Origin: Alphaproteobacteria bacterium
Lineage (GTDB): Bacteria > Pseudomonadota > Alphaproteobacteria > Caulobacterales > Aquidulcibacteraceae
Reading direction: 5' to 3'
Assembly: GCA_018971945.1 (NCBI GenBank)
Contig: JAGWZH010000007.1
Span: 1-61,945 of the forward strand
DNA: 61,945 nt
The notes below the pieces were generated by a model. The model had not been told where the DNA came from. It saw nothing but the letters and a program-made list of their open reading frames with translations, and made no database searches. A program made the position numbers and the translations under genes. Each line of letters begins with the position of its first letter. The first letter of the stretch is position 1. Shown here in pieces: positions 1 to 61,945 of the stretch.

Positions 1-430
1 GGCCCATCCATTCGGCGTCGCGCTTGGCGAGGTAGTCATTGACAGTGATGACGTGAACGCCGCGCTGCTCGAGCGCGTTCAGGTAGACCGGCAGGGTCGC
101 TACCAGGGTCTTTCCTTCGCCGGTGCGCATCTCGGCGATCTTGCCCGCATGCAGCACCATGCCGCCCATGAGCTGGGTGTCGAAATGGCGCATATTGAGG
201 ACACGCTTGGCGGTCTCGCGAACGGCGGCGAAGGCTTCGGGCAACAGATCATCAAGCTTCGCCCCGCGGGCGAGGCGCTGGCGGAACTCAGCCGTCTTGT
301 TCCGGAGCGCCTCGTCTGAAAGCGCCTCGAAATTGGGTTCAAGCGCATTGATCCTGGCCACATTGGCCTTGAGATGACGCACTTTCCGGTCGTTGACGGA
401 GCCGAAAATTTGTTTAGCGAGCGAGAGCAT
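1..430 (-). CDS. secA: Preprotein translocase ATPase SecA (N-terminal part, runs off the window)
   Basis: This is the first 143 residues of SecA, the cytoplasmic motor that drives unfolded preproteins through SecYEG. Translating the minus strand from the ATG at 430 gives [16 protein letters not shown] and then the Walker A signature [20 protein letters not shown] near residues 100-119, followed by [14 protein letters not shown], which matches the family closely. The start is unambiguous because homologs begin with the same short helix. The rest of the gene lies beyond base 1. It is transcribed away from the PPIase-argJ-mutT run, an arrangement common in alphaproteobacteria. Nothing odd is seen in the visible part. 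Confidence 0.97.
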
Positions 431-799
431 GGGCCGATCTTATCGTCGGGCGCCTCGCTTGGCGAGGCGCCGGTTTGGGCCAAGAGCAGGCGGACTCGCC
501 ACGCACATGTGGGTGAGCCTCGACATGGGGGCGTGGCAGACTTAAGAGGCCGGCATGTCCGTGTCAATGTGCGGTTGGCGCCGCAAAATGGCCGTCCTGC
601 AATGGTTAATGAAGATCTCGGGGGGCGCGGCGGCGACCCATCCGGACCGCTGCTGCGACGGTCCAGGAGCTTGGCGCAATTCATGCTTTCAAAAGCCCAC
701 GGGGTGAGGAAGGAGCGGCCTTTGCGAACCGACTTGATGAAGGCTTGTGGAGCCGCGACCCTCAGGGTGAGGGCTTGCTTGGCGGATCCGTTTCGGGAC
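431..799. other. Divergent intergenic region between secA and the PPIase gene, with a strong hairpin
   Basis: This 369-base stretch must hold the promoters of both neighbours. The plus-strand frame stays open through it, but it has no family resemblance and the downstream signal peptide marks the real start at 800. A perfect 10-bp stem lies at 449-458 and 462-471 (GGCGCCTCGC, loop TTG, GCGAGGCGCC), about 20 bases upstream of the secA start codon. On the secA transcript it would fold in the 5' leader. No clear -35/-10 pair was assigned. Confidence 0.5.
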
Positions 800-1936
800 A
801 TGCGCCGCCCCGCCGCGCATCTGGCTGCAGGGGCGCTGGCCCTTGCGTTGGCTTCATGCGGGCTCGACGTGGGCGAGCCGGACAACGCGTCGGCCGCCAT
901 CACCAATCCCATCGTCGCGGCGACGGTGAATGGACGCCCGATTTATATCGACGATGTGCGGACAAGGGCAATCGAGTCCTGCAATCTGGCGCCGGGCGAG
1001 GACATAGAGCGCGACCCAGATATTTTTCGTTGCGCCTTGGATTTTTTGATCGAAGAGCGGCTCTTCGCCGCCGAGGCGGAGCGGCGGGGACTTGACCGCG
1101 ACCCGGAAGTGCGGCGACAGCTGGAATTGGCCAGAGAGCGGGTGCTTGCTAACGCGATTTATCGTGATCTTTACGATGTAGCGAGCGATCCTGAGCGGGT
1201 CGAAGCGACCTTTAGGAATCGTCAACGGGATCTGGGGGGCCAGCTGGAGGTCGCTTTGAGCCAGATCGTGTTTGAGACGCGCGGGGCCGCGCTGGCCGCG
1301 CTTCGACGGCTGCAGAACGGAGAGTCGTTTGAGGCGCTGGCGATGGAGCTTTCTCTGGATCGCTCCAACGCAGCCGCTGGAGGCCTCTTGGGGCGCCTGT
1401 ATGTGGAGGATCTGCCGCCAGCCCTGCGGGACCTTGCGACAAGCCTCGAGATCGGGGCGGTGGGCGGGCCGATCCAGAGCGAGGACGGTTGGCGCCTGAT
1501 CCGGATTGACGATCGCAGGCAGAGCGAAGGACAAAGCCTCGATGCAGCAAGGCGCCAGATCATCAATGTCCTGCTGCAGCAGGAGGTCGCAGACCTTTTC
1601 AACGCGCTTAAGGAAAACGCGGTGATCGAAACGGTGACGGACACTGACGCCAGCCAAGCGCCCACGCCGGACGTTCCGGCGCCGGCCGCCGCGCCAGACG
1701 ATGGAGCCGATCGCCCTGCTCCCGTCGGGGCCGGCGCCCTTGCTGCGCCTATCCCCGACGGTCAGCCGGTCGCATCTCCCAACCCTGGCGCAGCGGCGCC
1801 GACCCAACCCGGGACCCCGCCTCCAGCCATGACGCCCGCAGCGGCTCCGCGGGTCCAAGGCCGCGAAACGACGCCTCCCAGCGCGCCGCCGACGGCGGCC
1901 CCCTATGCGCCGGTTTCGCCCGGACCGACGCCGTGA
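800..1936 (+). CDS. Peptidylprolyl isomerase (PpiC/SurA-like), predicted lipoprotein
   Basis: The 378-residue product is a predicted periplasmic folding factor of the parvulin/SurA type. The ATG at 800 starts a signal peptide (MRRPAAHLAAGALALALAS) with the lipobox LASC, so the mature protein should be lipid-anchored at Cys. A SurA-like N-terminal helical region follows, then a PpiC-type core (EVALSQIVF ... GLLGRLYVEDLPPALR ... GPIQSEDGWRLIRIDDRR), then a roughly 95-residue Pro/Ala-rich tail. The usual parvulin histidine in the first strand (SHI-like) is Gln here, so isomerase activity is uncertain and a chaperone role is possible. The stop overlaps the argJ start by 4 bases, implying translational coupling. 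The open frame extends upstream to 374 but lacks family features there. Confidence 0.85.
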   Translation: MRRPAAHLAAGALALALASCGLDVGEPDNASAAITNPIVAATVNGRPIYIDDVRTRAIESCNLAPGEDIERDPDIFRCALDFLIEERLFAAEAERRGLDRDPEVRRQLELARERVLANAIYRDLYDVASDPERVEATFRNRQRDLGGQLEVALSQIVFETRGAALAALRRLQNGESFEALAMELSLDRSNAAAGGLLGRLYVEDLPPALRDLATSLEIGAVGGPIQSEDGWRLIRIDDRRQSEGQSLDAARRQIINVLLQQEVADLFNALKENAVIETVTDTDASQAPTPDVPAPAAAPDDGADRPAPVGAGALAAPIPDGQPVASPNPGAAAPTQPGTPPPAMTPAAAPRVQGRETTPPSAPPTAAPYAPVSPGPTP

Positions 1937-3174
1937 AAGGCTTACCCTTATCGCCTCTCGTACCTTTGAACCGGTCTCCGCTTCCCTTGGTGGCAGGGGT
2001 CCGGATTGCTGTCGGACGGGCTGGTTTTTACAAACACGACCGACCCGATCTCTTGCTGGCGACAATGCCCGCGGAAACGCGGGCGGCAGGCGTGTTTACC
2101 CAGCACGCCGTCGGCTCCGCGCCAGTGGATTGGTGCAGAGCCCAATTCAAAGCCCAAGGCGGAGCGATGCGGGCGCTGCTGGTGAATGCAGGATGCGCGA
2201 ACGCGTTCACGGGCGCGGCCGGAGCGGCGGCGGCGAGAGCCAGCGCGAACGCGGTTTCGTCGGCCACTGGAATCGCCCCCGATAGCGTGGCGCTCGCCTC
2301 AACGGGTGTGATCGGGGTGGTCTTAGACTCCGAGAAAATCAAGTCGGCAATGCCGGGCTTGGCCGAGAGCCTGCGTCCAGCGTCCCTGGACGCCGCGGCT
2401 CAGGCGATCATGACTACCGACACTTTTCCGAAATGGGCGGGCGCGGAGACCGAGATTGGCGGCGTGAGGACGACATTGGCGGGGATCGCCAAGGGCTCAG
2501 GGATGATCGCGCCGAACATGGCGACGATGCTGGCTTTTGTGTTCACCGACGCGAAGCTGCCGGCGCCGGTGCTGAATGCGGTGCTGAAGGCGGAGACGGC
2601 GATCAGCTTCAACAGCATCACGGTGGACGGGGACCGCTCTACCAACGACTGCGTCTTGCTGTTCGCAACGGGCCAGGCGCCGACGCCCTCGATCCGGTCG
2701 GCGGCTGACCCGGATTTAGCGCCCTTCCGGAGCGCCTTAGGGACGGTTTTGAAGGATCTCGCCCTCCAGATCGTCCGAGACGGAGAGGGGGCCACCAAGC
2801 TCGTGACCGTCATCGTCACGGGAGCGGCCAACGCTGCGAGCGCAAAGCGGATCGCACGCTCGATCTGCGAAAGTCCGCTCGTCAAAACCGCCATCGCTGG
2901 AGAAGACGCCAATTGGGGCCGGATCACGATGGCTGTCGGCAAGGCGGACGAGCCTGTCAACCGTGACCGCCTGTCGATAAGGTTCGGGACATTATGGGCG
3001 GCGAAGGACGGCGCCGTGGCGCGCGATTACTCCGAAGAGGCGATGAGCCGTTACATGAAAGGCGCAGAGCTTTCGATCCACGTGGATGTCGGCGTAGGGA
3101 GCGGAGAGGCGCTCATGTATACCTGCGACCTCACCAAGCGCTATGTCGAGATCAACGGCGATTATCGCAGTTGA
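1933..3174 (+). CDS. argJ: Bifunctional ornithine acetyltransferase / N-acetylglutamate synthase
   Basis: ArgJ transfers acetyl from N-acetylornithine to glutamate and may also acetylate glutamate with acetyl-CoA, closing the cyclic arginine pathway. The 413-residue length is normal. The self-cleavage motif KGSGMIAPNMATML begins at residue 187; family knowledge places cleavage before Thr198, which becomes the nucleophile of the beta chain. The oxyanion-hole region STGVIG and the C-terminal signature KRYVEINGDYRS are also present. The start is GTG, overlapping the TGA of the PPIase gene as GTGA. The next gene, mutT, follows after about 136 bases containing a weak hairpin, so argJ probably shares the transcript of the PPIase gene. 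Confidence 0.96.
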   Translation: MKGLPLSPLVPLNRSPLPLVAGVRIAVGRAGFYKHDRPDLLLATMPAETRAAGVFTQHAVGSAPVDWCRAQFKAQGGAMRALLVNAGCANAFTGAAGAAAARASANAVSSATGIAPDSVALASTGVIGVVLDSEKIKSAMPGLAESLRPASLDAAAQAIMTTDTFPKWAGAETEIGGVRTTLAGIAKGSGMIAPNMATMLAFVFTDAKLPAPVLNAVLKAETAISFNSITVDGDRSTNDCVLLFATGQAPTPSIRSAADPDLAPFRSALGTVLKDLALQIVRDGEGATKLVTVIVTGAANAASAKRIARSICESPLVKTAIAGEDANWGRITMAVGKADEPVNRDRLSIRFGTLWAAKDGAVARDYSEEAMSRYMKGAELSIHVDVGVGSGEALMYTCDLTKRYVEINGDYRS

Positions 3175-3198
3175 TCCAAGGCCGCCTCACCCGTTTCT

Positions 3199-3238
3199 AG
3201 CGGAACGCCCCGCTTAGATCGGCGCTTTTCTTTTTTTC
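3199..3238 (+). terminator. Weak hairpin followed by a T-rich run after argJ
   Basis: AGCGG (3199-3203) can pair with CCGCT (3210-3214) across a 6-base loop, and a T-rich run follows at 3226-3238. The stem is short and the T run is 11 bases away, so termination may be partial and allow read-through into mutT. Confidence 0.35.
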
Positions 3239-3310
3239 TGCGCGTTTCAGAAAACGGGCAATCTGGCCAATTTTTTGGTTGACCCGCTTTCACCGTCTCT
3301 TGCACGCATC

Positions 3311-3736
3311 ATGTTAACGAAAATGATCTATTCAGCTGATAAGAGCCTTTTGATCGTGGTCGCTGCGGCGCTGGTGGATGCGCAGGGCCGCGTGCTTTTG
3401 GCCCAACGACCGGCCCATAAGAGCCTTGGAGGCTTGTGGGAATTTCCAGGCGGCAAGCTGGAACCGGGGGAAAGCCCGGCGGCGGCCCTGGCCCGGGAAC
3501 TGGAGGAGGAGTTGGCGGTAAAGGTGGATGTGGAGGCGCTGGACCCTTTTGCTTTCGCAAGCCATGCCTATGAAGGCTTTCACCTGCTCATGCCGCTTTT
3601 CCTCACCCGTTGTTGGAATGGGGAGCCTCAAGCTTTAGAGGGGCAGGCTTTGGCCTGGGTTCTGCCTGCAGACATGCACGCCTATCCTATGCCAGCTGCG
3701 GATCTGCCGCTTGTGGCGAAGCTCAAGGCGCTCTGA
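3311..3736 (+). CDS. mutT: MutT-type Nudix hydrolase (8-oxo-dGTP diphosphatase)
   Basis: This 141-residue Nudix protein is predicted to hydrolyse oxidised nucleoside triphosphates such as 8-oxo-dGTP, cleaning the nucleotide pool. The Nudix box GGKLEPGESPAAALARELEE fits G-x5-E-x7-RE-x2-EE, and AQRPAHKSLGGLWEFPGG before it is typical of MutT. The ATG at 3311 is preferred. A TTG at 3275 and an ATG at 3323 are also in frame. Adjacency to argJ is common in alphaproteobacteria. The tiny pilin gene starts only 4 bases after the stop. Confidence 0.9.
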   Translation: MLTKMIYSADKSLLIVVAAALVDAQGRVLLAQRPAHKSLGGLWEFPGGKLEPGESPAAALARELEEELAVKVDVEALDPFAFASHAYEGFHLLMPLFLTRCWNGEPQALEGQALAWVLPADMHAYPMPAADLPLVAKLKAL

Positions 3737-3740
3737 GCCT

Positions 3741-3914
3741 ATGCGGCCGCGCCTCGCCTTTCTGCAGGATCGCGCCGGCAAAACGGCCATCGAGTACAGC
3801 ATGATCGCGGCTCTGATCGCGATCCTTCTGGTATCGGCCATCTCCAGTATGGGACTGAGCCTTGAGAAGATGATAACGCCCTTGGAAAAAGCGATCGGGG
3901 CCCCGAAGGCTTAG
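3741..3914 (+). CDS. Flp/Fap-type IVb pilin
   Basis: The 57-residue product has the Flp prepilin layout: a short basic leader (MRPRLAFLQDRAGKT), the cleavage/E5-Y6 core GKTAIEYSMIAALIAILL, and one hydrophobic helix that packs in the pilus core. Cleavage would follow a glycine-containing leader, although Gly is followed here by Lys-Thr before AIEY. It begins 4 bases after mutT stops, so it may be cotranscribed. No tad/cpa assembly genes are in the window, so it is an orphan pilin gene or part of a dispersed Tad system. Confidence 0.82.
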   Translation: MRPRLAFLQDRAGKTAIEYSMIAALIAILLVSAISSMGLSLEKMITPLEKAIGAPKA

Positions 3915-3978
3915 AGCCTTCCAGGCCTCCCTTTTGCTTAACGCTGCATAAGAAAAGCCAGAACCCAATTCGTGGCCA

Positions 3979-4494
3979 TCACAAGACAAATCCATAAGCT
4001 GTGGAAAACATGGTGGCGAAAGGACTGGCGCAATAGACACGCGTGGCCCTCCAGGGCCGCGGTCGCCACGCCAGAACAAAGACGATTGCGCCGGTCGTGA
4101 AAAAGATAGAACCGTTGTGCAGCGGCAAAGCGTGAGCAAGCCCTGCAACGACACCGACGCACAGCGCTTGAACCAGGACCGGCGCGCCGAAAAGGCGCTT
4201 GATTCAGGGGCACGACGCCCTGACGGCGTTTTCAATAAGCGGAGCCCAAGGCCCCCCACGCACACGGAACCAGAGAAACTCGCTGGACAAAATCATAGGG
4301 GACCAGGGTTCGCGCATGCCATCGGGCAACATGGCGTTCATACCCGCTAGACCTGCCATCAGAAGCAAAATGGGGGCCTCAATCGTCAGCGTCAGGCGAA
4401 GCGCCTCCTCCAGTGGCGAGTACTGCGGCCCCGCACGCGTCAGGAGAATACCCTCAATCCGTGGAGGAAAGAGCGAGCCCCCCCTGAGCTTTTC
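3979..4494 (-). pseudogene. Decayed multi-pass membrane protein, possibly a CPBP-family intramembrane metalloprotease
   Basis: On the minus strand, one frame runs from just after a TAA at 4495-4497 to a TGA at 3979-3981 and is broken only by an in-frame TGA at 4204-4206. It contains hydrophobic stretches such as EAPILLLMAGLAGMNAMLPD before the break, and LVQALCVGVVAGLAHALPL and FTTGAIVFVLAWRPRPW after it. The residues around the break (IENAVRA, then stop, then IKRLFGAP) align by eye with the CPBP motif EExxxRG and its following segment, and GLAHALP fits the FxxxH motif. The final HxxxN motif is not visible. It lies just downstream of the HNH gene. The family call is tentative; the interrupted frame is seen directly. 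Confidence 0.4.
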
Positions 4495-4503
4495 TTACTC
4501 CGT

Positions 4504-5064
4504 TCACGGCTCCAGCTCGACATCCCAGTAGAGATAATCCAGCCAGCTTTCGTGCAGATAATGCGGCGGGAAGCGGCGTCCCATGGCCTGAAGGGCGTGC
4601 ATGTGCGGACGATGGGGCTTGTGATGCGGGGTCATGCCGCTGTCCTTCGGCATTCGCCCCCCTTTGCGCAGATTGCAGGGGGCGCAGGCGGTGACGATGT
4701 TGTCCCAGGTCGTCAGACCGCCTTTGGAGCGGGGCACCAGGTGGTCAAAGGTCAAGTCTTCGCCTGATCCGCAATACTGGCAAGCGAACCCATCGCGCAA
4801 AAACACATTGAAGCGGGTGAAGGCCGGAGGACGATCCTGCTGAACGAACTCGCGAAGCGCGATGACCGAAGGCAGCGGCATCTCAAACGAGGGGGAGCGA
4901 ACGACCTGATCATAGGACGCGATGACGACGACGCGTTCCAGAAAAACCGCCTTGATCACTTCCTGCCAGGGCCAGAGAGACAGCGGATAATAAGACAACG
5001 GCCGATAGTCGGCGTTAAGCACCAAGGCGGGCCAACCGGCGGGAGGAGCCTTTTGAACCTGCAC
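4504..5064 (-). CDS. HNH endonuclease family protein
   Basis: This 186-residue protein belongs to a widespread stand-alone HNH nuclease family. The N-terminal half (WPALVLNADYRPLSYYPLSLWPWQE) is the conserved family leader. The ββα-metal nuclease core follows: a zinc-binding CQYCG near residue 96, then FDHLVPRSKGG with the catalytic His, and NIVTACAPCNLRKGG with the second cysteine pair. The length is normal. Its DNA target and role are not known; members occur outside restriction systems and may act in DNA repair. It stands alone, with a roughly 190-base upstream gap that must carry its promoter. Confidence 0.9.
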   Translation of the reverse strand: MQVQKAPPAGWPALVLNADYRPLSYYPLSLWPWQEVIKAVFLERVVVIASYDQVVRSPSFEMPLPSVIALREFVQQDRPPAFTRFNVFLRDGFACQYCGSGEDLTFDHLVPRSKGGLTTWDNIVTACAPCNLRKGGRMPKDSGMTPHHKPHRPHMHALQAMGRRFPPHYLHESWLDYLYWDVELEP

Positions 5065-5252
5065 CGGCGTCCCCTCACCGCACGCTGGGGGGTCGCGGCC
5101 GAGGGCCGCCAGGACGAAAGACCTGGGTTAAGGGCGCGGCCCAAACGATCAGAGGGAAGGCTCATCCTCCATGCACAAAGGTTTCACTAACGACCCCTAC
5201 ACCAAACCGGCATCTGACGCATCCGCAGAATACGGGATTCGCGGTGACAGGA

Positions 5253-5921
5253 TCATGACGCCGCCGTCAGTTTGGCGGTCAGAACGGTTTTGAGGAAAAC
5301 GCCGCCGAGCTCCAGGCCTTCAGGGCCGATAGAATGGGGCACGCCGTAGGAGATTCGCCACTGCGCCCCATGGCCAGCCGCTGCGAGGCCCTGCGCGGCG
5401 GCGAGAACCATCCCAACCGGGATCAGATCGTCCTCCGATCCATGGATCAAGAAGACGGGCGGTTTCGCTTTCATCTCCTCTTTCAGTCTCTCCGCGCCAG
5501 GTAGCGCACCGGAATAACCCAGGACCCCAGCGAGGCCTTCGGCCCGACGCAGCCCCACCTGCAACGCCATCATCGTTCCCTGGCTGAAGCCGACCAGGGC
5601 CAATCGAGTGGCAGGAAGCTGATAACGCGCCAGTTCGCGGTCCAGAAAGCGGTCAATGACGCCGGCAGCGCGGGCGGCGCCCTGGGCCATGAGCCGCGGA
5701 TCGGCTTGGGTGAGGGGAAACCACTGAAAACCGCCCGGAGCGCCAGGGACGGGCTCGGGGGCGTTCGGCGCCAAGAACTGAGCGCCTGGCAAGGCTTTGG
5801 TCCAATAAGGCGCAAGGCTCATCAGGTCCGCGCCATTGGAGCCGTAGCCATGGAGAAACACGACAAGACTGTCTGGCTTGCCGCCGCGGGCGGGGGGTTG
5901 GCGGGGACCGTCGATGAACAT
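5253..5921 (-). CDS. Phospholipase/carboxylesterase family alpha/beta hydrolase
   Basis: The 222-residue protein is a small cytoplasmic serine esterase. The oxyanion strand VVFLHGYGSNGADL lies near the N-terminus, the nucleophile elbow is GFSQG, the acid is in HGSEDDLIPVG and the catalytic histidine in GVPHSIG, giving a complete Ser-Asp-His triad in the family order. There is no signal peptide. The substrate cannot be read from sequence; relatives hydrolyse lysophospholipids or short carboxylic esters. It is divergent from the FkbM methyltransferase gene, and the shared upstream region contains a 20-bp tandem duplication. Confidence 0.88.
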   Translation of the reverse strand: MFIDGPRQPPARGGKPDSLVVFLHGYGSNGADLMSLAPYWTKALPGAQFLAPNAPEPVPGAPGGFQWFPLTQADPRLMAQGAARAAGVIDRFLDRELARYQLPATRLALVGFSQGTMMALQVGLRRAEGLAGVLGYSGALPGAERLKEEMKAKPPVFLIHGSEDDLIPVGMVLAAAQGLAAAGHGAQWRISYGVPHSIGPEGLELGGVFLKTVLTAKLTAAS

Positions 5922-5961
5922 GCCTGCTCTTCCTGCTTGCTTGCGGCTCAGATAGCACTTT

Positions 5962-6001
5962 CCTTCCGATTGTCGCGCGGGCCTTCCGATTGTCGCGCGG
6001 G
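5962..6001. repeat. Perfect 20-bp tandem duplication
   Basis: The unit CCTTCCGATTGTCGCGCGGG occurs twice without a gap (5962-5981 and 5982-6001). It lies between the divergent esterase and FkbM genes and ends 18 bases before the FkbM start codon, so it may affect promoter or ribosome-binding spacing. Confidence 0.9.
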
Positions 6002-6019
6002 CGGAAGGACAGGGTCGTC

Positions 6020-6745
6020 ATGGGACTCAATCTGAGCTTGAAGCAGAGCGGAGACTGGTTCGCCCACGCCTTCAAGTCGGTCACGCAAGACCATCACCGG
6101 GAGCTTGTACCGCTCCTGTCACGCTACATCCCGGGGGACGGGGCTGTGATCGATGTCGGCGCGCATGCAGGACAGTTCGCGCGCATGTTCGCCGCCATCG
6201 CCAGGCGAGGCCATGTGTTCAGCTTCGAGCCGAGCCCTTATGCACGGTCGATCTTGCAGACGGCGCTCAGATGGCGGGCCGTGTCGAACGTCACAGTGGT
6301 GGCCAAGGGGCTGGGGGACAAGCCAGGGGTGTTGGAGCTCGCGACGCCGATCAAGCGCCGGGGCGGTCTCGGCTACGGCCTGGCGCATGTGGCCGCGGCG
6401 GGTGAAGACGCGGCAAGTCAGCGCAGGGACCGGGTGGAGATCACGACGCTCGACGCCTTTGTCTCCGAACACGGGCTCACGCGCGTCGATTTCATCAAGG
6501 TGGACGTCGAAGGCTTTGAGGGTCGCGTTTTGGCGGGCGCGGAGACGACGCTTCGGCAGTATCACCCTGCTCTGCTGTTGGAGCTGCACGCGGGCCATCT
6601 CGCCCGGGGCGGGGATACGGCGGAGGGCGTCGCAGACTTCCTTGCAGGGCTCGGGTATCGAGGCCTACGGGTGACGCCGGAGCCTGGTCTGACGGCGCCG
6701 GGCGATTGGACGGCGCCAGGGGATTTCTTGTTCACCGCGGGCTAA
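6020..6745 (+). CDS. FkbM family SAM-dependent methyltransferase
   Basis: The 241-residue protein has a Rossmann-type SAM fold. Motif I is GAVIDVGAHAGQFARMF, the acidic end of strand 2 is VFSFEPSPYARSILQ, and the FkbM signature is DFIKVDVEGFEGRVLAGAE with a following LLLELHAG. Members O-methylate sugars or small hydroxylated metabolites, but the acceptor here is unknown. The ATG at 6020 gives a normal N-terminus; an upstream extension would run into the 20-bp duplication. The gluQRS gene starts 3 bases after its stop, so the two probably share a transcript. Confidence 0.88.
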   Translation: MGLNLSLKQSGDWFAHAFKSVTQDHHRELVPLLSRYIPGDGAVIDVGAHAGQFARMFAAIARRGHVFSFEPSPYARSILQTALRWRAVSNVTVVAKGLGDKPGVLELATPIKRRGGLGYGLAHVAAAGEDAASQRRDRVEITTLDAFVSEHGLTRVDFIKVDVEGFEGRVLAGAETTLRQYHPALLLELHAGHLARGGDTAEGVADFLAGLGYRGLRVTPEPGLTAPGDWTAPGDFLFTAG

Positions 6746-6748
6746 GCG

Positions 6749-7576
6749 ATGAGCCTCGTCACACGCTTCGCCCCCTCGCCGACGGGCTTTTTGCACCTAG
6801 GCCACGCCTTTTCGGCGCTGACCGCCTTCGGCGCGGCCCAAGCCGCCGGCGGCGTGTTTCTCCTGCGGATCGAGGATCTCGACCAAGGCCGTTGTCGGCC
6901 GGCTTTCGAAACAGCAATCTTTGAGGATCTGGCTTGGCTTGGGCTTTCCTGGTCCCTCCCGGTCACGCGGCAGTCAGAGCACTTGGCGCGTTACGCCTCG
7001 GCGCTAAAGCGGTTTGCCGAACTCGGCCTTGTCTATCGTTGCTTCAAAAGCCGGCGATCCTTGTCGGCGGAGGCGGCGAACGCCCCGCACGGACCGGGAG
7101 AGGCTTTCACGGGCGCGCCACTGCCGGAGGCCGAGGAGTGTGCGCGGCTCGCGGAAGGTCAGGCTTTCGCCTGGCGGCTGTCGATCGCCGCCTGCCAAGC
7201 CTTTCTGGGGCCTCGATGGGAACGGCTGAGCTTTGAAGCGGACGGGACGCGCGTAACAGCAAAGCCAGGCGTTTTGGGCGACGCTATTCTTGGGCGAAAG
7301 GACTTTCCCGCGAGCTATCATCTCGCCAGCGTTATGGATGACGCAGCCCAAGGGGTGACAGATGTCATCAGGGGCGAAGATTTGCGCGAGGCGGCGCACC
7401 TGCATGCGCTTCTGCACGCTTTGCTCGAGCTGCCCAGCCCGCGGTATCGTCATCACCGGCTCATTTTAGGGCCGGACGGCAGACGGCTCGCGAAACGGGA
7501 CCAAGCGGGAACCTTGCGGGCCCTGCGCGATGCTGGGGCGACGCCCGAAGGATTGCGGCGTCTGTTGGGACTGTGA
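6749..7576 (+). CDS. gluQRS: Glutamyl-queuosine tRNA(Asp) synthetase
   Basis: GluQRS is a truncated glutamyl-tRNA synthetase paralog that activates glutamate and attaches it to queuosine at position 34 of tRNA-Asp. The 275-residue length and absence of an anticodon-binding domain fit. Visible motifs are RFAPSPTGFLHLGHAFSAL (class I HIGH equivalent), LLRIEDLDQGR, GEDL and the KMSKS-like LAKRDQ. The zinc site is degenerate: the usual CxC is CFK (YRCFKSRR) and the later cysteine pair is not obvious, so structural zinc is probably lost. It follows the FkbM gene by 3 bases. Confidence 0.93.
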   Translation: MSLVTRFAPSPTGFLHLGHAFSALTAFGAAQAAGGVFLLRIEDLDQGRCRPAFETAIFEDLAWLGLSWSLPVTRQSEHLARYASALKRFAELGLVYRCFKSRRSLSAEAANAPHGPGEAFTGAPLPEAEECARLAEGQAFAWRLSIAACQAFLGPRWERLSFEADGTRVTAKPGVLGDAILGRKDFPASYHLASVMDDAAQGVTDVIRGEDLREAAHLHALLHALLELPSPRYRHHRLILGPDGRRLAKRDQAGTLRALRDAGATPEGLRRLLGL

Positions 7577-7602
7577 GCGGCTTGTGACGGCCTTCGAGCT
7601 AT

Positions 7603-7645
7603 GCAAAAACTCATTGCGACTTTCTTTCCATGCGGGTTTGTCGCA
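7603..7645. promoter_or_regulatory. Inverted repeats upstream of the LysR gene, possible autoregulatory site
   Basis: Two dyads lie in the gap before the LysR start. GCAA-N7-TTGC (7603-7617) has the size of a LysR-type T-N11-A box. TGCGAC (7615-7620) is mirrored by GTCGCA (7640-7645). LysR proteins often bind such paired sites near their own promoter. Confidence 0.35.
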
Positions 7646-7680
7646 TAACTCATGGCGATGGGCTCAGGACGGACGCGGCC

Positions 7681-8571
7681 ATGGATTGGGGCAAACTCAA
7701 AACCTTTCACTATGCGGCGGAAACCGGAAGCCTTACGGCCGCAGCAGAGCGGCTAGGGGTCAGCCAATCGGCGGTGAGCCGGCAGATTGCAGCGCTCGAA
7801 AACGAAATCGGGGTGCCCTTGTTCCAGCGCCACGCTCGGGGTCTGCTGCTGACAGGGCCAGGCATGACGCTCCTGGAGCTGACCCGCGAGATGGCGGGCG
7901 CCGCACTGATTGCGGAATCGACCCTGAAAGACGCTAGAGAAAAGGTGATGGGCGATCTGAAAGTCACCGCTCCCATCGCTTTTGGCTCCACATGGCTCGC
8001 GCCGAGGCTTGCGGCTTTCACCACCGCATACCCTGAGACCCGGCTGCAGTTGATGCTGGACGACCGGGAATATGACCTCCTCAAACTCGAGGCTGAATGC
8101 GCTGTGCGTCTCTGGGCGGCGACGCACGCCGACCTCATTCAACGGAAAATCCTGGAAGTCCACGTCTCTCTGTACGCCTCGCGATCCTATATCGAGAGGC
8201 ACGGGGCGCCGAAAGAGCTCGACGATCTCGATCACCACCGGGTTATCGCCTTCAAGAGCGCCAGCCCCAATCCCATGCGCGAGCTCGATTGGGCGATCCG
8301 GGCTGGGCGCGAGGACGCCAAGCCGCGTACACCGCTTCTTGAGATCAACAATGTCTATGGGATGTTTCAAGCGGTACGGTCGGGCATCGGGATCGCGAGC
8401 CTGCCAGACTATATGGCGCGAGGGGTCGATGACCTTGTGAAAATTCTACCGCACCAGGACGGCCCCTCCTTTGAAGTCTATTTCATTTATCCGAGCGATC
8501 TGAAACGCTCCAAGCGGATCGCAGCGTTCCGGCAGTTTCTGATCGAACAAGCGGCGAGCTGGGCAGAGTGA
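7681..8571 (+). CDS. LysR family transcriptional regulator
   Basis: This 296-residue regulator has the usual LysR architecture. The N-terminal winged helix-turn-helix is FHYAAETGSLTAAAERLGVS followed by QSAVSRQIAALENEIGVPLF. A linker helix leads to a periplasmic-binding-protein-like effector domain from about residue 90 (GDLKVTAPIAFGSTWLAPRL). The ATG at 7681 gives the canonical MDWGKLKTFHYAAETGS start; the frame is open further upstream but without family features. There is no divergent target gene, so its regulon and effector are unknown. Paired dyads upstream suggest autoregulation. Confidence 0.93.
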   Translation: MDWGKLKTFHYAAETGSLTAAAERLGVSQSAVSRQIAALENEIGVPLFQRHARGLLLTGPGMTLLELTREMAGAALIAESTLKDAREKVMGDLKVTAPIAFGSTWLAPRLAAFTTAYPETRLQLMLDDREYDLLKLEAECAVRLWAATHADLIQRKILEVHVSLYASRSYIERHGAPKELDDLDHHRVIAFKSASPNPMRELDWAIRAGREDAKPRTPLLEINNVYGMFQAVRSGIGIASLPDYMARGVDDLVKILPHQDGPSFEVYFIYPSDLKRSKRIAAFRQFLIEQAASWAE

Positions 8572-8582
8572 TCGCCAAAGCG

Positions 8583-8610
8583 CGCCTCGCCGAGCCGGCG
8601 GGGCGAGGCG
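8583..8610 (+). terminator. GC-rich hairpin after the LysR gene
   Basis: CGCCTCGCC (8583-8591) pairs perfectly with GGCGAGGCG (8602-8610) across a 10-base loop, 11 bases after the LysR stop. There is no T run, so it may end transcription weakly or protect the mRNA 3' end. Confidence 0.45.
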
Positions 8611-9403
8611 TCAAAGTCCTGCAGAGGATTGAAGGCGATCTCGGACAGGACGCGGAATAACGCAGAATCCTCGCTCATCTGGATGACGGCGCGCAATCGG
8701 GGAGGGCGACATTGGTGATTGCGGTCGCTCCCAAGTTCGTGCTGCGTGTCGCAAAACACCTGGGCTAGGGTTTTCCGATGACCACGCACGCACTTCGGGC
8801 GCGCTCTAGCCCTTGCGGTCAGCGCGCCCGAAACACTCCGTCAGGAATTGAGACCATTAGAGTGGGCGCACTCTCTTGTCCTTGGCTGTGAGAAGGACTT
8901 CGAACCCATCCCAAGCCTTGGTTGGTTCTCGTCGGCGCAGGTCGACCGCCGCCCGTTGATCGATTCGAAGAGCGAGGCTTTCAACAACCGCCGCATCGAA
9001 AAGCCGCTCAAACCACCAACGGACTTCTGCAAGGTCGACCGCTTGCGCCGTCTTCAGGCTTCCGCGCCTGACACAGAACGCACGCCAACGACGCTCCTGC
9101 AGCATTTGTCAGGCGGGCGCACGCCTGCATCAAAGGTCGATCAGGATGCAGCCGTCGCGACCATGGTCGGGCGCAACGGCGCCCGCCTCCGGAGGCAAGT
9201 CGCCGCGACGCGGCGCGCGATCGCTTGCGCCCAAGCCCTTCTCTATCAAGGCGCGGATCAAGTCAGGCCAGCTGGTGCTCGGGATTGCGCTCGGGGCAGA
9301 AGCCCGCGCGCCGCTGGCCGCCGACCGGGCGTCTCCCATGAAGATCCTGAGGATGATGCAGACCCGGCTCGCCTCGCGACCCGCCGCATGCGGGCCGCGG
9401 CCT
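8611..9403. other. Gene-poor stretch where cobT would be expected
   Basis: About 790 bases lie between the LysR terminator and the cobS stop. Short open frames exist on both strands (for example 8848-9516 plus and 8857-9105 minus), but none resembles a known family, and none looks like a CobT or von Willebrand A domain. A small perfect stem GGGCGC/GCGCCC with loop AACG lies at 9169-9184. I see no recognisable gene. Confidence 0.4.
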
Positions 9404-10384
9404 TCAGGCCACTTTCACCCGGGTTGCAGCCTCCGGAAGGTCGGCGCCGAAAGCGCGCTGGTAGAATTCGGCCACGGTGGGGCGTTCGAGCTCGTCGCAC
9501 TTGTTCAGGAATGTGAGCCGGAAGGCCTGGCCGATATCGCCGAAAATCTGAGCATTTTCGGCCCAGGTGATGACCGTGCGGGGGCTCATGACGGTTGAAA
9601 TGTCGCCGTTCATGAAGGCATTGCGGGTCATATCGGCGACGCGGACCATCGCCTTGATCGTTTTTTTGCCTTCAGCGCTGTTGTAGGCTGGGGTTTTGGC
9701 CAGGACGATGGCCTCCTCGACGTCGTGCTCAAGATAATTCAGCGTGACAACCAACGACCAGCGATCCATTTGGGCCTGATTCAGCTGCTGGGCCCCGTGA
9801 TAGAGCCCCGTTGTGTCGCCAAGGCCCACCGTATTGGTGGTGGCGAACAAGCGGAACTGCGGGTGCGGGGCGATGACCCGGCTTTGGTCAAGCAATGTCA
9901 GTTTGCCGGACGCCTCGAGCACACGCTGGATCACGAACATGACGTCGGGACGACCCGCGTCGTATTCGTCGAACACGATCGCCACAGGTCGCTGCAGCGC
10001 CCATGGCAGAATTCCTTCCCGGAATTCGGTGACCTGCTTGCCTTCTTTCAGAACGATCGCGTCTTTGCCCACCAAATCGATCCGGCTCACATGGCTGTCG
10101 AGATTCACCCGAACCATCGGCCAGTTGAGGCGGGCGGCGACCTGCTCGACATGGGTGGACTTGCCCGTCCCGTGGTATCCTTGAACCATGACACGACGGT
10201 TGAAAGCGAAACCTGCAAGGATCGCCTCGGTGGTCTGGGGATCGAATTTGTAGGCTTCGTCTACAGGCGGGACGTACTCGGTGCGGACCGAAAATGCGGG
10301 GATCTTCATATCGCTATCCACGCCGAAATCGCGGGCGGAGACGGTGCGGTCGGGCCTCAGGGCGTCAAGATCAGGCGTGCTCAT
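9404..10384 (-). CDS. cobS: Cobaltochelatase subunit CobS (AAA+ ATPase)
   Basis: CobS is the AAA+ motor of the aerobic CobNST cobaltochelatase, which inserts cobalt into hydrogenobyrinic acid diamide; close homologs occur in organisms that may use it otherwise. The 326-residue protein shows Walker [10 protein letters not shown], Walker [15 protein letters not shown], a sensor region [19 protein letters not shown] and the arginine-finger region of the family. The N-terminus ([22 protein letters not shown]) is typical. In many alphaproteobacteria the order is bolA, J-domain gene, cobS, cobT; here bolA and the J-domain gene are upstream but cobT is absent downstream. Confidence 0.93.
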
Positions 10385-10774
10385 GCTTTTCTCTAGGCTT
10401 GGCGAGCGCAGGGAGACAACCGCAAAGTGGAGCCCCGGGTCGAAGTGTAAAGGCCTGACGCTGCGGCGTCGTCAGGGCTGGCCATCAGAAGAGAGCCGAC
10501 CAGAAAAGGATTGGGCGCATGCGTCTTCTCGGGTTTTGCGGCCGGGGCCCACGACAAGGCCGCGCGCGCGCTCCCTCGCGAGGCGTCGCTGCGCATGCGA
10601 TGGAGACAATTTGAGCCGCTATTTTTTGGTTGTCGAGGACGGGGCGACCCGCAGCAGCGTCGCGGCGTTGGCGCTTCTGAGCCGCATGGGCGGAGCGGGT
10701 TCGCACCAACCACAAGGCCAAGGCGAGGCGGACGGCGTTCGCCTCCGAGGCTCGCGACGCGTCGAGCCGCGCCG
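10385..10774. other. 390-base gap between cobS and the small membrane protein gene
   Basis: The gap separates two minus-strand genes. Open frames through it are arginine/proline-rich and look like shadow frames of GC-rich DNA. I see no recognisable gene. The cobS promoter must lie here, but no clear elements were identified. Confidence 0.4.
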
Positions 10775-11161
10775 TCATTGTCGAATCAGACTTGGGAACA
10801 CGGCGGCGGCGATGAACCCCGCCAGACCAATGGCCCCCTGGGTGGTGCGAAAATGGGCCACAATGTCGGCTGCGGACCAGCCGCGGAGCAGCGCGCCAAG
10901 GGCGAATTCTGCGGCGAGCAAACACGTCAACCAAAAGACGCCCATCGCCGCACGGGGGGCGCCCGGAGGCAGGCCTGTGCGGCGGATGATCCAGCCGCAC
11001 GCCCACCACAGAGCCGCGAGGATGAGCGGGAGTTCGACGAGCGTGGCCCAAACGGGTCCCACCTGGGGCGTCAACGCGGCCTCTCTGACTGCGCCAAACG
11101 CAAAACCACACGCCAGCGCCGCCATCCAATAAGCAGAAGTCGCGACCGCAAGGCGGCTCAC
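10775..11161 (-). CDS. Small multi-pass membrane protein of unknown function
   Basis: The 128-residue protein has about four hydrophobic helices (for example YWMAALACGFAFGAVREAAL, ATLVELPLILAALWWACGWI, AMGVFWLTCLLAAEFALGAL and QGAIGLAGFIAAAVFPSLI). It contains WSAADIVAHFRTTQ in a loop. I do not recognise the family. It starts with GTG overlapping the TGA of the J-domain gene as GTGA, so it is probably translationally coupled to it. The composition and hydrophobic pattern argue that it is a real gene. Confidence 0.7.
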   Translation of the reverse strand: MSRLAVATSAYWMAALACGFAFGAVREAALTPQVGPVWATLVELPLILAALWWACGWIIRRTGLPPGAPRAAMGVFWLTCLLAAEFALGALLRGWSAADIVAHFRTTQGAIGLAGFIAAAVFPSLIRQ

Positions 11162-11769
11162 ACATGGCCCCCTGCTTTCAGAACCTGATAGGCGCGGACT
11201 GTTTTTCCTAGAAGCGCCTCGCAGGAGCGGTCGCCGCCATTGCTGTCGGGATGATATTTCTTGATCAGTTCAGCGTATTTCGCCCGAATCGCCGCACCAT
11301 CGGCGTCCGTGTCGAGGCCCAGCGCGCCGAGGGCGAGCTCCTCAAGGCGCGAGAGATGTTTGCGGCGCTTGGCGCGGGGTTCGTCAGGGTTGCGGAAGGC
11401 GCCGAAGCCTGCGCCGCGCCCCCCCGCCATGGCGCGGCGGACGGCGGCCTCGCGGTCCTGGCGGCTGGCGGCGAAGCTCCAGGTGGGCCGATGCCCGTAT
11501 TCTGCGGCCTTGGCGAAGCTTTCAAAGTCGTCGCCGCTCATCCCAGAGAAATAATTCCAGCGGCGGTTATAGTCGCCTGCATGTTCGATGCAGAAATACC
11601 AGAATTCTCCGGTCCGGTCCCGCCCTTTCGGCGCAGGATGGAAGCCAGCGCGCTGGCATCCCACATGGTCGCAAGGGCGCTCGCCCGAGGCGCGGGCCTG
11701 CTCTTCGGGAGCAGGCTTCTTCACCCGGACGTCGACGAACTTGGGACGGTATGTGAAAGCAGCGGTCAT
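11158..11769 (-). CDS. J-domain (DnaJ-like) protein
   Basis: The 203-residue protein carries its J domain at the C-terminus: ALGALGLDTDADGAAIRAKY and then ELIKKYHPDSNGGDRS with the essential HPD tripeptide, which stimulates Hsp70 ATPase. The N-terminal 100 residues contain a conserved region (RPCDHVGCQRAGFHPAPKGR, EFWYFCIEHAGDYNRRWNYF) with three cysteines and histidines that may bind metal. The ATG at 11769 (MTAAFTYRPKF) is preferred over the longer open frame. It is divergent from bolA, with 67 bases between the starts, and upstream of cobS, as often seen in alphaproteobacteria. Confidence 0.9.
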   Translation of the reverse strand: MTAAFTYRPKFVDVRVKKPAPEEQARASGERPCDHVGCQRAGFHPAPKGRDRTGEFWYFCIEHAGDYNRRWNYFSGMSGDDFESFAKAAEYGHRPTWSFAASRQDREAAVRRAMAGGRGAGFGAFRNPDEPRAKRRKHLSRLEELALGALGLDTDADGAAIRAKYAELIKKYHPDSNGGDRSCEALLGKTVRAYQVLKAGGHV

Positions 11770-11836
11770 CGATGCGAATTTTGAAAATCGTCCTGGAAGA
11801 TTGGCCAGCCGGGGCCGTCGCCACCGGGGGATCAGT

Positions 11837-12151
11837 ATGGGGAAAAGCGGCGTGTCGGACAAGGAATTGACAGGAACGGAAAAAGGCGCCTCTCGCGGCG
11901 AGCGGATCGAGGCGCTGCTGCGGGCCGCCTTCTCTCCCTCGGCGTTGGCCGTGATCGACGACAGCGCCAATCACCATGGGCACGTGGGCGCGCGCTTGGG
12001 CGGGGAAACCCACTATCGAGTGCTTATGCGGGCGGCGGCGTTTGCCCCGATGAGCCGGATTGAGCGGCAGCGAGCGGTGAACCGGGTGCTGCAAAAAGAG
12101 TTCGAGACGGGCCTGCACGCGCTGACTTTGGACGTCAGTCCCGAAGCCTAG
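11837..12151 (+). CDS. bolA: BolA family protein
   Basis: The 104-residue protein has the BolA/KH-like fold. It begins with a helix carrying RIEALLRAAFSPSALAVIDD, then the signature HHGHVGARLGGETHYRVLMR, and ends with RQRAVNRVLQKEFETGLHAL. BolA proteins partner monothiol glutaredoxins in iron-sulfur trafficking and may act as transcriptional regulators. The ATG at 11837 lies 67 bases from the divergent J-domain gene. The GxHxxV/HYRV pattern and the central histidines needed for cluster sharing are present. Confidence 0.92.
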   Translation: MGKSGVSDKELTGTEKGASRGERIEALLRAAFSPSALAVIDDSANHHGHVGARLGGETHYRVLMRAAAFAPMSRIERQRAVNRVLQKEFETGLHALTLDVSPEA

Positions 12152-12365
12152 AAGTCCTGCTGCGTCGCCAAACCCCAACCGCGAGGTTCAGAGCCCGACC
12201 GCGCCGGTTCAGCGGAGCGACGGCAGCCACAAGATCAAGGGCTTCGGTCTGAGCGCGATTGCGGCCTGGGAAAGACCCGCCCCACGCCCTTTGAAAGGGA
12301 GGCGTCGCGGGGACCAGATTGGCGCCCCCTTTTCACGGCCATATGGCTTGCGCACGGCGCAGCGT

Positions 12366-13667
12366 TCAGGCGGCGTCCTCATCCTGGTCGGAGCTGACCT
12401 CCCGCTCAATGCGCAAGGCCGTAATCTGATTGCGATTGCGGCGTAGAACCTGAAACCGATACCCATGGAACGCAAATCTTTGACCCGGATCCGGAATGGT
12501 TTCGGCTTCATGGATGACAAGCCCCGCCACGGTCACGGCTTCATCGTCGGGCAAATCCCAATTCAGCATCCGGTTCAGATCGCGGATCGGGACCACGCCG
12601 TCAACATTAACCGACCCATCGGGCTGGGGGCGCACGCCCTGGACGGCGATATCGTGTTCGTCTTTGATGTCGCCGACGATCTCTTCCAGGATGTCTTCCA
12701 AGGTCACGAGGCCTTTCAAGGCCCCATACTCGTCCACAACCAGCGCAAAGTGCTCGCGGCGGCGAAGGAATTCGGCCAATTGGTCTTCGGCGCTGGTGGG
12801 TTCTGGGACGAACCATGGCTCCCGCATCACCTCGCAAACGACAATGCCGTCGCGACCATTTTCGCTGATGGCGCGAAGCAAATCGCGCGCATGCAGCACG
12901 CCGACGATGTTTTCAGGATTGTCCTGATAGAGTGGGATGCGGGTGTGGCTTGAGGCCATGGCCTGGGCGACAACCTCCCGGGGGGGCAAGGTCACATCGA
13001 GCATTTTAATGGCTTTGCGGTGGATCATCACGTCCGCCACCGTCAGATCGCCCAGCTCAAGCGCGCCGCGGAGACGGTCGCGCACCTCGGTCTCCACCGC
13101 GCCTTCCTCGGCGTGAAGCTCCACAGCGCCGCGGATTTCCTCCACCGCTGCATAAGGATCTGGGGCGGACGTCGAGGTGACGCCAAAGAGCGCGAGGGTG
13201 CGGCGGACAATAAACGTCACGGCGGAGACAACCGGAGACAAAAGCCACACAAAAAACTGCGCCAGCGGCGCGACCCGCACTGCGGTCTTGTCCGGAAAAG
13301 CGATGGCGTAGGTCTTGGGCAGCACCTCGGCGAAAATGAGCACCAGAACCGTGGTGACTGCGGTGGCGACAGCCACGCCAAACTGGCCCAACGGCGCGGT
13401 GAGGAGCGCTGTGGTGAGGGCTGCGGCGAGCGTATTGAGGAGATTGTTGCCCAATAGCAGCGCGCCGATGGTGCGTTCACGGCGTTCCAATAGCTGGTTC
13501 ACCCGTTTCGCGCCGCCGTCGCCATCCCTCTCCAACTGGTGCATCCGGGCGCGGGAGGCGGCGGTCAAGCCCGTCTCCGCCGCGGAAAAAAACCCGGAAA
13601 TCAGAGCCAGAACAAAAGCGGACAGGGCCGCAACCCCGATAGCGGTCAGTACGACCCCGAGCTCCAT
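12366..13667 (-). CDS. CNNM/CorC family transporter-like protein (DUF21 + CBS pair + CorC/HlyC domain)
   Basis: The 433-residue protein has an N-terminal DUF21/CNNM membrane domain with about four helices (ALSAFVLALISGFFSAAETG, NLLNTLAAALTTALLTAP, VTTVLVLIFAEVLPKTYAI). Two CBS repeats follow from about residue 205 (DVMIHRKAIKMLDV, VCEVMREPWFVPE), then a CorC/HlyC domain (QPDGSVNVDGVVPIRDLNRM). Relatives move or sense Mg2+/Co2+, although 'hemolysin' is often used in annotations. The start lies 5 bases after the aroB stop, so it is probably the last gene of the aroK-aroB transcript. That arrangement is common in alphaproteobacteria. Confidence 0.92.
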   Translation of the reverse strand: MELGVVLTAIGVAALSAFVLALISGFFSAAETGLTAASRARMHQLERDGDGGAKRVNQLLERRERTIGALLLGNNLLNTLAAALTTALLTAPLGQFGVAVATAVTTVLVLIFAEVLPKTYAIAFPDKTAVRVAPLAQFFVWLLSPVVSAVTFIVRRTLALFGVTSTSAPDPYAAVEEIRGAVELHAEEGAVETEVRDRLRGALELGDLTVADVMIHRKAIKMLDVTLPPREVVAQAMASSHTRIPLYQDNPENIVGVLHARDLLRAISENGRDGIVVCEVMREPWFVPEPTSAEDQLAEFLRRREHFALVVDEYGALKGLVTLEDILEEIVGDIKDEHDIAVQGVRPQPDGSVNVDGVVPIRDLNRMLNWDLPDDEAVTVAGLVIHEAETIPDPGQRFAFHGYRFQVLRRNRNQITALRIEREVSSDQDEDAA

Positions 13668-13672
13668 GATGA

Positions 13673-14824
13673 TTAGCCTTCGCCGAAGATCTCGTTGAGA
13701 TACGCCAGGATCGACGCGAAATCGACCCCTGGGACGATTTTCGCCCGACCGATCCCCTCGGTGAGGATGAGGGTGAGCTTGCCGCCCGAGGCCTTCTTGT
13801 CCTGCGCCATCGCTTCGAGCACGGCCTCTGGAGCGAAGGGCCCCCCGGGGAGCTTGCGCGGATCGATTTGGAAGCCCACAGCCTCAAGAAGCGTTGCGAC
13901 CTCATGGGCTTCGGCCTCAGGGCAAAGGCCGATGCGGGCGGAATAATCGAAAGCCAAGGCCATGCCGCAGGCGACGGCCTCGCCATGGAGCAGGCGACCG
14001 TCATAGCCGGCAAGAGCTTCAAATCCGTGCGCGAACGTATGGCCCAGATTGAGCAAAGCCCGCAGGCCCGCGGTCTCGCGTTCGTCGGCGGCGACGATGG
14101 CGGCCTTGCTCCTGATCGAAGTCGTCACCGCATGGGCGAGGGTTGCAGAACCGCCCCCAACCAGGGCGGCGCCCTCGGCTTTCAGCCAGTCAAAAAAAGG
14201 CCGATTATTGATGAGACCATATTTAATCACTTCGGCGAAGCCAGCCCGCCTTTCGCGCAAAGGCAGGGTGTCGAGGACCGCATAGTCGACCAAAACCGCC
14301 CGGGGCTGGTGGAACAGCCCCACAAGATTCTTGCCAGCCTCGATGTCGATCGCTGTCTTCCCGCCGACGGCGCTGTCGACTTGCGCGAGCAGGGTCGTGG
14401 GGATTTGGACAAAGTCCATGCCGCGCTTGAAGACGCCCGCTGCGAAACCGGCGAGGTCGCCGATGACGCCGCCGCCCAGGGCCACAATCAAATCTTGACG
14501 CTCCGCCCGTTCGGCGGCCAGAGCGTCGATGAGGGCGGCCAAGCCGCCCCAGCTTTTGGTTTGCTCGCCGGCTTCCAGCTGGAGGGGAATGACGCGGAGG
14601 CCCGCATCCTCCAGCCCTGAGACGGCAGCGGGGCCCCATAGAGGGCCAACATGGCTGTCGGTGACCAGAAACACCCGCCGTGTTGGCGCGAAAGGCGCGC
14701 AGACTTCGCCCGCTTGGGCGATCAGGCCGAAACCGCAGCTGATGCGATAGCTTCGGTCGCCGAGGCCGATCGGGATCACGGTTGCCGCTTGCATGGCTTC
14801 CAAGCGCTTGGTTTCGGAGCTCAT
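13673..14824 (-). CDS. aroB: 3-Dehydroquinate synthase
   Basis: AroB converts DAHP to 3-dehydroquinate, the second step of the shikimate pathway, using NAD and a divalent metal. The 383-residue length is normal. The NAD-binding GGGVIGDLAGFAAGVFKRG, the substrate loop PTTLLAQVDSAVGGKTAID and the metal ligand region AGFAEVIKYG with NLGHTFAHGFEAL are intact. It overlaps the aroK stop by 4 bases (ATGA), so the two enzymes are translationally coupled. A short N-terminal extension (MSSETKRLEAMQAATV) precedes the domain; an internal ATG offers a shorter alternative. Confidence 0.96.
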   Translation of the reverse strand: MSSETKRLEAMQAATVIPIGLGDRSYRISCGFGLIAQAGEVCAPFAPTRRVFLVTDSHVGPLWGPAAVSGLEDAGLRVIPLQLEAGEQTKSWGGLAALIDALAAERAERQDLIVALGGGVIGDLAGFAAGVFKRGMDFVQIPTTLLAQVDSAVGGKTAIDIEAGKNLVGLFHQPRAVLVDYAVLDTLPLRERRAGFAEVIKYGLINNRPFFDWLKAEGAALVGGGSATLAHAVTTSIRSKAAIVAADERETAGLRALLNLGHTFAHGFEALAGYDGRLLHGEAVACGMALAFDYSARIGLCPEAEAHEVATLLEAVGFQIDPRKLPGGPFAPEAVLEAMAQDKKASGGKLTLILTEGIGRAKIVPGVDFASILAYLNEIFGEG

Positions 14825-15453
14825 GGGGACGCTTTGGAGAAAAAGGGGGCGATTTGGGTCAGGACCGCCTGAACGGCGACGCTTTGGGGGCCTTGGTTGG
14901 AATGCACCATCAAGTCAGCTTCGGCATAGACAGGCTCGCGCTGAGCGAGGAGCTCGCTCATGGCGGCTCGAGGGTCAGGGACCTGCAGCAGAGGCCGCGT
15001 TGGCCGGCGCAGCACACGCCGCATCAAAACGTCGAGATCGGCCCTAAGCCAGATCGACAAGGCGCTTTTTTTGATGACGGCGCGGGTCTCAGAATCCATG
15101 AACGCACCGCCGCCTGCAGCGAGCACATGGGGGGGACCCTCCAAGAGTCGTTTGATCACCTGACGCTCGCCACGGCGGAACTCGGCCTCGCCGTGGCGTT
15201 CGAAAATCTCTGAAACGCTTAATCCAGCCGCCTTCTCAATCTCCTCATCGGCGTCCCGGAACGGCAAGCTCAGGACCTCCGCCAAGCGGCGGCCAACAGA
15301 GGTCTTTCCCGCCCCCATCATGCCGACAAGGACGATGGGGCGGTCAATGGCCAACGCCTGCCCGGCCGAAGGCGCAGCGGCCGACGCCGGCGCGGTTGGC
15401 GAAAGGGGATCGACACTGGCCCTGAACCTGTTCATTCCATTGACTCGGGTCAT
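14821..15453 (-). CDS. aroK: Shikimate kinase
   Basis: AroK phosphorylates shikimate at the 3-hydroxyl. The 210-residue protein has a P-loop VGMMGAGKTSVGRRLA, the DADEEIE acidic motif, FRRGERQVI with the substrate-binding arginine, GGGAFMDSETR, and the adenine-site region RPTRPLLQ. About 40 N-terminal residues (Pro/Ala/Ser-rich) precede the domain, so a start further in is possible. It is divergent from the small membrane protein, secreted protein and xerD operon, an arrangement conserved in alphaproteobacteria. Confidence 0.95.
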   Translation of the reverse strand: MTRVNGMNRFRASVDPLSPTAPASAAAPSAGQALAIDRPIVLVGMMGAGKTSVGRRLAEVLSLPFRDADEEIEKAAGLSVSEIFERHGEAEFRRGERQVIKRLLEGPPHVLAAGGGAFMDSETRAVIKKSALSIWLRADLDVLMRRVLRRPTRPLLQVPDPRAAMSELLAQREPVYAEADLMVHSNQGPQSVAVQAVLTQIAPFFSKASP

Positions 15454-15498
15454 CCGTTGCGGATGTTCATTGCGGCCGCTTGGAGGCCTTTGGGATGA

Positions 15499-15520
15499 AG
15501 GCGAGCAAGACCGCTCGCCT
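15499..15520. other. Perfect hairpin in the aroK leader region
   Basis: AGGCGAGC (15499-15506) pairs with GCTCGCCT (15513-15520) across a 6-base loop. It lies 46 bases upstream of the aroK start in the divergent promoter region. It shares the GGCGAG core with hairpins at 449-471 and 8583-8610. Confidence 0.5.
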
Positions 15521-15641
15521 CAGAGATGACATGATGAAGCGTCGTCATAGTGTGCAGTCAATCATGTCGGCCTGCAATCTTTGGGCCTTTTTTTGAGGGA
15601 TGAAGGCGGATGAACAGCACGGCTCGCTGGGAGGTTGAGGG

Positions 15642-15857
15642 GTGAAACGACGTCGGCGCCGCCGCAGCGGCGGGGGTCTCTCTCCCCGCCTTTGGCAGAT
15701 CGGGGGCGGCGTGGCCGTTCTGGTCTTGATAGGCGGGTTTTTCTTCTTCTTGAATTTGGCGGACCGAACCGTGCCCGCGCGCGAGGAGGTGAGGATCGCC
15801 CTTCCCGACGCGTTCGGCGACCGCACCGAGCCCGCTCCCGGGGAGACGAACCGATGA
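15642..15857 (+). CDS. Small single-pass membrane protein
   Basis: The 71-residue product has a very basic N-terminus (MKRRRRRRSGGG), one hydrophobic helix (GGVAVLVLIGGFFFFLNLA) and a short acidic/polar tail, consistent with an inner-membrane protein with its C-terminus outside. It starts with GTG and its stop overlaps the next gene by 4 bases (ATGA), so both are probably cotranslated. The function is unknown. Small genes of this shape are common before the secreted protein upstream of xerD in this class. Confidence 0.7.
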   Translation: MKRRRRRRSGGGLSPRLWQIGGGVAVLVLIGGFFFFLNLADRTVPAREEVRIALPDAFGDRTEPAPGETNR

Positions 15858-17443
15858 GGCCCCTTCCGCGTCTGACAGTCCTTGGGGCAGCGCTCGCCAT
15901 GCTTGCGGCCGGGGCGCCCGCCGCGACAGCGCAAACGCGCCCTTCCATCGAAGTTGAGGCGCTGACCGAGCTCAATGCCTGGAGCGTCGGCTCGATCGCC
16001 CCGTCTTCGGGAGGCCTGCCCCGAACCTTGTGGCTCGATAGCGATCCGGACGCTCTGCAGGCGCTCTTTGACAGGGCGCCTGGCGATTTCGCTTCGCCAG
16101 CGGCCCGCTCTTTGGCGCGCCGCGCGTTGGCGTCGGCGGCGGAAGCGCCCCTGGGAGATCCGGCGGAAGCCAGCCGGAAGCGGTTTGAAGCGCTGGGCCG
16201 GATGGGGGCCGTGGACGATCTTTTGATCATGGCGCGGCCGGCGGCCATCGCTTCAGACCCCACCATTGCGCAGTTCGCGGCCCAAGCCGAGTTGGCGCGC
16301 GGCGATCTCGGCGGGGCCTGTCTCCGGGCGCAAGCTGCAGGCTCGGCCTATCTGTTGCGGCTGCGGGCGTTCTGCGCCGCGGTCGAAGGCAATATCGGCG
16401 CCTTGGACCTCACGCTTTCGCTCCTGCGGGAAACCGGGGAAGCGCGGGACCCTTGGTTTGAACAAGCCTTGGCCGTGATCGGAGGCGCGCCGCCGGCGCG
16501 TCCTCCGGCCGCGCGCTTCGACACAAGCCTTAACACCTGGCTGTCGCTGGCGGGGCGCTTGACCCCTGCCCGCAATGCTTTGAACGGCGCCTCAACGCTG
16601 GCTCTGGTGGCGCTTGCGTCCGCTGATCGCGGTGACGCGCGTCTGCGGGCGGAAGCAGGTCTCGCCGCTTTGGGGCGGAGCGCCATGGAGCCCGCATTGA
16701 CGCGAACCCTTTATCGGGCCGCGCTGGCCACTGGCGACGCCAGAACTGCGCCGCCCTTGGGCCTCGCGATCGCTCAAGCCGAGGCACTTCCTGGCGGCCT
16801 CGAGGCGGCGACAGCAATCGCTTCGGTCCTCGGCGCAGCGCGCAGCCAAAGCGAGTTCATCGCAATCTCCCGGATTTTTCGCGATGATCTGTCGGCGCTT
16901 TCCTCAGCGCCCGATGCGGCGACAGGGGTCACGCTGGCGCGGGGAGCGCTTGCAGCGGGCGACAGCAGCACAGGTCTGCGGCTCCTCGATCTCGCTCAGG
17001 CCGCGGGAGCGGAGCAATCGGCCTTAGGCTCGCTTCGCGCGGCGGCTTGGGTAGGCGTTCGGGGTCTCACAGAAGCGCAAGCGGCCTTGGTGGTGCGGCG
17101 ACGGATCGACGATGGGACCGGCGGCGGACCAGCAATGAGGGACGTCTTGATCCTACAGGCGCTCGGCTTCCCGGTGGACGCCTCGGTGCGGCGCGCGCAA
17201 CTTGGGCAATCGCCAACCGGGGGACGGCCCGCTGACGGCGCTGTGATCGCCGCGCTTCAAAGCGCCGCTGAAGCTCAAGCCGTCGGGGAAGTGGCCTTGC
17301 TGGCCGCCATCGCCGCTTCGGGCGGGGCGGACACGCTTGATGGCCAAAGCCTGTGGGTTATCATCAACGCCCTGCGGCTTGTGGGCCTGGAAGACGCCGC
17401 GCAGGCGATCGGCATGGAAGCGCTTCTGATTCGGCCCGCATGA
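15854..17443 (+). CDS. Secreted alpha-helical protein of unknown function, upstream of xerD
   Basis: The 529-residue protein starts with a signal peptide (MRPLPRLTVLGAALAMLAAG, cleavage near ATAQT) and is otherwise Ala/Leu-rich helical with a TPR-like or repeat-solenoid look (for example QFAAQAELARGDLGGACLRA and LARGALAAGDSSTGLRLLDL). No catalytic motif was recognised. It is coupled by 4-base ATGA overlaps to the small membrane protein upstream and to xerD downstream, forming a three-gene operon. A periplasmic scaffolding role is conceivable but unproven. Confidence 0.8.
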   Translation: MRPLPRLTVLGAALAMLAAGAPAATAQTRPSIEVEALTELNAWSVGSIAPSSGGLPRTLWLDSDPDALQALFDRAPGDFASPAARSLARRALASAAEAPLGDPAEASRKRFEALGRMGAVDDLLIMARPAAIASDPTIAQFAAQAELARGDLGGACLRAQAAGSAYLLRLRAFCAAVEGNIGALDLTLSLLRETGEARDPWFEQALAVIGGAPPARPPAARFDTSLNTWLSLAGRLTPARNALNGASTLALVALASADRGDARLRAEAGLAALGRSAMEPALTRTLYRAALATGDARTAPPLGLAIAQAEALPGGLEAATAIASVLGAARSQSEFIAISRIFRDDLSALSSAPDAATGVTLARGALAAGDSSTGLRLLDLAQAAGAEQSALGSLRAAAWVGVRGLTEAQAALVVRRRIDDGTGGGPAMRDVLILQALGFPVDASVRRAQLGQSPTGGRPADGAVIAALQSAAEAQAVGEVALLAAIAASGGADTLDGQSLWVIINALRLVGLEDAAQAIGMEALLIRPA

Positions 17444-18366
17444 ACGACGCCGCACGCATCGAAGCCTTCTTGGAAATGATGAGCGCTGAACGCGGCGCAG
17501 CCGTCAATACGCTCAGCGCTTATTCGAAAGACCTAGAGGACGCGGCGCGCTTTATGGCCGCGGCCGGGGGATCATTGGTCGGGTCGAAGCCTGAAGATAT
17601 TAGCGCCTATCTCGCGGCGTTGGCGCAGCGTGGACTGTCGTCGCGAACGACGGCGCGGCGGCTTTCAGCCTTAAAACAGTTTTTTCGGTTCGATATGTCG
17701 GAGGGCCTCAGGGCGGACGACCCCACAACCGATATCGGGGGGCCGAAGCTCACCCCCGGGCTGCCAAGGGTGTTCGACGCAGACGCTATCGCGCGGCTCA
17801 TCGAGGCCGCGGCGGCGGCTCCGGGTTCTTCTGGTCTGCGCAACCGGGCGCTTTTGGAACTGCTTTACGGAGCGGGCCTGAGGGTGAGCGAACTCGTTGG
17901 AATGCCTTTATTGGCCACGCCGAAATCCGGCGCCTCGGCCATGATGATGAAGGGCAAAGGCGGGAGGGAGAGGCTTGTGGTTCTGAGCCGGCCTGCGCTT
18001 GCGGCGATCGAGGCCTGGCTTCCGGCGCGAGAGGTTCTGCTCAAAAAAGCCCAATCGCCAAAGGCGGCCCGGTATCTGTTTCCCTCCGCCACGGCGGCGG
18101 ACGGCAAGCTGACCCGCCGGCGGGTCGGGCAGATCATCGATGCTGCAGCGCTCGCTTGCGGGCTCGATCCGGACGCGGTGAGCCCGCACATGCTGCGGCA
18201 CGCCTTCGCCACCCATTTGATGGAAGGCGGGGCTGATCTGCGGACGGTGCAAAGCCTCCTCGGTCACGCCGATATCGCCACGACGCAGATTTACACCCAT
18301 GTGGCGCAAGGCAGGCTGAAGGCGTTGGTTGAGACCAAGCATCCCTTGGCCAAGAAGAAGAGCTGA
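17440..18366 (+). CDS. xerD: Tyrosine recombinase XerD
   Basis: XerD acts with XerC at the chromosome dimer resolution site dif. The 308-residue protein has a SAM-like N-terminal core-binding domain (IEAFLEMMSAERGAAVNTLS) and a catalytic domain with Arg in GLRVSELVGM, Lys in MMKGKGGRERLV, HMLRHAFATHLME (His-x2-Arg), His in LLGHADIATTQIYTHV and the nucleophile Tyr in the same segment. The basic C-terminus ETKHPLAKKKS is XerD-like. It overlaps the preceding gene by 4 bases. A second family member, xerC, lies at 50.8 kb. Confidence 0.95.
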   Translation: MNDAARIEAFLEMMSAERGAAVNTLSAYSKDLEDAARFMAAAGGSLVGSKPEDISAYLAALAQRGLSSRTTARRLSALKQFFRFDMSEGLRADDPTTDIGGPKLTPGLPRVFDADAIARLIEAAAAAPGSSGLRNRALLELLYGAGLRVSELVGMPLLATPKSGASAMMMKGKGGRERLVVLSRPALAAIEAWLPAREVLLKKAQSPKAARYLFPSATAADGKLTRRRVGQIIDAAALACGLDPDAVSPHMLRHAFATHLMEGGADLRTVQSLLGHADIATTQIYTHVAQGRLKALVETKHPLAKKKS

Positions 18367-18380
18367 TCAAGGCGCGTTCT

Positions 18381-19142
18381 TTAGGCTTTGAGACGATAGC
18401 CGGTCCGGAAAATCCACCAGACGAGGGATAGGCACAGGGCGAGGAACCCCGTGATCATGGTCAGGCTCACCCAGACCGGGACGTCGGCGGTTCCATAAAA
18501 ACTCCACCGAAAACCGTTGATGAGATAGACGACGGGGTTGAACAAAGCCACCGTACGCCAGAACTCGGGCAGCATGCCGATGGAGTAAAACGCACCGCCC
18601 AAAAAAGTCAGCGGCGTGATAATCAGCAAAGGCGCGATGGAAAGCTTCTCCCAATTGTCGGCCCAAACGCCCAAGACGAAGCCAAAGAGGCAAAAAGTGA
18701 AGGCCGTCAGCACAAGAAAGGCCGCCATGAGGATCGGGTTTTGGATCTCATAGGGGACAAACAATCTCGCTGTCATCAGAATGACAGCGCCGATGACAAT
18801 GCTTTTGGTCGTCGCCGCGCCGACAAAGCCGAGCACCACCTCAAAGGGCGACACCGGCGCCGACAGGATCTCGTAAATCGCGCCAGACCATTTCGGCATA
18901 TAGATCCCGAAAGAGGCATTGGAGACGCTTTCGGTGAGGATCGACAGCATCACGAGCCCCGGCACAATGAACGCGCCATAGGAGACTCCCTCAATGACGC
19001 CCATCTGGCCGCCGATCGCCGCTCCGAAGACAATAAAATAAAGCGATGTGGACAGCACAGGTGAAAAGAGACTCTGGCCGAGGGTGCGGAACCAGCGCGC
19101 CATTTCGAAGTGATAGATGGCTTGGACGGCGTGGAGGTTCAT
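18381..19142 (-). CDS. ABC-2 type transporter permease
   Basis: The 253-residue protein has six hydrophobic helices in the ABC-2/NodJ pattern: [57 protein letters not shown]-like, [40 protein letters not shown] and [20 protein letters not shown]. The conserved [11 protein letters not shown] and [13 protein letters not shown] segments are typical of this family, which exports lipids, drugs or polysaccharides. Its start overlaps the stop of the ATPase gene (ATGA), so the two form a two-gene exporter. The substrate is unknown. Confidence 0.92.
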
Positions 19143-20065
19143 GGAATTTGGCTCACCAGGCTCACGAAAATGTCCTCAAGCGAGCTTTGCTCGGTGTGGA
19201 GATCCTTGTAGTCGACGCCGACCGCTTCGAGGCTGCGCAACAGGCGAGACACGCCTGTATCTTCCGCGACGCTGTCAAACGCATAGACGAGGCGACGGCC
19301 GTCCTGTTCCAGGGTCAGGTTGAAATCGGCCAGGCGCGGATCGATCGAAGCGAGCGGCTGGGCCAGATGAAGTTTAAGCTTTCGGCCTCCGAGCCGCTTC
19401 ATCAAGGTCGTTTTCTCTTCGACCAAAATCAAGCGGCCCTTGTTGATGACGCCGATGCGGTCGGCCAATTCCTCGGCCTCTTCAATATAGTGCGTCGTCA
19501 AGATGATGGTCACGCCTGAATCTCTGAGCCCCCGGACCATGGCCCACATGTCGCGACGCAGCTCCACGTCCACGCCGGCGCTAGGTTCATCAAGGAACAG
19601 GATCGAAGGCTCGTGGCTCAAGGCCTTGGCGATCATCAGCCTGCGTTTCATGCCGCCGGACAGGGTCTGGATTTTGGCTTCGCGCTTTTCCCAAAGGGAC
19701 AGGGATTTCAGCACTTTTTCTAAATGCGCGTCGTTGCGGGAGAGGCCAAACAGACCCCTGGAGAAGCGCATTGTGGCCCAGACCGTCTCAAAAGAATCCG
19801 TCGAGACCTCTTGAGGAACAAGGCCGATCTTGGCCCGCGCCCGCCGATATTGGCGGACGGTGTCTGCACCGTCGGCGATGATGCGGCCAGCTTCCAAACG
19901 GACCGTGCCGCACACAAGGCCGATCAAGCTCGTCTTGCCCGCCCCATTGGGTCCAAGAAGCGCGAAAATCTCGCCGCGGTTGATGCTTAAATCAGTGGGC
20001 TGCAAAGCCTGCACGCCGGTGGCGTAAGTCTTGGACACGCCCTCGATGGAGAGGATGACGGACAC
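19139..20065 (-). CDS. ABC transporter ATP-binding protein
   Basis: This 308-residue ATPase energises the adjacent ABC-2 permease. Walker A is [16 protein letters not shown], the Q-loop lies in KIGLVPQEV, the signature is [16 protein letters not shown], Walker B is [12 protein letters not shown] and the switch His is in [17 protein letters not shown]. The C-terminal ~80 residues are a regulatory extension typical of ABC-2 exporters of the DrrA/CcmA kind. It is the first gene of the pair and is followed directly by the permease. Confidence 0.95.
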
Positions 20066-20119
20066 GAATTCTTTCTCTCACAGATGCGGCCTCTCGTTTG
20101 GAGGGTCGACCCGTTTCGG

Positions 20120-22591
20120 TCAAGGTTCGCCGCCCATCGCCTGGGAGTCCATCATCTCTGCGGCGAGGGCTTCGAGAATGGCTTCGTCCGCGGCGCCGAA
20201 GACCGGCTCGCGACCGATTTCAAGCATCATGGGGACCGCGAATGGGGAGATCCGGCTCAGACGGGCGTGGGTGATCTTGCCGCGGATACGCGCGAGCAGA
20301 GCGCCCAAGCGCCTCAAATCGAGAAAGCCGTCGCCAGCGTCTTGGAAGGCTGCGCGGAGCAGAACATGGTCGGGCTCGTGTCGCCTGAGGACGTCGTAGA
20401 TCAAATCCGCCGAGAAGGTGACCTGACGACCGGTTTTCTCAAGGCCCGGCGCCTTCCTGTCGATCATGCCGGCAATGACGGCGCAGTCGCGGAAGGTGCG
20501 CTTCATCAGCGCGCTTTCACCGAGCCAGCTCTCAAGATCGTCGCCCAGCATGTCCTCTGCGAAAAGATCGTCGAAATCAAGCCCGGCCATATCCTCAAGG
20601 GCCCAGACGCTGAGCGCATATTCGCTCGCCACAAAACCCATGGGCTTTGCTCCTGCGCGCTCAAGGCGGCGGCTCAAAAGCATACCGAGGGTCTGGTGCG
20701 CAAGACGGCCGTCAAAGGGATAGGCGAGCAAGTAGTATTTGTCCGCGCGCGGAAACGTCTCGATCAGCAAATGATCCGGTTTTGGCATCATCGAGACGCT
20801 CTGCTGCAGCCGGAGCCACTCGCTCACCTGCTCCGGAAGACGGTCCCAGGAAGAGGAATCATGAAGCATCGCTCGGACGCGACCGGCGAGGAATGTCGAC
20901 AAAGGAAACTTGCCGCCAGCATAGCTTGGGATCCGTGGCGGTTGGTCTGATGGCGCCCGAGCGACAAGGCAGTCGAGGTCGCGCAGGCCTACAAAACGCA
21001 GGACTTCGCCGGCGAAAAGAAATGTGTCGCCGGGGGTGAGGCCTTCGACAAACCATTCTTCGATCTGGCCCAATCTCCGGCCGGGGATCCCTTGCGATGT
21101 TCGCCTTTCGCCACTCCCGCTCCTCGAAACGAGCCTGACATCCAGCATCGCGGCCTCGATAATCGCCCCGACATTCATCCGGTGCTGTTGAGCGATTGCA
21201 GGACTTTTCGCACGCCAGCGTTTCGTTTTCGGATCCCAGATGATCCTCCGAAAACGATCATAAGCCTTGAGCGCGTAACCGCCGACGGCGACGAAATCCA
21301 GCACCTTGTCGAACTCCGAACGCGGAAGGGCCTTGTACGGATCAGCGGCGATGACGGCCTTGTAGAGTTCGTCTTCGTCGAAGGGGTCACCGCAGGCGCA
21401 GCCCATGATGTGCTGCGCCAGGCAGTCGAGACCGCCAATGCGCATGGGCGCCCCGTCCATCGCTCCTTCGGCCACAGCGTCACGGGCGGCGCGGCATTCG
21501 AGCACCTCGAAGCGGTTTGTCGGCACCAAAAGCGCGCGGGACGGCTCGTGCAGTCGGTGGTTGGCGCGGCCGATGCGCTGGACAAGGCGCGCCGCGCCCT
21601 TGGGCGCGCCGAGCTGGATCACAAGGTCCACGTCGCCCCAATCGACGCCGAGATCGAGCGTTGAGGTGCACACCACGGCCTGGAGCAGACCCTTGGCCAT
21701 GGCGGTCTCCACCTTTCGGCGCTGCTCCACGTCGAGACTGCCATGATGCAAGGCTATGGCGAGGCCATCGTCATTGACGCGCCAGAGCTCCTGGAAAACC
21801 AACTCGGCCTGAGCGCGGGTGTTGACAAAGACCAGCGCCGTCCGGGCCTGTTTGATCGCCTCGTAGACCTCAGCCATGGCGTGGCGGCCTGTGTGGCCCG
21901 CCCAGGGGATGCGGCCTTGGGCGTCGAGCACGTCGACGATGGGGGCCGCGCCGCCTCCGACGTGCAGGACCTCGACTTCGGGGCCGATCCAGCGCGCCAA
22001 GGCCTGGGGCTCGGCGACGGTGGCTGAGAGCCCCACGCGTCGGCATCTCGGCGCCCAGACAGAGACCTGGGAAAGAGCCAAGGCCATGAGATCGCCTCGT
22101 TTTGTGGGGGCCAGCGCGTGGACCTCGTCGATGATGACGGCCTCGACATCTTCAAAAAAGGCGCGGGCATGGCCCGAAGCCATCAGAAGGCAGAGCTGTT
22201 CGGGGGTGGTGAGCAGGATGTCCGGCGGCCTCGCGCGCTGGCGCAGGCGTTTGGCGGGCGGGGTGTCGCCAGTGCGGGTCTCGATGCGCAGCGGAAGACC
22301 CATTTCGGCCACCGGCGCCTGCAGATTGCGATGGATGTCGGCTGTCAGGGCTTTCAGGGGCGACAGATAAAGCGTGTGCAAACGATGGGGACGCTCGGCG
22401 GGCTGGTCCGCCAAGGCGATCAGGCTGGGGAGAAAGCCCGCCATGGTTTTGCCTGCGCCAGGCGGCGCGATGAGCAGGGTCGACAAGCCGGCAAGGCCGC
22501 GCTCGGCCAAGGCCAATTGGTGAGGACGGGGGGTCCAGCCGCGGGCGGCGAACCAAGCGTTGAACCGAAAGGGGAGAGCGAAGTCGGGCAT
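20120..22591 (-). CDS. Ligase-associated DEXH-box helicase (Lhr-like)
   Basis: The 823-residue protein is an Lhr-type superfamily 2 helicase of the ligase-associated DNA-damage-response group. Motif I is LLIAPPGAGKTMAGFLPSLI, motif II VIIDEVHALAPTKRGDL, motif III SATVAEP, and motif VI LVQRIGRANHRLHEPS. The C-terminal half carries the winged-helix and beta-barrel regions of Lhr proteins. Family members unwind DNA 3'-5' and sit with an ATP-dependent ligase, an MBL exonuclease and a phosphoesterase. Here only the exonuclease is nearby, divergently placed. Confidence 0.93.
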   Translation of the reverse strand: MPDFALPFRFNAWFAARGWTPRPHQLALAERGLAGLSTLLIAPPGAGKTMAGFLPSLIALADQPAERPHRLHTLYLSPLKALTADIHRNLQAPVAEMGLPLRIETRTGDTPPAKRLRQRARPPDILLTTPEQLCLLMASGHARAFFEDVEAVIIDEVHALAPTKRGDLMALALSQVSVWAPRCRRVGLSATVAEPQALARWIGPEVEVLHVGGGAAPIVDVLDAQGRIPWAGHTGRHAMAEVYEAIKQARTALVFVNTRAQAELVFQELWRVNDDGLAIALHHGSLDVEQRRKVETAMAKGLLQAVVCTSTLDLGVDWGDVDLVIQLGAPKGAARLVQRIGRANHRLHEPSRALLVPTNRFEVLECRAARDAVAEGAMDGAPMRIGGLDCLAQHIMGCACGDPFDEDELYKAVIAADPYKALPRSEFDKVLDFVAVGGYALKAYDRFRRIIWDPKTKRWRAKSPAIAQQHRMNVGAIIEAAMLDVRLVSRSGSGERRTSQGIPGRRLGQIEEWFVEGLTPGDTFLFAGEVLRFVGLRDLDCLVARAPSDQPPRIPSYAGGKFPLSTFLAGRVRAMLHDSSSWDRLPEQVSEWLRLQQSVSMMPKPDHLLIETFPRADKYYLLAYPFDGRLAHQTLGMLLSRRLERAGAKPMGFVASEYALSVWALEDMAGLDFDDLFAEDMLGDDLESWLGESALMKRTFRDCAVIAGMIDRKAPGLEKTGRQVTFSADLIYDVLRRHEPDHVLLRAAFQDAGDGFLDLRRLGALLARIRGKITHARLSRISPFAVPMMLEIGREPVFGAADEAILEALAAEMMDSQAMGGEP

Positions 22592-22933
22592 GAGCGCGGA
22601 GTTTTAGCAAACCAATCCTGCGCAAGGAAACGCGAGCGCTTAAGAGCATGACGCCGCCTCGGCCTGCGCTGCCTCCCCCACGATCCTAACGCGTCGCCGC
22701 ACATCGCGGCCAGCTTCGGCCTTCGCCTTGTCGCGCTTGGTCTGCTCTTTAGGGCTGATCTGATGCTTGAAGCCTTCGGAGCTCTTTGGCGGTTAGCGTT
22801 TTTGGCCCCACAGGATCGCCCCACAATTAAGCTTTTAGGCAAAGGCTTAAGCAGACATGCAGGTCACGATTTTCTGGTTTTTCGCCTCTGGTTTTTAGCG
22901 CTCGCGCGATTGCCGATCGGACCCACGCTCGCC
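22592..22933. promoter_or_regulatory. Divergent region between helicase and exonuclease genes, with an inverted repeat
   Basis: This 342-base gap serves both repair genes. TTAAGC (22827-22832) and GCTTAA (22845-22850) form a perfect inverted repeat with a 12-base spacer and could be a shared operator. A short lysine/arginine-rich frame on the minus strand (about 22640-22795) lacks a start codon. No GTTC-N7-GTTC type alphaproteobacterial LexA box was noticed. Confidence 0.3.
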
Positions 22934-23959
22934 ATGTCGCTCCAGATGCGCCCACAGGACCTCCTCATCCCCCGCCCCGAAGGCCTCTACTGTCCCCCTG
23001 GGGATTTTTACATAGACCCTGTTCGGCCAGTCGACCGGGCGGTCATCACCCACGGCCATTCCGACCACGCCCGAGCCGGGCACCAAAGCGTCCTCGCAAC
23101 GCCCGAGACGCTTGCGATCATGACGGCGCGCTATGGCGAAGGGTTCTGCGCGCAGGCGCAGGGCCTTGCTTATGGCGAAAGGGTCAACCACCAGGGCGTG
23201 AGCGTGCGGCTTTCTCCGGCGGGGCATGTGATGGGCAGCGCCCAGGCGGTGGTGGAGCGCCAAGGACTGCGGATTGTGGTGTCTGGAGACTTCAAAAGGC
23301 GGAGAGACCCGACATGCGCCTCCTTTGAACCTGTGCCGTGCGACGTGTTCATCAGCGAGGCCACCTTCGCCCTCCCCATTTTCACCCATCCTGATGATCG
23401 GGAGGAGGCGGCCAAGCTTTTGCGTTCGGTGGCGGCCCATCCGGAGCGGACCCACCTCCTTGGCGCCTACGCCTTGGGTAAGGCGCAGAGGCTGATCGTT
23501 CTGTTGCGGGAAGCAGGTTATGGAGAAACCATTTTTCTCCATGGGGCGATGGAGCGCCTTTGTCGGCTCTATGAGTCCTTTGGAGTGGCTTTAGGGCCGC
23601 TGGCGCCGGCGACGATCGCCGATCGGGGGACGAGGCGGGATTTCGCGGGCAAAATCGTCATCGCTCCGCCCTCGGCTTTCGCTGACCGCTGGGCGCAGCG
23701 GTTTTGCGACCCGGTCGACTGTTTCGCCTCTGGCTGGATGCGGGTGAAACAGCGGGCCAAGCAACGAGGGGTGGAGCTGCCGCTCATCATATCTGACCAT
23801 GCCGACTGGCAGGAATTAACGCGCACCGCGCTTGAAGTCGCCCCACAGGAGCTTTGGATCACGCATGGGCGGGACGACGCGCTCGCGCACTGGGCCAAAG
23901 GCCAAGGACTGACGGCGCGGCCTTTGCGGCTTGTCGGCTATGACGATGAAGCAGAGTGA
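22934..23959 (+). CDS. Ligase-associated DNA damage response exonuclease (metallo-beta-lactamase fold)
   Basis: The 341-residue protein belongs to the MBL/beta-CASP group of the ligase-associated repair set. The metal motif is ITHGHSDHARAGH, with RLSPAGHVMGSAQAVVE, VVSGDFKRRRDPT and late histidines in SDHADWQEL and WITHGRDDAL. The N-terminus RPEGLYCPPGDFYIDPVRPV is diagnostic. The ATG at 22934 is preferred; the frame is open to 22763 without conserved sequence. The stop is immediately adjacent to the stop of the convergent hydrolase gene, with no bases between. Confidence 0.93.
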   Translation: MSLQMRPQDLLIPRPEGLYCPPGDFYIDPVRPVDRAVITHGHSDHARAGHQSVLATPETLAIMTARYGEGFCAQAQGLAYGERVNHQGVSVRLSPAGHVMGSAQAVVERQGLRIVVSGDFKRRRDPTCASFEPVPCDVFISEATFALPIFTHPDDREEAAKLLRSVAAHPERTHLLGAYALGKAQRLIVLLREAGYGETIFLHGAMERLCRLYESFGVALGPLAPATIADRGTRRDFAGKIVIAPPSAFADRWAQRFCDPVDCFASGWMRVKQRAKQRGVELPLIISDHADWQELTRTALEVAPQELWITHGRDDALAHWAKGQGLTARPLRLVGYDDEAE

Positions 23960-24778
23960 TCAGCGCAGCCGTTTGGCGAAAAAGGTCAAAATCTCATCCA
24001 AGGCGGCCCGGGTGGGCTCGCCGGGCTCGTCGATCAGATGGATTGTGAGGACGCTGTGAGGCTTGACCGGGGCGCCCTGCTTGGCGGCTTCGTCAGGCAG
24101 AGTGCGCGCCTGAAGCCGGGAGCCCAGGGCTGCAGAAAGCGCGTCGAAACGCGCGGCGGGACAAAGCCGGTCGCCCGCGAAGCGATAGGCCAGCACCGTC
24201 AGGTCCTCTCTCTGCAGCCGATCGGCGACGGCTTGCAGGTCCTGCGGGCTGATGTGAAGCCCAGCGGCGTCATTCACCGGCAGAGAGGGCTGGGCCAGGA
24301 CCGGCGCCAGCATGGCGGGCTCCAGCATCATTGCGAGGGCGAAATTCCCGGTCAGACACATGCCCACGGCGCCCACTCCCCTGCCGCCGCATTCCTTGTG
24401 CGCCAGGGCGGCCAGGTCCCGAAGCCAGTTCACGATTGGACTTGTTTGGTCGCCAGAGGAGAACAGGCGGAACTCTTTGCTGATGCAAATCTTCAAGGCC
24501 GAGACCAGCATATAGCCATTGTCAAAAGGTTTGCCTGGGACCCCGAAGAGGTCGGGCATATAAACTGTGAAACCCGCGTCGCGCACATAACGGGCGAAGC
24601 GGCCGACTTCGGGCGTGATCCCCGGCAGCTCACTCATGACGAGAACCCCAGGGCCCTCGCCCGCGACGAAGACCCGTCTGACGTCGCCGCCAAAGGCGAT
24701 TTGCCGCGCTGTGAAATCGGCGAGCCTGTCCCATTCCTTGAGGACCCCAGAACCCATATGATGCTTCCTTTCCGCCAC
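23960..24778 (-). CDS. Dienelactone hydrolase family protein
   Basis: The 272-residue alpha/beta hydrolase has a cysteine nucleophile in VGMCLTGNFAL, an acid in YRFAGDRLCPAARF and a histidine in KPHSVLTIHL, giving the Cys-Asp-His triad of dienelactone hydrolases. VLVMSELPGITPEVGRFARY near residue 50 contains the family Glu. Members open lactone rings in chloroaromatic degradation or hydrolyse other esters; the substrate here is unknown. It is divergent from obgE, with only 24 bases between start codons; an internal ATG at 24757 would widen that gap. It converges with the exonuclease gene with zero spacing. Confidence 0.9.
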   Translation of the reverse strand: MAERKHHMGSGVLKEWDRLADFTARQIAFGGDVRRVFVAGEGPGVLVMSELPGITPEVGRFARYVRDAGFTVYMPDLFGVPGKPFDNGYMLVSALKICISKEFRLFSSGDQTSPIVNWLRDLAALAHKECGGRGVGAVGMCLTGNFALAMMLEPAMLAPVLAQPSLPVNDAAGLHISPQDLQAVADRLQREDLTVLAYRFAGDRLCPAARFDALSAALGSRLQARTLPDEAAKQGAPVKPHSVLTIHLIDEPGEPTRAALDEILTFFAKRLR

Positions 24779-24790
24779 AGCTTTGTGTGA

Positions 24791-26360
<1,570 letters not shown>

Positions 26361-26364
<4 letters not shown>

Positions 26365-27479
26365 CGGGCGTGGAGACGGTCCGTTCGGCGCGGCGGGTCG
26401 TGGTGAAAATTGGCTCTTCGCTTTTGATCGGGCCGGATGGCGCGGCGCGCAAGGACTGGATGGGGAGCGTCGCGGCCGACATCGCCTCGCTCAAGGCGCA
26501 GGGCTGTGAGACGGCGATCGTTTCTTCGGGCGCGGTCGCCTTGGGCCGAGCGGCGTTGAAGCTTTCGGGCAAGCTGAAACTTGAAGAGAAGCAAGCCGCG
26601 GCGGCGGCCGGGCAAGCCCGCCTCATGCGCGCCTGGGAGGAGGCGTTCGAGCCGCATGGCGTCCCCGTCGCCCAAGCGCTGCTGACGCCTGACGACACCG
26701 AACGACGCAGGCGATGGCTCAACGCTCGGGCGACGCTGGGCGCCCTGCTCGGCCGCGGCGCCATGCCGATCATCAACGAGAACGACACGGTGGCGACGCA
26801 GGAGCTGCGCTACGGCGACAATGACCGGTTGGCGGCGCGGGTGGCGCAAATGATCTCGGCGGACGCGCTGATCCTGTTCTCCGACGTCGACGGACTTTAC
26901 ACCGCAAACCCAAGCACCGACCCTGCCGCGCAGCGCCTGGCTCAGGTGACTTCGCTCACCCCAGCGATCATGGCGATGGCGGGGGACGCATCCTCGCCGG
27001 TCGGATCGGGGGGAATGCGGACCAAACTCGAAGCCGCAAGAATCGCTGGCGAGGCAGGGTGCGCCACCATCATCGCCAAGGGGGGGGACGAAAACCCGCT
27101 GGCGGCTCTTCTCGCCGGCGCGCCGCATACCTTTATTCACGCGAGCGCAGAGCCGCGGGCGGCCTACAAAGCCTGGATCGCGGGAGCGCTGTCGCCGCAA
27201 GGGGCGGTGGTCGTCGATGCGGGCGCGGCGTTGGCCCTGAAGATGGGAAAAAGCCTTCTCCCTGCTGGGGTGACCGCCGTGCGCGGTCCGTTCGAAAAAG
27301 GCGACGCCGTCCGGATCTTGGGGCCAGGCGGGGAAGAGATCGGCCGGGGGCTCGCGCGTTATGACAGCGTCGACGCTGACGCCATCAAAGGACTTCAAAG
27401 CGAAGCCATCGAGAGCGTGTTGGGTTACGCCGCCGGAGCGACGCTCATCCATGCCGACGATATCGCGCCGGCAAGCTGA
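26361..27479 (+). CDS. proB: Glutamate 5-kinase
   Basis: ProB phosphorylates glutamate in the first step of proline synthesis. The 372-residue protein has the amino-acid-kinase domain ([76 protein letters not shown]) and a C-terminal PUA domain from about residue 280 ([20 protein letters not shown]). The start is GTG at 26361. Its partner proA is next on the same strand, but a TlpA-like gene on the opposite strand separates them. Confidence 0.95.
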
Positions 27480-28133
27480 TCACATGGGGTGGGAGAGAAG
27501 CTGATCGATCATCTGCTCGGCGCGGGGATCTGTCCAATAGGGCCTCGCCGCGGCGCCAAGGACAGCTGCGCCGACGATCCGACCGAGATCGCGTCCCGTG
27601 GAGTCAATCAGGGTGCTTGAAGGCAGCGCCGTTCGGTTGCTTTGGGCGCCCGATCCAAAATAGCGGACAAACGCCTGTTCTGTTGTCTGCGAAGCGAGCA
27701 AAGGGCGCAGCGCGGGAGCGCTGAATCGGCGATAGGCGTTCTGGAGCTGGTCTGGCCTGGCCACGGCGGGGTCATAGGCCAACACGGAAAGAATGGCGAT
27801 GCGGTCGCCGCGGGCGGCCTCTTGCCGCGCCAAGCGGTTCAAGGCCGGCTTCTCAGCGACACAGGGGCCGCACCAGGTCGCCCAGAGATTGATAATGGCT
27901 GGGCGACCCCTCAGCAGCTCCTCCAAGGTCGTTTCACCCTCTGGGGTGCGGAAAGTAAGGGTCAAAGGGAGGCGTGCGTTCGGGCGCGCGGTCGACCAGG
28001 GCGCCCCGGGGCGAAACCGCTGGGGCTGGGCCAGCGCCTCTTCCCCGATCATGACTGCGGCGATCCCCGAGGCGAAGACGCGACGGGACATGGATGAGGG
28101 GTCGGGCGGGCGAAACCCATGGTTTTGGCGCAT
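27480..28133 (-). CDS. TlpA-like periplasmic thiol:disulfide oxidoreductase
   Basis: The 217-residue protein has a signal region ([21 protein letters not shown] segment, possibly Tat-type because of the twin Arg) and a thioredoxin fold with [20 protein letters not shown], the WCGPC active site, and a Thr-Ala-Leu-Pro cis-proline region ([12 protein letters not shown]). Members reduce apocytochrome c or other periplasmic disulfides. The ATG at 28133 is preceded by GGAAGGG; an ATG at 28091 would give a shorter leader. It lies antisense between proB and proA, and its stop abuts the proB stop with no spacing. Confidence 0.88.
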
Positions 28134-28182
28134 CGTGGTTAGGCCCTTCCCTGACTCCAGCCCTGATTGTAAGAGTGCCATC

Positions 28183-29469
28183 ATGAATGCGCCCAGAATA
28201 GGACCCAGCGACAGCGCCCTCGTCGCCGCAGTGGCGCGCCTCGGGCGGCAAGCGAAAGCGGCGGCGACGATGGTGCGAAACGCATCCCCGGAGCAAAGGA
28301 CCGCCGGGCTAAACGCCATGGCTGCAGCGCTTGAGGCGCATGCCGAGACAATCCTTTCGGCTAACGAGCAGGACGTGGCGCAGGCGCGGACCGAGGGGCT
28401 TAAGGAGGCCTTTATCGACCGGCTTGCGCTGTCTCCGGAGCGTCTGCGCGGCGTTGTGGGCGCGGTGCGGGAGGCCGCCGCTTCGCCAGACCCGGTCGGC
28501 ACGGTGCTCGCCGATTGGACCCGGCCCAATGGTTTGCGCATCCAAAGGGTGAGAACGCCTCTGGGCGTGATCGGGGTGATCTTTGAAAGCCGGCCGAACG
28601 TCGCAGCGGACGCGGCGGCGCTCTGCCTGCGCGCGGGGAATGCTTCGATCCTGCGCGGCGGCTCGGATTCCGCGCGGTCGACGGCGGCGATCGTCGCGGC
28701 TTGCCGACAGGGGCTCGCGGCGGCCGGTCTGCCTCAGGACGTCGCGCAGGTGGTCCCCCACACCGACCGGGCGGCGGTAGGGATGATGTTGCAAGGGCTT
28801 GAGGGGGCCATTGACGTCATCGTGCCGCGGGGCGGCAGAAGCCTTGTGCAAAGGGTGCAGGAAGAAGCCAGGGTGCCGGTCTTCGCCCACCTTGAAGGGC
28901 TCTGCCACACCTATCTCCACGCCAGCGCCGACCCAACCAAAGCACTCGCGATCACCTTGAACGCTAAAATGCGGCGCGTGAGCGTGTGCGGGGCGACCGA
29001 GACCCTGCTGATCGATCGCAGCGCGGCGGAGGTTCTCCTGCCGCCCATCGCCCGGGCCCTTCAAGACAAGGGCTGCGCGCTGCGTGGCGGGCCGGAAGCC
29101 GTTCGGCTGTTCCCCATGGCGGCAGCGACGGCGGAAGACTGGCGGACGGAGTATCTGGCGCCGATCCTGAGCATTCAGATTGTGGACGGGATCGAAGAGG
29201 CGATGGCGCATATCGCATTTTACGGATCTGGTCACACCGACGCTATCGTGGCGGAGGACCCTGCAGCGATCGAGGCCTTCTTGAACACTGTGGACAGCGC
29301 CATCGTCATCGCCAACGCCTCCACCCAATTCGCTGACGGGGGCGAGTTCGGTTTCGGCGGGGAAATCGGGATCGCCACGGGCAAAATGCACGCCCGGGGG
29401 CCGGTGGGAGCCGAGCAGCTCACCACGTTCAAGTACAAGCTTCTGGGCTCGGGCCAAATCCGGCCATGA
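28183..29469 (+). CDS. proA: Gamma-glutamyl phosphate reductase
   Basis: ProA reduces glutamyl-5-phosphate to the semialdehyde in proline synthesis. The 428-residue length is normal. The cofactor region [31 protein letters not shown], the [11 protein letters not shown] segment with the catalytic Cys, and [19 protein letters not shown] are conserved. The C-terminal signature [15 protein letters not shown] is intact. Its promoter lies in the 49-base gap to the divergent TlpA-like gene. It overlaps nadD by 4 bases (ATGA). Confidence 0.96.
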
Positions 29470-30071
29470 GGGGTTGGCCGAGGGCGTATGCGGGCCAGCG
29501 GATCGGGCTTTTCGGGGGCAGCTTCGACCCTGCGCACGCTGGTCATGCGCATGTTGCAGACACCGCCTTGAATCGGCTCGATCTGGACGCGGTATGGTGG
29601 TTGGTAAGCCCCCAAAATCCCTTGAAATCCAGAAGCTCTGCGTTTGCATTGCGCCTTGCCGGCGCGCGCCTGGCCGCACCCGGACCGCGCCACAAGGTCA
29701 CCGACCTGGAGACCCGCATGGGCACGCAGTTCACCGCAGACACGCTCAGCGCGTTGCGACGGCGCTACCCGGGGGTGCGGTTTGTGCTGGTGATCGGGGC
29801 GGACGGGATGGCGGGCTTTACCCGCTGGCGGCAGTGGCGGGACATCCTCAAGCGCGCGCCTGTCTTCATTGTGTCGCGACCAGGGGTCGGGGTCGCCGCG
29901 CGCTTCGCCAAGCCTTTCCCCCCTGCGCAGCGGCGGCCGGGTGATCGGACCCTGCCGCTGGCCGCGCCGCCCGCTTTCGCTTTTGCTGCGGCCCGACTGC
30001 ACGCGATCAGCTCCACCGTATTGCGGCTCAAGAAAGACTTCGCCTCGCGCGATATGAATCCGTCGCCATGA
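29466..30071 (+). CDS. nadD: Nicotinate-nucleotide adenylyltransferase
   Basis: NadD makes deamido-NAD from nicotinate mononucleotide and ATP. The 201-residue protein has the nucleotidyltransferase motif [30 protein letters not shown], the [19 protein letters not shown] loop and ISSTVLR (ISSTxIR signature). It is coupled to proA by an ATGA overlap. Its 3' end runs into three imperfect 13-14-bp repeats that include the stop codon. In related genomes nadD is followed directly by rsfS; here a serine hydrolase gene intervenes. Confidence 0.95.
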
Positions 30072-30094
30072 ACCCGTCGACATAACCTGTCGAC
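30054..30094. repeat. Three imperfect 13-14-bp tandem repeats at the nadD 3' end
   Basis: The units are ATGAATCCGTCGCC (30054-30067), ATGAACCCGTCGAC (30068-30081) and ATAACCTGTCGAC (30082-30094). They span the nadD stop (30069-30071) and are followed by another ATG at 30095. A near-palindrome (30097-30122, GCGCTTGGCCCC and GGGGCGAGGCGC) follows at once. Confidence 0.75.
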
Positions 30095-30136
30095 ATGCGC
30101 TTGGCCCCAAGGGGCGAGGCGCTTTATGATCGCGCC

Positions 30137-31891
30137 GTGTCAGTTCGCTTCGCCCTCCTCGCTCTGGCGGTTTTGGCCTTTGGAACCACCCCGGCCGCGC
30201 GGGCGCAAACCGCAGACGAGGCCTTGGCGAGGCTCGGAGCAGAGATCGGGCCGGAACTCGACGCGGCGCGGGCGGCGTTCGACATTCCAGCGCTGGCGGT
30301 TGTCGTCGTGGCCGGGGGCCGGGTGGTTTTGGCTGAGGCCTACGGCCAGAGGGGCCACCAGGACGCCTCGCCAGTCAACGCCGACACCCGCTTCGCCATC
30401 GGCTCTTGTACGAAGGCCTTCACTGCTCTTGGCGTTTCGATGTTGGCCGAACAAGGCTGGCTGCGGCTTGAGGACCTTGTGGCTGGGCATGATCCGTCCT
30501 TGCAGCTGCCAGCCCAGAGCGCCTTGTCGCAATTGCGGGTTTTTGACCTCTTATCGCAGCGCTCGGGCCTCGCGCGGCATGACTTTGTCTGGCACGCCCT
30601 TCCCGGGATGAGCCGCGAGCGGTTCGCCGCGATCCAGGGTGACCTGCCGATGCTGCGGTCGCCTGGCTCAGGATACGGCTATACCAACTCCGCTTACATC
30701 CTGGCCGGGCGTTTGATCGAACTCAAAACAGGCATGAGCTGGGAGGCCTTCACTGCGGCCCGGATCTTCCAGCCGCTTGGCATGCGCAGGGCGAACTTCT
30801 CGTCGGAGGGGCTTTTGGCGGACGGCAACGCCGCCCTTGCGACCAAGCGGCGCGACGGGGTCAATCGAACCGTGCCGTACCGCGACGGCCGGCTTCTCGG
30901 ACCCGCGGGCAGCATCAATGCTTCGGCTAATGACATGGGCCGCTGGCTCTTGATGCTCACGGGAGACGGAGGGATCGAGGGGCGTCCGCTGGTGGCGCCT
31001 CACACCCTGAGACAGGCCTTCACGCCTGTGGGCCCGGACAGCGAAGGCTATGGCCTAGGGTGGCGCGCAGACGCCTGGCGGGGCGTTCGGCGGATCAGCC
31101 ATGCTGGCGCGGTGGACGGTTTCCGGGCTCGGGTGACGCTGTTTCCCGATCGCGCAGTGGGGATCGCTGTGATGGCCAATCTGGGGCCGACGCCGATGGC
31201 GGATCTTGCGACGCGGGTTCTGGCGGAACGGCTCTTGGGTTTGCCTCAGCAAACTGATCTTTTGGGCTTCGCAGCTGGACGTCGCCAGGCGGAGGCGAGC
31301 GCGCTCAGTCGGGATCGGCCCCTACCCCCCGGTCGGATCGACCGCCTCGGACCCCGGGACCCCGCTTTCGGGACCCGTCTACGCCCTGAGGCTTATGCCG
31401 GACGCTACACCCATCCCGCCTATGGAGAGATTGCAATCGCGGCGGCTCCGGATGGTAGTGGCCTCACGATCCAATTCGGGACGCTGCATGGGCGGCTGAC
31501 GCCTTGGCGCGGAGAGGCCTTCGTCGCTTTTTCAGATTATCCTGACGATACTCTTGACGAAAGCGAGATCGTTTTTCTCAGCGACGCTGTCGGCACGGTG
31601 CTCGGCCTGTCGGCCATGATCGACAACGACATCGCGCCAGCCCCTTTTACAAGAGCGCCGGAAAGGGCGTTGACCGCCCCGAGCACGCCGCAGGCGGATC
31701 TGACGGTTTCGACATCCTCAGGCGCACTCGCCCCCTGGCTGCGGGTGGGGGCGACGTTCGCCCTGCTGTCGCTCGCCAGCGCCGCTTGGCTGTGGCGAAC
31801 AAGGCGGGATGGCCAGGCGAAGCCGATGCGCCGGGCGCCGCGATTGTCGCAGAGGGGAACATGTGTTAAGGAACATGAACGTTCTTCGTGA
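30137..31891 (+). CDS. Serine hydrolase of the beta-lactamase / class C family, secreted and C-terminally membrane-anchored
   Basis: The 584-residue protein has a signal peptide (MSVRFALLALAVLAFGTTPA, cleavage near ARAQ) and a class C beta-lactamase-like domain with SxxK as GSCTK, YxN as SGYGYTNSAYI, and HAGAVDGF in place of the KTG element. A second beta-rich domain follows (roughly residues 420-510), then a hydrophobic helix (VGATFALLSLASAAWLW) near the C-terminus. It is likely periplasmic, acting on peptides, peptidoglycan fragments or esters. GTG at 30137 is chosen because it gives a clean signal peptide; ATG at 30095 is an alternative. Its end overlaps rsfS by 17 bases. Confidence 0.87.
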   Translation: MSVRFALLALAVLAFGTTPAARAQTADEALARLGAEIGPELDAARAAFDIPALAVVVVAGGRVVLAEAYGQRGHQDASPVNADTRFAIGSCTKAFTALGVSMLAEQGWLRLEDLVAGHDPSLQLPAQSALSQLRVFDLLSQRSGLARHDFVWHALPGMSRERFAAIQGDLPMLRSPGSGYGYTNSAYILAGRLIELKTGMSWEAFTAARIFQPLGMRRANFSSEGLLADGNAALATKRRDGVNRTVPYRDGRLLGPAGSINASANDMGRWLLMLTGDGGIEGRPLVAPHTLRQAFTPVGPDSEGYGLGWRADAWRGVRRISHAGAVDGFRARVTLFPDRAVGIAVMANLGPTPMADLATRVLAERLLGLPQQTDLLGFAAGRRQAEASALSRDRPLPPGRIDRLGPRDPAFGTRLRPEAYAGRYTHPAYGEIAIAAAPDGSGLTIQFGTLHGRLTPWRGEAFVAFSDYPDDTLDESEIVFLSDAVGTVLGLSAMIDNDIAPAPFTRAPERALTAPSTPQADLTVSTSSGALAPWLRVGATFALLSLASAAWLWRTRRDGQAKPMRRAPRLSQRGTCVKEHERSS

Positions 31892-32330
31892 GGAGCCCCC
31901 ACTGCCTAGCGACCCTGCCGGCCCTTCGCCGCCTCCTGCCGACCCCGCACGCAGCGCAGCCCCCGCTGGAGGCTTGGACGCCGCAGCCGCAGCCACTCTG
32001 ATCCTCGCGTCTTTGGAAGATGATAAGGCCGAAGAGATTGTCGACATCGATGTCACCGGAAAATCTTCTCTTGCAGACCGGCTGATCATCGCCTCAGGGC
32101 GCTCGCAGCGACATGTCGGCGCGCTTGCGGATCACGTCATGCGCAAGCTCAAAGAGGCCGGCGCGAAGGATTTGCGGGTCGAAGGGCTGCCCCATTGCGA
32201 TTGGGTGCTGGTCGACGCTGGGGACGTTATTGTCCACCTGTTTCGCCCGGAAGTCCGAGCGTTTTATGGTATCGAGCGCATATGGACCCCAGCGGGTGGG
32301 GACAGCGCCGCCAAGCCTCTGGCGTCCTGA
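31875..32330 (+). CDS. rsfS: Ribosome silencing factor RsfS
   Basis: RsfS binds ribosomal protein uL14 and blocks subunit joining under starvation. The 151-residue protein has a roughly 35-residue Pro/Ala-rich N-terminal extension and the DUF143 domain: DDKAEEIVDIDVTGKSSLAD, RLIIASGRSQRHVGALADHV, GLPHCDWVLVDAGDVIVHLF and RAFYGIERIW. The ATG at 31875 follows AAGGAAC and lies inside the end of the preceding hydrolase gene. It precedes rlmH by 15 bases, matching the common rsfS-rlmH pair. Confidence 0.94.
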   Translation: MNVLREEPPLPSDPAGPSPPPADPARSAAPAGGLDAAAAATLILASLEDDKAEEIVDIDVTGKSSLADRLIIASGRSQRHVGALADHVMRKLKEAGAKDLRVEGLPHCDWVLVDAGDVIVHLFRPEVRAFYGIERIWTPAGGDSAAKPLAS

Positions 32331-32345
32331 GCCGCTCTTGTCGCC

Positions 32346-32825
32346 ATGCGGATTAAGATCATCGCGGTGGGTCGGATGAAGGTCGGCCCCGAGTTGGACT
32401 TGATCGGGGACTATCTGCAACGGGCGCGAGGCGTTGGCCGAGGCCTCGGCTTCTCTGCATTCGATGTGGTCGAGGTCGAGGGACGGCCTTCAGCGGAGCC
32501 GCAGGCGGAAGCCCAAGCCTTGATCAAAGCGACGCCCGGACGGGCCGTCTGCGTTCTGTTGGACGAAAGAGGCGAAACATGGTCCTCGCGGCGGATCGCT
32601 GACAGGCTGGCCGCTTATCGCGACGAAGGCGTTTCTGAACTCGTGTTTTGGATCGCAGGCGCGGACGGAGCGGCAAAGTCTTTGAAAGACAGAGCGCAAG
32701 CCATCCTTTCATTCGGCCAGCAAACTTGGCCACACAAACTTGTTCGCGTCCTGTTAACCGAACAACTTTACCGAGCCTGCACCATTTTGAGCGGTAATCC
32801 GTACCATCGGGACGAGCTGAGATAA
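32346..32825 (+). CDS. rlmH: 23S rRNA pseudouridine-1915 N3-methyltransferase
   Basis: RlmH is a small SPOUT methyltransferase that modifies helix 69 of 23S rRNA. The 159-residue protein carries IIAVGRMKVGPELDLIGDYL, VCVLLDERGETWSSRRIADR, the knot region FWIAGADGAAKSLKDRA and the C-terminal TEQLYRACTILSGNPYHRDE, which is diagnostic. It shares a transcript with rsfS, and envC follows closely. Confidence 0.96.
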   Translation: MRIKIIAVGRMKVGPELDLIGDYLQRARGVGRGLGFSAFDVVEVEGRPSAEPQAEAQALIKATPGRAVCVLLDERGETWSSRRIADRLAAYRDEGVSELVFWIAGADGAAKSLKDRAQAILSFGQQTWPHKLVRVLLTEQLYRACTILSGNPYHRDELR

Positions 32826-32842
32826 ACTTGGCCGGGCCGCCG

Positions 32843-33940
32843 ATGGTTCGGGCATGGGCCGAGAGCATGGGTTTGGGGCGGACGCTTGTGGGAAGCGCTA
32901 CGGCAGCGCTGACGCTGGGGCTTTTAGCCCCTTCCGCCGCGCAACCCCTTGTCGCCGCGCGGACCGCGGGCTTCGAGGAATTCTCTCAGCAAGCCCAATC
33001 ATTGCGGCGGCGATCCACGGCGCTGGCGGCGGAGACCGCCGCACTTGGCGCGGCGGCCACAGCTCAGGCTCGTGCGCAGGCTTTGCGGGAAACAGCCTTG
33101 AGACTGGCCCGGGCAGCGGCTCTCGATGCTGAAGCCGCTGCAGAAACGGCGGCGCAAAAGGCAAGGGCGGACACGGAAGCTCTGGAGCGCCTTGTGACGG
33201 AGGCCTGGTTCGCTCGGGCGGCCGGCTCTCCGCCAACCGCGCTGCAAGCGATCCGGCTCGCGGCGCAGCACGCGGCGGCCCAGCGCTCCCCAAACCTTGC
33301 GGCCGCGGACGCTGCGCAAGCCATCGCGGCGCGGCGGCGGGACGCCGCGACGCGTTTGGCGTCCCAAACCGAATGGGGCGCCACAAGGCTGGCGGACGCC
33401 AGCCAGCAGCTGCGCGCGCGCAGCGAAGACCATGTCGCCATCCTTGACCGTTTGGCGCTCGCAGAGGGCCGGGCGCGGTCGCTGCAGCGCGATCCCTCGG
33501 CGCGCGGCAGGCCTGCGCCGCGCATGGCGGCGGCCCTGTTCGGGGCGGAAGGCGCGCGCACGGTGCTCGGCGCGACGGAGGAGCGGCCAGGGGTGGTTTA
33601 CGCCGGCGCGCCGGGACAGCTTGTCGTCTGCCCGGAAGAAGGCCATATCGCGTTTCTGGGGCCGTTGCGCGGCTATGGCCAGGTTTTGATCGTCGCATTC
33701 GACTCAGGCTATCATCTGGTGTTTAGTGGTCTTGAGGCCATCCAAGTCGCGGCGGGCGATCGTGTGGGCGCGGGGAGCGTTCTTGGCGCTTTCAGCCAGT
33801 CCGCTGCGGTTCAGCCTGAGTTATATGTCGAGGTTCGGCGAGCTTCCCGCCCGGTGGACCCGGAGAGGGCGGCGCGTTCTTGGTCTGTCGCTTCCCTCGA
33901 CACAAGGGTCCAGGGCGCAGCTGTGGAGGGGAGGCCTTGA
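32843..33940 (+). CDS. EnvC-like murein hydrolase activator (degenerate LytM domain)
   Basis: The 365-residue protein has a signal peptide (LVGSATAALTLGLLAPSAAQ region), a long Ala-rich coiled coil (about residues 40-230) and a C-terminal M23/LytM-like domain (GYGQVLIVAFDSGYHLVFSG, LYVEVRRASRPVDPERA). The zinc-ligand His residues of active LytM enzymes are not seen (Tyr-Val-Glu-Val replaces the HxH element), as expected of EnvC-type activators that switch on amidases at the septum. The ATG at 32843 is preferred; TTG at 32828 and ATG at 32867 are alternatives. It sits between rlmH and the C-terminal processing protease. Confidence 0.85.
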   Translation: MVRAWAESMGLGRTLVGSATAALTLGLLAPSAAQPLVAARTAGFEEFSQQAQSLRRRSTALAAETAALGAAATAQARAQALRETALRLARAAALDAEAAAETAAQKARADTEALERLVTEAWFARAAGSPPTALQAIRLAAQHAAAQRSPNLAAADAAQAIAARRRDAATRLASQTEWGATRLADASQQLRARSEDHVAILDRLALAEGRARSLQRDPSARGRPAPRMAAALFGAEGARTVLGATEERPGVVYAGAPGQLVVCPEEGHIAFLGPLRGYGQVLIVAFDSGYHLVFSGLEAIQVAAGDRVGAGSVLGAFSQSAAVQPELYVEVRRASRPVDPERAARSWSVASLDTRVQGAAVEGRP

Positions 33941-34024
33941 CGGCTTCCCCCTTCAAGGGCGTGATTGATTTTATGGTTTCTGAACCATGGCAAAGCCTAT
34001 GCTGCATGGCTTGGAGGGTTTGAA

Positions 34025-35341
34025 ATGATGCGAAAGGCCCTGATCGCCGCCCCGATTGTGGGGATCGCCGCCGCCGCCGGAGCGGTGGTTTGGGCCTCGC
34101 AAAACGCCGACGCCGCCAGCGGCGACATGTACGCGCAGATCTCCCTTTTCAGCCAGGTCCTGGCCGAGGTGGAGGACCGCTATGTCGACGATATCGACGA
34201 AGAGGCGGCGATCAGAGCGGCGATCAACGGCATGCTGTCGTCCTTGGACCCGCATTCGGTTTATCTGTCGCCGGACGACCTGCAGGGACTGCAGGAACAA
34301 ACGCGCGGAGAGTATGGCGGGCTTGGCCTCGAGGTCACTTCAGAGGACGGGGCGGTGAAAGTGGTGTCTCCCATCGACGGCACACCGGCGTCGCGGGCGG
34401 GCCTTCAATCTGGGGACTATCTCACCGCCATCAATGGAGAAAGCATTATCGGTCTAACCCTCAGCGAAGCGGTCGATCGGATGCGGGGGGCGGCGGGTAC
34501 AGAAGTGACAGTGCGCGTGCACCGGGAGGGGACCGAGCCTTTCGACGTGACATTGACGCGAGAGGTCATACAGGTCCGGGCGGTGACGACGCGGGTGGAG
34601 GAAATGATCGGGATCATCCGGATCTCGACGTTCAACGAGCAGACCTACCCCGCCCTGCAAGACGGGGTGCGTCAGATCATGAGGGAGACCGGCGGAAGGC
34701 CCAGAGGCGTCATTCTTGACCTTCGCAATAATCCAGGCGGGCTCTTGCCCACCGCCATCGACGTCGCGGACGCTTTTCTGAACAGAGGCGAGATCGTGCA
34801 CACGCGCGGTCGCCGGCAGAGCGACATGCAATTATTCACCGCCCGCAACGGAGACCTTTTGAACGGCCTCCCGATGGTCGTGCTGATCAATGGCGGTTCC
34901 GCTTCCGCCTCCGAGATTGTCGCCGGCGCCCTCCAGGACCATGATCGGGCCCTGATTGTGGGTATGGCCAGCTTCGGCAAAGGATCGGTGCAGACCGTTC
35001 TGCCGATAGACGGCGGCCGAGAGGGGGCCTTGAAACTGACGACAGCGCGCTACTACACGCCGAGCGGCCGATCGATCCAAGGAGCGGGTATCGAGCCTGA
35101 CCGGGAAATCGCCAACGCCCGCATCCCTCCAGAGGAGCTTGCGCGGCAGACGCGTTTCATGGAAGAAAATCTCCCGAACGCCCTGGACAACGAGACTGGG
35201 GCGCAACGTCGCGGCCTGCATGTGCCGGACGAGCAGCCGCCGGAGGACTGGGCCGAGGGCGAGGACTACCAGCTCTCGAGGGCGCTTGAGCTTCTGCAAA
35301 CAGGGGTCGTTGCCCAGACCCTGGCGGATAGGGCTGGCTGA
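34025..35341 (+). CDS. ctpA: S41 family C-terminal processing peptidase
   Basis: This 438-residue periplasmic protease has a signal/anchor helix (RKALIAAPIVGIAAAAGAVV), an N-terminal lid region, a PDZ domain (GGLGLEVTSEDGAVKVVSPI to ADGTPASRAGL-like) and the S41 core. The nucleophile Ser is in LINGGSASASEIVAGALQD and the general-base Lys in MASFGKGSVQTV, 25 residues later. Family members process or degrade C-terminal tails and tune murein hydrolases, fitting the envC neighbour. The ATG at 34025 gives a good leader. Confidence 0.95.
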   Translation: MMRKALIAAPIVGIAAAAGAVVWASQNADAASGDMYAQISLFSQVLAEVEDRYVDDIDEEAAIRAAINGMLSSLDPHSVYLSPDDLQGLQEQTRGEYGGLGLEVTSEDGAVKVVSPIDGTPASRAGLQSGDYLTAINGESIIGLTLSEAVDRMRGAAGTEVTVRVHREGTEPFDVTLTREVIQVRAVTTRVEEMIGIIRISTFNEQTYPALQDGVRQIMRETGGRPRGVILDLRNNPGGLLPTAIDVADAFLNRGEIVHTRGRRQSDMQLFTARNGDLLNGLPMVVLINGGSASASEIVAGALQDHDRALIVGMASFGKGSVQTVLPIDGGREGALKLTTARYYTPSGRSIQGAGIEPDREIANARIPPEELARQTRFMEENLPNALDNETGAQRRGLHVPDEQPPEDWAEGEDYQLSRALELLQTGVVAQTLADRAG

Positions 35342-35491
35342 GACGACCCACCTCGCGCTCAGGCGTCATCGCGGTGCGAAGCGTCGGCGGCGTGACGGCT
35401 TCGCCGAATCTGATCAGGTTTATGTTTTGAAGTGGACGCTCTCAGGGTTGGCGTTCCTTGTGCTTTCCTCTCACTTTTCGGCCACCCCTCG

Positions 35492-36700
35492 ATGCCGTTC
35501 AAATCGCCGTTTTCTTTTGGCTCGCTTCGAACCGAACAGCTCTTGCCCCTCGCGGTAGGGGTCTTTGTTGTACTCTGCGCAGTGACGGTGGCGCTGATCC
35601 AACTCTTCGGCGATCCAGGCGCGGCCTCTCCGCGGCGCGTGGTTTCGTTGAGCCCGTCGCCGGCCAGCGCCGGGGTTGCAGAGCGGGTACCCTTCAGCGA
35701 AGCGGCGGTGGACAGCTTCGAGCTTGGGGCCATGGGCGAGGCTTTGCCGCTTGATGAACATGGACAGCCGATCCCAGGCGCTGCTCCGACGGGCGCCGTG
35801 GCGCCTTTTCCTGGCGGCGACCCAACCGCGCCCCCTGGCCAGTTGCGCATTACGCTCGTGCAGCCGACCCGAGGAACAAGTCCCGTCACCCCTCTGCCTC
35901 GGGCGCCGATATCCGGTTTTTATGAGGCGGGCGCACTCGGCCCCATTCCGATCATCGCCTCAGACGGGCGGACCGCTGCAAACGCCTATGCGCGACCATT
36001 CACGCCGCAATCGGAGCGACCGATGATCGCCATCATCGTGGGCGGGCTCGGCTTTAATCGCCGGGCGACACAGCAGGCGATCGAGGACCTACCACAGGAC
36101 GTCACCCTGTCCTTCGTGCCCTACGCCTCCGGTTTGCAGGACTGGATCGACACGGCTCGGGCCGACGGCCATGAGGTGCTGCTGGAGGTGCCAATGGAGC
36201 CCTTCGATCCCGAAGCCGACGACACAGGACCCCAGACGCTGCAGGTGGGCATTAGCCCGGCGGAGAATATTGAGCGGCTTGAGAATATCTTATCGCGGGC
36301 CGCGGGTTATTTCGGGGTCACGAACTATCAAGGCGGAAGGTTTGCGGCCAACGCCCAGGCGGCCGGACCCGTGGCGCAGGCATTGCGGCGCAGGGGATTG
36401 GCGCTGATCACGACCGGCATCGGCCAGCGCACTGCCTTGTCTTCGGAGGCGCGGCGGGCCGCCTTGCCTATGACTGCGGCGGATCGGGTCATCGACAGCC
36501 AACGCGAAGCTGAGGCCATCGACGAGCAACTTTTGACGTTGGAAGCGCTGGCCCTGCAAAACGGCGCAGCGATCGGGGCTGGTTTCGCCTATCCCGTCAC
36601 CATCGATCAGGTCGGCCGCTGGAGCGCGGAGCTGTCTGCTCGCGGCTATCAGTTGGCGCCGGCTTCGGCGGTTCTGCGCAGTCGCGCGGGCACGCTTTGA
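35492..36700 (+). CDS. Divergent polysaccharide deacetylase family protein (YibQ-like)
   Basis: The 402-residue protein has one N-terminal membrane helix (LLPLAVGVFVVLCAVTVALI), a low-complexity Pro/Gly-rich linker and a C-terminal NodB-like domain (PMIAIIVGGLGFNRRATQQA, VTLSFVPYASGLQDWIDTAR, EVLLEVPMEPFDP, YFGVTNYQGGRFAANA). It matches the 'divergent polysaccharide deacetylase' family that accompanies envC and ctpA. The canonical metal-binding Asp-His-His set of active deacetylases is not apparent, so it may be non-catalytic. A role in envelope maintenance is inferred from context. Confidence 0.87.
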   Translation: MPFKSPFSFGSLRTEQLLPLAVGVFVVLCAVTVALIQLFGDPGAASPRRVVSLSPSPASAGVAERVPFSEAAVDSFELGAMGEALPLDEHGQPIPGAAPTGAVAPFPGGDPTAPPGQLRITLVQPTRGTSPVTPLPRAPISGFYEAGALGPIPIIASDGRTAANAYARPFTPQSERPMIAIIVGGLGFNRRATQQAIEDLPQDVTLSFVPYASGLQDWIDTARADGHEVLLEVPMEPFDPEADDTGPQTLQVGISPAENIERLENILSRAAGYFGVTNYQGGRFAANAQAAGPVAQALRRRGLALITTGIGQRTALSSEARRAALPMTAADRVIDSQREAEAIDEQLLTLEALALQNGAAIGAGFAYPVTIDQVGRWSAELSARGYQLAPASAVLRSRAGTL

Positions 36701-36733
36701 CCCTTTGTGGCGGGCCGCGTAGAGTGACCTTCG

Positions 36734-37234
36734 ATGGCCGTTCGGGACCCCGACCTTTACCGCCCTAATGTGGGCATGGCGCTCTTTCACGAGAATGGAC
36801 TTGTCCTGTTGGCCCGACGGATCGGAGCGCCGCCTCCGTTTGTGTGGCAGATGCCGCAGGGTGGCGTCGATCGCGGCGAAGACATACGCGCGGCCGCGTT
36901 GCGGGAACTGCAGGAGGAAATCGGCGTCACAGAGCGTCATGTCACCTTGCTGGAAGAGCTGGACGATTGGCTCTATTATGATTTTCCGGGCGGTCTGAGG
37001 CAGGACGGCGCCAAAGGGCGTTTTCGGGGTCAGCGGCAACGGTGGTTCGCGTTCCGGTTTCATGGCGCAGACGCAGATATTCGTCTGGACGCGCACACGC
37101 CCGAATTCACCGAATGGCGTTGGGCGCGGCTGCAAGCGGCCCCGACGCTTATCGTGCCTTTCAAACGCATCGTCTATGAAGAAGTAGCGCGTCGGTTCGC
37201 CCGCTGGGCGACGCCGGCGACAGCGCCAGGGTGA
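36734..37234 (+). CDS. rppH: RNA pyrophosphohydrolase RppH
   Basis: RppH removes pyrophosphate from 5' mRNA ends to trigger decay; in some species it also cleaves dinucleoside polyphosphates. The 166-residue Nudix protein has the typical start (RPNVGMALFHENGLVLLARR), WQMPQGGVDRGEDIRAAALR followed by ELQEEIG (the Nudix box), YDFPGGLR and KGRFRGQRQRWFAFRF. It follows the deacetylase-like gene by 33 bases, the usual alphaproteobacterial order. Confidence 0.96.
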   Translation: MAVRDPDLYRPNVGMALFHENGLVLLARRIGAPPPFVWQMPQGGVDRGEDIRAAALRELQEEIGVTERHVTLLEELDDWLYYDFPGGLRQDGAKGRFRGQRQRWFAFRFHGADADIRLDAHTPEFTEWRWARLQAAPTLIVPFKRIVYEEVARRFARWATPATAPG

Positions 37235-37278
37235 CGGCTGCGGCTGGGCCTCAGGGCGTAAAAGCGGGGTATATCGGC

Positions 37279-38118
37279 ATGGCGCAACCAGTGCTGTTCG
37301 TGCACGGGGCCTTCTGCGGCGGCTGGGCTTTCGACCAGTTTCGCCAACCATTCGAGCGGGCGGGTTACGAAACCCACGCCCCCCACCTGCCCTTCCATGA
37401 GCGAGGTTCAGATCTGGAGCGCCTCGCGCAATGCAGCGTCAGCGACTTCGCTGCAGCGATCGCGCATTATGCGAAAGGATTGGGCCGGCCGCCGGTCTTG
37501 GTGGGGCACTCGATGGGGGGACTGGTGTGCCAACTCGCGGCGGCGCAGACCCCATGCGCTGGGCTCATTCTGTTGGGGAGCTCGGCGCCTTGGGGCGTGA
37601 TGCCGACAACGCTGGAGGAACACGGCGCGAGCTTTGGACTTTCTCTTTTGGGGGACTATTGGCGGCGGACTATTCCACCGGATTATCGGGTGGCGCGGCA
37701 ATCGACGCTCGATCGGCTGCCTCGGGACGCCGCTCGGAAGATCTTCGCGCGCTTTGTGCCGGAGAGCGGCCGAGCCATCATGGAGACGGTGCAGTGGTGG
37801 CTCGATCACGCGATGGCGTCGGCAGCCCCCGTCTACCGCATTTCTTGTCCGATCCTCGCCATCGCAGGAGGACAGGACCGGGTCAATCCGACGACGACCA
37901 TCAGGCGGCTCGTCGGTCGCTTCCCCAAGAGCCAGGCGGACTATGTTCCGTTTGACGCCATGAGCCACTGGCTGATGGGGGAAGAGGAATGGCCGCAGGT
38001 GGCCGAGACAGCCTTGATGTGGCTCGTCAAGAAAGGCATTTTCGCGGATGCAGCGCCGCCCACCACGCGTCGGAAGCCGCTGCAATTGTTCAGTTGGGGC
38101 TTTCCCCCTGGAGCGTAA
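37279..38118 (+). CDS. Alpha/beta fold hydrolase
   Basis: The 279-residue protein begins directly with the oxyanion strand PVLFVHGAFCGGWAFDQFRQ, has the nucleophile elbow VLVGHSMGGLVCQLA, the acid in IAGGQDRVNPTTT and the histidine in FDAMSHWLMGEEEW. There is no signal peptide and the substrate is unknown. ATG at 37279 is preferred; a GTG at 37231 overlaps the rppH stop and would add 16 residues. Its 3' end overlaps the convergent metallophosphoesterase-like gene by 29 bases. Confidence 0.88.
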   Translation: MAQPVLFVHGAFCGGWAFDQFRQPFERAGYETHAPHLPFHERGSDLERLAQCSVSDFAAAIAHYAKGLGRPPVLVGHSMGGLVCQLAAAQTPCAGLILLGSSAPWGVMPTTLEEHGASFGLSLLGDYWRRTIPPDYRVARQSTLDRLPRDAARKIFARFVPESGRAIMETVQWWLDHAMASAAPVYRISCPILAIAGGQDRVNPTTTIRRLVGRFPKSQADYVPFDAMSHWLMGEEEWPQVAETALMWLVKKGIFADAAPPTTRRKPLQLFSWGFPPGA

Positions 38119-38977
38119 GCAAAAGAATCGTGGGCGGGGAGAGACCACCGCCGCGCAAGCCCTGCGTCCCAACATACGGGCCCTGCACGCCAGCCGGCCT
38201 GCGGCACCCCCAAAGGCCTGAGCATCGGGGCGAGGCCACAAGGGTCAGAGCGGCAGCCTGGTCCTCCCCAAAGCCCTCAGGCGCGACGCCGGCGGCGATC
38301 AAGGGCAGCTCGGAGGGCGCAGCCTGTCTTGCGCTGCTCGGATCAGCCGCATCTGCGGGCGCCCAACCGGCGACGGCGAAGGGGGCCCCGGTTCGCTCCA
38401 CCACCACCGAACGGTTCCATAGAAGCGCCGCGCCCGCGTCTTCAAGATCGCGGGCCAGGACGTCGCGGCCATAGGCTGCGTCCAAGGGCCCCATCACAGC
38501 CACGACGCCCAGCTCTGCTTCCAGCCGTGCGAACGCCCCAAGACTGAGGGTAACCGCGAAGCGATCCTCCATGCTGGCCTGGGCCAGATTGGGGCTCGTG
38601 AAGTCGCCCATAACGACCACCAGATCCGGATCTTTCGCATTGAGGCGTGTGATCAGCCGCTGGACGCCTTCGGTGTCCAGCCCTTCAGGGCCGAACTCTG
38701 GCGCAGCGAGAACCGCAACCGTCACAGGCGGGCCGATCCAGGCGCGGCTGACGATCGTGCGCTCAGCGAAGCTGACAATGCGGGGAGCGACCAGCGCACC
38801 CCACACCCAGAGCGCGTAAAGAAGCACGCCTGCCGCCGCCATCGCCGCGGCGGGCCAACGACGCTTGGGGTCAAGCCGCTGTTCATAAGCCCAAAAACCC
38901 AACAGGGTCAGGGCTGAGGCGCCGATCGCCACGCCGATCACAACCGGCGCGAGTGCAAGAGCCCCGTTATCGCCCAT
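38090..38977 (-). CDS. Metallophosphoesterase-like membrane protein with most metal ligands lost (probable pseudoenzyme)
   Basis: The 295-residue protein has two N-terminal membrane helices (APVVIGVAIGASALTLLGFW, AAAMAAAGVLLYALWVWGAL) and then a calcineurin-like domain, as in YaeI/YkuE-type enzymes. By eye, the first metal motif DxH is replaced (TVAVLAAPEFGPEGLD), GDxx is kept (VVVMGDFTSPN), GNHD has become GPLD (VAVMGPLDAAYG), and GHTHGGQ has become ASPRCSG near residue 250. The C-terminal strand PPTILLLTL still fits the fold. It is therefore probably catalytically inactive but maintained in frame. It starts 6 bases downstream of atpC. Confidence 0.72.
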   Translation of the reverse strand: MGDNGALALAPVVIGVAIGASALTLLGFWAYEQRLDPKRRWPAAAMAAAGVLLYALWVWGALVAPRIVSFAERTIVSRAWIGPPVTVAVLAAPEFGPEGLDTEGVQRLITRLNAKDPDLVVVMGDFTSPNLAQASMEDRFAVTLSLGAFARLEAELGVVAVMGPLDAAYGRDVLARDLEDAGAALLWNRSVVVERTGAPFAVAGWAPADAADPSSARQAAPSELPLIAAGVAPEGFGEDQAAALTLVASPRCSGLWGCRRPAGVQGPYVGTQGLRGGGLSPPTILLLTLQGESPN

Positions 38978-38983
38978 TCAGGA

Positions 38984-39382
38984 TCAGCGCATCGCCGCGC
39001 GGATCGCTTCAAGGCGGCGGAGCCGGGCTTCGGCGTCACGCTTTTGGGCTTCGTCTTTGGCGTCGCCGACGTCTTCGCGGCAGTTTTTCAGGTCCTGGTC
39101 AAGCTTGGCGGCGTCCAAATCTTCGAGGTCGACCGCATCCTCCGCCAGAACGGTGAGGCCCGCTGGGGTGACGTCGGCGAAGCCGCCATTGACGAAAATG
39201 CGCCGCTCGCCCCCGTCGTTGAGGATGCGCAACGGGCCAGGACGGATCGTGGTCATGAACGGCGCATGGTTTGCGAGAACGCCAAACTCTCCCTCAGAAC
39301 CCGGCACCACAACGTGGTCCACATCGCCTGCGTAGAGCTCGCGTTCAGGCGAGACTAAGGAAAAATGCAGTTTATCAGCCAT
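38984..39382 (-). CDS. atpC: F1F0 ATP synthase subunit epsilon
   Basis: The 132-residue epsilon subunit belongs to the central stalk and can inhibit hydrolysis. The beta-barrel motif KLHFSLVSPERELYAGDVDHV, GEFGVLANHAPFMTTIRPGP and VNGGFADVTPAGLTVLAEDA are present, followed by a helical hairpin (AQKRDAEARLRRLEAIRAAM). It is separated from atpD by about 3.4 kb containing three unrelated genes on the same strand. Confidence 0.95.
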   Translation of the reverse strand: MADKLHFSLVSPERELYAGDVDHVVVPGSEGEFGVLANHAPFMTTIRPGPLRILNDGGERRIFVNGGFADVTPAGLTVLAEDAVDLEDLDAAKLDQDLKNCREDVGDAKDEAQKRDAEARLRRLEAIRAAMR

Positions 39383-39417
39383 GCAGGCTGCTTAGCGCGT
39401 CGACGCGGAAGGATCAA

Positions 39418-39897
39418 TCAGCCCACTGCCGAGCGGCGGCCGACAGCCTCCATACCCGCCACTTTCACCTCAATGCCGGCGCGCGAGAGAGCGCCAAGTC
39501 GAGGAAAAGCTACGATGACCCGGGCGTAGCGACGCTCGCTCACGCGGACCAAGAAAACCCGCTGGGTGCGGCTGGCGTCGCTGGGATGCGGCTCCTCCCG
39601 GATGACGATGTCAGCAGCGACGCCTTCAATGGCGAGCCCTAGGGCTCTCAGAGCGCGATCTGCATCGGCATTTTCGGCGCGCAACGTGGCTGTTTGCGGC
39701 CCGAAGTCCGCAAAGACGGGGCTATCGGCGGCAATATATCGGAAGGTGAAGCCAGCCCCATTGAAGCCTGCCCTGGCGCGCTCTGCATGGGTGAGAAGAT
39801 CGCCTTGCGGGGGTGGGCCGGACGGTTGGAGGCCCGCCACCATCGGCAGACAGCCATGGGCGACCAGAGAGGCGATCAAATCTTCGGTAGTCTGCAT
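39418..39897 (-). CDS. Protein of unknown function between the DUF350 gene and atpC
   Basis: The 159-residue predicted protein starts with MQTTEDLIASLVAHGCLPMV and has mixed alpha/beta character (GFNGAGFTFRYIAADSPVFA, TQRVFLVRVSERRYARVIVA) without a signal peptide or membrane helix. I do not recognise its family. Codon pattern and balanced composition suggest a real gene. It lies 35 bases upstream of atpC, so it may be cotranscribed with it. Confidence 0.6.
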   Translation of the reverse strand: MQTTEDLIASLVAHGCLPMVAGLQPSGPPPQGDLLTHAERARAGFNGAGFTFRYIAADSPVFADFGPQTATLRAENADADRALRALGLAIEGVAADIVIREEPHPSDASRTQRVFLVRVSERRYARVIVAFPRLGALSRAGIEVKVAGMEAVGRRSAVG

Positions 39898-40290
39898 CGC
39901 CGCCTTTTGGGATGATTCGGCCCTGTCGCCGAAGAGCGCTCCAGCTTGACGGGTTAGGCGCCGCTGTCAAAAAGCCTTGGGAGAAGACGAGGTCTTGGGA
40001 GAGAACGAGGTCAGGCTGCCGAGGCTCCGGCGTCTCCTCGCCATGCGCAGTGACCCATGAAGCGGCGAGGGTCAGACCCGGCAAAGGGCCGCTTCGGGGG
40101 CGGGAGCGTCCAGCTCGAGGCGCTCTTCGCTGAAGTGGGTTGCGCGCCGCGATTGAGAGATCCGCCAAAGCAATGGCCTGGGCGCCGCGGGTAAGGTCCA
40201 AACCGCGAACCGTGGTCAAACAACGCAGGCGCGATGGCGGCCCTGCGCTTGTGGGATCACCGAGGCTATCCTTCAGCAGGGTCGTCAGGA
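39898..40290. other. 393-base gap with an imperfect 18-bp tandem duplication
   Basis: Between the DUF350 gene and the unknown gene, no convincing coding frame was found. CTTGGGAGAAGACGAGGT (39976-39993) is followed directly by a copy with two changes (39994-40011). Possible remnants of a gene are suggested by an open minus-strand frame, but it has no family resemblance. Confidence 0.4.
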
Positions 40291-40689
40291 TCAGGAAGCC
40301 AAAGCCGGCGCCGTAATCAAACCGACGACGACGCCTATTCCGGCCTGGACGACGCCAGCGGACAGGCGTCCAGCTTCGATGTCGGTCGCAAGGTTCGGCA
40401 TTGCGAAGCGAGCGAGGGTAAGTGCGATCAATTGCGCCGCAAGCGCGACCCCCCCCCAGATCACCGCCTCGAACGGATCGGGCGTGCGGGAAAACACATG
40501 GTTCACTTGGATCGCATAGCCGATTAGCACGCCGACGAAACCCACCGCTGCGGCCAGATTGCCCGAGCGGATCAGCGCCAACTCGCGATGGGGCGTCGCC
40601 AAGACATAGACGAAGCCGAACGCCAGGGTCACCGCGAGCGCCATGATGAAATGTTGCGCGAACCACCCCAGCGCGAGGAGCAATTCCAT
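40291..40689 (-). CDS. DUF350 family membrane protein
   Basis: The 132-residue protein has four hydrophobic helices in two pairs, as in DUF350 proteins: LLALGWFAQHFIMALAVTLA, NLAAAVGFVGVLIGYAIQVN, AVIWGGVALAAQLIALTLAR and LSAGVVQAGIGVVVGLITAP. The polar residues after helices (IQVN, DIEAGRLSAG) match the family. The function of DUF350 is not established. ATG at 40689 is preferred over a TTG at 40716. It lies between the GMC oxidoreductase gene and the unknown gene in the atpD-atpC interval. Confidence 0.78.
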   Translation of the reverse strand: MELLLALGWFAQHFIMALAVTLAFGFVYVLATPHRELALIRSGNLAAAVGFVGVLIGYAIQVNHVFSRTPDPFEAVIWGGVALAAQLIALTLARFAMPNLATDIEAGRLSAGVVQAGIGVVVGLITAPALAS

Positions 40690-40768
40690 GTCCACGCCTC
40701 CCTCATCCACCGCCAAACCGCTTCCGAGCTTGGCGGTTTTCCACGCCTTGGCAAGAGGCAGACCTGGG

Positions 40769-42466
40769 TTAACCCCCCACGCTAACGCGATTGGAAGCGT
40801 GCACGCGCGTCATTTTCGCAAGCACGTGATCGACGACGCGGTAACCAAGGGCGACGATGCTCAGGGTGGGATTGGCGAAGCCGCCGGTGGGAAACACGCT
40901 TGAGCTTGCGATGTAGAGATTATCGAGGCCGTGGACGCGGCAATCGGGATCGACGACCCCATCTTGCGCGTTTGCAGCCATGCGCGTGAGGCCCATGAAA
41001 TGGTTGGTGGAAACATGGACAAAAACCGGTCCGCCCTCGTGGTCGGCGATCTCAAACCGACCGAGACCGGCTTTAGCGAGTTCCTCTCGAAAAATCTCTT
41101 GGGCGCGACGCATGGCGGCGGAGTCTTCAGGACGCATGCGCCAATCAATGTGAATGCGGCGTTGGCCGAGATCGTCACGTTCATCAGACAGGGTGATGCG
41201 GCAGTCGGGATGAGGGCCCTGCTCGGCCAGATGGAACACGTCATAGGCCTGATAGCGCCGATCGAGCCTGTCCAGCCGGGACCAACCGCCTTTGCCGATA
41301 TGGGTTTTGGGCCAAAGGATTGCGCCGACAAGACGTTTGAGAACGCCGTCCAGACCGCAGACCAAATCGACGACATGGCGGAAACGGACACGCTCCTGCC
41401 CGCGCAAGGCGAAGCGCATCCGAATAAGAGCGTCGAAGCCTCGTTTCTGTCGGGGGCTTAATGCCCGGTGGGCGTCGGCCTCTTTCTCGACAGGAAAGAT
41501 CATCATGCTCATGTTTAGCGCTTTCTCACGACGCAGGGCTTCATCAGTGAGCTGCAAATGCGCCATGACGCAGGTCTCGCCGACAAAACGCATGTCGTAG
41601 AGCTTGGTCTTGGCGAACAGGGCGGGATCGGAGGGGTAGAATTTGCCGCCGTAGAGGAATGGGTGGGTATTGAAATGGCGACCGAGATGGTCGCCTCCTC
41701 CGCCAAGGCCTTCCCCCGCGACCGCGGTGGAGGCGAGCAGGAGCTGGGTTACCCACAGCCCGCCCCCAGAGAGGATCACCTGATCGGCGCGGACGCTGAA
41801 AGCATGGTCCCTCCCCGCACGCACACACACAGAACTGACGGTCTTACCGTCCGGGCTCCTCTCAAGAGACATCGCGGTCGCGTGGACATAGACAACGATG
41901 TTTTGCGAGCGCTCGATCGAACGGCGTCGTTCCGACAAGAGAGCATCTGCGTCGGCGAACATGAACATCCGGGTGCGGATCCGGTCCTCGGGGATCGGCA
42001 GGGCGGGCGTCTCTGGGTCAACCCAGTCCTGCGGCAGGAAGCTCCGCTGTGGCAGGCCGAAAAAGGCTTTGGCCCGATCCATATAGGCGTCCAGGGCCTC
42101 CTTAGGGATCGGCCATCCGCTTTCTTCCATCCAGGGGCGTTCTTCAAAATCCGCCTCTGTCATCGGCGTCAAACGGACATTGCGTTTTGTGCGGCCGTTA
42201 TCGATGCTCCAGCGGGTGGCCGACCCGCCAATGGCGCGGTAGGCGCCGACGGCCAAATCATCCCCGAACCTGGACGTGCTGGCGATTGCAGACAACGCGT
42301 CCGAGGCTTCCTCGGGGCCAAGGCCCCCAGACTCAAGAACCGCCACGCGGAACGGGGCGCCGTCCAGACGCAAGGCCATGGCCAATCCAGCCGGACCCGC
42401 GCCGATAATACAGAGATCGGCCTCTATTTGGCTTCCCGGCGGCAGCTCTCGAGCATCCTTCATCAT
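40769..42466 (-). CDS. GMC family FAD-dependent oxidoreductase
   Basis: The 565-residue flavoenzyme has the FAD Rossmann motif ADLCIIGAGPAGLAMALRLD near residue 17, a substrate domain with GGSATRWSIDNGRTKR, and the GMC C-terminal domain: STNHFMGLTRMAANAQDGVV, then DNLYIASSSVFPTGGFANPT and LSIVALGYRVVDHV. Members oxidise alcohols, sugars or sterols; the substrate is unknown. No signal peptide is seen. It is the first gene after atpD, with a terminator-like hairpin and a 275-base gap between them, so it probably has its own promoter. Confidence 0.9.
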   Translation of the reverse strand: MMKDARELPPGSQIEADLCIIGAGPAGLAMALRLDGAPFRVAVLESGGLGPEEASDALSAIASTSRFGDDLAVGAYRAIGGSATRWSIDNGRTKRNVRLTPMTEADFEERPWMEESGWPIPKEALDAYMDRAKAFFGLPQRSFLPQDWVDPETPALPIPEDRIRTRMFMFADADALLSERRRSIERSQNIVVYVHATAMSLERSPDGKTVSSVCVRAGRDHAFSVRADQVILSGGGLWVTQLLLASTAVAGEGLGGGGDHLGRHFNTHPFLYGGKFYPSDPALFAKTKLYDMRFVGETCVMAHLQLTDEALRREKALNMSMMIFPVEKEADAHRALSPRQKRGFDALIRMRFALRGQERVRFRHVVDLVCGLDGVLKRLVGAILWPKTHIGKGGWSRLDRLDRRYQAYDVFHLAEQGPHPDCRITLSDERDDLGQRRIHIDWRMRPEDSAAMRRAQEIFREELAKAGLGRFEIADHEGGPVFVHVSTNHFMGLTRMAANAQDGVVDPDCRVHGLDNLYIASSSVFPTGGFANPTLSIVALGYRVVDHVLAKMTRVHASNRVSVGG

Positions 42467-42552
42467 GATGCAGCCTCCATGACGCCGCCGGCATAGGTGT
42501 CTCTTGGCGGCGGCGAAGCAGGGTTACATGAACGCTCTCGCGTAGGGTTTGA

Positions 42553-42570
42553 CCTCAATCATAACTGAGG
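42553..42570. promoter_or_regulatory. Imperfect dyad upstream of the GMC oxidoreductase gene
   Basis: CCTCAATCATAACTGAGG is an 18-bp partial palindrome (14 of 18 positions symmetric), about 85 bases upstream of the GMC start. Its size fits a dimeric regulator's operator. No regulator gene is adjacent. Confidence 0.35.
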
Positions 42571-42724
42571 GCGCACGGGGGGCCTCTGTAAGACGAGCCC
42601 CAGTATGAGGCTATGGCACTGTCATCCCGCTTCTAGCTTGATCGCGGCGCAAGCGTTCGCCGAGATCGCGGTATTGGGCAGGAGACGCTTTTGACCGCTT
42701 GGCTTGGCCTTCAAGGCGCAGAGA

Positions 42725-44452
<1,728 letters not shown>

Positions 44453-45331
44453 CTAAAGCGCTTCCGCGCCAGAGATGATCTCGATCAATTCTTTGGTGAT
44501 GTTAGCCTGACGCTGCCGGTTATAGCGCAGGGAAAGCTTCTTGATCATATCGCCTGCATTGCGGGTCGCATTGTCCATGGCGGACATCCGAGCGCCCTGC
44601 TCGCCGGCGGCGTTTTCCAAAAGCGCGCGGAAGATCTGGCCATCAACATAGCGCGGCAAAAGGCCCTCGAGGATCGCCGCCTCGCTGGGCTCGTAGCTAT
44701 AGATCGCGCCTTTCAGATCAGGCGCCCTCGCGCCGTCGGGGGGGGTCGCGGGGATCAGCTGCTGTGCTGTCGGCGTCTGGCTGATCACGGACCGGAACTT
44801 GGAATAGAAAAGCGTACACACGTCAAAGGAGCCTTGATCGAACAAGGCGCGGACCTTGTCGCCGATCAGCGCTGCGGCGGAGGCGTCCAGGGTCTTGTAC
44901 CCTGAAAGGTCGACGAAATCGATGATCTTGTCGCCATGCAGTCGCTTCAGCTGGTCACGACCCTTTCTGCCGACGCAAAGGATTTTGACTGTTTTTCCAG
45001 CGGCTTGGAGTTGGGCTATATGCTCCCGGACGAGGCGGACGATTTGGGTGTTGAAGCCGCCGCAGAGGCCACGCTCTGAGGTTGCGACCACAAGAAGGCG
45101 TACCTCGTCCTTGCCGGTGCCGCGAAGCAGCAGGGGCGCGGAGTCGCCTCTCACATTATTGGTCAAGTTGGCGATCACTGTCGCCATGCGCTCGGCATAA
45201 GGGCCCGCGGCGGCCGCGGCGGTCTGCGCGCGTTTCAGCTTGGCCGCAGCCACCATCTGCATCGCTTTCGTGATCTTCTGCGTGGACTTCACGCTCGCGA
45301 TGCGGTTGCGGAATTCTTTTAAGCTCGGCAT
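44453..45331 (-). CDS. atpG: F1F0 ATP synthase subunit gamma
   Basis: The 292-residue gamma subunit is the rotor shaft. The N-terminal helix [20 protein letters not shown] and [15 protein letters not shown], the Rossmann-like [20 protein letters not shown], and the C-terminal helix [20 protein letters not shown] with [20 protein letters not shown] are conserved. It lies between atpA and atpD in the normal order. A hairpin lies in the gap to atpA. Confidence 0.97.
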
Positions 45332-45396
45332 GAGCCCCTCTCGACGCTTTGCAAGACTGCCGGCGACACAACGCCCTTTTTCGATCGCCGCGGCGA

Positions 45397-45426
45397 CCGC
45401 CTCCCCTGCTCGCGCAGGGAGGGCGG
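45397..45426 (-). other. Long GC-rich stem-loop in the atpA-atpG gap
   Basis: CCGCCTCCCCTGC (45397-45409) and GCAGGGAGGGCGG (45414-45426) form a 13-bp stem with two mismatches and a TCGC loop. In the middle of a subunit operon it may adjust relative expression or protect processed mRNA ends. Confidence 0.45.
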
Positions 45427-45433
45427 ATCGTGC

Positions 45434-46972
45434 CTAGGCCTGGAAAAGTCCAACAAATTCTTGGAGGGCCGCCTTGATCCTGCCCTCGATGTCGTCGGCC
45501 TTAATGTCCTTCTTGTCACGGATGGCGGCGAGGAGGTCGCTCTTCTTCGCACGCATCCATTCCACGAGCTCGCTTTCATAACGGCGGACCGCAGCGGTCG
45601 GCACGGCGTCAAGGAAGCCCCGTGTGCCAGCATAGATCAGCACCACCTGCTCCTCGACCGGCACGGGGGCGTATTGGTCCTGCTTCAAAAGCTCGGTGAG
45701 CCTCGCACCGCGGTTGAGCAGCCGCTGCGTGGTGGCGTCAAGGTCTGAGCCGAACTTCGCAAACGCGGCCATTTCGCGGTATTGAGCCAGTTCGCCCTTG
45801 ATGGCCCCGGCGACCTGCTTCATCGCCTTGATCTGGGCGGAGGAGCCGACCCGCGACACAGAGATGCCGACATTCACCGCCGGGCGGACGCCCTGATAGA
45901 AAAGGTCAGTTTCAAGAAAGATCTGGCCGTCGGTAATCGAGATCACATTGGTTGGGATATAGGCCGACACGTCATTGGCCTGGGTTTCAATGATGGGCAG
46001 CGCCGTCAGGGAGCCCGAGCCGTTGTCCTTGTTCAACTTGGCCGCCCGCTCGAGCAGGCGTGAATGCAGATAGAAGACGTCGCCAGGATACGCCTCGCGG
46101 CCAGGCGGGCGGCGCAGCAGGAGCGACATCTGACGGTAGGCGACGGCCTGCTTGGACAGGTCGTCATAAATAATGAGCGCGTGCATGCCGTTGTCGCGGA
46201 ACCACTCGCCCATCGCGCAGCCGGCGAAAGGCGCCAGAAACTGAAGCGGGGCCGGCTCAGAAGCGGTGGCGGCGACCACTATCGAATATTGCAGAGCCCC
46301 GCGGTCTTCCAAAATCTTCACGATCTGGGCGACGGTGGAGCGCTTCTGCCCGATCACGACATAGACGCAATAAAGCTTCTCGGTCTCTGAGAGGTTCTTT
46401 TCGTGCGCATCCCGCTGATAGAGGATCGTGTCGACGGCGATGGCTGTCTTGCCGGTCTGCCTGTCGCCGATAATCAGTTCGCGCTGGCCGCGGCCGATCG
46501 GGATCAGAGTGTCGATGGACTTGATGCCGGTCTGCATCGGCTCATTGACCGACTGACGCGGGATGATCCCCGGCGCTTTAACGTCCACACGCCGGCGTTC
46601 GGCGGCGACAATCGGGCCCTTGCCGTCGATTGGTTCGCCAAGCGGGTTCACCACCCGGCCCAGGAGACCTTTGCCGACCGGTACGTCGACAATCTCGCCG
46701 AGGCGCTTGACCGTGTCGCCTTCTTTCAGCCCGCGGTCTTCGCCGAAGATGACGACCCCGACCGAGTCGCGCTCAAGATTGAGGGCCATGCCCTTCACGC
46801 CGCCAGGAAACTCGACCATCTCGCCAGCCTGGACGGTTTCAAGGCCGTAGACGCGGGCGATGCCGTCGCCGACGCTCAGCACGCGGCCCACGTCGGCGAC
46901 TTGAGCCTCGGCGCCGAAGCCCTTGATCTGTTCTTTAAGGATAGCGGAAATTTCAGCGGCGCGAGCGTCCAT
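45434..46972 (-). CDS. atpA: F1F0 ATP synthase subunit alpha
   Basis: The 512-residue non-catalytic nucleotide-binding subunit has the P-loop [20 protein letters not shown], the [13 protein letters not shown] segment, [20 protein letters not shown] with [13 protein letters not shown], and [19 protein letters not shown]. The start [20 protein letters not shown] is canonical. It follows atpH by 38 bases. Confidence 0.98.
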
Positions 46973-47010
46973 CGGACCAATGCTCCTTCGATATTAAGCC
47001 GAGCGGGCGG

Positions 47011-47583
47011 TTAGGCGGATTTGAGGGCGAGCTTGAGGCCGTCCAGTTTGGCTTTGAGAGAGGCGTCGAACTGACGCGAGCCGGCGCGGACGATAAACCC
47101 CCCGATCAGGCTTTCGTCGACCCTCGTCGTCGCTGTGACCGCGGCGCCGAGGTTCTTTTGAAGGCCTTTCAGAATGTCAGCTTTTTCATCCTCGGAGAGC
47201 GGCCTCGCGGAAATGATCTCCACCTGTCGGGCCCCCCTATGGCGGGCGGCGCGTTTGGCGAAAGCCCTGGCGATCTGCGGGATCTCAGCGGCGCGGCGGT
47301 TCTGGGCGGCGAGACCGACCAACTTCACGCCGAGCGGCGACAAACCCAATCTCTGGGCGATCGCGACAAGCGCCCTGGACTTCTCGGCGGGATCGATCAA
47401 CGGGGAGGCGGCCGCGACGCGCAAATCGGCGCTCACGCGGAAGGCTTGAGCGATAGAAGCCAAGTCCTTCTCCAGCGCCCCCAAGGCGTCAGCCTCCAAG
47501 GCAAGCTCAAAAGCCGCCTGAGCGTAACGCTCCGCGGCTTGCGAGGTTTCTCCGTCGACTTCATGGGATACATGTTCTGTCAC
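47011..47583 (-). CDS. atpH: F1F0 ATP synthase subunit delta (OSCP)
   Basis: The 190-residue delta subunit links F1 to the peripheral stalk. It has the N-terminal helical domain (AERYAQAAFELALEADALGA, DLASIAQAFRVSADLRVAAA) and the C-terminal signature DESLIGGFIVRAGSRQFDAS. The start is GTG at 47583. It is the first gene of the F1 locus, with a promoter-like sequence about 210 bases upstream. F0 genes are not in the window, as expected for alphaproteobacteria. Confidence 0.95.
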   Translation of the reverse strand: MTEHVSHEVDGETSQAAERYAQAAFELALEADALGALEKDLASIAQAFRVSADLRVAAASPLIDPAEKSRALVAIAQRLGLSPLGVKLVGLAAQNRRAAEIPQIARAFAKRAARHRGARQVEIISARPLSEDEKADILKGLQKNLGAAVTATTRVDESLIGGFIVRAGSRQFDASLKAKLDGLKLALKSA

Positions 47584-48004
47584 GACATCGTTCTTCTTCT
47601 TGCCTTGGCAATCCCAAGGGTGGGGCCGACGGGGCTACTCCAGAGCGCCGGGGCGACCAAAGGCGACAGCGGGCCCGGCGGAGAGCCGGCGACGCGCGCC
47701 GATAGTGGAGACCAGACGGCGAATGAATGACGTTGATGCGCAAGGGCAAACAGACGGACTCGTCTACCCCCCGGCTTGCGCAGCGCGGGGGTCATAGCAT
47801 GCGATGTTCGCGGTTGACAATCGTGCTCCGGCGCCGGGGCGCCGCGCGCTGAAGCGTCTGTGATCGGGCTGGCGCGAAGCTTGCGGGACAAGGCGCTGCG
47901 GCGTCGCCTGGTCCTCGCGTCTTTTCGCCAAGAAGCTGAGAAGCCTTATTGGCCCCGGGGCCTCGCGGGAAGAGGACACTATACGGGGACCATTCTTCGG
48001 GATC
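47584..48004. other. 421-base upstream region of the atp locus
   Basis: The region separates atpH (minus) from a putative lipoprotein gene (plus). Open frames here are Arg/Pro-rich and not convincing. It contains the promoter-like element listed separately. I see no recognisable gene. Confidence 0.4.
47791..47820 (-). promoter_or_regulatory. Possible atpH-operon promoter (TTGTCAA ... GCTATGAC)
   Basis: Read on the minus strand, TTGTCAA (47820-47814) is followed after 15 bases by GCTATGAC (47798-47791), close to the Caulobacter housekeeping consensus TTGACGS ... GCTANAWC. This would give a 5' leader of about 200 bases. The -35 is self-complementary, so a plus-strand promoter cannot be excluded. 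Confidence 0.4.
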
Positions 48005-48562
48005 TTGGCGGCTGGTTTTCTGGCGGCTTGCGGCGCGTCGCAAGCCGCGCCGGAAACGACTATGGCGCCAGGCCTTTCAGAAAGCCCGGCGTCGGGAAGC
48101 CTCTTGCATTTTGTGAGGAACGCTCCGCTCGCCGCGCGGGAGCCTTTGGACGCGGCCGCATTAACCCTGACAAGATCCGCCCATGAGGGATTGGAAGGCC
48201 CAGACCCGCAATTTAGCGTCCAGCTGGAAGCGGGGCCCTCCTGGCTTGTCGCGCTCAGCGCGCCGAACCACTCCCCTTATGATGTGGCCGCCCAGGCGCT
48301 GGGCGGCGCGCTTTCGATAGGGATCGGGTCGGGGACGGCGGCGCTTGTCCTCTTCCGCGTCGCGGAAAAAACTGGGGCGCCGCAGGCTTACGGACCCACG
48401 GGGCCGGCATCCATGGCGGTTCATGAAGGCGTGGCTCGTGCGCTTGTCTTGGTGGGGCTCGCCATCGCCGCCTTTGAAGAGACCGAAACCGATACGGGGA
48501 TCATCATCGCGCCCCCGACGTCCGACGCCGTTTGCGGAGGGCTGGTCCATCCACGCGGCTGA
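48005..48562 (+). CDS. Putative lipoprotein of unknown function
   Basis: The 185-residue predicted protein has a hydrophobic leader ending in the lipobox-like FLAACGAS. Upstream in the same frame, GPFFGILAAGFLAACG extends the leader, so the true start (TTG at 48005 or a non-ATG codon upstream) is uncertain. The body (FSVQLEAGPSWLVALSAPNH, AAQALGGALSIGIGSGTAAL) looks protein-like, but I do not recognise a family. It converges on priA with an 8-base gap. Confidence 0.4.
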   Translation: MAAGFLAACGASQAAPETTMAPGLSESPASGSLLHFVRNAPLAAREPLDAAALTLTRSAHEGLEGPDPQFSVQLEAGPSWLVALSAPNHSPYDVAAQALGGALSIGIGSGTAALVLFRVAEKTGAPQAYGPTGPASMAVHEGVARALVLVGLAIAAFEETETDTGIIIAPPTSDAVCGGLVHPRG

Positions 48563-48570
48563 CAGAGACG

Positions 48571-50844
48571 CTAGAGGAAGGAATAGGGCTCCATATCCAC
48601 TTGAACCCGGATCGTTGAGGGCACTTTTATCCGCGCCATCCAAGCCGCCATAAAGGCCGAGAGATCGATATTGCGGTCGGCGCGGATCAGGAATCGCTTG
48701 CGATGTTGGCCGCGGATGACCCCCAAGGGCGCTGGCGCCGGACCCCAGACGTCGACCCCGTGGGCGAGCGGAGCCTTTTCGCCTATGTGGTCGGCAGCGG
48801 CGCTGGCCAGAGCGTCGGAAGGCCCCGCCACAATCACGGCGGCCAAGCGACCATAAGGCGGCATGCCCGCCTGTTCGCGCATGGCGGCCTCCGCCTCGAG
48901 GAAGGCGTCGCGGTCTTGGCGCTTCAGCGCCTGCATAGCCTCATGATCGGGGGCGTAAGTCTGGATCAGGGCGCGGCCAGGGCGGTCTGCGCGGCCGGCG
49001 CGGCCCGCCACTTGGGAAAGCAGCTGGAAGGTGCGCTCCCCGGCCCGAAGATCGCCGCCCTTCAAGCCAATATCGGCGTCCACCACGCCGACCATCGTGA
49101 GGCGCGGAAAATTATGTCCCTTCGCGACGATCTGGGTGCCGATCAGGATGTCGATCTCGCCGGCGGCCATGCGGTTGACAAGGGCCCTTACGCTTTCGCC
49201 GTCGGGCGCGGTGTCGGACGAAAAAATCTCCACCCGTGCTTGCGGGAAGAGATCACGGACCTCTTCCTCCACACGCTCGACGCCGGGGCCGATGGCGACG
49301 AAACTGTCACAGGCGAGGCAATGCGGGCATTCTTTCGGCCTCGGCATTGAGAAGCCGGTGACATGGCAGACCAGGCGGCCAGAATAGCGGTGCTCGACCA
49401 GCCAGCTCTCGGTGTCTGGGCTCACCATGCGGTGGCCGCAAGCGCGGCACAGGGTCAGCGGGGCGTATCCGCGACGATTGATATAAAAGAGGGCTTGTTC
49501 GCCGTTCGCGAGGGCCTCTGCGGCAGCAACAGCGAGCTTGGGCGAGAGCCACCTGCCTTTTTCGGGGGGTGTTTCCCGCAGATCGACGAGCTCGATGGCG
49601 GGCAATAGGGCGGCGCCATGGCGCGCCTTCAGCACCACATGCTCGTAGCGGCCGGACTTGGCGTTCATCAGGGTTTCAAGGGACGGCGTCGCCGACGCCA
49701 TCACAATGGCGCAGCCCCCCAGCTTTGCGCGCGCGACCGACAGATCGCGCGCGTGATAAGCGACGCCGTCGTCTTGCTTATAGGAGCCGTCATGCTCTTC
49801 ATCGATGACAATCAATTTCAGGTTAGGGAATGGCAGAAACAGCGCGGAGCGGGCCCCAACGACAAGGCGGGCGCGGCCAGCGGCGACCTCGCGCCAGGCG
49901 CGGCGACGGGCGCGCTGGCCTATGGCGGAGTGCCATTCGACAGGGGCCGCGCCGAACCGTTCCTGAAAGCGGGCCAAGACGGCCTGGGTCAGCGCGATTT
50001 CTGGCAGCAGCACCAGGACCTGGGCGTCAGGCTCCATCGCGAGAGCGGCCGCGACGGCCTCGAGATAGACCTCGGTTTTTCCCGAACCCGTCACGCCATC
50101 GAGCAGAATGGGGGCAAACTCTCTTTTCGCCACCGCGCGGATCAAGACGGCTGCAGCGTCCTGCTGGGTGGGGGAGAGCGCCCTGCCCTCGCGCCCGAGA
50201 TCGGGATTTGGAAAGGGAGGATCGTCCAGGCGACGGCTTCCGACGAGAGCGCCGGTTTCGATCAGGCCTTTGACCACCCCCGCGGAGACCCCAGCCCGTC
50301 GGGCGAGTTCGGCAGGCGCGACGGCTTCTTTCGCCGCTTCGCTCAGCACCCGGGCGCGCGCCTCGGTGATCTTGCCGACCGCGCCGCCTGAGGGGGCATA
50401 GACCAACGTGAAGGTCGGATCGCGAAGGGCTTCTTCGGACCTCACCACCATGGAAAGAATCTTGCCAGGGGAGGCGACGAGGAACTTCGCAGCCCAATCA
50501 AGGAAGCGCCGGGTTTCCTCCGGCAGAGGCGGACCAGGCAGAATCTCGGCGATCGGCTTCAGATTATCAACTGTCGGCGATTGGCTCACAGCCCAGACGC
50601 AACCGCGAACCAGGCGCGCCCCGATGGGGGCGAGGACATGATCGCCGGGCGACGCTTTCAGCCCCTCAGGGATCCGATAATCAAAGGGCTCGGGCAAAGG
50701 CAGCGGAAACAGCACCGAGGCCTTGAGAGCTGGGCCTGTCGCGCGCGGCGATTCGGGTTCATCTTCAAAGCCTGGCAGGCGCGCGCTTTCGAGCCGCGTG
50801 GTCAGACGCGATCGCAAAGATGAGCCTCGGGCTAAGGGTTTCAT
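48571..50844 (-). CDS. priA: Primosomal protein N' (replication restart helicase PriA)
   Basis: PriA reloads the replisome at stalled forks. The 757-residue protein has the DNA-binding N-terminal domain (SVLFPLPLPEPFDYRIPEGL), Walker A LLDGVTGSGKTEVYLEAVAA, the DEEH box LIVIDEEHDGSYKQDD, zinc-binding cysteines (CRACGHRM, CPHCLACDS) and motifs GTQIVAKGHNFPRLTMVGVV and LLSQVAGRAGRADRPGRALI. The best ATG, at 50844, precedes about 40 non-conserved residues and overlaps the xerC start on the other strand by two bases; an ATG at 50877 or a later TTG are alternatives. Confidence 0.95.
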   Translation of the reverse strand: MKPLARGSSLRSRLTTRLESARLPGFEDEPESPRATGPALKASVLFPLPLPEPFDYRIPEGLKASPGDHVLAPIGARLVRGCVWAVSQSPTVDNLKPIAEILPGPPLPEETRRFLDWAAKFLVASPGKILSMVVRSEEALRDPTFTLVYAPSGGAVGKITEARARVLSEAAKEAVAPAELARRAGVSAGVVKGLIETGALVGSRRLDDPPFPNPDLGREGRALSPTQQDAAAVLIRAVAKREFAPILLDGVTGSGKTEVYLEAVAAALAMEPDAQVLVLLPEIALTQAVLARFQERFGAAPVEWHSAIGQRARRRAWREVAAGRARLVVGARSALFLPFPNLKLIVIDEEHDGSYKQDDGVAYHARDLSVARAKLGGCAIVMASATPSLETLMNAKSGRYEHVVLKARHGAALLPAIELVDLRETPPEKGRWLSPKLAVAAAEALANGEQALFYINRRGYAPLTLCRACGHRMVSPDTESWLVEHRYSGRLVCHVTGFSMPRPKECPHCLACDSFVAIGPGVERVEEEVRDLFPQARVEIFSSDTAPDGESVRALVNRMAAGEIDILIGTQIVAKGHNFPRLTMVGVVDADIGLKGGDLRAGERTFQLLSQVAGRAGRADRPGRALIQTYAPDHEAMQALKRQDRDAFLEAEAAMREQAGMPPYGRLAAVIVAGPSDALASAAADHIGEKAPLAHGVDVWGPAPAPLGVIRGQHRKRFLIRADRNIDLSAFMAAWMARIKVPSTIRVQVDMEPYSFL

Positions 50845-51787
50845 GAGCGGACCACACCAAGCAGCCGATTCGGGCATTTTAGCGGAACAGGCGCTCTTGC
50901 GCTGGACGGTCATGCTCCTATCAGAGCGCCGCCTCGGGCCGCGAACGGTGGAAGCGTATGCAAGAGACGCCCGGGCTTTCCTAAGCTTCCTTGCTCAGCA
51001 TCTCGGCGAAACGCCGACAGTTGCGGGGCTCTCTGGGCTTACCCCGCAGGATTTGAGGGCCTATCTCGCGTTTCGGCGGCAGGGTCTGGAACCGCTTAGC
51101 GATCGATCAGCGGCGCGGGCGTTGGCGGCGCTGCGTTCCTTTTTTGCGTTTCTTGATCGGCGGCATGGACTGAAGATGGCGCGGCTCAAGCTGGTGCGCG
51201 GCCCGCGCGTGAGCCCGGGTTTGCCGCGGCCGGTGTCAGAGGCGGCGGCGTTGGCGATCTTGGAAGAAGCCGAAAACCAGGAGACCGCGCCATGGATTGC
51301 GGCGCGGGACGCGGCGCTTTTGACCCTGCTTTATGGCTGCGGCTTGCGCATTTCGGAGGCTTTGTCGCTAACCGGAGCGGAGGCTGTTCTGCCCTCCCAG
51401 CTCAGGATTATCGGCAAGGGCGGAAAAATGCGCCTCGCGCCCACGCTACCGGCGGCGCGGGAGGCAGTTCGTCTGTATGCTGAGCGATGTCCCTATCCGC
51501 TGAACGCTCAGACGCCGCTGTTTCGGGGTGAGAAGGGCGGACCCTTGTCGCCGCGCATCATCCAGCGTCTGATGGCGCGGCTGCGGGCGAAGCTTGGTCT
51601 GCCGCCAAGCGCCACTCCGCACGCCCTGCGGCATGCGTGCGCAACGCATTTATTGAGCGCAGGCGGCGACTTGCGGGCGATCCAGGAACTCCTTGGCCAC
51701 GCGTCGCTTTCAACCACGCAAGCCTATGCCGGCGTCGATGCAGGCCGGCTGGAGGCCGCCTATCGCAAAGCCCACCCGAGAGCCTGA
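50843..51787 (+). CDS. xerC: Tyrosine recombinase XerC
   Basis: XerC is the partner of XerD at dif. The 314-residue protein has the SAM-like domain (LLRWTVMLLSERRLGPRTVE) and catalytic residues Arg in CGLRISEALSL, Lys in IIGKGGKMR, HALRHACATHLLSAGGDLRA, His in ELLGHASLSTTQAYAGV and the Tyr within it. The ATG at 50843 follows AAGGG. It is divergent from priA with overlapping start codons, so each gene's upstream signals lie in the other's coding sequence. Confidence 0.94.
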   Translation: MSGPHQAADSGILAEQALLRWTVMLLSERRLGPRTVEAYARDARAFLSFLAQHLGETPTVAGLSGLTPQDLRAYLAFRRQGLEPLSDRSAARALAALRSFFAFLDRRHGLKMARLKLVRGPRVSPGLPRPVSEAAALAILEEAENQETAPWIAARDAALLTLLYGCGLRISEALSLTGAEAVLPSQLRIIGKGGKMRLAPTLPAAREAVRLYAERCPYPLNAQTPLFRGEKGGPLSPRIIQRLMARLRAKLGLPPSATPHALRHACATHLLSAGGDLRAIQELLGHASLSTTQAYAGVDAGRLEAAYRKAHPRA

Positions 51788-51948
51788 AGCAATTCCCAAG
51801 AAAAAAATCATTTTGTCTCAAAAAAATACAGTAGATGCTCTTACTTTTACTCTTTTCATACCAAACAGCTCTAAATCAGGCTCTGGCAAGGTCGATTTTG
51901 GCTTTTGCTAACTTAAAATAAACTGACCTAAAAGACGAGGAAAGAAAA
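51788..51948 (+). promoter_or_regulatory. AT-rich leader of the histone H1-like gene
   Basis: This 161-base stretch is far richer in A and T than its surroundings (runs such as AAAAAAATCATTTTG and AACTTAAAATAAACTG). A TAAAAT -10-like hexamer lies near 51912, and AGGAAAG precedes the ATG at 51949 by a few bases. The composition suggests a strong promoter or a nucleoid-protein binding site. Confidence 0.55.
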
Positions 51949-52449
51949 ATGACCACGAAAGAAACCAAGGCTCCGGCCGCCAAGAAGGCCCTCAAAGCCG
52001 CTTCAAAGCCTGCTGCGAAAACCGCTGCGAAGCCCGCCGCCAAAAAAACTGTGAAGGCCGCGAAGCCGGCTGCCGCCAAAGCCCCGAAGGCCAAGGTCGC
52101 CGCGAAGCCTGCCGTCAAGGCCGTCAAGGCCCCGAAAGCGGTGAAGGCTGTGGTGAAGGCCGTCAAGGCTTCGAAGCCCGCCGCGAAGACCGCTGCGAAA
52201 GCGGTGAAGGCGGTCAAGGCCCCGAAAGCCGCCAAGAGCGCTGCCAAGGCCGTGAAGGCCCCGAAAGCCGCCAAGAGCGCTGCCAAGGCCGTGAAGGCCC
52301 CGAAGGCTGTGGCCAAAACCGCGACGAAGGCGCCGAAAGCGTCAAAGCCGGCCGCTAAGCCCGCGAAGGCCTCCAAGACCACGAAGCCGGCGAAAGCCTC
52401 CGCGACGCGCGCCCCGCGCGTGTCGAAAAAGGCGCCTGCAACGCGCTGA
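51949..52449 (+). CDS. Histone H1-like Lys/Ala/Pro-rich DNA-binding protein
   Basis: The 166-residue protein consists almost entirely of Lys, Ala and Pro/Val in PAAK, AVKA and PKA motifs (for example KPAAKTAAKPAAKKTVKAAK), resembling the C-terminal tail of eukaryotic H1 and bacterial H1-like proteins such as Hc1 and AlgP. There is no folded domain, signal peptide or acidic segment. It should bind and condense DNA nonspecifically. Two identical 39-bp units repeat in its middle. It has its own AT-rich promoter region and a strong terminator, so it is probably a monocistronic, highly expressed gene. Confidence 0.9.
   Translation: MTTKETKAPAAKKALKAASKPAAKTAAKPAAKKTVKAAKPAAAKAPKAKVAAKPAVKAVKAPKAVKAVVKAVKASKPAAKTAAKAVKAVKAPKAAKSAAKAVKAPKAAKSAAKAVKAPKAVAKTATKAPKASKPAAKPAKASKTTKPAKASATRAPRVSKKAPATR
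52221..52298. repeat. Perfect 39-bp tandem duplication inside the H1-like gene
   Basis: Bases 52221-52259 and 52260-52298 are identical and encode a 13-residue unit (PKAAKSAAKAVKA) twice. The unit is a multiple of three, so unit gain or loss would change the tail length without a frameshift. Confidence 0.92.
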
Positions 52450-52462
52450 ACGGACCCGTGCG

Positions 52463-52497
52463 GGGAGCGCGCCATTTTCTCCTTCTGGTGCGCTCCC
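52463..52497 (+). terminator. Terminator after the H1-like gene
   Basis: GGGAGCGCGCC (52463-52473) pairs with GGTGCGCTCCC (52487-52497) with a single mismatch across a 13-base loop, 13 bases after the stop. It also separates the convergent esterase gene. Confidence 0.65.
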
Positions 52498-52509
52498 TTC
52501 CGGCCGGCC

Positions 52510-53400
52510 TTAGGCCCACCGGCGGGCCATCCAGGCCCCGGCGTCGGCGATGGCGGCCCGTCCTGGGGTCAGCATCGCATAAAATATGTGCCAGACATGA
52601 ATCATGTTTGGCCAAACCTCCATAGCGGCCATCACGCCAGCGGCCTCGGCTCGGGCCTGGAGGGCTTCTGAATCGCTCAACAAAATCTCATCGGCGCCAA
52701 CCTGGATCAGCATTGGCGGCAGCCCCCTCAAATCCGCCAAGAGCGGCGAGGCGTCTTGACCTGCGCGATCGATCTTTGAGCCCAGATAGGCTTCGGCGAA
52801 AGCTTCAAGACTTTGGGTCGTCAGGATCGGATCGGCTTGGGCGCGGGTTTTGTGGGAGCGCCCCGAGAGGGTCAGGTCGGCCCATGGGGACAGCAAAAGC
52901 AGCGCCCCGGGCATGGATTGGCCGGCGTCGCGGAGGCGAAGGGTCGCCGCCAACGCCAAGCCGCCGCCGGCGGAGTCGCCCGCCAAGATCACTCTGGAAG
53001 GGGGCACGCCCCTGGCTTCGAGAGCTTTGAGAGCCAGCAGCACGTCTTCGATCGCAGCAGGAGCAGGATGCTCCGGGGCGAGGCGATAGTCCAACGCATA
53101 GGCTTGCGCGCCAGCTGCTGCGGCCAGGTGGCTGACCAAACCCCGATGGCTTTGGGCCGACCCAACGCAATAGCCTCCGCCGTGCAAATACAAGGCCGCC
53201 ACATCAGTGCGCGCGCCGGGACCCAGATGGCGCTCGGCGGGACGACCCAACCCGTCCTGGGCTACGCTCCAAGCGTCCGCCAGAGGGCTTGTGGCGCCGA
53301 ACGCGTCCATCCGAGCGCGGCGATCCGCCCAGGGAACAAAGATGTCCTTTGGGGGAAGTGTCTGCTCGAGCACGGACCGCAACTGATCAATCTCGCGCAT
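52510..53400 (-). CDS. HSL-family alpha/beta hydrolase (esterase/lipase)
   Basis: The 296-residue protein has the hormone-sensitive-lipase signatures: oxyanion HGGG in ALYLHGGGYCVGSAQSHRGL, nucleophile elbow ILAGDSAGGGLALA, an acid near LIQVGADEILLSD and a histidine in NMIHVWHIF. It lacks a signal peptide. The substrate is unknown; relatives cleave short acyl esters. It converges with the H1-like gene. Confidence 0.9.
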   Translation of the reverse strand: MREIDQLRSVLEQTLPPKDIFVPWADRRARMDAFGATSPLADAWSVAQDGLGRPAERHLGPGARTDVAALYLHGGGYCVGSAQSHRGLVSHLAAAAGAQAYALDYRLAPEHPAPAAIEDVLLALKALEARGVPPSRVILAGDSAGGGLALAATLRLRDAGQSMPGALLLLSPWADLTLSGRSHKTRAQADPILTTQSLEAFAEAYLGSKIDRAGQDASPLLADLRGLPPMLIQVGADEILLSDSEALQARAEAAGVMAAMEVWPNMIHVWHIFYAMLTPGRAAIADAGAWMARRWA

Positions 53401-53712
53401 GCCATCCCTTCCCTATTGCCGTGTCATTGGGGCGCTCGTGGTCGTCGCACCGAGACTTTCCTCAGTTTGCAGAAACCGAGGAAGCCACACCCGATCTGCA
53501 CCCTCTGCACAAACCGTCCCGACGCGCAACGCGGTTTCGGGCCGAATGGCCGCGGCGTTGGGGCGCACGCCGCCCTGGATGCAAGCCCAAGGGGCCCCGG
53601 CGGCGACAGCGGCTCTGATCGGGAGGATTGGCAAGAGGGTCGGGGCAGCGCTCTCTCACCAGCCATGTTCATCGAGGGAAGGCCTCTGACGCCCTAAGGG
53701 TTTGGGCGCCAG

Positions 53713-53768
53713 GCGGACCAGCGGACCAGCGGACCAGCGGACCAGCGGACCAGCGGACCAGCGGACCA
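53713..53768. repeat. Octanucleotide microsatellite GCGGACCA, seven perfect copies
   Basis: Seven perfect head-to-tail copies of GCGGACCA occupy 53713-53768, followed by an imperfect GCGGCCAG. The unit is not a multiple of three, so slippage would shift any frame crossing it. It lies about 130 bases upstream of the outer-membrane-protein start. Confidence 0.97.
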
Positions 53769-53832
53769 GCGGCCAGGGCCCCTCAACGCCGCGGGGACCT
53801 GAGTCGTCGATGGATGTCAAGGATGTTTATAG

Positions 53833-53857
53833 TTTAACAATCTTTGCCGGCTATCCC
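53833..53857 (+). promoter_or_regulatory. Possible promoter of the outer-membrane-protein gene
   Basis: TTTAACA (53833-53839) and GCTATCCC (53850-53857) are separated by 10 bases, loosely matching the alphaproteobacterial TTGAC ... GCTA pattern. The GTG start is 40 bases downstream. Confidence 0.3.
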
Positions 53858-53897
53858 CTCGCCACTCATTCTTGCGCTCCAAAGGGGGATCGCCGTC

Positions 53898-54638
53898 GTG
53901 ACCAAACTCGCCGCCGCCGTCGCTGTGGGCTTCGCCTTCGCCGCCACACCGGCCTTCGCTCAATCCGTTACCGTCGATACTCCCGATATTCTGAAGGGTC
54001 GGTTCGAGGTAGAGACCGACAGCGTCTATGCGCACGAAGTCGTGGGCGACGAAGACGCCTATGCGCACCAAGCCGTCGCAGCTTATTCTTTTACCGACAA
54101 TCTTCGTCTTGGCGTCGGGGTCATTGTCAATGACCCCGTCGGAGAAGGCGCACGGGCGGACGCTTATCTGGCGGAAGTGCGGTTTGAAGGCCCTCGCCCG
54201 GCCTGGATGCCCTTCGAGTGGGGCCTGATCGGCTCCTATATCGGCGGCGGCCCCGACGGGGTCAATGATGCGGTGGCCTTGCGGGCGATCGCCGCCAGCG
54301 AGATCGGCCCGGTTACCTTGGCGGCCAATCTCGACGCCTTGCGCGAAGTCGGCGGCGGCGCCAGCGACGACGTCGCCTTCGACCTGCTCATTGAAGGACG
54401 GCTGCCGATTACCGAGGCCTTCATGGCGGCGCTGACCTATTCGGGCCAGCTCGGCACCGATGAAGAGTTCGGCGCACTCGGTTCTCTGGGACAGTATCTC
54501 GGACCAACGCTCTATGCGTCGAGACCGATCGGAGCCAACAGCGCTATCGGCTTGGAGGCCGGCCTGCTTTTCGGTCTTACCGAGGAAAGCGCCGATGCGA
54601 TCGGCAAGGTCAACCTGACCTGGGCGTCGCAATTCTAG
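53898..54638 (+). CDS. Predicted outer-membrane beta-barrel protein
   Basis: The 246-residue protein has a clear signal peptide (MTKLAAAVAVGFAFAATPAF, cleavage after AFA) and alternates short polar/aromatic strands (RFEVETDSVYAHEVVGDEDA, LRLGVGVIVNDPVG, EWGLIGSYIGGGPDG). It ends in KVNLTWASQF, with the terminal Phe of BAM substrates. I do not recognise the family; it could be a small porin-like or phenol-degradation-type (MetA-pathway) outer-membrane protein. The GTG at 53898 follows AGGGGG; a TTG at 53844 is also in frame. A tandem octamer lies upstream. Confidence 0.75.
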   Translation: MTKLAAAVAVGFAFAATPAFAQSVTVDTPDILKGRFEVETDSVYAHEVVGDEDAYAHQAVAAYSFTDNLRLGVGVIVNDPVGEGARADAYLAEVRFEGPRPAWMPFEWGLIGSYIGGGPDGVNDAVALRAIAASEIGPVTLAANLDALREVGGGASDDVAFDLLIEGRLPITEAFMAALTYSGQLGTDEEFGALGSLGQYLGPTLYASRPIGANSAIGLEAGLLFGLTEESADAIGKVNLTWASQF

Positions 54639-55399
54639 AGAGACCCCTCTCTGCTATGAGCAGGCGGGCCCAGGGGCGCCGCCTTGCGTCCCGAACCAGA
54701 GTATCGTGAAGGTCGCCCTCAAGCCCTTCACGACCTTCTGGCTCGATCGGGGCTGGACAAGCCGCCGAGCGTCAAACGACCCGGCGGCTGAGCAGGGCGC
54801 GCGCCCATGGATAGGCGCATCGTTTGGATCGGCCAACCAGCGATGACGGCGCAGAAGCAGCCGATTTGTTCAAAGAAGAAGCCATCCGCTTTCAAGAAGC
54901 CCCGCCCGGAGGTCGTGCAAACGGGACAGACCGCGCATCCAATGATCAGGGAGGCGGCGCATTGATCTTGTGTGATCGCCTCATGCCGGCGTCAGCTCCC
55001 TCCAGCTTTTCGCAGCGCCTTATGGCCTTGGTTTTGCGCCTTCAGGTTCTGTTCCATGGGGTTTCGTCCATTGGGGCTTTTGCGGTTAGGACTTTATGGC
55101 GCTTTGGGGACCCTTGGCGTGCAAGCGTTCGGGGCCGGCTTAAGGCGATCGCGCCCTCTTGGCGTTGACGGCGAACCAACGCGTTTTCGAAAAGCCCATT
55201 CAACGCCCCGGCCTTGCCTCGTCAGGCCATCGCTCTGAGACATTTGGGGGTGGCTTGGCCGGCCCAGCAACCGGCTCAAGCGCCCTGAGGCCGCTCGCTT
55301 CCGGCCCCCGAAACATTGCAAGCAGGCTTGCGTCGCGGTCCACTCGACGTGCAACAGCCCAGGTGGGAGCTCGCCGCCGCCGCAAGGCTCTCGAGGCGG
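54639..55399. other. 761-base gene-poor region with a strong hairpin
   Basis: No recognisable gene was found between the outer-membrane protein and lpd genes. TCGTGAAGG (54704-54712) and CCTTCACGA (54725-54733) form a perfect 9-bp stem with a 12-base loop, about 65 bases after the preceding stop, and may act as a terminator. Several plus-strand frames around 54824-55238 are open, one with a hydrophobic stretch, but none is convincing. Confidence 0.45.
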
Positions 55400-56815
55400 T
55401 CAGGCCTGCATGGTCCAGCCGTCCACCCCCTTGGCCGCTTCTCGGATGGCCTCGGTCATGGTGGGGTGGGCATGACAGGTCCGAGCGATGTCTTCTGCGG
55501 AAGCGCCAAACTCCATGGCCACGCAAATCTCCCCGATCATCTCGCCAACCCCGACGCCGATCATGTGGGCGCCAACAACCCGGCGGGTATTGGAGTCCTC
55601 AAGGATTTTGACGAAACCTTCGGTCTCATGATTGGTGCGGGCGCGGCTGTTGGCCATGAAGGGGAACTTACCCACTTTGTAGGGAACGCCCGCGGCCTTG
55701 AGTTCCTCTTCTGTTTTTCCGACGCCGGCCACCTCGGGATTGGTGTAAACGACGCCAGGAATAATGTCATAGTTCATATGCCCCCAGAGGCCAGCAATGA
55801 GTTGGGCGACGACAGCTCCCTCTTCCTCGGCCTTGTGGGCCAACATCGGCCCATGGGTGCAGTCGCCGATCGCGTAGATCGAGGGCACAGAGGTCTTGAA
55901 GCGATCAGTCTCGATAAAGCCGCGCTGGTCAAACCGAACGCCCACCGCCTCAAGCCCAAGGCCTGCCGTGAAGGGCTTGCGGCCGATCGCGACCAGAACC
56001 ATTTCGGCTTCGATCACACGCCGGGCGCCGCCAGCGGCAGGTTCGATAGCCACCGTCACCCCGTCGCCCGCGCGCTCCACGCCCACAACCTTCTGGCCAA
56101 GCTCAAACTTGATGCCCTGCTTGGTCAAGATACGCTGAAACAATTTTGCGGTTTCGCCGTCCATCGTGGGGGTTATGCGGTCCAAATACTCAACGACCGT
56201 CACCTCAGCGCCAAGTCTTCGCCAAACAGATCCAAGCTCAAGTCCAATATAGCCGGCGCCGATAACAATGAATTTCTTGGGGACCTTGGACAAGCTCAAA
56301 GCGCCGGTCGAGGATAGGATCCGCTCCTCGTCCACCACGACGCCCGGCAGATCAGCGGGCGCTGAGCCCGTCGCGATCACGATGGATTTGGTTTGCGCTG
56401 TCCGCTTGCCGCCGTCTGGCGCTGTGATCTCCACCGCGTCAGCGCTGAGGATCCGACCGGTCCCTTTAATGTAATCGACTTTGTTCTTCTTCATCAAGAA
56501 CTCGACGCCCTTGGTCAGGCCGTCGACGGCTTCGTCCTTCTGTTTGAGCATCTGTGGCAAATCCAGGGAAACGCCCTGAACCTTGACGCCCATTTTGGCG
56601 AAGCTTGTTCTCGCGGCTTCATAGCACTCCGAAGCATGGAGCAGCGCCTTGGATGGGATGCAACCGACATTCAGGCAGGCGCCGCCCAATAGACCACGCT
56701 TTTCGACAATCGCGGTCTTCAGGCCCAGTTGTCCGGCGCGAATGGCGCAATTATAGCCGCCAGGACCGCCTCCGATGATGACGAGGTCATATGCACTCAC
56801 CGACAGCCTCCGCAT
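55400..56815 (-). CDS. lpd: Dihydrolipoyl dehydrogenase
   Basis: The 471-residue E3 component reoxidises dihydrolipoamide in 2-oxoacid dehydrogenase complexes. The FAD motif [20 protein letters not shown], the redox disulfide [16 protein letters not shown], the NAD motif [20 protein letters not shown] and the catalytic [13 protein letters not shown] are present. The start at 56815 ([11 protein letters not shown]) is preferred over 56869. No E1/E2 genes are adjacent; the next upstream gene encodes a CitE-like lyase. Confidence 0.96.
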
Positions 56816-57077
56816 AAGCGTTCGCAGATGGAGATGGGTGAGCGCGCGATCGACGCCGCACGCTCTCAAATTCGACGGAGCGGCACGGTAAGGCGTTCGC
56901 CGCGTGGGTCAATGCGGCGAAGGCTTCGAGAACCCTGATCTCCGCGCGGGCTCTCGCCACAGAGACCGCGGCCGCCCGATCGCCTGAGCGGGCTTGGGCG
57001 AAAAATTCTGGCTCCACCCGGCGATCCCAGCGCGGAGGCCCAATGGGGGAGAGACCTGGTCCGCGCCGTCGACACAC
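56787..57077 (-). CDS. Small open frame between the CitE-like gene and lpd
   Basis: A 96-residue frame starts 6 bases after the CitE-like stop and overlaps lpd by 29 bases. It contains an Ala/Arg-rich helical segment ([40 protein letters not shown]). No family is recognised. Position and spacing fit a small operon gene, but a spurious frame is equally possible. Confidence 0.3.
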
Positions 57078-57082
57078 CGCCC

Positions 57083-57970
57083 TTAAGCTTTCGCCGCAAT
57101 CGCTTCGGCGATGGCGACAGCCCGCCTGGCCTGCTCAAGATGCAATAATTCCGTCATCTTGCCGTCGACCTTCAGCACGCCTTTGCCGGCGTTTTCGGGA
57201 GCGGCGAAGGCGGTTATCACAGCGCGGGCGAAGGCCAGCTCGGCTTCGGTCGGCGCGAAAATCGCGTTGCACAGCGCGATCTGGCTTGGATGGATCAAGG
57301 TCTTGCCTTCAAAGCCCAGGCCAAGGCCCTGACGGCAAACGGCAGCGAAGCCGTCTTCATTCTGGATGTCGTTGTAGACGCCGTCGATGGGGACAAGGCC
57401 ATAGGCGCGGGCGGCGAGGACGGTCATGGACAGCGCGGTCAGAAGCGGGGCGCGGTCCTGCGTGTGCGCGCAGCGCAAGTCCTTGGCCAAATCATTGGCG
57501 CCCATCACGAAGGCGGAAAGATTGGCCTGCTCAGAATTTGCGGCGATGGCGGCGACATTGAGGATCGACAAAGGGGTCTCGATCATGGCCCAAAGAGCGA
57601 TGCGCTCGCCGCCATTGCTCGCCGCGACATCGCGGGCCTTGGCGATATCCTCGGGCCCGTCAATCTTGGGAAACAGGATCGCGGCAGGGCCAACCTCGCA
57701 AGCGGCTCTTACGTCCGCGACGCCCCAAGGTGTGCCGAGCGCGTTCACACGGATCACGATTTCTTTGTCGCTATAGCCGCCAAGGGCAAGGGTCCGGCGA
57801 ACAGTCTCGCGGGCTTCGGCTTTGGCTTCGGGCGCGACGCTGTCTTCGAGGTCGAAAATCAAAACATCGGCCGGCAGGGTTTTAGCCTTCTCCAACGCCT
57901 TGGGGTTGGCGCCTGGCATGTAGAGACAAGACCTACGCGGGGCTGCAGTCACAATGGTTCCTTCCGGCAT
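57083..57970 (-). CDS. HpcH/HpaI aldolase / citrate lyase beta (CitE-like) family protein
   Basis: The 295-residue TIM-barrel lyase has the start PRRSCLYMPGANPKALEKAK, the Mg-binding VLIFDLEDSVAPEAKAEARE, IVIRVNALGT, WAMIETPLSILN, FVMGANDLAKDL and GFEGKTLIHPSQI. It probably cleaves or forms a malyl-CoA-type thioester (L-malyl-CoA/beta-methylmalyl-CoA or related), but the exact substrate is not readable. The ATG at 57970 follows GAGGAAA. It is divergent from pdxY and upstream of lpd. Confidence 0.9.
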   Translation of the reverse strand: MPEGTIVTAAPRRSCLYMPGANPKALEKAKTLPADVLIFDLEDSVAPEAKAEARETVRRTLALGGYSDKEIVIRVNALGTPWGVADVRAACEVGPAAILFPKIDGPEDIAKARDVAASNGGERIALWAMIETPLSILNVAAIAANSEQANLSAFVMGANDLAKDLRCAHTQDRAPLLTALSMTVLAARAYGLVPIDGVYNDIQNEDGFAAVCRQGLGLGFEGKTLIHPSQIALCNAIFAPTEAELAFARAVITAFAAPENAGKGVLKVDGKMTELLHLEQARRAVAIAEAIAAKA

Positions 57971-58031
57971 GGCTTTTTCCTCGCGGCTGCGATAGCCGAG
58001 TGAATGATCCGACAATCTTTGCGCCCCGCCC

Positions 58032-58871
58032 ATGAAAACCGTTTTGTCTTTCCATAGCCATGTCGCTGGGGCCCGTGTGGGGCACAGCGTGTCGGCCTTC
58101 GCCATGGAAAGACTAGGCGTAAGGGTGCTGCAATTGCCGACGGTGCTTTACGGGCGCCGACCCGATCGCGGCAAGCCAGGAGGCGGTCCCATGCCTGCGA
58201 CGCTTTTGGGCGCCATGCTTGAGGGGCTGCGTGACGATGGGCTTTTGGGGCAGGTGGACGCGGTGCATTGCGGCTATCTGGCCTTGGCGGAGCAAATTTC
58301 CGTTGTCCTGGAAGCTGTCGATCGGGTGCGGAGCGCCAACAGAGGAGCAGTTTTCGTGCTCGACCCGGTGATCGGTGACGTGGAACGTGGGCTTTATGTG
58401 CCTGATCATGTCGCCGAAGGGGTGGCGGAGACGCTTGTGCGGGAGGCCGATTGGATCACCCCGAACGCATGGGAGCTTGCGCGGATTGTCGGGCGGGACA
58501 GCCTCGACTTTCGTGGATTGAGGGAGGCGGCGCGGCGACTTGGAAAACCCGCGCTGGTGACATCGACGCCAAGCCCTAAGGGGATTGGGACGCTCTACGC
58601 CGCGCCCACGGGAGACTGGCTTGTGGAGATGCCGCTTCTGCCTCTGGCGGCAAAAGGGGCCGGTGATTTGTTCACCGCCCTTTTCCTGGCGCGGCGCCTT
58701 CTAGGGTCTGCGCCCGCGGTGGCGCTCGAGGCGGCGGCGGGCAGCGTGCACGATGTGTTGGTGCGCCAGCTGGCGCAAGCGGCCTCCGATCTGCCGCTGC
58801 CGTCTGCGCAAGAGCTTTTGGCGGATCCGGTGACTTGGCCGACGGCCAAGCCCTTGCCGCCGCTTGATTGA
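58032..58871 (+). CDS. pdxY: Pyridoxal kinase
   Basis: The 279-residue ribokinase-fold protein phosphorylates pyridoxal for PLP salvage. It starts LSFHSHVAGARVGHSVSAFA, has VFVLDPVIGDVERGLYVPDH, TPNAWELARIVGR and the catalytic Asp in AAKGAGDLFTALFLA. The typical start HVAxGxVGN reads here HVAGARVGH. It lies 61 bases from the divergent CitE-like gene and 9 bases before the beta-lactamase-fold gene. Confidence 0.92.
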   Translation: MKTVLSFHSHVAGARVGHSVSAFAMERLGVRVLQLPTVLYGRRPDRGKPGGGPMPATLLGAMLEGLRDDGLLGQVDAVHCGYLALAEQISVVLEAVDRVRSANRGAVFVLDPVIGDVERGLYVPDHVAEGVAETLVREADWITPNAWELARIVGRDSLDFRGLREAARRLGKPALVTSTPSPKGIGTLYAAPTGDWLVEMPLLPLAAKGAGDLFTALFLARRLLGSAPAVALEAAAGSVHDVLVRQLAQAASDLPLPSAQELLADPVTWPTAKPLPPLD

Positions 58872-58880
58872 GGACCCGCC

Positions 58881-59996
58881 ATGATCGACGGCTTCATTGC
58901 GCCCGGGTTTGAGCCCGTCAAACAGGCGTTCTCGCAAAACTTCGCCGACAGCGACGAGCTCGGGGCAGGTTTCGCACTGCTCATCGACGGAGAAAAAAAG
59001 GTGGAGTTGTGGGGCGGTTACGCCGACCGCAGCAAAACACGACCTTGGACGCAAGACACGCTCGCGCCGGTTTATTCCGTCACCAAGCCCATCGCATCCC
59101 TGGTGATCGGCATGCTGCATGATCGCGGACTTTTGGATCTGGGGGCCCCCATCGCGTCGGTATGGGAAGCGTTCGCCGCCCATGGCAAAGGCGAAATCAG
59201 CATCGCCAAGGCTTTGGGGCATCAAGCGGGGACGCCGGGCTTCTTGACATCGATCGACCCGGCGCTCTGGTATGATCAGGAAGGGATTGAGGAGGCGCTT
59301 GCGGCGCTCGCGCCCATGTGGCCGCCGGGGACGGCGCACGGCTATCATCCGTACACTTTCGGCGTTATCGCCGGGGCCTTGGCGCGCCGGGCGGATGGAC
59401 GCTCGTTGGGGACGATCCTCAGGCAGGAGGTCTGCGAGCCCATGGGCGTGGCGTTCACGATCGGCACGCCCGCTGCTCTGCATCCGCGATGCGCCGAGAT
59501 CGTTAAGCCGAAGGCTGCGCCCTCCTTCACCCAAAACCGTGATCTCGTCAAAGCCGCGTTCGGAGCGCCTTGGGCGACGCCGGCGCGGGGAAGCGCACTT
59601 TGGCGGGAAGCGGAGTTTCCCGCCGCCAACGGCCATGGCACGGCCCTCTCCACAGCCCAGCTTTATCAGGCCTTCGCCTGCGAAGGAATGATGCTGGGCC
59701 GGCGGATCTTTAGCGCAGAAACTCACGCGGCTCTCACCGCGCCTTTGGCGCCTGGGGGCCCTGATCTTGTGCTGCCGTTCAATCTGACATTCTGCGCTGG
59801 GATCCTGCTCAATACGAACGCCTTTTATGGGCCGAACCCCAAAGCAATGGGGCATTCAGGTTGGGGCGGCTGCATCGGCTTCGCCGATCCAGCCCATCGG
59901 CTGAGCGGCGCTTATGTGATCAACCGACAGTCGGCGCATCTGATGGGCGATCCGCGGGCGCTTCGGCTCATTGCGGCGGTCTATTCATGCCTGTGA
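58881..59996 (+). CDS. Beta-lactamase-fold serine hydrolase (EstB-like)
   Basis: The 371-residue protein has the SxxK nucleophile motif in PVYSVTKPIASLVIGML, the tyrosine region HGYHPYTFGVIAGAL and a C-terminal GHSGWGGCIGFADP in place of KTG, as in family VIII carboxylesterases. No signal peptide is seen, so it is probably cytoplasmic and acts on esters rather than murein. Its stop lies 10 bases inside the following glycosyltransferase gene, so they are probably coupled. Confidence 0.89.
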   Translation: MIDGFIAPGFEPVKQAFSQNFADSDELGAGFALLIDGEKKVELWGGYADRSKTRPWTQDTLAPVYSVTKPIASLVIGMLHDRGLLDLGAPIASVWEAFAAHGKGEISIAKALGHQAGTPGFLTSIDPALWYDQEGIEEALAALAPMWPPGTAHGYHPYTFGVIAGALARRADGRSLGTILRQEVCEPMGVAFTIGTPAALHPRCAEIVKPKAAPSFTQNRDLVKAAFGAPWATPARGSALWREAEFPAANGHGTALSTAQLYQAFACEGMMLGRRIFSAETHAALTAPLAPGGPDLVLPFNLTFCAGILLNTNAFYGPNPKAMGHSGWGGCIGFADPAHRLSGAYVINRQSAHLMGDPRALRLIAAVYSCL

Positions 59997-61204
59997 AAAA
60001 GGCCTGGGCCTGGCTGCAGCGCTTCGGCCTCTATGCCGGCGCGGGCGCGATCGGGCTCTTCATCTTCGGGGCTAATGTTTTTTATGCGCTCAGCGCGGGC
60101 GATGGGCTGATCATGGCCAATCAGCGCCTGATCGCGGGGGATTTCATGGCCTTCTGGAGCGCCGGGCGGATGACGCTTGAGGGCTCTATCGATCACGTGC
60201 ATGAGGCGCGGCCGATCTATGAAGAACAGCTGCGGCATGCTCCGGGCTTGGAGGTCGTTTATCTATGGCATCATCCGCCGACCTTTCTTCTGGCGGCGAC
60301 GGGGCTCGCGTTTGCGCCTTATCTGGGGGCGGCGGCTCTGTTCCTGGCTTTCACCGGCGGGCTCTATGCTTTGGCGACGCGGGCGATCACGCCCGCCCCC
60401 GCTGCGCTTTTTTTCGCCGCCATGGCGCCGGCGAGCGCCATGCATTTTGGGAATGTGCAGACGGGGCTATTGACCGCGGCGCTCGCTGGGCTGGCGCTTG
60501 TGTGGCTCGACCGGCGTCCGCTTGCGGCGGGCGCGCTGGTGGGACTGTTCGCTATCAAGCCGCATTTGGCGGTGCTCTTTCCCCTGGCCTTCGCCGTCGG
60601 AGGACGCTGGCGGGCCTTCGCAGCGGCGGCGGCAGCGACGCTTGGGCTTGTCGGGCTGTCGCTGTGGGCGTTCGGCCCCGAACCATGGCGGGCGTTCTTT
60701 GAGAATTTGGCCAATGCGCAAGGCATGGTGACGGATCAAAAGATCGCACCGGGGACCTATGCGACGCTGTTCGCCAATCTGCGCGGGCTTGGAGCGCCGG
60801 TCTGGGCCGCGGGGCTTGCGCACGCAGGCTCAGCGCTTGCGGCGGCCCTCTCGGTTTGCGTCATGTGGCGATCAGGAGGCGGGCTCAGCGCCAGAGCGGC
60901 GCTGGCGGCGGCCTCGACGCTGATATCGCCTTATCTGTTCTTCTACGACTTGACGCTGTTGTTGGTCGCCGCAGCCCTCATTGTGCGGGAGGCGGGAGGC
61001 TGGTCTCACCTCGCACGCTGGGAGCAAGGCGTCTTGGCTTATTGTTGGATTGCGCCGGGATTGTTGTTTTCGGTGGGAAGCCACGTCCCAGCGCCGTTTG
61101 CGGCCATGGCGGGGTGGGCCCTGATCATAGTGGCGATGCGTCGGGCGGCGCCTAAACCTGCAGAAATCGGACAGGCTGACGCGGCGCCAGCACGGCAGCG
61201 GTGA
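59987..61204 (+). CDS. GT87-family (DUF2029) membrane glycosyltransferase
   Basis: The 405-residue protein has about ten hydrophobic helices, and the DUF2029 motif DFMAFWSAGRMTLEG near residue 50 with VYLWHHPPTFLLAATG and MHFGNVQTGLLTAALAGLAL, AGALVGLFAIKPHLAVLFPL and LISPYLFFYDLTLLL. GT87 enzymes use polyprenyl-phosphate sugars to mannosylate lipids or glycans on the outer face of the membrane; the acceptor here is unknown. The ATG at 59987 lies inside the end of the preceding gene. It overlaps the convergent phosphatase gene by 53 bases. Confidence 0.88.
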   Translation: MPVKKAWAWLQRFGLYAGAGAIGLFIFGANVFYALSAGDGLIMANQRLIAGDFMAFWSAGRMTLEGSIDHVHEARPIYEEQLRHAPGLEVVYLWHHPPTFLLAATGLAFAPYLGAAALFLAFTGGLYALATRAITPAPAALFFAAMAPASAMHFGNVQTGLLTAALAGLALVWLDRRPLAAGALVGLFAIKPHLAVLFPLAFAVGGRWRAFAAAAAATLGLVGLSLWAFGPEPWRAFFENLANAQGMVTDQKIAPGTYATLFANLRGLGAPVWAAGLAHAGSALAAALSVCVMWRSGGGLSARAALAAASTLISPYLFFYDLTLLLVAAALIVREAGGWSHLARWEQGVLAYCWIAPGLLFSVGSHVPAPFAAMAGWALIIVAMRRAAPKPAEIGQADAAPARQR

Positions 61205-61874
61205 GGGGGCCTCCATACACAGCCCCCGTATCCACATTAATCCGGGGCCCCACGATCTGGGGCGCCAAGTCGGGAGTGGGCGTGTGGCCGTGGACGACAA
61301 CCAGGCCCTCCAACTCTCCCCTGTCGGGCCACTTGTCCACGCTGAAAAAGCGCGGCGAGCGGGTCCAGAGACGGACGTCGTCACGGCAGTCCGGGTAAGT
61401 CTGGGGATCAATGCCTGCATGGACGAACGCGATACGGCGCTCTTCGTCCACTGCCAGATTAGGCAGCGTCTTTAAGAATGCGATATGGTCTTGGTCGACG
61501 CTGGCGCGCCAGTTCTGCCGGTCCCATCCGTTCACGTCGCAATAGCTGGCGAGGGCGGCGTCGCCGCCATTGCGACGCCAATATTGGAGGGCGGCCCCGC
61601 TTTCAGGCTCTTCGACGGCGTCGAGCAGCATCTGCTCGTGATTGCCGCGCAAGGTCACCACACGCAAGGCGCCTGAGGCGCATGCGTGAAGCGTCATGGC
61701 CAAAGCGATGCAATCGCGGGAACGGGCGCCGCGGTCGATGAGGTCGCCGAGATGAACGATGCAGGCCTCGATACGATCAGCGTCGATCTCGGCCAAGATC
61801 CGCTCGTAAAGATAGGCCAGCCTGCGGGCCTCGCCGTGCACATCGCCAATCGCGTAGTAGACCGCATTGCTCAC
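61152..61874 (-). CDS. PPP-type metallophosphoesterase
   Basis: The 240-residue protein has the full PPP signature: YYAIGDVHGEARRLAYLYER, VHLGDLIDRGARSRDCIAL, TLRGNHEQMLLDAVEE and VHGHTPTPDLAP. This matches serine/threonine or bis(nucleosyl)tetraphosphatase enzymes with a dinuclear metal centre. GTG at 61874 gives the canonical start. The gene overlaps the 3' end of the glycosyltransferase gene and begins as GTGA overlapping the stop of the next gene. Confidence 0.92.
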   Translation of the reverse strand: MSNAVYYAIGDVHGEARRLAYLYERILAEIDADRIEACIVHLGDLIDRGARSRDCIALAMTLHACASGALRVVTLRGNHEQMLLDAVEEPESGAALQYWRRNGGDAALASYCDVNGWDRQNWRASVDQDHIAFLKTLPNLAVDEERRIAFVHAGIDPQTYPDCRDDVRLWTRSPRFFSVDKWPDRGELEGLVVVHGHTPTPDLAPQIVGPRINVDTGAVYGGPLTAAVLAPRQPVRFLQV

Positions 61875-61945
61875 GGCCGAGTCCTGACAAAAAACAACTC
61901 CCACGTAAAGAGCGCCAGCCCGACCCATATCAGCCCAAAGCTGAG
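61871..61945 (-). CDS. C-terminal end of a probable EamA/RarD-type transporter (runs off the window)
   Basis: The last 24 codons on the minus strand read LSFGLIWVGLALFTWELFFV RTRP-stop, a terminal membrane helix resembling the C-terminus of RarD-like drug/metabolite exporters (IWxxLAxF pattern followed by basic residues). The TGA overlaps the phosphatase GTG. The rest of the gene is beyond base 61945. The family assignment rests on a short tail only. Confidence 0.4.
   Translation of the reverse strand, partial: LSFGLIWVGLALFTWELFFVRTRP

Follow-up and report, generated by a model that had tools for sequence, protein, structure and literature searches.

A perfect octamer tandem array preceding a possible outer-membrane gene in an alphaproteobacterial genome rich in tandem repeats

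The window analysed here, a whole stretch of 61,945 nucleotides from contig JAGWZH010000007.1 of an Aquidulcibacteraceae genome (assembly GCA_018971945.1), contains a gap of 497 bp between two divergent genes, and inside this gap lies a tandem array of the octamer GCGGACCA. The features of the locus, in window coordinates, are the following:

52510..53400, minus strand: alpha/beta hydrolase gene (Abhydrolase_3, resembling hormone-sensitive lipases), the divergent neighbour, starting about 312 bp from the array
53713..53772, plus strand: perfect tandem array of GCGGACCA, 7.5 copies, the sole array of this unit in the genome
53769..53775, plus strand: imperfect terminal unit GCGGCCA, one base short, its first four bases within the perfect run
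53828..53833, plus strand: candidate –10-like hexamer TATAGT, weak and without a matching –35, within the AT-rich stretch 53821-53840 (75% AT)
53835..53837, plus strand: TAA stop in frame with the downstream gene, between the array and the start codon
53898..54638, plus strand: gene for a 246-aa secreted, possibly outer-membrane protein, with a GTG start, a Shine-Dalgarno-like GGGGG and, by eye, a signal peptide ending AFA|Q

Seven full and perfect units occupy 53713-53768, after which the bases GCGG carry the perfect period on to 53772; the seven perfect copies and one imperfect copy listed by the initial annotation agree with the sequence at 53713-53775. TRF assigned the array a copy number of 8.1 and a score of 121, and no perfect array in the window with a period of 1-12 is longer. 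In 200 simulated windows, perfect arrays of period 6-12 reached at most 3.5 copies compared to the 7.5 real ones, the simulations being drawn from our own third-order Markov model and not from that of Mrazek et al. 2007; the array is thereby longer than this random model allows, as is characteristic of the long simple sequence repeat (LSSR) class of 5-11 nt units. A 16-mer searched with up to two mismatches gave 6 matches, compared to 0.16 expected. The array is real and far above chance, and its near perfection implies that it is either young or maintained. One other perfect array with at least 3 copies, a length of at least 18 bp and a period of at most 12 occurs in the window, namely (CGGCGGG) with 3.3 copies at 26324-26346.

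From the end of the perfect run to the GTG start at 53898 there are 126 bases (130 from the last full unit, which ends at 53768), and this interval comprises a GC-rich stretch, then the AT-rich stretch at 53821-53840, and then the Shine-Dalgarno-like GGGGG. TATAGT lies 60 to 65 bases beyond 53768, and the initially reported spacings of about 65 bases to a promoter-like element and 130 bases to the start codon were both confirmed. Taking TATAGT as the –10 region would put the array 56 to 115 bases upstream of it. The accompanying –35 region is poor (CGTCGA at a spacing of 17) and a scan of 53300-54900 for sigma-70-like promoters returned 0 sites, so that the element previously described as promoter-like is weak, although a TATAGT is indeed found at the distance given. 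The array thus stands some 125 bp before the start codon and upstream of a weak –10-like element, with no promoter match. Two routes to phase variation had been proposed, via reading frame and via promoter spacing. Frame switching of the 53898-54638 gene is excluded because the in-frame TAA at 53835 separates the array from the gene and leaves it outside the open reading frame; a reading-frame phase-variable locus was accordingly rejected. A change of spacing within a core promoter is unsupported, because the array is located wholly upstream of the only AT-rich, –10-like element.

Homologues of the 246-aa protein were found in 10 of the 60 relatives searched, with a best identity of 34%. A Pfam scan of the protein itself matched no family, whereas its two aligned homologues gave PagL in one member (E 3.4e-4) and OMP_b-brl in one member (E 0.004). 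A profile of the protein with these two homologues found no match among PDB sequences, and a single-sequence AlphaFold model was uninformative (mean pLDDT 34). The designation as a surface beta-barrel is therefore retained in part: the signal peptide seen by eye and the families matched in homologues make an outer-membrane barrel plausible, but neither Pfam for the protein itself nor PDB corroborates it.

The neighbourhood of the gene differs from that in relatives. Among 29 other XerC loci examined (from 36 other genomes with a match), neither the hydrolase nor the outer-membrane gene gave a hit within flanks of up to 1.5 kb, and the XerC–Lpd segment spans 3.6 kb here (window 51788-55399) versus about 1.0-1.3 kb in the three relatives that show both genes. 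It looks as though the hydrolase and putative outer-membrane genes were inserted in this lineage or else lost in the three relatives. Because the XerC loci of relatives differ in neighbourhood, no aligned 'empty site' for the array was obtainable. A Lys/Ala/Pro-rich, histone-H1-like repetitive protein adjoins XerC at 51949-52449 of the window, and repetitive DNA beside XerC also occurs in several relatives. For the Lpd neighbour, the best 12 of 451 matching plasmid-collection records all come from alphaproteobacterial genera, in agreement with the placement given by the initial annotation. Within the window, an Rfam scan gave no family above threshold and a tRNA search found none.

The octamer is arrayed at a single place in the genome, on C184. 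A 12-mer, GCGGACCAGCGG, occurs at two other places, neither of which holds two full tandem copies. None of the 60 relatives, which belong to other genera and include the 10 with a homologue of the 246-aa protein gene, carries the octamer in two or more tandem copies, and a sample of 384 other genomes of the class yielded none with at least three copies. A shared octamer family was thus rejected, there being no second array in the genome, the relatives or the class sample. Elsewhere among bacteria, at least three copies occur in 21 contig stretches and in one viral contig, in a search that may omit records very near the genome of the window. The 21 stretches come from actinomycetes, Chromatiaceae, Bacteroidota and others, with no title among them naming an alphaproteobacterium, and the longest perfect runs in these records range from 3.0 to 10.9 copies. 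We infer that these arrays had independent origins.

To place the array against the background of its own genome, we considered 1,340,435 readable bases (39% of the genome) in 106 stretches that include the window, a further 15 stretches being all N. TRF reported 113 tandem arrays in this sample (84 per Mb), compared to 6 in a fourth-order Markov sequence of equal size, all periods counted, which is the kind of excess that marks an LSSR-rich genome. Intergenic arrays account for 57 of the 113, though only 13.4% of the sample was called non-coding; these counts are approximate because our own codon-score script, which served as the gene caller, overlooked XerC and placed a frame on the wrong strand at the histone-like gene. 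Intergenic units include heptamers (GACTGGC, CCAAGGT, GTCAGGG, CCTCAGA) and units of 8, 11, 12, 13 and 14 bp and longer; within the 5-11 nt range, period 7 occurs four times, period 8 once and period 11 twice. Most of the other intergenic arrays consist of 2-4 copies of 12-18 bp units. The claim that the array stands out in its chromosome is consequently unsupported, with some qualification. On one side are the many other arrays, two of them heptameric with more copies (10.7 and 10.3), albeit less perfect. On the other, the window array is the sole intergenic array with an 8-bp unit, one of only 12 of 57 with at least five copies and one of only 7 of 57 with TRF units of 7-11 bp, among which its score of 121 is the highest (runner-up, 114). 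When four units were searched genome-wide (GCGGACCA, GGTCAGG, CCTCAGR and GGACAGG), each was arrayed at a single place, which indicates that they arose on the spot and are not copies of one element. MutS and MutL are both present over cut-off, so that loss of mismatch repair was rejected as the cause of array abundance.

Two sets of relatives were used for comparison. The first comprised 396,493 bases in 20 stretches (17 of them from G033, and single ones from G013, G007 and G017) and contained 7 TRF arrays, 2 of them intergenic. For periods 5, 7, 8, 10, 11, 13 and 14, the present genome has 34 arrays (25.4 per Mb) versus 1 in these 396 kb (Poisson P ~5e-4), in a set that is largely one genome and has a GC content of 56.9% versus 63.8% here. 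The second set, 42 GC-matched loci (158,424 bases, 63.7%), had 0 arrays of the same periods (P 0.018); four of these loci (L008, L009, L013 and L018) lie inside stretches of the first set, and without them the count remains zero on 143,631 bases (Poisson P ~0.026). The sampled relatives, all from other genera, have far fewer arrays. In total the second set holds 20 arrays, which is denser than in this genome, and the period is a multiple of three in 18 of the 20; as a sample of all arrays it is unfair because most of these adjoin XerC, where the window has the Lys/Ala-rich histone-like gene.

The intergenic arrays show no sign of preferring promoters. Of those flanked by called genes (n = 50), 28 lie between tandem, 11 between divergent and 11 between convergent genes, compared with 27.1, 12.9 and 10.0 expected from intergenic sequence length (P = 0.82); the remaining 7 of the 57 were at stretch edges and were left out of this test. 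Facing genes were defined as the nearest within 500 bp of the 33 intergenic arrays with a TRF score of at least 75, yielding 29 genes. Pfam was run on 28 of them (26 plus the two neighbours of the window array), L105:12669-13451 being left out. Families were assigned to 19 of the 26, with 7 unassigned, and a single one of the 19 was of outer-membrane type, a VWA-domain autotransporter (L171). The remaining 18 are enzymes, a helicase, an exonuclease, transporters, channels, a motility protein and similar; gamma-glutamyltranspeptidase, peptidyl-tRNA hydrolase, an aminotransferase, UvrD and MFS are examples of facing genes. The distribution of intergenic arrays therefore reflects how much DNA is available and not where promoters lie, and the genes that the arrays face are mixed. 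A link of arrays to surface genes is unsupported, with one recognisably outer-membrane gene among the 19.

When coding arrays are counted too, 11 of the 158 real contig ends have an array within 60 bp, compared to 1.4 expected (P ~3e-7), and none of 54 artificial cuts does. The 11 are distributed as follows:

Arrays at contig starts: L064, L137, L169, L171, L174, L182, L184
Arrays at contig ends: L062, L133, L135, L164

Arrays thus tend to disrupt the assembly, which would be expected of long or variable ones, and the enrichment makes copy-number variation plausible, if indirectly. The window's own array was assembled through, away from a contig end.

Brucella and Mesorhizobium ciceri are alphaproteobacteria. 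Octamer arrays are already known from both (PMC1183211, PMC6749651). The Brucella HOOF-Print loci share with the present array an 8-bp unit in tandem; their allele sizes fit stepwise slippage, with recombination also named and mutation rates left undetermined there (PMC1183211). In Brucella, however, one shared unit recurs at at least eight loci (PMC1183211), whereas GCGGACCA is arrayed at one locus and the other arrays have other units; the same octamer was not found at several loci here. Mesorhizobium ciceri has an octamer family, AGGGGAGT, and 40.1% of bacterial satellites are described as having a unique sequence (PMC6749651). Several arrays per genome with unrelated units are also reported among such unique satellites (PMC6749651) and among the constant-size, variable-sequence repeats of Bacillus (PMC8161180), whose units are 52 or 20-21 nt in contrast to 7-18 nt and more here.

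LSSRs, with units of 5-11 nt, are longer than chance allows and abundant in scattered genomes (Mrazek et al. 2007, via PMC4679880 and PMC11868660), heptamers dominating long simple repeats in most genomes (Mrazek et al., via PMC4679880). The present genome is similar insofar as its arrays exceed chance and heptamers are the commonest of its 5-11 nt intergenic arrays. It differs in that 12-18 nt units are also abundant, in part because TRF accepts longer units at lower copy number, and the lineage is not known to be among the examples given in those sources (PMC4679880, PMC11868660). Envelope functions are listed among the categories not over-represented in repeat-associated genes (Guo and Mrazek, via PMC4679880). 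Heptamer arrays, intergenic and scattered, are described from Xanthomonas, Nostoc, Beggiatoaceae and other cyanobacteria, and Microcystis has a range of different repeating heptamers (PMC4692102, PMC4679880). In the repeats studied there, one consensus unit recurs at many places (PMC4692102, PMC4679880), whereas here each array searched genome-wide has its own unit. The heptamers of Xanthomonas occupy rather conserved places, which counts against easy instability, yet vary extensively in length (PMC4692102). Short tandem repeats are not enriched on average in bacterial genomes, though they are enriched at indels within species (PMC12699852); a repeat-rich genome is therefore an exception.

We consider the array to be, with good probability, a slippage repeat that arose locally in an alphaproteobacterial genome rich in repeats, and its effect on the neighbouring gene is probably small. 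A chance duplication of 8 bp in the divergent intergenic region would have grown by replication slippage (slipped-strand mispairing), and the product may have been tolerated because it lies within non-coding DNA. If the downstream gene is affected, this would be through the movement of upstream DNA in steps of 8 bp relative to the promoter. We infer a slippage origin, variability within the population and little function. Some observations fit an ordinary slippage repeat less well: most of the other arrays are unlike this nearly perfect one, which moreover sits in a divergent region near a possible envelope gene, a setting that most readily suggests regulation. The initial annotation is supported in its description of a slippage-prone array that precedes a possible outer-membrane gene and has a unit length not divisible by three, whereas special status and switching of the GCGGACCA array are not supported.

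One rival reading is that of a contingency locus, in which octamer copy number would tune transcription of the outer-membrane gene by altering the spacing between a regulator site and the promoter. The analogy is with the nadA TAAA tract of Neisseria meningitidis, which is distal upstream of a surface gene promoter, outside the reading frame and clear of the –35 to –10 interval (PMC2791445), just as the octamer array is distal-upstream of the sole AT-rich, –10-like stretch of what may be a surface gene. An 8-bp unit corresponds to roughly three quarters of a helical turn, so that gaining or losing one unit would also turn the upstream site around the helix. The nearly perfect copies, a unit length indivisible by three and the possibly outer-membrane product are consistent with such a role. 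However, the nadA tract has a 4-bp AT-rich unit, mapped NadR and IHF sites and a shown change in expression (PMC2791445), while the octamer array is known from sequence alone, with no identified operator and no match in the sigma-70-like scan. Further against it, the other arrays face mixed genes that are mostly not recognisably of the surface and show no promoter preference, tandem octamers are missing from all 60 relatives, including the 10 with a gene homologue, and the gene neighbourhood here differs from the one in relatives. A nadA-like effect on the 53898 gene is possible, position being the one argument for it, and a contingency locus of this kind is unlikely overall.

A broader proposal is that short intergenic arrays of unrelated sequence (7-8 and 11-18 bp) are still being seeded and expanded across the whole genome, rendering much of its regulatory DNA length-polymorphic in the population, and that the octamer array is one case in which this shows as a surface phenotype; this too we hold to be doubtful. 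Still less probable is selection for the sequence itself, as a multi-site binding element in the form of a repeated operator or of hairpins or slipped DNA. The GGACC blocks can pair around an A-A mismatch, and stacked hairpins appear in single-strand folds, but the folds are no better than those of dinucleotide-preserving shuffles (z 0.28 and 0.68), for which reason a folded-structure role was rejected; moreover, the unit forms no other array in the genome, the 60 relatives (at least two copies) or the 384 class genomes (at least three). An assembly artefact, with the copy number created by the assembler, is barely credible: although the genome is a 233-contig draft with arrays over-represented at contig ends, this array of 60 perfect bases has unique flanks in a 62-kb contig, is away from the contig end and should be spannable by ordinary short reads.

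If the locally arisen slippage repeats prove variable, the GCGGACCA array and the dozens of others would provide ready-made strain markers for this alphaproteobacterium, as well as a test bed for the effect of intergenic slippage repeats on expression outside host-adapted pathogens. The analysis also carries a caution, in that a striking repeat beside a surface gene says little before the genome's own repeat background has been counted.

Other heptamer-based arrays of this genome include CCAAGGT at L105:13814-13885, CCTCAGA at L182:17509-17583, GTCAGGG at L146:984-1021, GGACAGG with GGATACG at L128:17453-17546 and GACTGGC at L050:19620-19655, of which only that of L105 faces a called gene start within 500 bp. 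By eye, the G runs of (GTCAGGG)n could form a quadruplex. A perfect 12-bp array, CCGCCCCAGAGG, with 8.6 copies at L133:3899-4001, lies in a gap exceeding 900 bp that separates two called genes, and a gene for a patatin-like phospholipase follows 124 bp after it.
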